Origin: Candidatus Poseidoniia archaeon
Lineage (GTDB): Archaea > Thermoplasmatota > Poseidoniia > MGIII > CG-Epi1
NCBI GenBank assembly: GCA_029936395.1
Contig: JAPYSW010000007.1
Coordinates: 1 to 41,428, forward strand
Reading direction: 5' to 3'
Length of the DNA stretch: 41,428 bases
Position numbers and translations under genes: made by a program. Shown one piece after another: positions 1-41,428 of this stretch. Within the stretch, counting starts at the first letter, position 1. Each line of letters opens with the position of its first letter. Below the pieces are notes generated by a model. That model had not been told where the DNA came from, did not search any database, and saw nothing but the letters and a program-made list of their open reading frames with translations.

Positions 1-500
<500 letters not shown>

Positions 501-781
501 TTTTTCCTTTCGAATACACACTATGAGTTATAAATTTATTAGAATTGTCGGATTGACTGCACTAGTTTCGCTTAGATTTCGAATGTCGGATGATAGCCCA
601 TACTGGGTTGTTATCATCTCCATAATATGTACGCAATAACGGAATGAGTCCATCATAAATCAGGAATTCGCCGAAGTTATTGCATCCGTTTACACGGACT
701 CCTGGTGACAGTAAGTACTGTTCAGGAAGTGCATCACTTAAAATGGTCTATTTAAGAAAAACGGCCTTTCTTCAATAATAC

Positions 782-3700
782 CTATACCTTTACTTGAAAT
801 TGTGAGCCCGGTTGCATCCCTGGGGGGATATTGACGGCAATAACTCTTCCATCAGGTGCTCTAATTTGAATTTGTTGACCCGGTTGAGTGCCGGCTGGAA
901 CGGTTACAGTGAGAACCGACTGAGGAGGTGCAACTGGAGGTGCTTGAGGGGGTGCTTCTGCCGGTGGCGGAGCTACAGGTTGAGGAGGTGGTGCAGCCGC
1001 AGGTGGCGGAGCTACAGGTTGAAGAGGTGCAGCCGCAGGTGGGATTTCAGGTGGTATAGTTTGATCAGGCATTCCAAATGCATCCGATTCTTCATCACTA
1101 CTTTGTGTTCTTCTATACATAAAATAGACTCCGCCAAATCCAGCCAACAATACTCCTAAAGCTGCAACTGGTATAACCATGTTTCCAGCTCCTGAAGAAG
1201 TATCGACTGGTTTAACATTGAGAGTTCCTTCAACTGTTAGTTTTAAAGTCAGAAAATCATTGCTTACTGTACCACCAGGAGGGTAAACGGAATTTGAATC
1301 AATCTGGACTTTTAAATTCAACTCACCGTCATATTCACCAGGGACTGAATATTCATATGTGACTTCAGTTGTCTCATAACCTGGTGCTATAAAATCAACA
1401 TTGCCTAAAACGGTAGTTCCTTGTTTAATTTGTATCTTACCTATAGCTTCAGCTTGACCTTCATTAGCGATATCTATTGTGAGAACTACAGCTTGGCCCT
1501 CCTTAATAGTCTCGTCACTAGTAGTGAATTTAATTAAGGCTAAATTTGGAGGTTGTAAAACTTCAATTTTACTATCTGTGTTTTTAAATATCAATTCTTC
1601 AGAATCCCAAATTTGCTCATTATTGTTTACAGCATTAATATTTGTTATTTCAATCTCTAATGTCCAAACTCCTTCTAAAACCTGATTTTCTCCTAAATTG
1701 AAATATACTTGTGGGTATTCACCACTAATCATCAATATAGTTTCAGAATCTCCTGGAAAAGCTATATCTGCGCCATAACTAGGACTAGGTGTTAATTTTT
1801 TACCTGCCTTAGTTAAACTTAGTTCAACAGTTGCAGATACATCAAATGTCCCTTCATTTCTGATGTATATCTTAGCATAGGCTATAGTTCCATCACTGAA
1901 AGTAGTGACTACATCTCCATCTGGAGCATTTAACCATTCTACTTTTTCAATTGTGAAATATGGTAATTTTTGTATGCTAATTTCAATTTCTTCACCATCT
2001 CCATCGCCGTTTATGATTTCATCAGTATCAGTATCAACTATTTTCAAAAAGAATAATTCTACGTTTTTATCAACTGCCCAATTTCCAGTAAATTCCCTTG
2101 ACACACCAGTATCAATTCGGGTGTTTGGTGATTCATATATTAGATTGTCTTCATCTTCTTCATTTTCATATATGTAAATGATAATATTCCCATATTTTTC
2201 GCCTTCATTTTCTATATTTAAGGCCCAATCAACATCAGTATTTTCAACAGGGATTTCATCAAAATCAAAAGAGGATATAATTACTGGATTTGCCTCTTGG
2301 ATATTAATTATTTGAGATACTGTATCTTCATCTCCTTGATTACTATCTACTGGGACTGAATTTACTATTGATACAGTTACTTCATGATTTCCTGCGGGAA
2401 GATCATACCAAGTAATGCTAACGCTCTTTGTTTCTCCACTATCTATTCCACTGACTGAGCTACTTCCAATTTCCTTATCTGAATCATACCAGAAAGTTAA
2501 GTCGACCGAGGCTTCACCTTGACCTGAATTCTTTACATATGCAGTAACTACTACACTACTACCTTCTTTAGGATTATCATCACTAAACATCATCTGTGTG
2601 ATTTCAAGATCGGCCTCTGCAGTGATAATCGCTAAGTTACTTAAGATAACCTTACCATTTGTACTACTTAAAACAGAAATTTTGGTCCCTACAGTGTCTT
2701 CATTTGAATCTGGATTAACTAGTGCATTGAGTTTTTCTTTTAAATCATTTGATTGTACTGTTAATTCTAAATCATATTCTATATTTAAGTCACTCAAACC
2801 AATCCTTCCATCACTATCACTAGTTATTGTAAATATTAAATTAGCCATTTCAATGCCATAATCATCAACATACGTTTCATCATTATCTATTGCATACTCA
2901 ATTCCATCTTCTAACGCAGCTTTGAATGATTTCAAAGCTCCATTTTCGCCATTACTATCCCATATAATTGGAGAATTGTCAGAATTGAATTCCCCAGTCC
3001 ATTCCCAATCATATCCTCCACTATCCAAATTTATGGTTGGATTAGTTGGATAGCCTTCATCAGAAGTGGTTCTTAATATTATATCATAATCAATATCCTC
3101 TTCTGAGAATAAATCTGCATCATCATAATATGCAAAATAGGTTTTGTCGTCAATAGCCATATCCATTTTTGCATAATTAACTACGTGTCCCTCATTAATT
3201 GGGAATGTATCTGACCATGTTTCTCCATAGTTCTGACTTAAAAGGAAACGATGTTCGTATTGACTCAGGTCTCCACCAGGATCTGCGTATTCTTGATACG
3301 AAACATAAACATAGCCATTTTTACTTGCAACAGCAGGTAAAGTGTATGCATTACTATATTCAGAATCACTATCAACTATTAGGAAGGGATCATTCCATGT
3401 ATCTCCACCATCTTCAGAGTAAATAGTAACTACATCAAAATCAAAACCACCATCTCCGTCGAAATCGCCATCATCCTGCCAAACAATATAAATATAATTA
3501 CCATCAATATCAATATTCGGGAACCAACAGAAATCACCACTTCCGGCTCCATCTCTCAATGTTATTCTTTCCCATGAATCTCCTGAATCTTCAGTATAAG
3601 CATACTCTACAGTATAGTCTGAATCTGAACTTCCATCTTTAGCAAAAGTGTGCCAAGTAACATGAAACCTATCGTTTCCGTATGCGACTTCTGGAATATA

Positions 3701-5917
3701 ATTTGTACCATCGCCACTAGTTACTGCAGATAATTCACTCCATGTATCTCCATTATCTTCTGATATTCGAGTCATTATATCATAAACTATAGTTCCGGAA
3801 CTGGATACGCTCTGCCATGCTACGTAAATATTAGTCCCATCAGCTACTATGGCAGGTCCATACGAATTTACATCTGAACTTAAAGAACTTATGATTACGG
3901 GGTCACTCCAAGTAGAACCTGAATTTGATGAACTAGAAAATTTTATTTGATATTGAGTATCATCAAAGCTATAATCAGACCATATAACATATACGTAGTT
4001 TCCATATGATGCGATGGCTGGAGCATAGTAAGAATAATAATATGAGGCGTAATCAAAAGTCTCATAACTTCTTCCATCATATATCCCATTAGATATTACG
4101 ATTGAATCACTCCAACTCTCTCCATCATCTGATGATCTCTTAAAGAATATATCGCCATCATTATTCAATGCATCATTTCCGTTTGAATCACCATCAGGAT
4201 CAGCATCACCAGAATCAACATATATTGCGTAAAGATAATCTCCAGAATAAGATAACGAAACAGCTGAAGAATCACCCTCATAATATTGTTCAGAGCCTAC
4301 CTCTTTAGGAGTAGACCACGAACTTCCATCATTAGTACTTTTAGAAAAATATATGTCAGGGTCCGATGAAGCTCCATCACCATCATAGAGATCTATCCAG
4401 CTAACCACTAGACCAGTACTGTCTACACTAATAGAAGAGTACACTCTCTGACTATCTTCATCGATTCCATCAATTTCAACTCCACTATTCCATGTAGTAC
4501 CTGAATTAGCCGATCGAGCCACCATTACATCATAATAATCTGAACTGTCTTGTCTAGTCCAAGTTACATAATAATTTCCAGAACCATCATTTCCTGAATG
4601 CAAGTAGGAATCTATAGTGACATCTTCAGCCCCTGTGAGCGTAATTTCAGTATTAAACGTAGAACCCGAATTAGATGAACTTCTTGCTTTGACTACAGCA
4701 CTATCAGTTTCATCGCCTCTTTCGGTCCATGATATAATCACATTACTATTAGAATCAGATGAAACATCAACTGAACCTGCATCGCCTGAAGTGTTTATCT
4801 GACTTGGAGTCCCAAAAGAATCCCCCCCATCATCAGAGACAGCGAAAAATGCTCCCGCATTTGAAGTAGTAGCTCCAATCCAAGTAACAAATACATTCTC
4901 GTTATCAAAAGAGACTGTAGGATACATATTAGAACTAGCCACACTAGAATCTGAAACCTCATTTTCAGAAGACCAGGTCACCCCATTATCTTCAGAATAG
5001 GAATGAAATACACGATAATCTGATTCCGAACCATCATCGGTATAGGCACTCCAAACTAAATGAAAAGTTCCACTTTCATCTAACGCAAAATCATAGTAAT
5101 AAATATAATAATCATAATCAAAATCGTCAATAGTACTCCAAGAATCTCCTCCATTTGTTGAATAAGTATACTGAAGTATTCCTGAATATAACCATCCAGC
5201 TAATAAGAAATCACTGTCTCCAACAATCAAAGGGTCATCGTAAATATATGTTGAATCCTGAGGCGTTAGACGTACAGGATCATCCCAACCACTATTGCCA
5301 CCTGAATTGAAAAGAATGCTATAATATAAATCTTTATCATTTAAATCTCCATTATCGGCCCATACGATATATTGATCATTGCCATCTTTTAGTATACTTG
5401 GCGAAAGACTATGAGAACCTTCATTTGTATTATCTGAAACTAATCGGTAATCATCTAAGTCTCCATTTCCTTTAGTCAATCCCTCGAGGGTAATCTCTGC
5501 GTCAGTTATTGTGGCATTAACTGGCAGATACATTTCAACAGTAGTTTCTCCACCAGCTTCGTCAGAGAATACTGCAGCACTAGAAGGAGCACCATTCGAG
5601 AAAGTCTTTTGATCTCCTAAAGCTCCATATCCTTCACCACTATATTCCCATTTATTTCCACTAATTGTAATTGATAGATCTTCGGGATAACTTCCATCTT
5701 GATTGGCACCACCAGAAACAGTATAGGAAGCACTCAATACTTCAGCATTAGGGAATTCTATTTCAGTATCGTCATTAACTACATCTTTTTCTAAATACAA
5801 AACGACACTATCACTTTCATTTCCGTCCACTATGTATTGGGTGGTTGTTTCTGCTAAAACTACACTGTTGACTATCAAAAGGAGGGCTAACGTTATCGAA
5901 GATATCCGTATGTTCAT
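782..5917 (-). CDS. Giant secreted/membrane-anchored protein: signal peptide, about 12 Asp-box (BNR/sialidase-like) repeats, CARDB-like domains, C-terminal TM and Pro/Ala/Gln-rich tail
   Basis: 1711-aa ORF; N-terminal signal MNIRISSITLALLLIVNSVVLA; repeated S-x-[DN]-x-G-x-[TS]-[WF] motifs; CARDB-like segments (ADLEITQMMFSDDNPKEGSSVVVTAYVKNSGQGEASV); TM VIPVAALGVLLAGFGGVYFMYRR; tail with PGQQ repeats. Confidence 0.85.
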   Translation of the reverse strand: MNIRISSITLALLLIVNSVVLAETTTQYIVDGNESDSVVLYLEKDVVNDDTEIEFPNAEVLSASYTVSGGANQDGSYPEDLSITISGNKWEYSGEGYGALGDQKTFSNGAPSSAAVFSDEAGGETTVEMYLPVNATITDAEITLEGLTKGNGDLDDYRLVSDNTNEGSHSLSPSILKDGNDQYIVWADNGDLNDKDLYYSILFNSGGNSGWDDPVRLTPQDSTYIYDDPLIVGDSDFLLAGWLYSGILQYTYSTNGGDSWSTIDDFDYDYYIYYYDFALDESGTFHLVWSAYTDDGSESDYRVFHSYSEDNGVTWSSENEVSDSSVASSNMYPTVSFDNENVFVTWIGATTSNAGAFFAVSDDGGDSFGTPSQINTSGDAGSVDVSSDSNSNVIISWTERGDETDSAVVKARSSSNSGSTFNTEITLTGAEDVTIDSYLHSGNDGSGNYYVTWTRQDSSDYYDVMVARSANSGTTWNSGVEIDGIDEDSQRVYSSISVDSTGLVVSWIDLYDGDGASSDPDIYFSKSTNDGSSWSTPKEVGSEQYYEGDSSAVSLSYSGDYLYAIYVDSGDADPDGDSNGNDALNNDGDIFFKRSSDDGESWSDSIVISNGIYDGRSYETFDYASYYYSYYAPAIASYGNYVYVIWSDYSFDDTQYQIKFSSSSNSGSTWSDPVIISSLSSDVNSYGPAIVADGTNIYVAWQSVSSSGTIVYDIMTRISEDNGDTWSELSAVTSGDGTNYIPEVAYGNDRFHVTWHTFAKDGSSDSDYTVEYAYTEDSGDSWERITLRDGAGSGDFCWFPNIDIDGNYIYIVWQDDGDFDGDGGFDFDVVTIYSEDGGDTWNDPFLIVDSDSEYSNAYTLPAVASKNGYVYVSYQEYADPGGDLSQYEHRFLLSQNYGETWSDTFPINEGHVVNYAKMDMAIDDKTYFAYYDDADLFSEEDIDYDIILRTTSDEGYPTNPTINLDSGGYDWEWTGEFNSDNSPIIWDSNGENGALKSFKAALEDGIEYAIDNDETYVDDYGIEMANLIFTITSDSDGRIGLSDLNIEYDLELTVQSNDLKEKLNALVNPDSNEDTVGTKISVLSSTNGKVILSNLAIITAEADLEITQMMFSDDNPKEGSSVVVTAYVKNSGQGEASVDLTFWYDSDKEIGSSSVSGIDSGETKSVSITWYDLPAGNHEVTVSIVNSVPVDSNQGDEDTVSQIINIQEANPVIISSFDFDEIPVENTDVDWALNIENEGEKYGNIIIYIYENEEDEDNLIYESPNTRIDTGVSREFTGNWAVDKNVELFFLKIVDTDTDEIINGDGDGEEIEISIQKLPYFTIEKVEWLNAPDGDVVTTFSDGTIAYAKIYIRNEGTFDVSATVELSLTKAGKKLTPSPSYGADIAFPGDSETILMISGEYPQVYFNLGENQVLEGVWTLEIEITNINAVNNNEQIWDSEELIFKNTDSKIEVLQPPNLALIKFTTSDETIKEGQAVVLTIDIANEGQAEAIGKIQIKQGTTVLGNVDFIAPGYETTEVTYEYSVPGEYDGELNLKVQIDSNSVYPPGGTVSNDFLTLKLTVEGTLNVKPVDTSSGAGNMVIPVAALGVLLAGFGGVYFMYRRTQSSDEESDAFGMPDQTIPPEIPPAAAPLQPVAPPPAAAPPPQPVAPPPAEAPPQAPPVAPPQSVLTVTVPAGTQPGQQIQIRAPDGRVIAVNIPPGMQPGSQFQVKV
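963..1037. repeat. Imperfect tandem DNA repeat (39 + 36 bp) coding the Pro/Ala-rich tail
   Basis: ggtggcggagctacaggttga[gg/ag]aggtg(gtg)cagccgca occurs twice back to back; encodes QPVAPPPAAAPP-type repeats. Confidence 0.8.
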
Positions 5918-5997
5918 AATTTACCTTATTCTACACATCCAATTATCCATTTAATAGTTTCACTACTAATAAATAGGTTAATTCATTATAATAATCA

Positions 5998-6726
5998 ATG
6001 ACATTACAATTCCATATGGAGTCTCTTGACGGAACTTATAAGAAAGAATTTGAGGCTGAAGTCACAGCCATATTTCCAGGAATCGTTGAATTAAATCAGA
6101 CTGCATTTTATCATCTTGGAGGAGGGCAACCTGCTGATACAGGTACACTGGTCTGGGATGAGGGGCGTGGGAAAATCTTTGATGTTCGAAAGAAAAATAG
6201 AATACGACATATGATTAAAGGTGATCTACCAGATATAGGAACTACTGTCAAAGGCAGTCTTGATTGGGGGCGTAGATATTCACACATGCGCATGCACACA
6301 TCACAACATCTGGTTTCAGCAGTAGTTAGTGAACGTTATGGTTCTGACACTGTAGGAAATCAAATTGGTGTTGAGAAATCAAGGATAGATTTTAAACCTC
6401 TAAAATTAGGAAATACCGAATTAAATATGCTTCAAGATGAAGTTAATCAAGTTATATCAAAAGATTTGAAAATAAGTATTAGTGAATCTGAACGATCGGA
6501 TCTAGAAAATAATCCTGAAATAAGATCTAGTATGTCTAGTGGCTTATGGAAAATGCTACCTTCTAGTATTACAAGGTTAAGAGTCGTTAAAATTGGAAAT
6601 ATAGACGTTTGCCCATGTGCAGGAACACATGTTAGGAGTCTTTCAGAAATAGGTGATGTAGAATTCTTAAAAAAAGATAATAAGGGTTCAGAAAAGATTA
6701 GATTAAGCTATAAACTAAATGATTGA
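5998..6726 (+). CDS. alaX: Alanyl-tRNA editing protein (AlaX-type)
   Basis: HTSQH motif plus CPCAGTHVRSLSEIG, as in the AlaRS editing domain/AlaX; 242 aa, no aminoacylation domain. Confidence 0.88.
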   Translation: MTLQFHMESLDGTYKKEFEAEVTAIFPGIVELNQTAFYHLGGGQPADTGTLVWDEGRGKIFDVRKKNRIRHMIKGDLPDIGTTVKGSLDWGRRYSHMRMHTSQHLVSAVVSERYGSDTVGNQIGVEKSRIDFKPLKLGNTELNMLQDEVNQVISKDLKISISESERSDLENNPEIRSSMSSGLWKMLPSSITRLRVVKIGNIDVCPCAGTHVRSLSEIGDVEFLKKDNKGSEKIRLSYKLND

Positions 6727-6869
6727 ATTATATCTTTCAGTCAAATACTCTTTTGGTTGTTGTATTCCATTTATCTTTAACATAATAACTAAATTCTGAA
6801 TCAATATTTTTTTGGCCTGCAACTTTGACTATCAATAATTTTAAATTGATGGATGAATCAATAGACTTT

Positions 6870-8204
6870 ATGGTTCTTGAAAAATTAGGAGATGCACTAC
6901 GAGAAACTTTAAAGAAAATTGCAGGTGCGAGCCATATTTCTCCGGAATTAATTAAAGAATTAGTACGTGATATTCAAAGAGCCCTTTTACAGTCAGATGT
7001 AAATGTTAGACTAGCTTTAGACTTAAGTAAAAGAATCGAAACACGGGCCTTAGATGAAAAAGCTCCACCAGGTATGACTGGTAGAGAGCATGTTGTTCGC
7101 ATTGTTCACCAAGAATTAGTAAAAGCTCTTGGCGAACCTCGAACTTTAAAATTAGGACCTCAAAAAATGATGTTGGTCGGGTTGTATGGCCAAGGTAAGA
7201 CCACCACAACAGGTAAACTTGCCAAATATCTAAAGAAAAAAGGACTAAGCTTGGGATTAATTGCCGCAGATGTTCACAGGCCTGCAGCTTATGAACAATT
7301 ATCCCAAATAGGCGAACAAATACAAGTTCCAGTATTTGGAGATTCAACAAACACAGATGCCGAAAAAGTTGTATCGGAAGGTTTACAAGAGTTTAAAGAT
7401 TTGGATATTGTCATTGTTGATACTGCTGGAAGACATGCCTTAGATAAAGACTTAATTACTGAAATGGAAAACATAGCTAAGATTGTCCAACCTGATGATA
7501 TATTCCTCGTAATGGATGCTACAGTTGGACAACAGGCTGGTCCACAGGCTGAAGCTTTCCACGAAGCTGTTGGAGTCACTGGTGTAATTTTAACCAAATT
7601 AGATGGTTCAGCAAAAGGTGGTGGTGCTTTGTCAGCAGTAGCTGTAACAAAAGCACCTATAATATTCGTAGGAACTGGGGAAAGCTTGGAAAGTCTTGAA
7701 ACGCTTGACCCCGAAAGATTCATTTCACGTCTTCTTGGTATGGGTGATCTTCAAACATTACTTGAAAGAGCTGAAGAGGTCATGGATGCCAGTACTGCTG
7801 AAGATAGCGCAAAGAAAATGCTTTCAGGTAAATTCACTTTAATTGATATGAAAGAGCAAATGGAAGCTTTGACTAAAATGGGTCCATTAGGTAAAGTAAT
7901 GGAAATGGTACCTGGAATGTCTGGTATGATGAAGAAAGGACAAGTCGAAGAGACACAAAAAAGATTAGAGAAATTTAAAGTATTAATGAGTTCTATGACA
8001 AAAGAAGAGTTAGAAAATCCTAAACTGATAAAGCGATCACGAATTAATAGAATTGCAATAGGGTCTGGTTCTGATCCACAGGAAATTAGAGACCTTTTAA
8101 AACAATATAATCAAAGTAGAAAGATGATGTCTAATATTGGTGGAAATCGTCGAATGCAACAAAAAATGATGAAACAGTTTGGCAAAGGGGACATGAAACT
8201 TTAA
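6870..8204 (+). CDS. srp54: Signal recognition particle protein SRP54 (ORF opens at 6825; MVLEKLGD start preferred)
   Basis: GLYGQGKTTTTGKLAKYLKKKG, ADVHRPAAYEQL, DTAGRHALD, TKLDGSAKGGGALS, and a Met-rich M domain. Confidence 0.97.
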   Translation: MVLEKLGDALRETLKKIAGASHISPELIKELVRDIQRALLQSDVNVRLALDLSKRIETRALDEKAPPGMTGREHVVRIVHQELVKALGEPRTLKLGPQKMMLVGLYGQGKTTTTGKLAKYLKKKGLSLGLIAADVHRPAAYEQLSQIGEQIQVPVFGDSTNTDAEKVVSEGLQEFKDLDIVIVDTAGRHALDKDLITEMENIAKIVQPDDIFLVMDATVGQQAGPQAEAFHEAVGVTGVILTKLDGSAKGGGALSAVAVTKAPIIFVGTGESLESLETLDPERFISRLLGMGDLQTLLERAEEVMDASTAEDSAKKMLSGKFTLIDMKEQMEALTKMGPLGKVMEMVPGMSGMMKKGQVEETQKRLEKFKVLMSSMTKEELENPKLIKRSRINRIAIGSGSDPQEIRDLLKQYNQSRKMMSNIGGNRRMQQKMMKQFGKGDMKL

Positions 8205-8243
8205 CCCCAAAATACAAATACAGAGTTTTAGAATGATTATTAT

Positions 8244-8594
8244 ATGAATAGCTTCGAAATAAAGCGAGGGCATGGTAAATCACTAGAAAACGGTGGCTTA
8301 AAATCTTTAATGGAAAATGAATTTGGGGAAATTAATGAGGAAGGAAATATATTTTCAGGATCATTCAAAGACATCACAACAATAAAAGTTGAATTTACAT
8401 CTATAACTGAAATACAAGTGGAAACTGAGACAGGGCCAGAGGCAAGTCCTGAAACTACGCTTGCAGCTCATCAAGCATATAATCGTTTCATGGAAAATGC
8501 CACTTCATTCACTTCTAAAGAAAGAACAAAGAGAGCTAAAGCAAAGGCAAAGAGAGAAGCTAAAGCAGCTGCCGAAAAGGAATTACAATCTTAA
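8244..8594 (+). CDS. Small conserved archaeal protein, DUF5611-like
   Basis: 116 aa; KRGHGKSLE...FGEI...., YNRFMENATSFTSKERTKRAKAKAK resembles the C-terminal signature of DUF5611; recalled from memory. Confidence 0.5.
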   Translation: MNSFEIKRGHGKSLENGGLKSLMENEFGEINEEGNIFSGSFKDITTIKVEFTSITEIQVETETGPEASPETTLAAHQAYNRFMENATSFTSKERTKRAKAKAKREAKAAAEKELQS

Positions 8595-9106
8595 TGGTAA
8601 GGTGTGCCTTAACAGGTACGCCAGGAACTGGTAAAACATCAATTTCTAAATTATTAAATACAAAAATAGTACATCTTTCCGATTATTATGAGGCTTCCTC
8701 AGAAGGTAAGACCAATTCTGGTGAGTGGTTGATAGACTTAGATAAAATGAATAACCTTGTAAAAAAATTGGAATTGGATGAGGTTTTTTATGAAGGACAC
8801 ACTTCACATACATTAGATAACCTTGATATGGTAATATTACTGAGATGTGATCCTTCTATCTTAAAAGATAGACTTGCCACACGTAATTATTCCGAAGAGA
8901 AAATTAATGAAAATTTAGAGGCTGAAGCTCTGAATATAATATATGATGAAGCTCTTGAAAATATTACAGCTGATAAAATATTTCAACTAGATACTACTAA
9001 ACAGACTCCGCAAGAAAATGCTAAAAACCTTGTAGAATTTATGAACGGCAATATTAAATTGGACGAAAACTTTGACTATTCAGAAAGAATAATGGAATGG
9101 TATTAA
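8594..9106 (+). CDS. Adenylate kinase, AK6/Fap7-like
   Basis: MVRCALTGTPGTGKTSISKLL Walker A; small 170-aa NMP kinase pattern (VILLRCDPSILKDRLATRNY). Confidence 0.85.
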   Translation: MVRCALTGTPGTGKTSISKLLNTKIVHLSDYYEASSEGKTNSGEWLIDLDKMNNLVKKLELDEVFYEGHTSHTLDNLDMVILLRCDPSILKDRLATRNYSEEKINENLEAEALNIIYDEALENITADKIFQLDTTKQTPQENAKNLVEFMNGNIKLDENFDYSERIMEWY

Positions 9107-9708
9107 TGGTAGCTGATGATTATAGAGAATTTGGGACAAAAATATTAACACCTATAGCACAATATTTCCCTCTTAACCCTATGGGAATTAGTCTTTTATC
9201 ACTGGTTACTGCATTCATTGCAGGATATTCCTTTTATCGTGCAGATTATGCAAATACTATTTGGTTACTCATTGGCTCTTTGATGGTCTTTTTGACCGCA
9301 ATTCTGGATGCATTAGATGGTATAGTTGCTAGAATGAGAGATTTATCCAGTAAGAGAGGCGATCTCTTAGACCATACTTTTGACAGGGTTGCCGATATCC
9401 TGATGTTAGGCGGGATTGCTTTAGGTCCCCTAGTAGACACCACAATTGGTTTTGCTGCAATCATTGGAGTTCTAATGTTATCTTACATGGGAACACAGGC
9501 TCAGGCAGTAGGTGCAGGTAGAGAGTATGCAGGTCTGCTTGGTAGAGCTGATAGACTTGTAGTTTTAGTTATGGTGCCTATTATTCAATACTTTTTAGAA
9601 GACTATCAAGGTTGGAATTATATGGCTCTAATGTGTTATAGTTTCGCAGTAATATGTACCTTATCTGCAATTTATAGATTTACAAGAATTTGGGCTGAAT
9701 TAGAATAA
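9097..9708 (+). CDS. CDP-alcohol phosphatidyltransferase (archaetidylinositol-phosphate synthase-like)
   Basis: DALDGIVARMRDLSSKRGDLLDHTFDRVAD matches the D-x2-DG-x2-AR-x8-9-G-x3-D-x3-D motif; multi-TM. Confidence 0.88.
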   Translation: MVLMVADDYREFGTKILTPIAQYFPLNPMGISLLSLVTAFIAGYSFYRADYANTIWLLIGSLMVFLTAILDALDGIVARMRDLSSKRGDLLDHTFDRVADILMLGGIALGPLVDTTIGFAAIIGVLMLSYMGTQAQAVGAGREYAGLLGRADRLVVLVMVPIIQYFLEDYQGWNYMALMCYSFAVICTLSAIYRFTRIWAELE

Positions 9709-9710
9709 TA

Positions 9711-9833
9711 TTATTCTCCAAAATCATCTTTTGAGAATTCTTTATTATCTGGTATTTCAGTCAATTCAAATTTAATACCGCCTATTTTGGAGCATCCAAA
9801 ATTATAGATTACTGCAAATATAGCTATTATCAT
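9711..9833 (-). CDS. Possible 40-aa single-TM small protein (absent from supplied ORF track)
   Basis: ATG...TAA on minus strand: MIIAIFAVIYNFGCSKIGGIKFELTEIPDNKEFSKDDFGE; frame is open upstream to a TGA without another ATG. Confidence 0.35.
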   Translation of the reverse strand: MIIAIFAVIYNFGCSKIGGIKFELTEIPDNKEFSKDDFGE

Positions 9834-9905
9834 ATACCTTATTGCTGGGTTTGCATTATGCTCTAATCGGGCTTGCTTTCATAGCAACTAAAAATACAAT
9901 GCAAG

Positions 9906-10078
9906 TGGTGGGAGCACTGGGATTTGAACCCAGATCGGCGGGTCTCACCTATTGAGCCGGAGCCCATTAGTTTGCACAGGTCATAGCTCCAATCATTCAT
10001 CACGATATCAGCAGACCCTGTAGCAATCATTCCTGTATAATTGGAGCCCGCAATGCTGCCAGGTTACACCATGCTCCC
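9906..10078 (-). tRNA. trnW: tRNA-Trp (CCA anticodon) with 97-nt intron at 37/38; CCA end encoded
   Basis: Acceptor GGGAGCA/TGCTCCC, anticodon stem GCGGG/CCCGC, loop CT-CCA-A, T arm CTGGG-TTCAAAT-CCCAG, discriminator A followed by CCA. Confidence 0.95.
9944..10040 (-). ncRNA. tRNA-Trp intron containing C/D box methylation-guide RNA
   Basis: Box C-like AATGATT (10025-10031), D' CTGA (10008-10011), C' GTGATGA (9997-10003), D-like ATGA (9981-9984), terminal stem ACAGG/CCTGT; guide TTGGAGC pairs with GCTCCAA of the anticodon loop and GGGTCT with AGACCC at the 3' exon junction. Confidence 0.85.
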
Positions 10079-10116
10079 CAATATTATGTGTATGTGAAGA
10101 CTGTAATAAAAAGTCT

Positions 10117-10614
10117 GTGATGAATAAAGTTAATAAGAACGGTTCATTCAAGATTATGTTAATGGGCTCAGAGAAAGAGACAGATGAAGTGGAAAGCGAA
10201 GAAGAAGTTTTGAATGAACATAATCCGGCACCTCCCTCGGAACGAATATGGATGGATGTTTACCAAGACGAAGATAAAAAATTAGCTAAACATGATTGGT
10301 GCTTAGATACTGGAATTATTAAAAATTTAAGCGGTGAAGAAGCTAAGCCAAAGGGATTTTATATTTTAGTTTTGAATAAAATGAAATATATGCTCGAAAC
10401 TAGATTAGGCCATAAAAGGGGCGCTCCAAAATTCCCAGAATCTCAGATTAAATTAATTTTAAGTGACTTAGATAAAATTGATGGATTTTATGATAGATGG
10501 TGGAGAACTGAATCCTCACAATTAGAAGTTTTTATCAGAATTGTTCAGAATAGAAGACATGATTTATCCCAAACGTTTATAATTGATTCTGTAACGAGGA
10601 CGTTAAGTGGTTGA
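10117..10614 (+). CDS. Hypothetical protein, 165 aa
   Basis: Open reading frame with coding-like composition, overlapping the rpe start; no family recognised. Confidence 0.65.
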   Translation: MMNKVNKNGSFKIMLMGSEKETDEVESEEEVLNEHNPAPPSERIWMDVYQDEDKKLAKHDWCLDTGIIKNLSGEEAKPKGFYILVLNKMKYMLETRLGHKRGAPKFPESQIKLILSDLDKIDGFYDRWWRTESSQLEVFIRIVQNRRHDLSQTFIIDSVTRTLSG

Positions 10615-11230
10615 GATAGCACCTTCAATGTTAGGCGCAAACTTCGGAGAAATGAAGAGAGAAGCTATGCTTGTAGCACCCCATTCAGCTTATTTGCATA
10701 TGGATGTAATGGATGGTCACTTTGTACCAAACCTCACCATGGGGCCTGATTTGGTAAAAGCTCTAAGAGGCATAGCTGATATTGATGTACATTTGATGGT
10801 AACTAATCCATCTGATTTTATTAAAGATTTCAGTAATGTTGGAGCAGATATAATCTCGGTGCATGTTGAAGCAAATAATCCTGGGAAAGCTATCAAATTG
10901 ATTAAAGAACTGAAAATTAAAGCAGGTATTGCAATAAACCCCTCAACACATTCTTCTGCTATTGAACCCTTTGTAGAAAGTGTGGACATGATTTTAGTAA
11001 TGTCTGTAGAACCAGGATATTGTGGCCAGTCATTTCACGAAAATGCAATTCAAAGAGTGAAAACTTACAGAGAAAAATATCCAGATAAGATAATTGAAGT
11101 CGATGGGGGCGTCGGGCCTGAAAATGCAGCTCTTTTGGCAGAGGCTGGAGCAAATCTTTTAGTTGCAGGTAGTGCGATATTCGGTTCCTCGGATCCAATA
11201 AAAGTAATTGAAGATATGAAAAAGGGATAG
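10607..11230 (+). CDS. rpe: Ribulose-phosphate 3-epimerase (GTG start)
   Basis: IAPSMLGANFGEM, HMDVMDGHFVPNLTMGP, VHLMV, MSVEPGYCGQSF, EVDGGV, AGSAIFGS. Confidence 0.96.
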   Translation: MVEIAPSMLGANFGEMKREAMLVAPHSAYLHMDVMDGHFVPNLTMGPDLVKALRGIADIDVHLMVTNPSDFIKDFSNVGADIISVHVEANNPGKAIKLIKELKIKAGIAINPSTHSSAIEPFVESVDMILVMSVEPGYCGQSFHENAIQRVKTYREKYPDKIIEVDGGVGPENAALLAEAGANLLVAGSAIFGSSDPIKVIEDMKKG

Positions 11231-11260
11231 ACTTATTAATTAGAAACCATATGGAACTAT

Positions 11261-13561
11261 GTGAATAAGTTACAATATGTTATTTTAGCAACACTTTTGT
11301 GCATAACTGCGATTCCCTTTACACCTACTGCCGAAATTCCCGCCGAAGATTTTACCCATGCAGTATTTGGTGAAGAATTCACAGCAACATGGTGTGTCTA
11401 CTGCCCTAGTGCAGCAGAAAATTTGATGAAAATTTATGAGGATATACCTGATGAACCATACTATGATGACCAATTCTTTTTCGTAGCACTAATTACTGAT
11501 GTTAACGATAAGGCAGATGATAGAATGGGAGACTATCCTGATGTCACTGGATATCCTACAGTAATATTTGATGGAAATGATGAAAAGGTTTCCGGAGGAC
11601 AATCTGACACTGCCAATTATGAAAATGCAATTGATAATTGTGCGCAGAGAGAAGATACGGATATATCTTTAGAAATCGAAATGGAACATATAGGTGCCGA
11701 CCAGTTAGGAGTTAGTCTCGGCATGACATGGAATGAGGATGCACCATTTGGAGATCCCACTTTCAATGGATATGTAAGAGCATATATTGTTGAAAAAGTG
11801 TCTAGGTACAACAACTATGACGGCGATCCATATCACTTCGGTTTCTTAGATTATGCCTTTGAAGAAAGTGTAGAGCTAAACCCTCATGAAAAAATGGAAT
11901 TATCAACCGTTTGGATTGGTGGAGAGCATGAAGATAAGAATGGAAACGACTTTTCCGATATAGAATATGAAAATATTAATATTTTTGTAGCTTTTTTTAA
12001 TGATGAATCGGCCTCATCAGATAAATATGTTTTAGAAACTGCTTTTGCAATACCTCCCGAACTAGAAATATCTACAGATACGGGATTATTAAGTGGAAAT
12101 ATAGATTTACAGGGTACGGCAGTTAGTGAAAAATCTGAAATAAAGAATTTACTCTACCGTTGGAATCAGGATGATTGGATAGAATCGGGATTAATCCCGT
12201 TTAATGGTTACTTTAATCTAGAAATAGATACAGAAGAATTATCTAATGGTGAACACCAACTATCTATCAAAGTAATAGATGAGGGTGCCAGCATAATTAA
12301 AACACTTAGTGTAGACATATTGAATGACGAAAATCCTCCAACTATAGATATTATAGCACCAAATGAAGGTGACACAGTTGAAGGGATTGTTGTATTAGAT
12401 ATTGAAACTGTTGATGATAACAGCATAGGAGATGTTGAATTTAAACTAAATCAAGGAAACTGGCGCAAGATGTATTCACGTGATAATGACGGATATATTG
12501 CTAGTTGGAATACTCAAGAAGCAAAGGCAGGAAATGGAGAACACCTTATCACTTTTAGATCAAGTGATAAAAGTAATAATATTATAAGTCACGAACTTAA
12601 TATTACCGTATTTAATGAAGAGGATATCACTTATCCGTATTTAGAAATCAAAGAACCTAAAGAAGAATTTTATAGTGCAAAAATAAATATTAATGCTGAA
12701 GCCTCTGATCCTGAAGGAATATTAAGTGTAGAATACAGAATTGATAATGGCACTTGGAAGGGACTTGCCTATACTGATAATGAACTCTATGAAGGTACAT
12801 GGATGCCCATCATAGATGGATGGCATTGGATTGACATTAGAGCTGAAGATAATCAAGAATATGTTACTATTACTGGTTTGAAATTTGAAACGGACAGTAC
12901 TCCTCCTTTCATACTCTTGAACTCTAACACGGCTGATGTTACAGCTAATGCTGAGTTTGATTTGAGCGTCAACGACTATAGCTCACTTAATACGTTAAGA
13001 TATAGAATTGATAATGGCCCTTGGATTGAGCTTGAAAGTGAGCTAGATAATGTCAAATTTTGGTGGGATTCAACTAAATATGAAGATGGTGAGTGCTTAA
13101 TGCAGATAGAATGTATAGACCAATGGGGTAGTATGAGTACTCTTTATCGAAATATTGATGTCAAAAATAAAGACCTTATACATTCTCTGGCTCCATCAAT
13201 TATAAATTCTAAAGAACAGATTACAGTTAGTGCTATTATTGATTATGATTCTCCAAAATCAGTATCTGTCATTATTGCTAAGAATAATGATGGAGTTCTA
13301 GCTGAGGGACAAAAGGTTACTATGTATGAAGAAGGAAATTACTACTACGGAGACTTATATTTTGAAAATGAAGGTAATTATATTTATAGTATAGAAGTAG
13401 ATACAGGTCATGGGAAACTTTCATCATATGAACAAAATATAATCGTATTGGCTAAACAAGAGGTTGTAGAATCTGTTGACAATGATCAAAAGATACCTTA
13501 TCCTAGTGTAATTTCAACTCTACTCATATTGACTCTTGTTACAATGAGAAGAAGAAACTAA
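11261..13561 (+). CDS. Secreted thioredoxin-fold protein fused to Ig-like repeats with C-terminal TM/basic tail
   Basis: GTG start; signal peptide; FTATWCVYCPSAAENL (CxxC) ... YPDVTGYPTVIFDG cis-Pro motif; repeats such as YRIDNGTWKGL / YRIDNGPWIEL; ends PSVISTLLILTLVTMRRRN. Confidence 0.8.
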   Translation: MNKLQYVILATLLCITAIPFTPTAEIPAEDFTHAVFGEEFTATWCVYCPSAAENLMKIYEDIPDEPYYDDQFFFVALITDVNDKADDRMGDYPDVTGYPTVIFDGNDEKVSGGQSDTANYENAIDNCAQREDTDISLEIEMEHIGADQLGVSLGMTWNEDAPFGDPTFNGYVRAYIVEKVSRYNNYDGDPYHFGFLDYAFEESVELNPHEKMELSTVWIGGEHEDKNGNDFSDIEYENINIFVAFFNDESASSDKYVLETAFAIPPELEISTDTGLLSGNIDLQGTAVSEKSEIKNLLYRWNQDDWIESGLIPFNGYFNLEIDTEELSNGEHQLSIKVIDEGASIIKTLSVDILNDENPPTIDIIAPNEGDTVEGIVVLDIETVDDNSIGDVEFKLNQGNWRKMYSRDNDGYIASWNTQEAKAGNGEHLITFRSSDKSNNIISHELNITVFNEEDITYPYLEIKEPKEEFYSAKININAEASDPEGILSVEYRIDNGTWKGLAYTDNELYEGTWMPIIDGWHWIDIRAEDNQEYVTITGLKFETDSTPPFILLNSNTADVTANAEFDLSVNDYSSLNTLRYRIDNGPWIELESELDNVKFWWDSTKYEDGECLMQIECIDQWGSMSTLYRNIDVKNKDLIHSLAPSIINSKEQITVSAIIDYDSPKSVSVIIAKNNDGVLAEGQKVTMYEEGNYYYGDLYFENEGNYIYSIEVDTGHGKLSSYEQNIIVLAKQEVVESVDNDQKIPYPSVISTLLILTLVTMRRRN

Positions 13562-14928
13562 ATTATCTTTAATACATTAGATAAGTGCAAAGCTAAATCT
13601 GTCGGAAGAAATCCAGGACCTATTTCATCGTATGCCATTTCACCAGCGATTCCTAAACTATAGGAAGCTAATCTTCCAGATTCATATGGTGTCAACCCCT
13701 TTGCCAATAATGTCCCTAATAAGCCTGCAAGAACATCCCCCGTACCACCAACGGCCATTCTTGGATGGCCAGTCTTATTTTGCTTGAAATACATGCCATC
13801 TGTAATGAAGTCTGTCTCTCCTTTCAGGATAATTGTTATATTGTTCTGAGCTGCAAACTGATTCATACTCTCTTCTGTAGGAATAATTCCAAGTCTTTCA
13901 ATCTCTCCTCTATGTGGTGTTATAATTATATTTTTAGAATTAAAATCATATAAATTTATTCCATCCGCATCAATTACTAGATTATCACAATTGTTTATTA
14001 ACAACTGAACGGCTTCCAAAGATTTAGGATCTTTACCCATCCCTGGACCAATAACAATGCTATCAAACTTTGTTTCAAATAAAGTTTTAATATTTTCTGA
14101 ATCTATAATATTTCCTTCGAGTTTGTGAACAATTAATTCAGGAATAAATGTAGAAACTGCGTCATAAGAAATCTCTGGAACAAATACATGAACTAAATCC
14201 GAGCCAGACCTGTAAGAACCTAAACCAGCTAAAGAAGGTGCTCCTGAAAAGGCACCACCACCAACGATGGCAACTTTACCATTTTGACCCTTATGCTTTT
14301 TCCCGTCCAACTTAGGAAATAAAAGTAACTCACCTGGTCCAGTAAGATTATCTACCTCTTTGGGAAATCCAATATCTATAAGTATTATTTCACCACTATT
14401 TGCATTATTCATAATAGTCTTATAATCATGAAAAGTAATGGTCGTATCTGGAACAATACTACAAGTTGTGCCTATTCCCGAAGGGACATCAATAGAAATT
14501 ATTCTTGAAAACTTATTCATTATAGTAATATATTCATCTAAAGGTGTTCTAACCTCACCCTTAATTCCCGAACCCAAAAGGCAATCAACAAGAATATCGG
14601 AATTATTTCTAAAATTATTTAATTGTTCTAAAGGAAAGACTTCACAATTTAATCGAGAATAGGCGTTACTTGCAACTTTTGATTTTGATAAACCCGAACT
14701 CAATATATTTACTTCAAAGCCTTTCTTAATTAAAATATCTGCAACTACATAACCATCTCCCCCATTATTGCCAATACCACAAACAATAGTTACAACAATA
14801 TTATTCTTATAATTGCCAATGATATGATTAGAAACCTCTTGACCTGCTCTATCCATTAAAGAGATTAAATCAACATTATATTGCTCAGCATTCTTATCTA
14901 ATACTTGGAATTCTATTAATTTTCTCAT
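13558..14928 (-). CDS. nnr: Bifunctional NAD(P)HX epimerase/dehydratase
   Basis: N-terminal YjeF_N (VCGIGNNGGDGYVVADIL) and C-terminal carbohydrate-kinase-like domain (GGGAFSGAPSLAG, NKTGHPRMAVGGTGDVLAGLLG). Confidence 0.94.
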   Translation of the reverse strand: MRKLIEFQVLDKNAEQYNVDLISLMDRAGQEVSNHIIGNYKNNIVVTIVCGIGNNGGDGYVVADILIKKGFEVNILSSGLSKSKVASNAYSRLNCEVFPLEQLNNFRNNSDILVDCLLGSGIKGEVRTPLDEYITIMNKFSRIISIDVPSGIGTTCSIVPDTTITFHDYKTIMNNANSGEIILIDIGFPKEVDNLTGPGELLLFPKLDGKKHKGQNGKVAIVGGGAFSGAPSLAGLGSYRSGSDLVHVFVPEISYDAVSTFIPELIVHKLEGNIIDSENIKTLFETKFDSIVIGPGMGKDPKSLEAVQLLINNCDNLVIDADGINLYDFNSKNIIITPHRGEIERLGIIPTEESMNQFAAQNNITIILKGETDFITDGMYFKQNKTGHPRMAVGGTGDVLAGLLGTLLAKGLTPYESGRLASYSLGIAGEMAYDEIGPGFLPTDLALHLSNVLKII

Positions 14929-15851
14929 AAGACAAGTTCGTAAAGGAATAATGCAAAGAAACTAAATAAGATTAATCCAGATAAACGACCCATTGGGATT
15001 CTAATCATACCAAATGTCGCCACAGTAATAAACATTAAAAGAGGCATTGAAGTCTTCAGTATCATCTCATCCACATCAATTGGTTTAATAATAGCTAGAA
15101 TTCCCATTACCATAAAAATATTAGCTATATTTGATCCTATTATATTACCTACAGCTATTTCTTTGTGGCCTTTCTTAGCTGCCGATACCGTTCCTGCCAA
15201 TTCCGGTAAACTAGTACCAATTGCCACGATACTAAGGCCAATGACCACTTCAGATATTCCAAAATATGTTGCAATATCCACTGCTGAAGCAACAGTTAAT
15301 TGAGCTCCAAATAATAATGAAATTAAACCACCAATAAGAAAAATATAAGAAACATTATCCTGTTCAATTGGATCTCTATCTGAATTAACTGAGCGAATAT
15401 ACAGCCAATACATGTAAATTAGATAGAAACTAAAGAACAAAATTCCTTCATTTACAGATATCAATTTATCTAATGCAAAATAATAAAGTAAGAATACTGC
15501 CAAAAGCATGACGTAACTATCACTGTTTGCATCATTCTCAGGCTTAATTGTAGTATTTAGGAGATAAAAAAAAATAAAACAAGACGTTCCTAAAACTAAA
15601 CCTATATTAGAAATATTTGAACCAACTATATTACCCAATGCTAAATCATTATACCCATTTAAAGAAGAGATAATAGATACTAATAATTCAGGTAAACTAG
15701 TTCCAAAAGCAACGATTGTAACGCCTACTACATGAGGTGGGATTCCTTTCTCTTCAGCAAGGACTGCAGCATTGTCTATGAAATAGTCAGCACCTTTAGT
15801 TAAGAGAATAAAGCCAATTCCAAGTAAAATTAATGACAATATTAAAGTCAT
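14925..15851 (-). CDS. CaCA family Na+/Ca2+ exchanger-like protein (YrbG type)
   Basis: Two alpha repeats: VAFGTSLPELLVS...GNIVGSNISNIGLVLG and VAIGTSLPELAGTV...GNIIGSNIANIFMVMG. Confidence 0.95.
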   Translation of the reverse strand: MTLILSLILLGIGFILLTKGADYFIDNAAVLAEEKGIPPHVVGVTIVAFGTSLPELLVSIISSLNGYNDLALGNIVGSNISNIGLVLGTSCFIFFYLLNTTIKPENDANSDSYVMLLAVFLLYYFALDKLISVNEGILFFSFYLIYMYWLYIRSVNSDRDPIEQDNVSYIFLIGGLISLLFGAQLTVASAVDIATYFGISEVVIGLSIVAIGTSLPELAGTVSAAKKGHKEIAVGNIIGSNIANIFMVMGILAIIKPIDVDEMILKTSMPLLMFITVATFGMIRIPMGRLSGLILFSFFALFLYELVL

Positions 15852-17164
15852 CTTATCTCCTCCATGTTTTTCATTCGTTTCTCAATTAAATGTGACTTCG
15901 CAATATCATGTCTCACAAAGAGATTATTGCCTGAGACATATTCAAGACCTTGTTCACATTTTTCCTCAGCTAGTTCTATAGTTGATGAAGTAGACACCAT
16001 GGCTCCTGCTCTTGAACTAGTAGTTGATATTTCACCACTAGCTTCCATATTAACTGCAGCATAATATAAGTTTGAAAACTCATTATATCTATCATCTATA
16101 ATTAAAGTTGCATCAGGATTTGGATTACTTCCATAGCCTTCAGGAACTATGTATTTACATACTGAAGCTTCTTTACGGAAATTGACTGAAGATAGGCAAC
16201 CATTTACAATATCACTACAGACTGATGCAAAATCAGTATCTAATAGAGACAATAGATTCATAGCTTCAGGATCACCAAATCTTGCATTATATTCTATCAA
16301 TTTAACGCCATCCTTCGTAGCCATGAAACCTCCATAAAGAATTCCTTTGTATTCACTTCCAGTATGTTTCAACAGGGCAGAAGCTACTTGTTCATTGATA
16401 TCTCTCGCAGTTGCAATTTCATTGTCATTTAGAAATGGCAATGAATGGTTAGAATCGGAATAACTGCCCATTCCTCCAGTGTTAGGACCTATATCGCCTT
16501 CATATGCTCTTTTATGGTCTTGAACTGCAGGCATGTGAGACAAAGTATTACCATCACAGAAACTCATCAAAGAAAATTCTTCTCCATACAATTTCTCTTC
16601 AATGACATAATTACCCGAATTCTTCAATAAATCTCCACAATAACGTAAACCTTCATTCTTATCTTTAAGATGTTCACCAGATACCTTTACACCTTTCCCT
16701 CCCATCAAACCATCAAATTTAATCACGTATTCTTCCGATAATTCATCAATAAAATCACTAGAACCACCTATAGCATTAAACCTCCTGAATCTAGGAGATG
16801 CATCAATTCCATAATTGTTTAGTAAATCTCTAGTAAAACCCTTACTAGTTTCAATCTGTGCTAATTGCTTGACAGGTCCAACTACCGAAATTCCTTTCTT
16901 CCAAAATTTATCCGCCAAACCATTTGCTAACGGATCCTCAGGACCTATAACTACACAATCAATAGATTTCGATAAACCAAAATCTATAATTTTGTTCAAA
17001 TTATTTTGTGAAGTGTAACCACTTACCAGAATATAATATTTAGATAATTGAATTAATCCCGGGTTTAAGTTAGTCAAAACTGAATATACTTTAGCACCTA
17101 CTTCGGTCAATTTTTCAGCCATGATGTGCTCTCTAGCTCCACTACCTATAACCAAAAAATTCAT
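15848..17164 (-). CDS. purD: Phosphoribosylamine-glycine ligase
   Basis: MNFLVIGSGAREHIMAEKL, VIGPEDPLANGLAD, LYGGFMATKDGVKLIEYNARFGDPEAMNLL. Confidence 0.96.
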   Translation of the reverse strand: MNFLVIGSGAREHIMAEKLTEVGAKVYSVLTNLNPGLIQLSKYYILVSGYTSQNNLNKIIDFGLSKSIDCVVIGPEDPLANGLADKFWKKGISVVGPVKQLAQIETSKGFTRDLLNNYGIDASPRFRRFNAIGGSSDFIDELSEEYVIKFDGLMGGKGVKVSGEHLKDKNEGLRYCGDLLKNSGNYVIEEKLYGEEFSLMSFCDGNTLSHMPAVQDHKRAYEGDIGPNTGGMGSYSDSNHSLPFLNDNEIATARDINEQVASALLKHTGSEYKGILYGGFMATKDGVKLIEYNARFGDPEAMNLLSLLDTDFASVCSDIVNGCLSSVNFRKEASVCKYIVPEGYGSNPNPDATLIIDDRYNEFSNLYYAAVNMEASGEISTTSSRAGAMVSTSSTIELAEEKCEQGLEYVSGNNLFVRHDIAKSHLIEKRMKNMEEIR

Positions 17165-17691
17165 TAATTCACCAAATCTGATATTCGAATTAATGCTTTG
17201 TAATCGATATTTAATGGTGCTATTTTTTCATGAGCACCTTCTTCACGGTCTACAACAACCATAACCATAGACACATCTACTCCTTCATCGATTAAAACTT
17301 TTACAGATTCGACATTTGATCCACCAGTAGTTGCTACATCATCAACTAAAACTGCGTTCCCCTTACTTATGCCTTCGATCCTAGAGCCAGTACCATGCTT
17401 TCTTTCAGACTTTCTAATCATAGAATAAGGAATACCCGTTTCTAAGGACAATGCCACTGCCAAAGGTACTGCACCTAACTCCATACCTGCAATAAAATCA
17501 ATATTCTCTGGCAAATGTTTTGAAAACTCTTTTGCAATTAATTTTAATATTTCAGGATTGGTTGAGGCAAGCTTCATATCAACATAAAAACTAGATTTTT
17601 TCCCTGAAGTTAAAGTAAACTTACCAAATTTAACAGCTTCGCAATCCATTAATTTTTGCTTGAGCTTGTCCAATGATTTTTGGTCCTCCAT
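17164..17691 (-). CDS. pyrE: Orotate phosphoribosyltransferase
   Basis: FGKFTLTSGKKSSFYVDMK, AVLVDDVATTGGSNVES PRPP loop, VVDREEGA. Confidence 0.95.
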   Translation of the reverse strand: MEDQKSLDKLKQKLMDCEAVKFGKFTLTSGKKSSFYVDMKLASTNPEILKLIAKEFSKHLPENIDFIAGMELGAVPLAVALSLETGIPYSMIRKSERKHGTGSRIEGISKGNAVLVDDVATTGGSNVESVKVLIDEGVDVSMVMVVVDREEGAHEKIAPLNIDYKALIRISDLVN

Positions 17692-17727
17692 AGGGTGTCA
17701 TGGGAGGCCTTAAAAAATTAGTATCCC

Positions 17728-18765
17728 TTAAATGAATATTTTTAAAACAGAGGGAAGAACTTTTATTTCTAAAGGTGTTGTTCCAATATTTTCACCATCA
17801 ATATTGATAGCAGTAGGTTCATCAGTTTCAATTTTTAAGGTAGAAAAACGATAAAATTCAACATTGGGATTCCATACATGTGAGCCTCCGGCCTTAAGCT
17901 GATTAAATAAGGCTAATACTTTACTCCGACCAATTCGATATATAATTCCTATATCCATCTTTCCATCATCTACTTGTGCATAGGGGGCCAAAGATAATCG
18001 ATCTCCGCCAGTACAAGTATTCTGAATTAGCAATAATATAAATGATGAATCAATTAAATGGCCATCAATGTAACATCTGGCCTTACGAACTTTACCCCTT
18101 ATTATACTCAGTAAGACACCAATATCATATCTTAGAGGTCCTAAAAATCTTAACTTTTCGGCTAAAATATTAGAATCGACACCCAAACCCCAACCTACTA
18201 AATTATGTGAATATCTAATTTCTTCTTTACCTTCTAAGATAAATTTTATTTTACCAATATCCATTTTTTTTAAATTTCCATTCAAAATTTTCCCAACAGC
18301 AACTTGGTAATCCTCAATCCCCATATCATGTGCTTGACTATTTCCCGTACCTGCCGGAATTAAGGCCAAGGGAAACGTTTCGTGAGCGTTACCATTACGC
18401 ATCATAAATCCCGATATAACCTCACAAAAAGTACCATCACCTCCTATCGAGGCTATTACATCACCCTCTACCAAATCTAAATCTTTAACTATTTGTATTG
18501 CATGATTTGGTTCTTTAGTAATATATGTCTTAATTTTTATTTTAGATTCAATTAAATTAGCTTCTACCTCTCGAGCTATTTCTAAACCTTTTTTTCTACC
18601 TGAAGAAGGATTAATTATTAAATGAACTCTCAAAGTATTATAATTCTCCTTGATTTGAGAATTTGAGAAATGAGGTTTCTTTTTGGGAGGTAATATACGA
18701 CTACGACCAAAAAATCCTCTTTCAGATATAGGATCATCAAATGTTATTTTTTCAGGTTCACTCAA
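17728..18765 (-). CDS. Diacylglycerol/sphingosine kinase-like lipid kinase (DAGK catalytic domain)
   Basis: LHLIINPSSGRKKGLEIA, IASIGGDGTFCEVISGFM, LALIPAGTGNSQAHDMGI, INIDGENIGTTPLEIKVLP. (ORF shows LRVHLIINPSSGRK.). Confidence 0.88.
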   Translation of the reverse strand: MSEPEKITFDDPISERGFFGRSRILPPKKKPHFSNSQIKENYNTLRVHLIINPSSGRKKGLEIAREVEANLIESKIKIKTYITKEPNHAIQIVKDLDLVEGDVIASIGGDGTFCEVISGFMMRNGNAHETFPLALIPAGTGNSQAHDMGIEDYQVAVGKILNGNLKKMDIGKIKFILEGKEEIRYSHNLVGWGLGVDSNILAEKLRFLGPLRYDIGVLLSIIRGKVRKARCYIDGHLIDSSFILLLIQNTCTGGDRLSLAPYAQVDDGKMDIGIIYRIGRSKVLALFNQLKAGGSHVWNPNVEFYRFSTLKIETDEPTAINIDGENIGTTPLEIKVLPSVLKIFI

Positions 18766-18787
18766 GCTAATACTACATTATATCAAG

Positions 18788-18797
18788 CTTTATAAGG
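18788..18797 (+). promoter_or_regulatory. Probable TATA box for rpl15e
   Basis: CTTTATAAGG about 65-75 nt upstream of the L15e ATG. Confidence 0.5.
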
Positions 18798-18861
18798 TAG
18801 GGTCTGTCGACAAGATAACGGGAATGTGGCGAAAGCTGAACCCTAGAAGTGAGGAATCGCG

Positions 18862-19482
18862 ATGAGTAAATCATTATACAACTACATAAGAGACCAATGG
18901 AAAAGTCCATCTGGAGATATGAAAATTCTTCAAAGACAACGTTTGGTTCAATATAGAAAAGAAGACGCTACAGTTAAAATTGTAAGGCCAACAAGAATTG
19001 ATAGGGCAAGAGCCCTAGGTTTTAGAGCAAAACAGGGCTATGTTATGGCTAGAACTCGAATTCGAAGAGGTGGTATGCGCAAACATGCAATAACTTCAGG
19101 TAGGCGAGCCAAGCGTACGGGTATTGCAAAAATAACAATGAGTAAGAACTTACAAATGATTGCTGAAGAAAGAACTTGTAAAAAATATCCAAACTTAGAA
19201 GTTTTAAACTCATACTGGGTAGCCGATGACGGAAAATACAAATGGTATGAAGTTATCATGGTTGATCCTAATCATCCATCAATCATTGCTGATTCTAAAA
19301 TAAATTGGATTTGTAATAGAGCACACAAAGGTAGAGCGCACAGAGGACTAACATCTGCTGGAAAAAAATCCCGCGGTTTATTCAATAAGGGAAAAGGTGC
19401 TGAGAAATTAAGGCCAAGTCGCCGTAAACACTTATCACGTAATAAACAAAGTAGAACACCACATCCACCAAGAAAATCATAG
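18862..19482 (+). CDS. rpl15e: 50S ribosomal protein L15e
   Basis: Full-length match to archaeal/eukaryotic L15e pattern (VRPTRIDRARALGFRAKQGYVMARTRIRRGGMRK... LTSAGKKSRGL); GAGG Shine-Dalgarno-like site upstream. Confidence 0.97.
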   Translation: MSKSLYNYIRDQWKSPSGDMKILQRQRLVQYRKEDATVKIVRPTRIDRARALGFRAKQGYVMARTRIRRGGMRKHAITSGRRAKRTGIAKITMSKNLQMIAEERTCKKYPNLEVLNSYWVADDGKYKWYEVIMVDPNHPSIIADSKINWICNRAHKGRAHRGLTSAGKKSRGLFNKGKGAEKLRPSRRKHLSRNKQSRTPHPPRKS

Positions 19483-19521
19483 TGAGTTGATAGCATAATC
19501 TACGACCGAAAAAATCCATTT

Positions 19522-20631
19522 ATGGCCACTGTAGTAGACGGCTATTGCATCTCTGAAGGATCTAATAAGGAAACTAATCATTACGTAGTATCTATTAGAG
19601 GAAGCGGTCTGAGATACAAGCCTGGAGATTCACTAGGATTTTATCCAACTAATGATTCAGAACTTGTAAAACAAACTATAAGAAAACTTGGATTTAGTAG
19701 AAAGACTATCATAAAGACTAAAAATGTAGCTGAAACTACACTGGAAGAGGCATTACTTCACCGCTTTACAATACACCGTTCAGGGAAAAAATTTTTCGCT
19801 GCAGTTGTAACCAAAATGAAGAATGGTAAAGAAAAAGAAAATTTAAGTGGAATATTGGATGACCGTGAAAAAGTGGATAAGTACTTGTTTACTAGAGATT
19901 GTATTGATATTTTAAATGAAAATCCAGTTCACTTTGAACCACAGGAATTCATAGACCTATTATCACCTATAACACCTCGACTTTATTCTATTAGCTCATC
20001 ACCAAAAGTCCATCCTGGTGAAGTTCATCTAACAATAGCCATAGTAAAATATAATAATTTTGATAGAGATAGATTTGGATTAGCTACGGGTCATCTAGTA
20101 AATATGGTCGAAATGAATAAAACTAAAATACCAATATATATACAACCAACCAAGGAATTCATAATACCCAAACAATCTTCAAAAGATATCATTATGGTAG
20201 GACCAGGTACGGGAATTGCTCCATTTAGAGCATTCATAGAACATCGAAAAGCAACTGGTTCAACTGGAAAAAATTGGCTTTTCTTTGGTGAAGTACATGA
20301 GGCCTCCACTTTCTTCTACAAAGAAGAATGGAGCAATTATATGAAAGAGGAGCATTTGGATAAATTAACAACTGCCTTCTCAAGAGATCAAGAAAACAAA
20401 ATATATGTCCAACATAGACTACTCAGTAATGGAAAGGAAATTTGGAAATGGCTAAAAAATGGTGCATATTTCTATGTCTGTGGAGATAAACAGTATATGG
20501 CTAAGGATGTACACTCAGCTTTGATTGAAATTGCCCATAAGCATGGTAAAATGGAGCTGGCTGACGCTGACATATATATTAATCAAACATTAATGAAAGA
20601 GGAACATCGCTATCTTAGAGATGTATACTAA
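19522..20631 (+). CDS. FAD/NADPH oxidoreductase of CysJ/cytochrome P450 reductase type, lacking an FMN (flavodoxin) domain
   Basis: RLYSISSSPKVHPGEVHLTIAIV (FAD), MVGPGTGIAPFRAFIEHRKA and YVCGDKQYMAKDVHSALIEI (NADPH binding). Confidence 0.88.
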   Translation: MATVVDGYCISEGSNKETNHYVVSIRGSGLRYKPGDSLGFYPTNDSELVKQTIRKLGFSRKTIIKTKNVAETTLEEALLHRFTIHRSGKKFFAAVVTKMKNGKEKENLSGILDDREKVDKYLFTRDCIDILNENPVHFEPQEFIDLLSPITPRLYSISSSPKVHPGEVHLTIAIVKYNNFDRDRFGLATGHLVNMVEMNKTKIPIYIQPTKEFIIPKQSSKDIIMVGPGTGIAPFRAFIEHRKATGSTGKNWLFFGEVHEASTFFYKEEWSNYMKEEHLDKLTTAFSRDQENKIYVQHRLLSNGKEIWKWLKNGAYFYVCGDKQYMAKDVHSALIEIAHKHGKMELADADIYINQTLMKEEHRYLRDVY

Positions 20632-20633
20632 TC

Positions 20634-23186
20634 TTATTTGTTTTTTCCGCCTTGCTCAATAATCTCGCCAGTCTGTGAATCATAAGTACTACCTGTAACG
20701 GGATCATATCTAAAACCAGATTGTTTAGTCTGAATATCTGATACTACATCATCATTCTCGTACTGATCAAAATAATCACCACCATCACCTAAACGACTAT
20801 ATCCAAAAATACCTAAACCAACTACTGATAAAAGGACTAAAGGAACCCAAACTAATGGCTCATTAATCAATGAGCTATCGTCCTCTATAACCTCCGGCTC
20901 TATAACAATGAACTCTTGAACTGTAACATTCACTTCAGCATAGGCAGTATTATCCAACTCATTATACTCATCAATAATATTGTCTGGATCTATTCTAGCT
21001 TCAATATAGTAATCACCGGGTTCAGTTGGAGTCCATGTAAATTTATGAATCTCCTCACCATTAACACGGCCAAGAGGACTTGTCTGATAAATCTTAAACA
21101 ATTCTTCATTTATGAATAAAGATATTTCAGCACCTATACATTCATTAGAGGAATTCTCAAAATTAATACCTATAGGACACTCACAACATATTTCAGGTCC
21201 GAAATTCAAAGAACTAACTGAGATTTCTAGTGTTTGATTCAAATAAATTTGATCGGGAATATTAATCATCTCAACAGATAGTTGAAAGTTCTTTGGCTTA
21301 ACCAAAATACTGGTATTGAGCCTATTGTCTGTTAAATTCTGATCCTCAAAATCACTATTGGTAATTTGACCCTCAATAGTAATATTATGATTACCAACAA
21401 TATTAGTTGATTTCAAGTATACTGTAATAAATCTTATTTCCTCATAACCTAAATTTTCTTGAGATATGTAGTATACTTCATTACCTTCAAAATCATAGGT
21501 TTGAATCTCTGGTGATGACGAATTATCTAAATATACTGCTAATCTAAAATAAGGAATCACGGCAAGATTATTCCTAACTTGAACAATCATTGGGACTTGA
21601 TCACCTTTGAATATAACCTTTTTAGAATCAACTGTAACTAATGTTAAATCATATTCTGGAGCTGCTACATTAATAAGAATTGAATATACATTATTGCTTT
21701 CATCTAATTCACTAATAACCTTTGAAGGATCTGCATGCCCTGATACACTAGGTTGTTGCTGAGCCCATACATATGTAGCTGTGACATTGTAGAATTGTCC
21801 TTCTAAAAGTGAGACTTGCCAAGAATCTATAAGGTCACCATCTATTCTGAAATCAATTTTTGAATCATCGTGATCTTTAGATCCCATATTATATATTGTC
21901 AGAATTACATCTGAAGGCATTCCTCTTACTGCTTGCCCGACGACTAAGACATCCACTATTGTTAAATCAGGCTTTGATTCCAAAACTTTAACCTCAAACG
22001 TAAAATTATTATCCATTTCATTCCATTCACTAATTTCATCCAGTGGATCTATTCTAATAATAATAGTATGATTGCCCAATACATCAGTACCTGTTGATGA
22101 TTCCCAAGTAATAGATGCTGGCCTGGTTCCAGCTATTATGTCTTCACCTACTCTAGTAGCATTTGTAATTGATGAGATAAAGTCATAGCCAATAAAAACT
22201 TCATTACCACCTTCAGGAAGGTCCCAAAATTCAACTCTTACGTCTGCCGCACTTTTTAGATAATCTTCATTAAATATATGAACTTCTAAATCTACCGAAT
22301 GTTGATTAAAAATTGACTCTAACCAAACATCATTTGGTGTAACAGTAATGCTACGGGAAACATCGAGTGTCAACTCAGGCTTATGGGCTCTTATCGAAAT
22401 AGTTGTTGTGAGTACATTATCATCTTCTATAAATTCTTCTATTTCATCATTCGAATCCAAAACTACTGTAATAATATAATCACCAATCTCAGAAGGATTC
22501 CATGTTATGTTGAACTGAGCAGATTCGCCAGGAGATAAAATAGATCTTATTTGTGATTCTTCGATAGAAGTTGTCACACCATCAAATGTTTGTCTAAAAT
22601 CAATATAATAATTACTACAATCTTGACGTCCAGCATTCTCAAAAAGTATCAATATATCTACTGAATCCTCTTCAGCCGGACTCTCGGGAGTTATCATCAC
22701 ATTCACTTCAACTGGCAATCCTCTAAGATTTGCCAAAGATTGTTCATAAATTGTAAATTCATAAATAATACGATTATTAGATTCATTACTCTCTTCGATT
22801 GCATTATTATAATCTATGCTAATAGTAAGAACTCTATCACCACTTCCACCACACAAATCTGGACCACAGCTAAAATCAATAATAGCACTTTTATCTTGAG
22901 CAATTGTAGCCTCGGTGGATTCAAAGATTGGTAAACAGCCATCATCTTCATCACATTCAGAAGTACTATTCCAAACTATTATCTCTACATTACTTGCTGG
23001 TTCTATACCTGTATTAATTACTTCAAAATAAATGTCCAAAGCCTCACCTTGTACTGGATATTCTGGAGAAAAAGTAAAATTTACAGGTACCAAGTCTATA
23101 TCAACAGCTTGAGCATTTGATGAACCTAATAAAATTATTAAAAGAGTCCCAATAATTGCTGAAACTGCAATGACTACTTTTTGCAT
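20634..23186 (-). CDS. Secreted multi-CARDB protein with C-terminal TM anchor
   Basis: Signal peptide; many repeats of the type FSPEYPVQGEALDIYFEVINTGIEPASNVEI...; DNAIEESNESNNRIIYEF; C-terminal TM VPLVLLSVVGLGIFGYSRL. Confidence 0.88.
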   Translation of the reverse strand: MQKVVIAVSAIIGTLLIILLGSSNAQAVDIDLVPVNFTFSPEYPVQGEALDIYFEVINTGIEPASNVEIIVWNSTSECDEDDGCLPIFESTEATIAQDKSAIIDFSCGPDLCGGSGDRVLTISIDYNNAIEESNESNNRIIYEFTIYEQSLANLRGLPVEVNVMITPESPAEEDSVDILILFENAGRQDCSNYYIDFRQTFDGVTTSIEESQIRSILSPGESAQFNITWNPSEIGDYIITVVLDSNDEIEEFIEDDNVLTTTISIRAHKPELTLDVSRSITVTPNDVWLESIFNQHSVDLEVHIFNEDYLKSAADVRVEFWDLPEGGNEVFIGYDFISSITNATRVGEDIIAGTRPASITWESSTGTDVLGNHTIIIRIDPLDEISEWNEMDNNFTFEVKVLESKPDLTIVDVLVVGQAVRGMPSDVILTIYNMGSKDHDDSKIDFRIDGDLIDSWQVSLLEGQFYNVTATYVWAQQQPSVSGHADPSKVISELDESNNVYSILINVAAPEYDLTLVTVDSKKVIFKGDQVPMIVQVRNNLAVIPYFRLAVYLDNSSSPEIQTYDFEGNEVYYISQENLGYEEIRFITVYLKSTNIVGNHNITIEGQITNSDFEDQNLTDNRLNTSILVKPKNFQLSVEMINIPDQIYLNQTLEISVSSLNFGPEICCECPIGINFENSSNECIGAEISLFINEELFKIYQTSPLGRVNGEEIHKFTWTPTEPGDYYIEARIDPDNIIDEYNELDNTAYAEVNVTVQEFIVIEPEVIEDDSSLINEPLVWVPLVLLSVVGLGIFGYSRLGDGGDYFDQYENDDVVSDIQTKQSGFRYDPVTGSTYDSQTGEIIEQGGKNK

Positions 23187-23320
23187 ACTACTTAGTTATC
23201 GTATAAGTAATTAAAGCTACGCCAACAGAATTTTGGACTAATTGTTACTTTCACTCTATCAAAAAACCATTTAGTAAGGTCAAAAATGATCATTGTTAAG
23301 GCTCAAAGAACAAACACAGT

Positions 23321-23330
23321 TTTTATATGG
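23321..23330 (+). promoter_or_regulatory. Probable TATA box for purB (leaderless transcript)
   Basis: TTTTATATGG ends about 19 nt before the ATG at 23349, which fits a leaderless archaeal start. Confidence 0.55.
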
Positions 23331-23348
23331 TGCACTTTTTGCGAAAGT

Positions 23349-24680
23349 ATGGACCCGGTGAGTGTACTTGACTACAGATATGGTACTGAGCCAATGAGGA
23401 CAGTATTCAGAGCTAATTCTTATTTACAATATTTACTTGAAGTTGAAGCTACGTTAGCTGAGGTTCAAGAAGCTAAACAAATTATCCCTAATGGTACTTC
23501 TAAAAATATTAGAGAAGGCATTAAACTAGTCAAAAGAGAGAGAGTAGAAGAAATAGAAGCTGAGATTAATCATGATGTGATGGCTGTCGTTAAAGCTCTT
23601 GAAGAACAATCTGGTGATTCAGGTAAATGGATTCATTTCGGAGCAACAAGTTATGACATAGTAGATACTGCCAGAGCTTTACAGCATAAGGGTGCACTCG
23701 AATTATTAGAGAAGGCCATTAACAGTTTGATTAAATCCATGGCAAAACTGGCTAAATCTCACAAAAAAACGATCATGTTGGGTCGAACTCATGGACAATG
23801 GGCTACACCGATTACATTTGGTCTTAAGATTTCAGTGTTTATAGCTGAATTAGTTAGGCATCGTGAAAGATTAGAAGAAATTAAACCCCGTATTTTAACA
23901 GGGAAATTTTTGGGAGCAGTTGGTTCGGGAGCTGCTATGGCGCCAAACACCCTAGAAGTTCAATCTATAATATGTAAAAAGTTAGGACTAAATGAACCAT
24001 TAGCTACAACACAAATATTAGGAAGAGATAGAATAGCTGAAGTAATTGCTTGGGGATCTAATCTAGCAACCAGTTTAGAAAAATTCACCTTAGAAGTACG
24101 TAATCTTCAAAGAAGTGATATTGGGGAAGTTGCAGAAGCATTCAATAAAGAAAAGCAAGTTGGTTCCTCTACTATGGCCCAAAAGAAAAATCCCATTGCC
24201 TCTGAAAATATAGGCGGACTTTCAAGAATAATAAGATCCATGCTCTACACTTCATACGAAAATAATCTACAGTGGCATGAAAGAGATTTGGCCAACTCAA
24301 GTAGTGAAAGAATTATTTTACCACAATTCTATATTTTGTTAGAATACATTATTATTAAATCTAACAATGTCTTTTCAAATCTTTACGTTAATAAAGAAAG
24401 GATGGCCGAAAACATGACACGTGCTGGTGGACTTCCAATGGCAGAAGCATTTGTTATTGTTCTTGGTAAAACGGATTTAGGAAGACAAGATGCTCATGAA
24501 CTTGTACGACAGATATCTATGGATGCTGAAAGCAATAAAATGACATTTAATGAAGCAATCAGTAGTAATTCGATTGTAAAAGAATACTTGGCTAAGGATT
24601 TGATACAAAAAACCTTACAACCAGAGAATTATATTGGACATTCCGAAGAAATAATTAACAAAGTCTTGGATTCACTTTAA
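23349..24680 (+). CDS. purB: Adenylosuccinate lyase (ORF opens at 23286; start at MDPVSVLDYRYGTEPMR preferred)
   Basis: HFGATSYDIVDTA, GRTHGQWATPITFG, STMAQKKNPIASENIGGLSRIIRS signature. Confidence 0.96.
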   Translation: MDPVSVLDYRYGTEPMRTVFRANSYLQYLLEVEATLAEVQEAKQIIPNGTSKNIREGIKLVKRERVEEIEAEINHDVMAVVKALEEQSGDSGKWIHFGATSYDIVDTARALQHKGALELLEKAINSLIKSMAKLAKSHKKTIMLGRTHGQWATPITFGLKISVFIAELVRHRERLEEIKPRILTGKFLGAVGSGAAMAPNTLEVQSIICKKLGLNEPLATTQILGRDRIAEVIAWGSNLATSLEKFTLEVRNLQRSDIGEVAEAFNKEKQVGSSTMAQKKNPIASENIGGLSRIIRSMLYTSYENNLQWHERDLANSSSERIILPQFYILLEYIIIKSNNVFSNLYVNKERMAENMTRAGGLPMAEAFVIVLGKTDLGRQDAHELVRQISMDAESNKMTFNEAISSNSIVKEYLAKDLIQKTLQPENYIGHSEEIINKVLDSL

Positions 24681-25123
24681 TGTATGGTTTTATTGTAGAA
24701 ACGGATTCAAATCAAAGTCTAAAGAGATTAGGAGACAAACTAATTCTATCTTTATACAAGGAAAAAATAATAGCAAAATATAATATATTTGGTAAAAAAA
24801 TATTTATAGAAACAAGCGAATCTCTGACAAAGAAAAATAATCTGAATGGCTCCTTTGCTCCTGCCATTATGTCAAATTCTGAGCAAAATGAAATATATGA
24901 TAGAATTAGCAAAGTAATTAACAGAGTAAATGAACCTGATAATTTTGCGATTAAAGTTTTAAGAAAAGGTGAACATAAGTATACATCAATGGAACTTGCA
25001 AGAAACGTTGCCGGTGCAGTTTTTGATAAATGGCCCAATATTAAAGTTAATTTGGAAAAACCACAGTTAGAAGTCATAATTCAAATTATTAATAATCGTA
25101 GTCTCATATATGCTAGAGACTAA
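24680..25123 (+). CDS. Standalone THUMP-domain RNA-binding protein (COG1818/Tan1-like)
   Basis: FAIKVLRKGEHKYTSMELARNVAGAVFDKWPNIKVNLEKPQLEVIIQIINNRSLIYARD matches the THUMP pattern; no catalytic domain in 147 aa. Confidence 0.75.
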   Translation: MYGFIVETDSNQSLKRLGDKLILSLYKEKIIAKYNIFGKKIFIETSESLTKKNNLNGSFAPAIMSNSEQNEIYDRISKVINRVNEPDNFAIKVLRKGEHKYTSMELARNVAGAVFDKWPNIKVNLEKPQLEVIIQIINNRSLIYARD

Positions 25124-26025
25124 TGAAAATAACTGTAATCGGTCCAGGTGCAATTGGAGTTTCATTGGCATATACTCTAGCTAATAGCAAAAATAAAGTC
25201 TCTTTATTAGTAAAATCTGAGCATAGTGATCTTATAAAACAGGGGAAAATTAGTATCAAAAAAATATCTGGTGGAATTTTTGATAAAGAAATGAAAATAA
25301 TAACTAAATTAAGTCAAACTGATTTAGTTATTTTAGCAGTAAAGAGTTATAGTGTTGAAAAATTACTAAATCAATTAAGTGAAATAGAAACACCAATATT
25401 ATGCTGCCAAAATGGACTACAAACTCTAAACAAATTAAAGAATGAAATAGAACCAAGTCTTCTTTCGTATCTAGTAACCGGGGCCGGTAGTTCAAAGATA
25501 GAATCTGGATTTTCACACAGTAATGGAAAAGGTTTTACCTTTCTCGGCCAGATAGAAGGAAATAATGGAATTACTATCCAAAATATATCTAATAGCTTAA
25601 ATGTTAATGGAATTGCATGTGAGATTGTTAAAAATATACAAGATTATGTTTGGTTAAAAGCTATTATCAATAGTGCAATAAATCCAATTGCTACTATTAA
25701 CAATGTAAGAAATGGAAAACTTAGGAATAAAGATTTAGTTGAAGATGTGAAGAATATTTGTAACGAGAGTACTGCTATCGCTCAAAATATAGGTGTCAAA
25801 TTACCTCTAGAACCATGGGAAGAAATTATGACCATTTTAAACAAAACTGCCCACAATAAATGCAGTATGCTACAAGATATAGAAAACCTTCAAGAGACTG
25901 AGATAGATGCTATTAATGGTGAATTTGTGAGAATAGCTTCGATCCATAATCTAGATTCAAGACATAATGCATTAGCAATTACTAAAGTCAAAGAAATAAC
26001 TAATGGATACCTAAAGCCTTGTTAG
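25123..26025 (+). CDS. panE: 2-dehydropantoate 2-reductase (ketopantoate reductase)
   Basis: MKITVIGPGAIGVSLAYTLA Rossmann motif; VILAVKSYSVEKLL; CCQNGLQ; WLKAIINSAINPIATI. Confidence 0.92.
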   Translation: MKITVIGPGAIGVSLAYTLANSKNKVSLLVKSEHSDLIKQGKISIKKISGGIFDKEMKIITKLSQTDLVILAVKSYSVEKLLNQLSEIETPILCCQNGLQTLNKLKNEIEPSLLSYLVTGAGSSKIESGFSHSNGKGFTFLGQIEGNNGITIQNISNSLNVNGIACEIVKNIQDYVWLKAIINSAINPIATINNVRNGKLRNKDLVEDVKNICNESTAIAQNIGVKLPLEPWEEIMTILNKTAHNKCSMLQDIENLQETEIDAINGEFVRIASIHNLDSRHNALAITKVKEITNGYLKPC

Positions 26026-27034
26026 TCTTAGAAATAGATTTAAGATTATCACTTTCAAGATTAAACATTGCCCTTATTGCATCAATATTTTCAGGTATAA
26101 CATCTGACTCTTGGTGTATTGCTTGATAATAATACAACTTATTACCTAGTGCATGTACTCCATCTTTCCAAACTGCTATTTGATTTAAATCTCCTCTTGT
26201 ATAAGATGAATCTCTAGCCAATTCCATTATCTCTGCAGTACCTGGTAAGTTACGTATTTTCGCATCTTTATCTTTCAAAAAACCTTCTAATAAACTAACT
26301 CTAGGCGTAGCTTCCCAAAGTGAAATTATTTCTTCCACGTCTGGTTCTCTATCTAATTCTGCAATAATACAATGAACATGCATTATAGTTGTTGGAACTT
26401 TAACAGCCATAGTTTGTATATTTAAATTCGCAATAACTGTTTGTACATCAGGCCCATGATGGCTAGGGACCGTCAAAACAGGCTCTATAGAATTGATTGG
26501 CCCTCTATCACTATCTTTTGGATCTCCACTACGGCGAACCATTACTGCTTGAACATTATCAATACTGTATTTACTTAAAATAGGATAAATAGTTCTAGAA
26601 AGACCAGTCGTATTACAGGAAACTACTCTTACATAATCTTGATTTATAGAAGAAGAATAATTAGTTAATGCATTGAAGCTTATACCAATGGGTGCATGCT
26701 TCTCACCACCTTGCCATATTGCTTTAGTTCCACTACTCTTGTACATATCCATATTGTTAACACCAAACTTACCGGGAGTACAATCTATAATAATGTCTGA
26801 AATCTTAACTAAATCTTCAGTAACTCCAGAAATTCTAACACCCTTCTCTTCGAAAAATGCTATTTTTGATTTTGTAGATGCAAAAACTGGGAAACCAGCA
26901 TCCAATGCTCCCTTAATTTCATAAGTTGGTTTTGTCTTTACAATACCAACAATCTCCATATCATCTTGGAGTTGTACTGCCTCTGCTACCCGCTTTCCAA
27001 TAGTTCCGTAACCATTGATGCCGACCTTAATCAT
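26000..27034 (-). CDS. gap: Archaeal (type II) glyceraldehyde-3-phosphate dehydrogenase
   Basis: MIKVGINGYGTIGKRVAEAV; VVSCNTTGLSRTI catalytic Cys; DPKDSDRGPINSIEPVLTVPSHHGPDVQTV. Confidence 0.96.
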   Translation of the reverse strand: MIKVGINGYGTIGKRVAEAVQLQDDMEIVGIVKTKPTYEIKGALDAGFPVFASTKSKIAFFEEKGVRISGVTEDLVKISDIIIDCTPGKFGVNNMDMYKSSGTKAIWQGGEKHAPIGISFNALTNYSSSINQDYVRVVSCNTTGLSRTIYPILSKYSIDNVQAVMVRRSGDPKDSDRGPINSIEPVLTVPSHHGPDVQTVIANLNIQTMAVKVPTTIMHVHCIIAELDREPDVEEIISLWEATPRVSLLEGFLKDKDAKIRNLPGTAEIMELARDSSYTRGDLNQIAVWKDGVHALGNKLYYYQAIHQESDVIPENIDAIRAMFNLESDNLKSISKTNKALGIH

Positions 27035-27080
27035 ATATCTTTATTTGATAGTGCTATTTAACTAATTATCATCAACAAAT

Positions 27081-29174
27081 TTAGTTATCTTTATCGTCGT
27101 TCATTTTCTTTCGAAGCTGCTCTATCGAAACTGAAACCTTTTTGTCTGGAATAGAATCGGTAGGCTGCGAAAATTCCTCTACTTTATCTACATCTAAACT
27201 GAAATCTTCAATGTCCTCGACCGCTGGAGTAAAATCTTCAACATCTGTAATGGAAGACGTCTCTTCATTTTCTGATACTGGTTTAGAAATAGCAAAATCC
27301 CCCTCTCCTCCTTGACCTGATGGAACGCCCCCTTCTTCAATATCTGAGATTAGTTGTTCTCTTTTATCTGAACTTCCTTCTTCTCCAATAGCTTCCAAAA
27401 CTTCTTCAGTAGACATTTCAGAATCGTCTTCTACAATATCTTCTTCAGTTTCTATTAATTCATCTAAATCCAATTCGATTTCTTCATTATACAGAAACTC
27501 AGGCATTTCTGGAGCTACAGCACCTGGCGTAGCTATTGCTTCATAAAAGTCAAAAGCAGTTCTTTCAACTTCACCCACAAAATTAGATAGCTCTTCTTCA
27601 TCTCCATCGATTTTAGAATAAATTGCAGCCATTCGATCTGAAACAAAAGCAAAATAATTAGGTGCGACTTCAAATGCTTTTTCAGTCCAAGTAAAAGGAA
27701 TCCATGCCATTACTTGTTTATTCTTTCTGTCAACTGTTATTTTGAGCTGAGGACCAGGATATACGATACCTCCACAGGAAACATCATAATTATTCATATA
27801 AGCCAATACTTTGTAGACATCTTCTTGTCTAGGAACTTCTCTTAAATTGTATTTAGCTTCAAAATAAAAATTAACTCCTCGATAATTCATGAAAATTTCG
27901 GGTTGACCAGAACCTTGAACCGGATTTGACTTAACTTCTGAATCGCCGAATAAAGAACCCATTATTGAATCACTCCACCCTTGTCTTACTTGCTCAGGTG
28001 CATCATACTTGAGTACTATATCTTTGTTCTTTGAACGGAATTCTCTTAACGATTTAGCGTGTGCACTTAATTTCAAACCAGAAGCCATCTCACAAAGAAT
28101 CCATAATGCGTAAATGTCAGTCATTTTTTGAGTTTGTACTAATACTGTCTCTTCATAATATGACTGATACTCATCTAAAAACTCTCTCCAAAGAATTGGT
28201 AAATCCCTGTATGCTCGGTTTCTGCTCCATGTTTTAGCTTCAATAATTGCCTCACGATTAATCAATCTTTCTTCTTTTCTTGTATCTTTTGCCTTTGGAA
28301 TTAACTCAGCTAACTTTCCATCTCCTAAAACTCCCTTATGCAATTTACATGCTAAATCCAAGCGATCTAATTGTTCTTTAGTTGAGTCATCTAGAGGTTG
28401 ATATTCTTTACCATAAATAGTTGCCCAAGCTTTCTTTTCACGTTCACGACGGTCCATTTCATCTCTAAAGAATATAGCTTCAATGAATACTTCCATGTGG
28501 AATTTTACTAATAATATATTTGTGGGTGTACTCCACTTCCTTTTACGTATATCAGTAACATGTGCTGTAGCGTATTCAGTCCCTTTTTGAGCACGCGCTA
28601 GGGCTGTTTTCTGCCATCTTACGGCACCCCTTATCTGCGACTTCATTGTTTTACGCTGAACTTCAACTTTGTAAGTATATGCTCCTTTTTTGATATCGTT
28701 TGTTACTTTCAATAACTTACTAGAAATTTCGAGTAACTTTTCAATATTCAATAATATTTTTTCTTCTTCAATTGAAGAAGTTCCACCTGGATACATACCT
28801 TCGGGAGGATCATCAGCTCCAGAATTCTTAACTAAATTAGGTATATGCTCATCCCTTAGTTGTTTGAATTTTTCATAATCCAACATCCTAGGGGCAATGA
28901 CGACTTCTAACTTATTCGAAATGGAGTTTCCTGATTTATTATGTAAAGAAATTGTGTTAGTACCAATGTAATCAGGAACTACAAATTGCATAGAATGGGT
29001 TGTATTTGATCTAACAGGAGGTAGAGAATCTAATTTAGCAGTTCCCATTCGAATATGAATATCTTCTAAAGCTCTGAAAGCATTGATATTGAGCATTACT
29101 GACTCACCCTCAGTTAAATTAACTGAATGTCCTTCTGGCAACTTGAGCTCTATCGTTGCGTCTGGTAAACTCAT
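27081..29174 (-). CDS. DUF2357-like/PD-(D/E)XK-like nuclease, McrC-type partner, with long acidic C-terminal tail
   Basis: QPEIFMNYRGVNFYFEAKYNLREVPRQEDVYKVLAYM fits [D/E]...ExK...QxxxY; NKLEVVIAPRMLDYEKFKQL and MTDIYALWILCEMASGL resemble DUF2357 landmarks; start codon lies 1 nt after the stop of the upstream AAA gene (TGATATG). Confidence 0.6.
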   Translation of the reverse strand: MSLPDATIELKLPEGHSVNLTEGESVMLNINAFRALEDIHIRMGTAKLDSLPPVRSNTTHSMQFVVPDYIGTNTISLHNKSGNSISNKLEVVIAPRMLDYEKFKQLRDEHIPNLVKNSGADDPPEGMYPGGTSSIEEEKILLNIEKLLEISSKLLKVTNDIKKGAYTYKVEVQRKTMKSQIRGAVRWQKTALARAQKGTEYATAHVTDIRKRKWSTPTNILLVKFHMEVFIEAIFFRDEMDRREREKKAWATIYGKEYQPLDDSTKEQLDRLDLACKLHKGVLGDGKLAELIPKAKDTRKEERLINREAIIEAKTWSRNRAYRDLPILWREFLDEYQSYYEETVLVQTQKMTDIYALWILCEMASGLKLSAHAKSLREFRSKNKDIVLKYDAPEQVRQGWSDSIMGSLFGDSEVKSNPVQGSGQPEIFMNYRGVNFYFEAKYNLREVPRQEDVYKVLAYMNNYDVSCGGIVYPGPQLKITVDRKNKQVMAWIPFTWTEKAFEVAPNYFAFVSDRMAAIYSKIDGDEEELSNFVGEVERTAFDFYEAIATPGAVAPEMPEFLYNEEIELDLDELIETEEDIVEDDSEMSTEEVLEAIGEEGSSDKREQLISDIEEGGVPSGQGGEGDFAISKPVSENEETSSITDVEDFTPAVEDIEDFSLDVDKVEEFSQPTDSIPDKKVSVSIEQLRKKMNDDKDN

Positions 29175-29175
29175 A

Positions 29176-32016
29176 TCAACCGAATACGCTTAGACCTGGT
29201 GAATCTACCATCTTCTCTAAAGTAACAGTAATACTATGGGTACTTCCCAAGACTTCTTGAGATTTTAACATTAAACACTTCAATTCATTTCGTTCTAAAC
29301 CTTCTAATGCTGGCATTATGTTAGATTTAATGACGTCCCCAAGTGCCCGATCTAAATCATATTGTCCTATCGAATTAAAGACAGTTAACATGGAATCAAT
29401 AATAACTGCAGGTCCTATCTTTCTATAAGTTCGAACGCCTCTAGGTAGTTCGTCGTCCCGTGACGATGGAAGTTCCTCTTCTTCCAAGAAATTCATTAAT
29501 TTATTGAAAGCTTTGAACATTATACCACCTTCATCATAAAAATCAAACATTTCTTTTGCATACCAATCCTCATCAGTTTCAGGACGTTCTGGAGCAATAC
29601 CTAACTTATTTAATTTATTGAATACAAAAATAGGCATACGTCTGTACTCGTCCTCTCGGTCAGGTAATCCTATTTCTACAAAAGCAAATCTACGCATCAA
29701 TGCATGACCTACATTGAATAATGTATTCTTATCCTGTGTATTCATAGTTCCAATAATTCTAAACTCCGGAGGCATCATAAATGGAGCTCCATTAGTCTCT
29801 TTAGCTGTCAATAAAGCTTGTTTATCTCTGTATTCAAATACAGTAAATAATTTACCAAAAGCTTCATCAATATTTGCTCTATTAAACTCATCAATTACAA
29901 GATAATGGGGTTTACCAACCTCTTGCATTGTTTTTTCACAAATTTTAGCAGAATCTGAAACATATCCATCTTTGAAATAATAACCACCTGAATCATCAGG
30001 AGAAATACCTCCAATGACTTCGAAATTAGACCATTCAGCATTCGCTGTAACTATTGTATAATTAGGAATCATACTACCATCTTTAGCTTCATTGACTCCA
30101 CAAAGTTGGCTTAATAGTAAATTTGCCAGAGCAGTCTTACCAGTACCTGGATCTCCGTAAAGCATTATATTCCTACCTGACTTCAAATGTGTTACAGTTT
30201 GATTAATTGTATCTTCAGTAGTAGAATAATATTTGGATAACTCCTCATAATCTACAGTATAATCTACCTTCATAGCCTTACGTATTACTGGAGTTTGGGC
30301 TAAATCTTCCTTGAGCTCTTTCTCAATATCACTAAAATCAACTCCATAATTAGCATCTTCTGTAGGTTTGATATCAATTGTAGCCTCTGGGAATTCTGAA
30401 AGAAGGCGATCCATAGCATCTTCTAAAGTAATATCTTTAGGTAAAGCAGGTGCTTTATCTTCAGAAGTAGTCTCATCTTCTTCAGGTGTAAATGAAGAAT
30501 CAAATGGATCTGAAGGAGGGCTGCTCAACTGCATTTCCATCATACGATCTCTAAACTTTTCAGTTCCAAACTTTATACCATACCAAACTGCCCCGCCAGC
30601 TACAAAAAGTGGAATGATTAACATAACCCAACCAATTGTATCATCGGGTGCTGAAATATCTTTTTGAGAAAGTAAAGCCGGTGCAATCATAGTTGCAAAC
30701 AAAGTACCAACGCCTACAGCGAATAAACCGAAATAAGCCAGACCTTCCATACTCTGCTCCGATTTTCTCTTACGATAAAACAAGAAAATTCCAAGGAAAG
30801 CAATAGATACAAACAAAACGGTTAGAATAATATCGCCTTGTTCAAAATAAATATTAGCTCGATTTCTTATTAAATTCCAAACTAAAACAAAAAATTGGAA
30901 ACCAAGACCCAATAAAATCATAAGGAAATACTTCGCTTCTTCCATATCTTTTAGTCTTATTGTTTGAATAATATATGCAGCAATACCAAATAAAAGAGCA
31001 AGAAGACCAGCTAGTAATATTATCATCTCAATAGGTTGCAAATTTACTAGAGCTCTTGTGGGAATTCCGTTGGATGCGTAACATGCATTGAATATTGATA
31101 AATCGCTACTTCCATCAAACATTTTACTACAATTAAACCAAGGACCGCGAACCCAATTATGATGCAAGGCTGCAAAAACCAAAGAACCAGCACCAATAAA
31201 AGAATATATTGTACTCAACGGAGCTTCACTTATATCTTTACCAGTAACCGCATAAAGGAATACAATATACGAAACTACTATCACAACTAAAGCTGCAGTA
31301 GCTCCCAAAGTACTGTATAATGAACCTAACGCTCCTGCAGGATATAATTTTGAAATACAACCAGTTGTACTATCATCAGTACATATCTTATCATCATTAA
31401 CTGGTGAATAACCACCGCCAATATAGGCATAAACTATAACCATAATCAAAATACAAAATATTAACGGAGCCATGATATTACTATCATTTATGCGTCTAGC
31501 CTGAATGAATATACAAAGTGCTAAAAATACTATCAAACCCAAAACACTTTGATATTGATTAGCTTTAATATTAAAATTGTCAGTCTCCCAACTGGATGTT
31601 AATACTAAAGGACAACCATCAGGATCATTAGCTGCATCGGGATTAATCCAATCAGGGCATCTAAGTGGATTGCGATCATCAATATAGGCATCTAAATTTT
31701 CAGAAGTACCATTCATACCTCCTGCACCTTTCGACGTAGCATCAGGTCCAGGAATATCTGCTGTAGTGTAATAAAGTAATAAACCAAGGAGAGCAACAGC
31801 AGCTAGAAACTGCAACGCGGGTAAATAGAAACTCGCCCTACTTCTCTTAATAATTGGAGGCACTGAAGTAGATTTAGGAGTGCCAGACTCTTTGGAGACT
31901 GGGGTTTCGACAGAAGAAGGGCCTACATCCTTTGCACCCGATAAATTTACACCACAAATATTACAAAAAGGTGCATTATCCTCGACCTCTACAGCACAGA
32001 CTGGACACTTTTTCAT
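29176..32016 (-). CDS. Membrane McrB-like AAA+ NTPase with N-terminal zinc ribbon and about 10 TM helices
   Basis: N-terminal CPVCAVEVEDNAPFCNICG; many hydrophobic helices; Walker A GDPGTGKTALANLL; Walker B YLVIDEFNRANIDEAFGKLFTVFE; IIGTMNTQDKNTLFNVGHALMRRFAFVEI (MNxxD-type McrB signature). Confidence 0.8.
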   Translation of the reverse strand: MKKCPVCAVEVEDNAPFCNICGVNLSGAKDVGPSSVETPVSKESGTPKSTSVPPIIKRSRASFYLPALQFLAAVALLGLLLYYTTADIPGPDATSKGAGGMNGTSENLDAYIDDRNPLRCPDWINPDAANDPDGCPLVLTSSWETDNFNIKANQYQSVLGLIVFLALCIFIQARRINDSNIMAPLIFCILIMVIVYAYIGGGYSPVNDDKICTDDSTTGCISKLYPAGALGSLYSTLGATAALVVIVVSYIVFLYAVTGKDISEAPLSTIYSFIGAGSLVFAALHHNWVRGPWFNCSKMFDGSSDLSIFNACYASNGIPTRALVNLQPIEMIILLAGLLALLFGIAAYIIQTIRLKDMEEAKYFLMILLGLGFQFFVLVWNLIRNRANIYFEQGDIILTVLFVSIAFLGIFLFYRKRKSEQSMEGLAYFGLFAVGVGTLFATMIAPALLSQKDISAPDDTIGWVMLIIPLFVAGGAVWYGIKFGTEKFRDRMMEMQLSSPPSDPFDSSFTPEEDETTSEDKAPALPKDITLEDAMDRLLSEFPEATIDIKPTEDANYGVDFSDIEKELKEDLAQTPVIRKAMKVDYTVDYEELSKYYSTTEDTINQTVTHLKSGRNIMLYGDPGTGKTALANLLLSQLCGVNEAKDGSMIPNYTIVTANAEWSNFEVIGGISPDDSGGYYFKDGYVSDSAKICEKTMQEVGKPHYLVIDEFNRANIDEAFGKLFTVFEYRDKQALLTAKETNGAPFMMPPEFRIIGTMNTQDKNTLFNVGHALMRRFAFVEIGLPDREDEYRRMPIFVFNKLNKLGIAPERPETDEDWYAKEMFDFYDEGGIMFKAFNKLMNFLEEEELPSSRDDELPRGVRTYRKIGPAVIIDSMLTVFNSIGQYDLDRALGDVIKSNIMPALEGLERNELKCLMLKSQEVLGSTHSITVTLEKMVDSPGLSVFG

Positions 32017-32055
32017 AATCTATCCAATTAAGACATTGGTTAAAAGCTTTTGATT

Positions 32056-32811
32056 ATGGGAAACACTCTTAACAACCATTTTAATGTGAATTTAATGACT
32101 GCCAATTTAATGACCTTAAGAGACTTAAGAGTCCAAACTTTTAAGGAAAGAAGAGAAGGAAGATTAACCAAATTACCTTCATCATTTTATAATAGAATGA
32201 AAAAGTTAGAAAATCAAATTAGACAAGTCATAGAAGATACAAAGAACGACCCTAGTCGATTTGAAAAAGCTAATGCAGACATTAGAAAATTTATGGATAT
32301 GAAACTAGAATTGCATAAGCACAGAGAAAGAAAACTTACCGATTTAGCACGGGAAAAAATAAATGGTCAAAACCCAAATACTGAGAATGCACACAATAGT
32401 GAAAATGAATATCTTGTCGCCTTATGTGGAGTAATTGAAGAGCACAGAAAGAAAACCCTACTCAGTAAAGATATAACCTATATCGAAGGAGCAATAGAAG
32501 AAACTGAGATTAAAGAACCTGAAATAGAAGAAGCCAATATTAAGGAAAATAAGAATGAAAAACTAGTTACAAAGACGCCAGAAACTGAAAAGCCAGATCT
32601 CGAGAAATCTAAAATCGAAGAACCTGAGCAAGTTATAGATAAAGAAGAATATGTGAAAGTAGAAGTTTTAGAAGATTTACCCACATTTACTGGAATGGAT
32701 GCAAATAATTATACTCTCAAAAATGACGACATTGCAGATATACCTATCTATAATGCTAAAATGTTAAGTGATGCAGGAAAAGTTAAAATTATCAAAGAGG
32801 TGAAAACTTGA
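32056..32811 (+). CDS. Archaeal GINS complex subunit (Gins51/Gins15-like), A-B domain order
   Basis: N-terminal LRDLRVQTFKERREGRLTKLPSSFYNRMKKLENQI...KLELHKHRERKLTDLA and C-terminal VKVEVLEDLPTFTGMDANNYTLKNDDIADIPIYNAKMLSDAGKVKII (B domain), separated by a Glu/Lys-rich linker. Confidence 0.78.
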   Translation: MGNTLNNHFNVNLMTANLMTLRDLRVQTFKERREGRLTKLPSSFYNRMKKLENQIRQVIEDTKNDPSRFEKANADIRKFMDMKLELHKHRERKLTDLAREKINGQNPNTENAHNSENEYLVALCGVIEEHRKKTLLSKDITYIEGAIEETEIKEPEIEEANIKENKNEKLVTKTPETEKPDLEKSKIEEPEQVIDKEEYVKVEVLEDLPTFTGMDANNYTLKNDDIADIPIYNAKMLSDAGKVKIIKEVKT

Positions 32812-33551
32812 CTTACAAGTTAGATAAAGAAGGAATCATAATCACTGAAGAAAAATTAGCCGCTCAAATATATAATAAAGGAAGGACAGGAACACCTTTG
32901 GAGAAAGGACAACTTCTTTTGAGGAAAGAAGAAGCTCTTTATTGTGACTACAGAAATGATATAGATTTAAGTGAAGATACAATAAATAAATTCAAAAAAG
33001 ATAACCTCACCCACATCGTTTACAGGGATCTTAAAGAGAGGGGATTGATGGTGAAAGTGGATGAACATGGTCTACGATTGTATGACCGGAAAAAATCTTC
33101 AAAGGGTCAATCTTCAGCAGTAATTCTAGCTAAAAATTTTAAGTATGAAATTGATTTTAATGACATATTTACAGAACTAGAACGAGGTTTAGAAAGAAGA
33201 ATACAAATTGCGATTATTGATATTGAAGAAGATGTTGTTTACTATATAACGAAAATAGTCGAATGGCCGGAAACCAAATTGAAGAAAGATGGAAATATAA
33301 TAATTAATGATCCCGAAGTCAAAGAGTTGATAGACAAAGGATACCAAATTAATTCAGGTCTTAAATTTGGAACTCATTACAGAATATATAACTATGAATC
33401 AAAACATGCGCCATGGCTTATACATATTGTAAAAGATGGAATAACTTGGTTAGATATTACAAGAATGGTACGAGTCGGACATGGAGTAAACAAGACTATA
33501 GTTCTAGCCTACAAAAAAAGATGGATAAGTCTTGAATGGATAAAACCCTAA
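32808..33551 (+). CDS. endA: tRNA-splicing endonuclease
   Basis: GLKFGTHYRIYNYESKHAPWLIHIV...RMVRVGHGVNKTIVLAY carries the Tyr/His/Lys catalytic context; N-terminal half has a second degenerate repeat (VYRDLKERGLMVKVDEHGLRLYDR). Confidence 0.88.
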   Translation: MTYKLDKEGIIITEEKLAAQIYNKGRTGTPLEKGQLLLRKEEALYCDYRNDIDLSEDTINKFKKDNLTHIVYRDLKERGLMVKVDEHGLRLYDRKKSSKGQSSAVILAKNFKYEIDFNDIFTELERGLERRIQIAIIDIEEDVVYYITKIVEWPETKLKKDGNIIINDPEVKELIDKGYQINSGLKFGTHYRIYNYESKHAPWLIHIVKDGITWLDITRMVRVGHGVNKTIVLAYKKRWISLEWIKP

Positions 33552-33582
33552 TATTAGTAATTTAAGAACATATATGAGAAAA

Positions 33583-33592
33583 CTTATATAAG
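33583..33592 (+). promoter_or_regulatory. Probable TATA box for ABC transporter operon
   Basis: CTTATATAAG about 25-34 nt upstream of the ATG at 33617. Confidence 0.55.
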
Positions 33593-33616
33593 GCAAATTG
33601 AACCAGAGGAAATTAT

Positions 33617-34345
33617 ATGACACTACTTGAAGTTCAAGAATTAAAAAGAGGTTTTGGTTCTAAAACATTCAACACTAGAATAGAGGTCCTAAAAGGAGTC
33701 AATTTATCCATTAAAAGAGGTGAATTGGTTGCGCTAATGGGACCCTCTGGTTGTGGAAAATCAACTCTATTGAATATAATTGGAGGATTACTAAGAGCAG
33801 ATTCTGGAAAAATAGAACTTGACCTTTTAAATTCTAAATATGTTTATGGAAAAGAAAATCCTAGTGGAGTCGTGGAGGTAAGAAGAAATGGTATCGGATG
33901 GATTTTTCAAGATTTTCACTTACTAGAACAATTAACGGCTCAAGACAATGTGGCATTAGCACTTGAAATAAAAGGAATGAAAGAAGAGGAAGCTGATGAA
34001 AAAGCAATAGAAGCACTAATCAAAGTAGGATTAGAAGACCGTATTGATTTCCCGGCAGGGCAACTGTCAGGAGGGCAACAACAGAGAGTTGCAGTAGCAC
34101 GTGCAATTACAGGTTCAAGACCTCTCTTACTAGCTGACGAGCCCACGGGTAATCTTGATGTGAAGAGTGGAGAAGATGTTATAACTTTATTCAAAGAACT
34201 TTGCCGTGATCCACTAAACCCAATATCTATACTAATGGTGACACATGATCCTATGCTAGCAACAAAAGCTGATAGAATGTTACTAATGAAAGATGGAATT
34301 ACTGCTGCATCGAACATCAAAGATGCATGGGGAGTTACTGAATGA
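33617..34345 (+). CDS. ABC transporter ATP-binding protein (LolD/MacB family)
   Basis: MGPSGCGKSTLLNIIGG, LSGGQQQRVAVARAI, LLLADEPTGNLD, ILMVTHD. Confidence 0.96.
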   Translation: MTLLEVQELKRGFGSKTFNTRIEVLKGVNLSIKRGELVALMGPSGCGKSTLLNIIGGLLRADSGKIELDLLNSKYVYGKENPSGVVEVRRNGIGWIFQDFHLLEQLTAQDNVALALEIKGMKEEEADEKAIEALIKVGLEDRIDFPAGQLSGGQQQRVAVARAITGSRPLLLADEPTGNLDVKSGEDVITLFKELCRDPLNPISILMVTHDPMLATKADRMLLMKDGITAASNIKDAWGVTE

Positions 34346-37300
34346 ATATAATTCAAAAATTAGGTTATTGGCTATTTAACTTAAAAAAATGGTTCCTAAA
34401 TTTACCCGCTGCAGCCCCTATCGCTCTTAAAAGAACATGGAGAGGAAGAGAAAGAGCTATTGCCGTTATTGCGGGAGTATTCTTAGCTACCCTAGTAATG
34501 ACTACTGTTTTCGCGTATGGTAGTGGACTTTCCAAAGCTGCACTCAAAGATGGTGTTGAGGATTTGTTATTCGATGGAAAAATAGATTTCCGCCAAGATC
34601 CAGGAGATAATGTTTTGGGAAGGACAAATGATTCTGCTGCTTGGAAATCCGTTTGTGATGAGTTAACACAGAAAGAAGAATTTGATGATTGTGGACTTGT
34701 CTTTGGAAGACAAGGAATACGTATAGATGGTTTCTTTGATCAAGGATTTTTTACGCCTCAGCCACTTAATGTAGAAAATATTGAAGGGTCTGGGAATTGG
34801 GCTAATGTTAGTCTTGATTACCCTGAAGCTCTAGAATATGGACCTCCAATTAATGACGAAAGGATAATCCGATTTTATGGAGATGGGATATGGGATGGTG
34901 AATTAGGAGAAAGACATTCTAAAGACATAATGTATGGTGAATGGCCTCAATCTGGAAAAGAAGCAACTGAAATGAGAGCCGTGATTTTACCTTCAAAGTT
35001 AGCCAGTCAAGCCGGAGTCAAAATAAATGACACCATAGATTCACTAACCTTTTCATATGTTACTAATGTAAAACTATTCTCCGAAGAAATGCCCGGTTGT
35101 GACGTAAAAAATATTGAGTACGGACCTGTAGACAATGGCCACAAATATTGTAGATTGAATATGACTGTTACAAATCTTACAATAGCTGCAATTTACCAAG
35201 AAAAGGGCGCTGGAAATCCTACCATTTTATTTGATCCTGTGATAATACCAGCTGAAATATTAAGTGAATTTCAAAAAACAACTCTAATGGATTATGATCA
35301 TGGATATCTTGGTTTCGCACTCGATAGAGATAAATTGCCATCCCAGACAGCTGATGCAGCTGCCGATTACTTAGATGACTTGTATGAAGAAGTTACAGAA
35401 AGAAGAATAACGGTATTGTATGCTGCTAATGGAACTTCACCTGTAACAAGAGAAAACTTAACTACTGAAAATAAAGTAGGAGTTATAAGTGGTTCACAAA
35501 GTGAAAAAGATTGTGATAAAAAGATAATCAAAGCTCAATGTTTTGTTAGTAATGTAACAAATCTGAAAAATTTCGAAAACTCAAATAATGAACCAATTAA
35601 TTATTTCATCATGGATTCACAATATTTAGGATCACAAGCTGAAATAAATGGAACACTTGTAGATTCATGGGGTGGATATGCTGATGGAGAAGTTGAACTA
35701 ATCTATACTGACTTAATTCGTGGGACTATCGTCTTCCTGAATATTTTCTTAGGACTTGTTGGAATTTTTAATTATATTCTAGCAATACCAATTGTAGTAC
35801 TATCTTTCTCCGTATTGATATACGGACTGCAATTATCACTAGAGCAAAGGAGAAGAGAAATAGCAATACATCGAGTTATTGGAGGAACCCAAGAAGGATT
35901 AAGAAAGATGCTGACTTCTGAAGTGGTAATAGTTAGTATAATCGCATTTATTGGTGGTTATATCCTTTCAATAGGTATCGTTCCAGATTTATTATCGGCA
36001 GTAGGTTTTATGGACTTTGAACGAAACAATGATTTAGCTGAATATCGATGGAATAATTTAGGAATCGTAGCATTAATATTTACAATAGCAGCCACCATAG
36101 GAATCGCTTGGTACTATGGAAGAGCAAAAGCTCGAGAATTCCTAAATCAAGAAATTGAAGAAGGTGTCAAAAATAATGCAAAACAGACTGAACCGAGATT
36201 TTGGCTACCTCTTATCGCCTTTATTATAGGTCTATTTACAGCAATAGAAATCTGGATAGAAGACAATGGTGGCTTAGGAAGTATCGGAGAAGATGGTTTG
36301 ATTACCAATTTCATAACAGGTGGTCTTCTCAAAATATTCGCACCATTCTTGCTATGGATTGGAGGAGCTATAATTCTTGGTAGAATTGGTGCAAAAGGTC
36401 CTGAAATTTTAGTTCGAATATTCGGAAGAACGGCACTTCTATCAGATATTAAGAGAGGATTAACTAATTCTACATCTTCAGATACAGTAAATCGGTTAGC
36501 AGTTATTATGTTGTTAACGCTATCAATTGTAACTCTAGCGGCCATACAAGGCTATACTGGAACGGATGTTGATGAAAGAACAGCATCCGCAGACATTGGA
36601 GCGGACCTACAAGTACAATTCGTAGATCCTCTTTCTAAAGAAGAAGCTGAAACTGCAGTGAACAAAGCAATATATCGAATAAATGATAAGGAAATAAAGA
36701 AAATAGAATCTAGTGCTTCTGTAGGAACTATATATCCTACTACAAAAGGTAGCTCCGGAATTATTACAACGTATGTTGTTTTTGAGAATTCGGAAAATAC
36801 CCTTATCTGGGATCAACAGGCAGTTCCAAATAGAAATATTGATAGCACAATGAATAAACTATCGAATGACGGATTTACTGCTGGAGAAGGAGCTATCAGT
36901 TTACTAGATTTACCTGATAATAATGATGATAGAGGATTTGGACCAAATTCAGAATCTAGAGATTCGGAATTTGAATACAAGATTACCTTAGAATATCCGG
37001 AATATGTATTCAGAATGAATCAAAATTATAAGTTCGAAACATATGAATTAAATATTACTAATGGTTCATTGACTCACAATTGGACTTCTAATCTAACTGC
37101 TGGTTCTTGGATTGTTGTAAATAATTTAGATAATTCAACATACAATTTAACGCTTGAAAGTATTGTTGGAAATTACACATTACCAATTGTTGGGGGAAAT
37201 AACTTTACTTCATTTATTGAGATTCCACCTTTTGGAGGGCCATTTCATTTCAATATAACAGTAGATAGTGATAACATCACACAAAACAAATTGGACATTG

Positions 37301-38091
37301 AAATCAAAAGTAGTGAATCATTCCTTGAAATTGATTATACAAATAGTACATTTAGGGATACTCAAATCACATACCTAGGAAAACACGAATGGATCCCCGG
37401 AATATCTATAACAGATACAAATAATGCTATAATTTTAGGAGAAAACTCCTACCGGAAATTAGTTGGTGATGAAATAGCAGATGCTTATATTTCTAATATT
37501 TGGTTTTTTGAATTATGTGATCAAGGGAAAGAAGATTGCAAGAAGGCATTAGGTAGGATTGCTGGAGAAATTGGAAATAATGAAATCGTTTTTAGTTCAG
37601 AAGATTGGGGCTCATCCCATGAAGAAGTTGAAACAAATGGAGGTCTAATATTTGGTACACAAGGCCTACTAAGTCTGCAATTTATGATTTCCTCAGTTGC
37701 AGTTGTAGCCTCTGCATTTGTATTTCTTTCTCTGGTTTTAGATCAAAGAAGTAAAGAATTAGCGATTCTCCAAGCTATAGGAGCAAGCCCAAATCAAATC
37801 CGAAAATTAGTACTCTTTGAAATTTTATCAATAATTATTGTTAGCATGACTCTTGGGGTATTACTAGGGATTGGAGTTGCACAAACTTTCAATGGATTCT
37901 TCTTTGTATTTGGATATATTTTCCAAATATTCCTAGGCAATGCAACGCCTATAGACAGGGAATTAGTATGGCCATGGGCTGAGATAATAATTGTCAATAT
38001 TTCAGTTCTTATTGCTGTAATAATTGCACTAGTTTTAACAACTAGAAAAGTACTAAATGCAAATTTAGCAATGATATTGAAGGGGGAATAA
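34342..38091 (+). CDS. ABC transporter permease, FtsX/MacB-like, 1249 aa with large extracytoplasmic domains
   Basis: FtsX-like cores (VLSFSVLIYGLQLSLEQRRREIAIHRVIGGTQEGLRKML; VFLSLVLDQRSKELAILQAIGASPNQIRKLVLFEIL); ATGA overlap with upstream ATPase. Confidence 0.93.
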   Translation: MNIIQKLGYWLFNLKKWFLNLPAAAPIALKRTWRGRERAIAVIAGVFLATLVMTTVFAYGSGLSKAALKDGVEDLLFDGKIDFRQDPGDNVLGRTNDSAAWKSVCDELTQKEEFDDCGLVFGRQGIRIDGFFDQGFFTPQPLNVENIEGSGNWANVSLDYPEALEYGPPINDERIIRFYGDGIWDGELGERHSKDIMYGEWPQSGKEATEMRAVILPSKLASQAGVKINDTIDSLTFSYVTNVKLFSEEMPGCDVKNIEYGPVDNGHKYCRLNMTVTNLTIAAIYQEKGAGNPTILFDPVIIPAEILSEFQKTTLMDYDHGYLGFALDRDKLPSQTADAAADYLDDLYEEVTERRITVLYAANGTSPVTRENLTTENKVGVISGSQSEKDCDKKIIKAQCFVSNVTNLKNFENSNNEPINYFIMDSQYLGSQAEINGTLVDSWGGYADGEVELIYTDLIRGTIVFLNIFLGLVGIFNYILAIPIVVLSFSVLIYGLQLSLEQRRREIAIHRVIGGTQEGLRKMLTSEVVIVSIIAFIGGYILSIGIVPDLLSAVGFMDFERNNDLAEYRWNNLGIVALIFTIAATIGIAWYYGRAKAREFLNQEIEEGVKNNAKQTEPRFWLPLIAFIIGLFTAIEIWIEDNGGLGSIGEDGLITNFITGGLLKIFAPFLLWIGGAIILGRIGAKGPEILVRIFGRTALLSDIKRGLTNSTSSDTVNRLAVIMLLTLSIVTLAAIQGYTGTDVDERTASADIGADLQVQFVDPLSKEEAETAVNKAIYRINDKEIKKIESSASVGTIYPTTKGSSGIITTYVVFENSENTLIWDQQAVPNRNIDSTMNKLSNDGFTAGEGAISLLDLPDNNDDRGFGPNSESRDSEFEYKITLEYPEYVFRMNQNYKFETYELNITNGSLTHNWTSNLTAGSWIVVNNLDNSTYNLTLESIVGNYTLPIVGGNNFTSFIEIPPFGGPFHFNITVDSDNITQNKLDIEIKSSESFLEIDYTNSTFRDTQITYLGKHEWIPGISITDTNNAIILGENSYRKLVGDEIADAYISNIWFFELCDQGKEDCKKALGRIAGEIGNNEIVFSSEDWGSSHEEVETNGGLIFGTQGLLSLQFMISSVAVVASAFVFLSLVLDQRSKELAILQAIGASPNQIRKLVLFEILSIIIVSMTLGVLLGIGVAQTFNGFFFVFGYIFQIFLGNATPIDRELVWPWAEIIIVNISVLIAVIIALVLTTRKVLNANLAMILKGE

Positions 38092-39206
38092 TGAGTAAAC
38101 AAAAACCTTTTGAACATACATTAGGCCAAGGTAAAGAAAGTGAAAATAATGAAAAAGAGATGCTAAATGCAGATAACGAATTTAAAAAATCACAAATAGA
38201 AAACTCCAAATTCCCAGTCAAAAATGAAATTCTAAACGCGAGTGGACTATATCATGTATATGAATCAAAGGCATTAGAAGGAAATGTCGTAGCGCTAAGA
38301 GGATTGCATGTTAGCGTGAACAAGGGCGAAGCTGTTGCAGTTGTGGGACCTTCGGGTTCAGGAAAATCTACTCTTCTAAAGTGTCTAGGTGGATTGATAA
38401 AACCTTCAGCTGGTGGCGTCATAATGGGCGGAGAAGCAATCACACGCATGCAAGGTTCTGAACTTGTTGAAATGCGTCAGAAAACTGTTTCTTTTATATT
38501 CCAAGAAGCTAATCTATTACCTGACCTTAATGCATTAAACAATGTTGCGCAACCATTGATTCATAAAGGTGAAATGATAACTTATGCTCAAGAAAAAGCC
38601 AGAGAACTATTGCAATTTTTGAAGATGGATGATAGAGCCTATGGAATGCCCGAAGAATTGTCGGGAGGTGAACAGCAAAGAGTAGCAATTGCAAGAGCTT
38701 TAATTACAAACCCAAAGCTAATTTTAGCAGATGAACCAACTGGAGCTTTAGATCCAATAACTAGTAGAGAGGTTCTTGGTTTATTCAAGGAATTGCATGA
38801 AGAAAAAGAGGTTGCATTCCTAATCGTCACTCATAGTAGAGAAGTAGCAGCTTTTGCAGATAGATCTCTAGAATTAAGGGATGGACGATTTGTGGCACAA
38901 CATGGGAATAGTGTTGACATTTCAGATTTGAATGAAAGCAGAGAAATTATAATTGATGACACTGGAACCATAACTTTACCACCTGATTTACTCGCACAAA
39001 TTGGAGGATCTGGTAGATTTGAAATACCAAATGTCGAGCAGAACGAAATTAGCTTTTCAAGAGTAGCAGAAGAAAGAGTCGAAATTGAAGAAAATGCCGA
39101 TCTTGTTCTTTCGCCTATATGTCCGGCATGCAACCATGACTACAAGAAAGAAAAAATGCAAATGTGTCCTGAGTGTGGTTCAAGCCGTCCAATGATTAAA
39201 TCATAA
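38091..39206 (+). CDS. ABC transporter ATP-binding protein (LolD/MacB family) with C-terminal zinc ribbon
   Basis: VGPSGSGKSTLLKCLGG, LSGGEQQRVAIARAL, LILADEPTGALD; C-terminal CPACNHDYKKEKMQMCPECGSSRP. Confidence 0.95.
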   Translation: MSKQKPFEHTLGQGKESENNEKEMLNADNEFKKSQIENSKFPVKNEILNASGLYHVYESKALEGNVVALRGLHVSVNKGEAVAVVGPSGSGKSTLLKCLGGLIKPSAGGVIMGGEAITRMQGSELVEMRQKTVSFIFQEANLLPDLNALNNVAQPLIHKGEMITYAQEKARELLQFLKMDDRAYGMPEELSGGEQQRVAIARALITNPKLILADEPTGALDPITSREVLGLFKELHEEKEVAFLIVTHSREVAAFADRSLELRDGRFVAQHGNSVDISDLNESREIIIDDTGTITLPPDLLAQIGGSGRFEIPNVEQNEISFSRVAEERVEIEENADLVLSPICPACNHDYKKEKMQMCPECGSSRPMIKS

Positions 39207-39759
39207 GTTCGATTCGTGGGCTTTTACTATCAATTACAGGAACTATATCTTCACTTATTGGTTTTACAAAGTCATTGTAAGATTCCAAAAATATTGGAAT
39301 ATTGAGCCCCATAAAACAATCAACCCCAACTTGTGATAAGAGAGACATCCCTGATTTGGATAAATTACGAGCACCTATCAAATCTTGAATCTCGTAGTTA
39401 GCCATTCTTATTTTTAGTAGAGCGGCCCCACATTTGATTAAACCCTGAAGGAATCTGTGTTCACTACTATTCCTTACAGAAGCAATCCACAAACCTTCCC
39501 AGGCTTCATGAGCTTCCCAATAATAATGATAATTGTACAAATCAATTCCAAATAAATAATCCTTATTATCTTTCCACAAATTAGAATCCCATTTATTGTG
39601 GTCACCGTCTTCTTCTCCATAGCTATGTCCTTCTGGACTATTTGTGGGATGCGGATGAATTCCTGGAACATAACGATAAGGTGGGAAATCTACAGAACCA
39701 TATCTTTGATTTCCTGTGTTTAATTCGGTTTCAGAGGATGCTAATGGATAATCTACCAT
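39196..39759 (-). CDS. DUF309-domain protein
   Basis: YNYHYYWEAHEAWEGLWIASVRNSSEHRFLQGLIKCGAALLKIRM resembles the DUF309 core (E-x-HE-x-WE...FLQGLI). Confidence 0.8.
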   Translation of the reverse strand: MVDYPLASSETELNTGNQRYGSVDFPPYRYVPGIHPHPTNSPEGHSYGEEDGDHNKWDSNLWKDNKDYLFGIDLYNYHYYWEAHEAWEGLWIASVRNSSEHRFLQGLIKCGAALLKIRMANYEIQDLIGARNLSKSGMSLLSQVGVDCFMGLNIPIFLESYNDFVKPISEDIVPVIDSKSPRIELMI

Positions 39760-40958
39760 TAACTACTCAACATATCTTCTATAGCATTTGTAAAGTTCCT
39801 TACATCTGCTTCATTATTGTAAAGATATACGCTAGCCCTTGCAGTACCTTCAATCTTACGTGAATTAAACCAGGAATGCACACAATGCATACCACTTCGA
39901 ATTGCAATATTGTAAGTTTCATCTAAATGCATAGCTATCTCGGTAGTATCCCAATTATCCAAAGTAAACGAAGTAATACCTCCTCTATGTGAAACATCTT
40001 CTGGACCAACAATAGAGACACCTTCCAAATTCTCCAATTTATTAGATAAAATTGTATTGAGTTTAGTTTCATGCTTCTGGATATTATCTCGACCAACACC
40101 CATAATATATTCTGCAGCAGTTCCAGCACCTATTGCACCGGCATAATCTTGAAGACCAGCCTCAAAACAAGACGGAGGTGGCAATAATTCATAACTATCA
40201 TATGTCGTATTAACTACAGTCGAACCTCCAACATATGTTGGAACTAAATTCTTTAGTTCATCATATTTACCATAAAGTGCACCCATTCCACTAGGGCCAC
40301 AGAACTTATGTGCACTAATAGAAGCAAAATCAACATCCAAATCAACAACATTTAATTCCTTATGAGGTGCAGCCTGAGCAGCATCCATTAACACTTTGAT
40401 TCCCTTATCATGGCATATTTCAATAATATCCTTAACTGGATTTGTGTAACCATCTAAATTGGATGTGTGGACAATACTCATTAATTTGGTCTTACTATCT
40501 ATACTTTCTTTCAATGCCTCAAGATCAAAATAGTAATTGTCTTTGGCAGGTACAACTTGATAATCAATCCCTTTGTATTTGGCCAGATGATGCCACGGTA
40601 CCACATTGGAATTATGTTCCTTATCGGAGGTCAGGACTTTATCTCCTTTACCAAGGCCAAGACCATTGGCGACTATGTTCATTCCTTCGGTTGTATTTCT
40701 CGTAAAAACCATCTCCGAAGTCTGTTCAGCTCCTACAAATCTACGGAGGCTATCTCTAGCCATCTCAAACCCTTCCGTTACTTGCCAACTCATTCTATGA
40801 ACAGAACGCCCTCCACAGACAGGATATTTCGTGTAATACTCCATTATAGAATCAATTACCTGCTGAGGTCTCAAAGTCATACAGGCACTATCAAGATATG
40901 TTGGAGCATCGTCTGTATTAAGAATTGGAAAATCCTTCCTAAATTTCGAAATATCCAT
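39759..40958 (-). CDS. Cysteine desulfurase (SufS/Csd-like class V aminotransferase)
   Basis: FPILNTDDAPTYLDSACMTLRPQQVI, VFTRNTTEGMNIVANGL, VDFASISAHKFCGPSGMGALYGK (PLP Lys), IAIRSGMHCVHSWF. Confidence 0.94.
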   Translation of the reverse strand: MDISKFRKDFPILNTDDAPTYLDSACMTLRPQQVIDSIMEYYTKYPVCGGRSVHRMSWQVTEGFEMARDSLRRFVGAEQTSEMVFTRNTTEGMNIVANGLGLGKGDKVLTSDKEHNSNVVPWHHLAKYKGIDYQVVPAKDNYYFDLEALKESIDSKTKLMSIVHTSNLDGYTNPVKDIIEICHDKGIKVLMDAAQAAPHKELNVVDLDVDFASISAHKFCGPSGMGALYGKYDELKNLVPTYVGGSTVVNTTYDSYELLPPPSCFEAGLQDYAGAIGAGTAAEYIMGVGRDNIQKHETKLNTILSNKLENLEGVSIVGPEDVSHRGGITSFTLDNWDTTEIAMHLDETYNIAIRSGMHCVHSWFNSRKIEGTARASVYLYNNEADVRNFTNAIEDMLSS

Positions 40959-41043
40959 AGGTCTCTAAATACACTACAATAAAGGGATTTAAAGCCATGT
41001 GACTTAAAAGATGACTTTTTAAGGAGGTCGTATTGAAACAGAT

Positions 41044-41428
41044 ATGACTTGTCTAGAAGATTTTCCAACCAAATTGTCACCAACCTACGAATGTGCATCC
41101 GAATTAGCTAATCTGGGGCCTGTAGCCGCGTTGCTGACACTAATCATTGGAATTACCATAATAAAAATAATACTAAGATACTTAAAACTCGCATTCGACA
41201 AATATGATTATATTGACCAAGGACTTGAAAATTTCATCTATAAGATTGTAAGCGTAGCTCTATGGGTATTAGTTATCCTGACTGCGGCTAACGAAATGGG
41301 TATCAATGTAATGGGAATCGTCGCGGCGCTCGGCATTGTTGGCCTAGCGGTTGCCTTCGCGTCGCAGGACACAATGGAGAACATTATCGCCGGCATCTTC
41401 CTCATTATCGACCGGCCGTTCCGTGAAG
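41044..41428 (+). CDS. MscS-family mechanosensitive ion channel (truncated by contig end)
   Basis: Reading frame from 41044: ...AANEMGINVMGIVAALGIVGLAVAFASQDTMENIIAGIFLIIDRPFRE; AAGG AGG-like site upstream (aaggaggt). Confidence 0.93.
   Translation, partial: MTCLEDFPTKLSPTYECASELANLGPVAALLTLIIGITIIKIILRYLKLAFDKYDYIDQGLENFIYKIVSVALWVLVILTAANEMGINVMGIVAALGIVGLAVAFASQDTMENIIAGIFLIIDRPFRE

What the first reader, a model, noticed from the sequence alone, without database searches (positions are those of the whole stretch)
27081..32016. Membrane-tethered McrBC-like system: zinc ribbon + about 10 TM + McrB-type AAA+, coupled to a DUF2357/PD-(D/E)XK-like nuclease
Seen: a 946-aa protein has a two-CxxC zinc ribbon, a long stretch of hydrophobic helices and then an AAA+ module with IDEFNRANIDEAFGKLFTVFE and GTMNTQDKN...LMRRF. 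One nucleotide later (TGATATG) a 697-aa protein starts. It contains PEIF...FYFEAKY...QEDVYKVLAYM, consistent with a PD-(D/E)XK active site, and DUF2357-like landmarks. Established: McrB-family AAA+ proteins pair with McrC/DUF2357-type nucleases in type IV restriction and related systems, and their N-terminal specificity domains are usually soluble nucleic-acid readers. Inference: here the reader position is replaced by a membrane module. The nuclease engine would therefore sit at the inner membrane, perhaps acting on incoming DNA or RNA or coupled to an envelope signal. I do not know a described McrBC type with this architecture. The surrounding genes are core housekeeping (gap, GINS, endA), so a conserved cellular role is also possible.
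Basis: partly seen in the sequence, partly recalled or inferred. Interest (0 to 1): 0.8.

Follow-up and report, generated by a model that had tools for sequence, protein, structure and literature searches.

The report
Membrane-embedded McrBC-type nuclease pair
An uncultured ocean archaeon carries a two-gene DNA/RNA-cutting machine of the McrBC family whose motor protein is built into the cell membrane instead of carrying a soluble DNA-reading domain, and it is kept as a strongly conserved core gene pair rather than as a come-and-go defence island.

Summary
In a Marine Group III (MGIII) archaeal genome, 29176-32016 (-) encodes a 946-aa protein: N-terminal zinc ribbon, 10 predicted TM helices, C-terminal AAA+ domain. 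One base downstream, 27081-29174 (-) encodes a 697-aa partner. The AAA+ is McrB-type, not MoxR: best solved-structure hits are McrB, every catalytic residue mapped in E. coli McrB is kept, and a tree puts it with haloarchaeal-plasmid and Archaeoglobus-provirus McrB-like proteins whose next gene is a nuclease. The partner matches no Pfam model alone, but profile comparison makes it a McrC homologue: Ig-like domain, DUF2357-like helical region, PD-(D/E)XK domain. The pair is adjacent in every MGIII contig spanning the site, always between GINS and gap. A third MGIII genus has that neighbourhood without the pair. dN/dS is 0.04 overall and 0.013 in the partner's core domains. Neither the nuclease nor the TM module was found outside MGIII. 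A paralogous membrane McrB without a nuclease lies elsewhere in the genome. A membrane-tethered McrBC-like system is therefore supported as architecture; substrate, trigger and role (defence or housekeeping) remain inference. Caveat: the catalytic lysine of ExK is Gln in three of six genomes of the second genus.

The parts
29176..32016 (-). Membrane McrB-type AAA+ protein, 946 aa (P0002)
   Evidence: ORF; McrB best in PDB and NCBIfam; McrB catalytic residues all kept
31954..32007 (-). Zinc ribbon, residues 4-21 (CPVC...CNIC), predicted cytosolic
   Evidence: Weak Pfam Zn_Ribbon_1 match; four Cys invariant in 19 relatives
30577..31827 (-). 10-TM module, residues 64-480, predicted N-in/C-in, with three large outer loops; the pair C296/C312 is present or absent together
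   Evidence: Hydropathy, low-confidence AF2 helices, loop cysteines; no match outside MGIII beyond the zinc ribbon
29179..30249 (-). McrB-type AAA+ domain and C-terminal region, residues 590-946
   Evidence: PF07728 3.2e-18; EcMcrB/TgMcrB 1e-17 to 1e-15
30133..30156 (-). Walker A GDPGTGKT, residues 621-628
   Evidence: Aligned to EcMcrB G201-T208
29878..29904 (-). Walker B and McrB-specific N/R: YLVIDEFNR, residues 705-713
   Evidence: D709 E710 N712 R713 = EcMcrB D279 E280 N282 R283
29731..29742 (-). McrB signature NxxD (N759-T-Q-D762)
   Evidence: = EcMcrB N333/D336; the following R-S of the family consensus is K-N here
29686..29703 (-). Sensor II/arginine finger ALMRRF, residues 772-777
   Evidence: R775 R776 = EcMcrB R348 R349
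27081..29174 (-). McrC-type partner, 697 aa (P0001), start one base after the AAA+ stop
   Evidence: ORF; hhalign to haloarchaeal McrB partner proteins Prob 95, E 4.7e-8
28890..29174 (-). Predicted Ig-like beta-sandwich, residues 1-95
   Evidence: AF2 pLDDT about 64-83 in most of this stretch; Foldseek hits to Ig/CARDB-type domains, best 1.1e-4
28230..28886 (-). DUF2357-like region, residues 97-315, with invariant IRG.V.W.KT (181-190; 28605-28634)
   Evidence: Region alone versus McrC-like profile E 6.4e-7, 0 of 100 shuffles reach the score
27615..28193 (-). PD-(D/E)XK nuclease domain, residues 328-520
   Evidence: Domain versus DUF2357/PDDEXK_7 profile E 4e-4, 0 of 100 shuffles; pairwise to provirus PD-(D/E)XK protein
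27852..27860 (-). ExK motif E439-A440-K441 (E invariant; K is Q in 3 of 17)
27795..27827 (-). Motif IV helix QEDVYKVLAYM, residues 450-460
   Evidence: Aligns with DIYKMHTY of PDDEXK_7; Q450, D452, Y454, K455 invariant

Best explanation
A two-gene McrBC-family machine in which the McrB-type AAA+ protein is a polytopic membrane protein. Shown by sequence: McrB catalytic set, McrC-type partner, closely spaced syntenic genes, strong purifying selection. Inferred: the AAA+ domains form a hexamer (GTP-driven, from the NxxD signature) on the cytosolic face of the membrane; the partner's helical DUF2357-like region plugs the ring and stimulates hydrolysis as McrC does; the PD-(D/E)XK domain cuts nucleic acid brought to the membrane. 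The ten TM helices, outer loops and cytosolic zinc ribbon take the place of the soluble reader, so they anchor the motor and probably trigger or position it. My preferred role is a standing guard against DNA or RNA entering at the envelope, fixed in the core genome of two MGIII genera; this last step is the least certain (about 0.4 against about 0.3 for a housekeeping role).
For: AAA+: PDB hits are E. coli and Thermococcus McrB at 1e-17 to 1e-15; NCBIfam best is McrB; G201, K207, T208, D279, E280, N282, R283, E298, N333, D336, R348, R349 of E. coli McrB are all kept, residues that structures and mutants tie to GTP hydrolysis (PMC6624300, PMC7680126). Tree: 100/100 split of MGIII + provirus + haloarchaeal-plasmid McrB from canonical McrB. 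Partner: A1 versus McrB-partner profile E 4.7e-8 over residues 86-461, score 65 against at most 29 in 200 shuffles; nuclease part versus PDDEXK_7-type profile E 4e-4; versus the provirus PD-(D/E)XK protein hhalign E 2.3e-5 and BLASTP top of 300 shuffles. Pair: start within one base of the stop, or overlapping it, in 15 of 15 contigs, fixed between GINS and gap in 10 of 10 checked, with an empty site in genus g3. Selection: dN/dS 0.035/0.044, and 0.013 in DUF2357-like and nuclease domains. Membrane.
Against: The partner reaches no Pfam, NCBIfam, PADLOC or PDB match on its own; homology rests on profile alignments between small families, and the nuclease-domain match alone is modest. The catalytic lysine is Gln in three of six genomes of the sister genus, so cleavage is not certain everywhere (ExQ active sites are described, PMC1913061). 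Both AlphaFold models are poor (mean pLDDT 50 and 46). A come-and-go defence pattern is absent, which weakens the defence reading. GTP use, nuclease activity and membrane location are untested.
Confidence: 0.65

Rival explanations
1. Housekeeping machine: an McrBC cassette was acquired in the ancestor of two MGIII genera (or lost in the third) and domesticated for a cell function at the membrane, such as chromosome, envelope or RNA turnover, with a duplicated AAA+ subunit and a nuclease that need not cut foreign DNA.
For: Near-universal and syntenic in g1 and g2, with the missing g1 cases explained by contig gaps; dN/dS 0.013 in core domains; a second membrane McrB paralogue at a fixed place without nuclease; core gene neighbours.
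Against: No positive link to any pathway; the nearest relatives found lie on plasmids and a provirus, several beside methyltransferases or restriction genes, which suits defence.
Confidence: 0.3
2. Regulatory or degenerate McrBC: the AAA+ motor and the McrC-type plug remain but the nuclease is inactive or unnecessary, and the complex acts as a membrane remodelling NTPase.
For: K441 is Gln in three genomes; the paralogous AAA+ has no nuclease next to it.
Against: P425, E426, E439, D452 and K455 are invariant and the nuclease domain is among the most constrained parts; K is kept in 14 of 17.
Confidence: 0.15
3. MoxR/NorQ-type AAA+ chaperone with an unrelated partner.
For: The AAA_5 Pfam family is shared by MoxR and McrB.
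Against: McrB, not MoxR, in PDB and NCBIfam; McrB-specific residues; tree; partner is McrC-like, not VWA.
Confidence: 0.03

Closest known systems
McrBC of E. coli K-12 and Thermococcus gammatolerans (type IV restriction)
   Same: AAA+ catalytic residues, NxxD signature, paired downstream DUF2357 + PD-(D/E)XK gene
   Different: N-terminal soluble reader replaced by zinc ribbon and 10 TM helices; partner has an extra N-terminal Ig-like domain and acidic tail; core-genome, MGIII-only; MNTQDKN rather than MNxxDRS
gp03/gp02 pair of Archaeoglobus profundus pleomorphic provirus 1 (BK065154)
   Same: AAA+ 42% identical over 185 aa; adjacent annotated PD-(D/E)XK gene collinear with P0001
   Different: Soluble N-terminus without TM helices; carried by a provirus
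Haloarchaeal-plasmid and Bacillota McrB-like/McrC-like pairs (L101-L122)
   Same: Same AAA+ side of the tree (IDE-NRA-ID, MNTxDK) and homologous partner with RGxxxW motif
   Different: No predicted TM helices except one borderline segment; at least one carries the DUF3578 reader; plasmid contexts, several beside methyltransferases
CoCoPALM systems (PMC11090510)
   Same: McrB-like GTPase fused to a membrane segment
   Different: FtsB-like TM/coiled coil, NxD clade, pilus-factor neighbours; here ZnR + 10 TM, NxxD, core neighbours
DUF524/PDDEXK_7 (PF04411) proteins with DUF2357 (PMC1913061)
   Same: Order beta domain, helical region, PD-(D/E)XK; YPG after motif IV; association with McrB-type GTPases
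   Different: P0001 does not score with the Pfam model

Membership tests
McrB-type AAA+ GTPase | Walker A/B plus N282, R283, NxxD (N333, D336), R348, R349 of E. coli McrB | tested here: met
   All present in P0002 and kept in the MGIII family, apart from one unresolved residue in one MAG
McrB-type AAA+ GTPase | Full consensus MNxxDRS | tested here: not met
   MNTQDKN; the haloarchaeal-plasmid relatives also have K at the R position, so this reads as a subfamily trait; the catalytic N and D are kept
McrB-type AAA+ GTPase | Closer to McrB than to MoxR or other AAA_5 | tested here: met
McrB-type AAA+ GTPase | GTP rather than ATP hydrolysis, hexamer | not testable with these tools
   Needs protein
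McrBC type IV restriction system | Soluble N-terminal nucleic-acid reader on McrB | tested here: not met
   Zinc ribbon + 10 TM instead; readers vary within the family. This is why it is filed as a variant
McrC | DUF2357 region interacting with McrB | tested here: met
   Homology to McrC-like partners E 6.4e-7, 0/100 shuffles; the interaction itself was not tested; no Pfam hit
McrC | PD-(D/E)XK nuclease with catalytic D/E...ExK | tested here: inconclusive
   Motifs II-IV aligned and mostly invariant; fold not confirmed by the model; K to Q in 3 of 17
McrC | Encoded directly downstream of McrB | tested here: met
   15 of 15 contigs
CoCoNuT | NxD motif instead of NxxD | tested here: not met
   NxxD; CoCoNuTs are also nearly absent in archaea (PMC11090510)
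MoxR AAA+ | AAA+ closest to MoxR, with VWA-type partner | tested here: not met

The most novel reading that the evidence does not exclude
MGIII archaea have turned an McrBC cassette into a core membrane machine: two paralogous McrB subunits with about ten TM helices, one with a coupled nuclease, working as an envelope-coupled nucleic-acid processing motor with a cellular rather than anti-viral role.
Probability: 0.3. Interest if true: 0.8.

Novelty: new variant of a known kind. Interest (0 to 1): 0.6.

Why it matters
McrB motors are known with many soluble readers, and the one membrane-linked group found in the literature here has a short FtsB-like fusion. A polytopic membrane McrB fixed in a core genome suggests that this defence engine can be re-sited to the envelope and kept under strong constraint. 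It gives a concrete, testable case of where defence and cell physiology meet in uncultured ocean archaea.

Tried and rejected
MoxR reading: rejected. CoCoNuT membership: rejected on the NxD motif. Direct searches of P0001 in Pfam, NCBIfam, PADLOC, PDB and plasmids gave nothing. Family scans with PF09823 and PF04411 did not call it. AlphaFold of P0001 and of the TM module: low confidence, so Foldseek was used only for the Ig-like domain. Viral contigs: no relative. TM module outside MGIII: only zinc-ribbon matches; none on plasmids. Absence in G003 and G010: explained by a missing contig (gap also missing), unlike G015. Comparison of the Ig-like domain with the two McrC-type profiles: no signal.

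Full report
Setting. The window is contig 1 of a 1.17-Mb, 93% complete genome. Its nearest named relatives are Marine Group III and Euryarchaeota MAGs, including CG-Epi1.

Observation. The two ORFs are as described. The 946-aa protein P0002 has a four-cysteine ribbon, about ten membrane helices and a C-terminal AAA+ domain. The 697-aa protein P0001 starts one base later. Hydropathy gives nine strict TM segments; the tenth (about 267-290) is seen in the low-confidence AlphaFold model. The loops predicted inside carry more K/R per residue (18 in 139) than those outside (10 in 153), and the cysteine pair C296/C312, in a predicted outer loop, is kept or lost together, which fits an N-in/C-in topology.

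The AAA+ domain. Pfam calls AAA_5. PDB sequence hits are McrB of E. coli (1.2e-17) and the GTPase subunit in 6ut3-6ut8 (1.3e-15), and NCBIfam's best is McrB. Every catalytic residue of E. coli McrB checked is identical in P0002 and kept in the 19-member family, apart from one unresolved residue. Structures and mutants tie these residues to GTP hydrolysis (PMC6624300, PMC7680126). The one departure is MNTQDKN for MNxxDRS, where K is shared with the haloarchaeal-plasmid relatives. A tree separates MGIII, a provirus protein and the haloarchaeal-plasmid proteins from canonical McrB at 100/100 (earlier trees, agree in outline). Branches are long, so exact sister relations are unsure.

The partner. 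P0001 alone hits nothing, nor does its alignment in the PDB search. The proteins encoded after the related haloarchaeal and Bacillota AAA+ genes were collected into a profile. P0001's family aligns with it over residues 86-461 at Prob 95%, E 4.7e-8; the score was 65 in a local run where 200 column shuffles reached at most 29. Split by domain, the DUF2357-like part carries that match (E 6.4e-7; IRGAVRWQKT against the RGxxxW of the McrC-like proteins), while the nuclease part matches DUF2357/PDDEXK_7 proteins (E 4e-4, none of 100 shuffles). The motif order is PEIF, FYFEAKY, QEDVYKVLAYM, YPG, against PDY, FDAKY, DIYKMHTY, YPG in those proteins, as described for DUF524 (PMC1913061). An AAA+/PD-(D/E)XK pair in Archaeoglobus profundus pleomorphic provirus 1 gives the clearest single relative: AAA+ 42% identical over 185 aa and partner collinear with P0001 (BLASTP 2e-4, hhalign 2.3e-5, best of 300 shuffles). 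The N-terminal 95 residues are predicted as an Ig-like sandwich.

Active site. P425, E426, E439, D452 and K455 are invariant in 17 sequences; K441 is Gln in three of six genomes of genus g2. ExQ and migrated-lysine variants of this superfamily are described (PMC1913061), so this weakens but does not exclude catalysis.

Distribution and history. The nuclease was found in 18 of 21 MGIII-family genomes and in none of the other genomes sampled in the class or phylum. Full-length membrane McrB likewise was found only in MGIII; outside MGIII only the zinc ribbon of the TM module was matched. Two of the three missing cases also lack the neighbouring gap gene, so they are best explained by contig gaps. 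The third, G015, of a different genus, has endA-GINS-gap-x300-purB-x850-x369 in the same order with GINS and gap directly adjacent: an empty site. The pair was therefore gained or lost as a unit. A second membrane McrB (P0003, 1029 aa) lies between asnB and a coiled-coil gene in g1 genomes, and in one g2 genome a paralogue lies beyond elp3; none has a nuclease beside it.

Selection. Against the 91-92% identical relative, dN/dS is 0.035 for P0001 and 0.044 for P0002; within P0001 it is 0.013 for both the DUF2357-like and nuclease parts and 0.12 for the acidic tail. dS is high, so these ratios are approximate.

Mechanism. Shown: family, architecture, gene spacing and synteny, constraint. Inferred from McrBC biochemistry: hexameric GTP-driven ring at the cytosolic face, McrC-type plug, nuclease firing on nucleic acid at the membrane. 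Inferred with least support: that the trigger is incoming nucleic acid rather than a cellular signal. The closest relatives on mobile elements favour defence; fixation in the core genome favours a cellular or standing role.

Novelty. A new variant of a known kind: McrBC with a polytopic membrane module. The precedent found for membrane-linked McrB is CoCoPALM (PMC11090510), which differs in motif, membrane segment and context. The literature held here is open-access only, so an unlisted description cannot be excluded, and polytopic McrB fusions outside Thermoplasmatota were looked for only on plasmids, phages and viral contigs.

Noticed in passing
L009:7742-10831 (G000:C4): Second membrane McrB (P0003), same ribbon + TM + AAA+ layout, no nuclease next to it; conserved place in g1, and a paralogue beyond elp3 in one g2 genome.
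   Followed up: partly
L009:10953-13331: Divergent neighbour of P0003: a 792-aa membrane coiled-coil protein ending in a GreA/GreB C-terminal domain (Pfam 9.5e-13), conserved beside it in five other g1 genomes.
   Followed up: partly
L149:10485-13603 (BK065154): Archaeoglobus pleomorphic provirus carries an McrBC-like pair (gp03/gp02) apart from its separately annotated AAA+ ATPase gp10.
   Followed up: yes
L056 / G014:C5:51241-51387: Short fragment of the nuclease gene (residues about 368-416) with a stop inside, apparently a decayed partial copy.
   Followed up: no
L039: A contig binned as Nitrospina holds an 84% identical MGIII nuclease gene, probably a mis-binned contig; its frame runs on past the usual end.
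   Followed up: no
window:27084-27494: Acidic, fast-evolving C-terminal tail of P0001 ending in a conserved short helix (SIEQLRKK in the window protein).
   Followed up: partly
window:782-5917: 1711-aa ORF on the minus strand, not examined.
   Followed up: no
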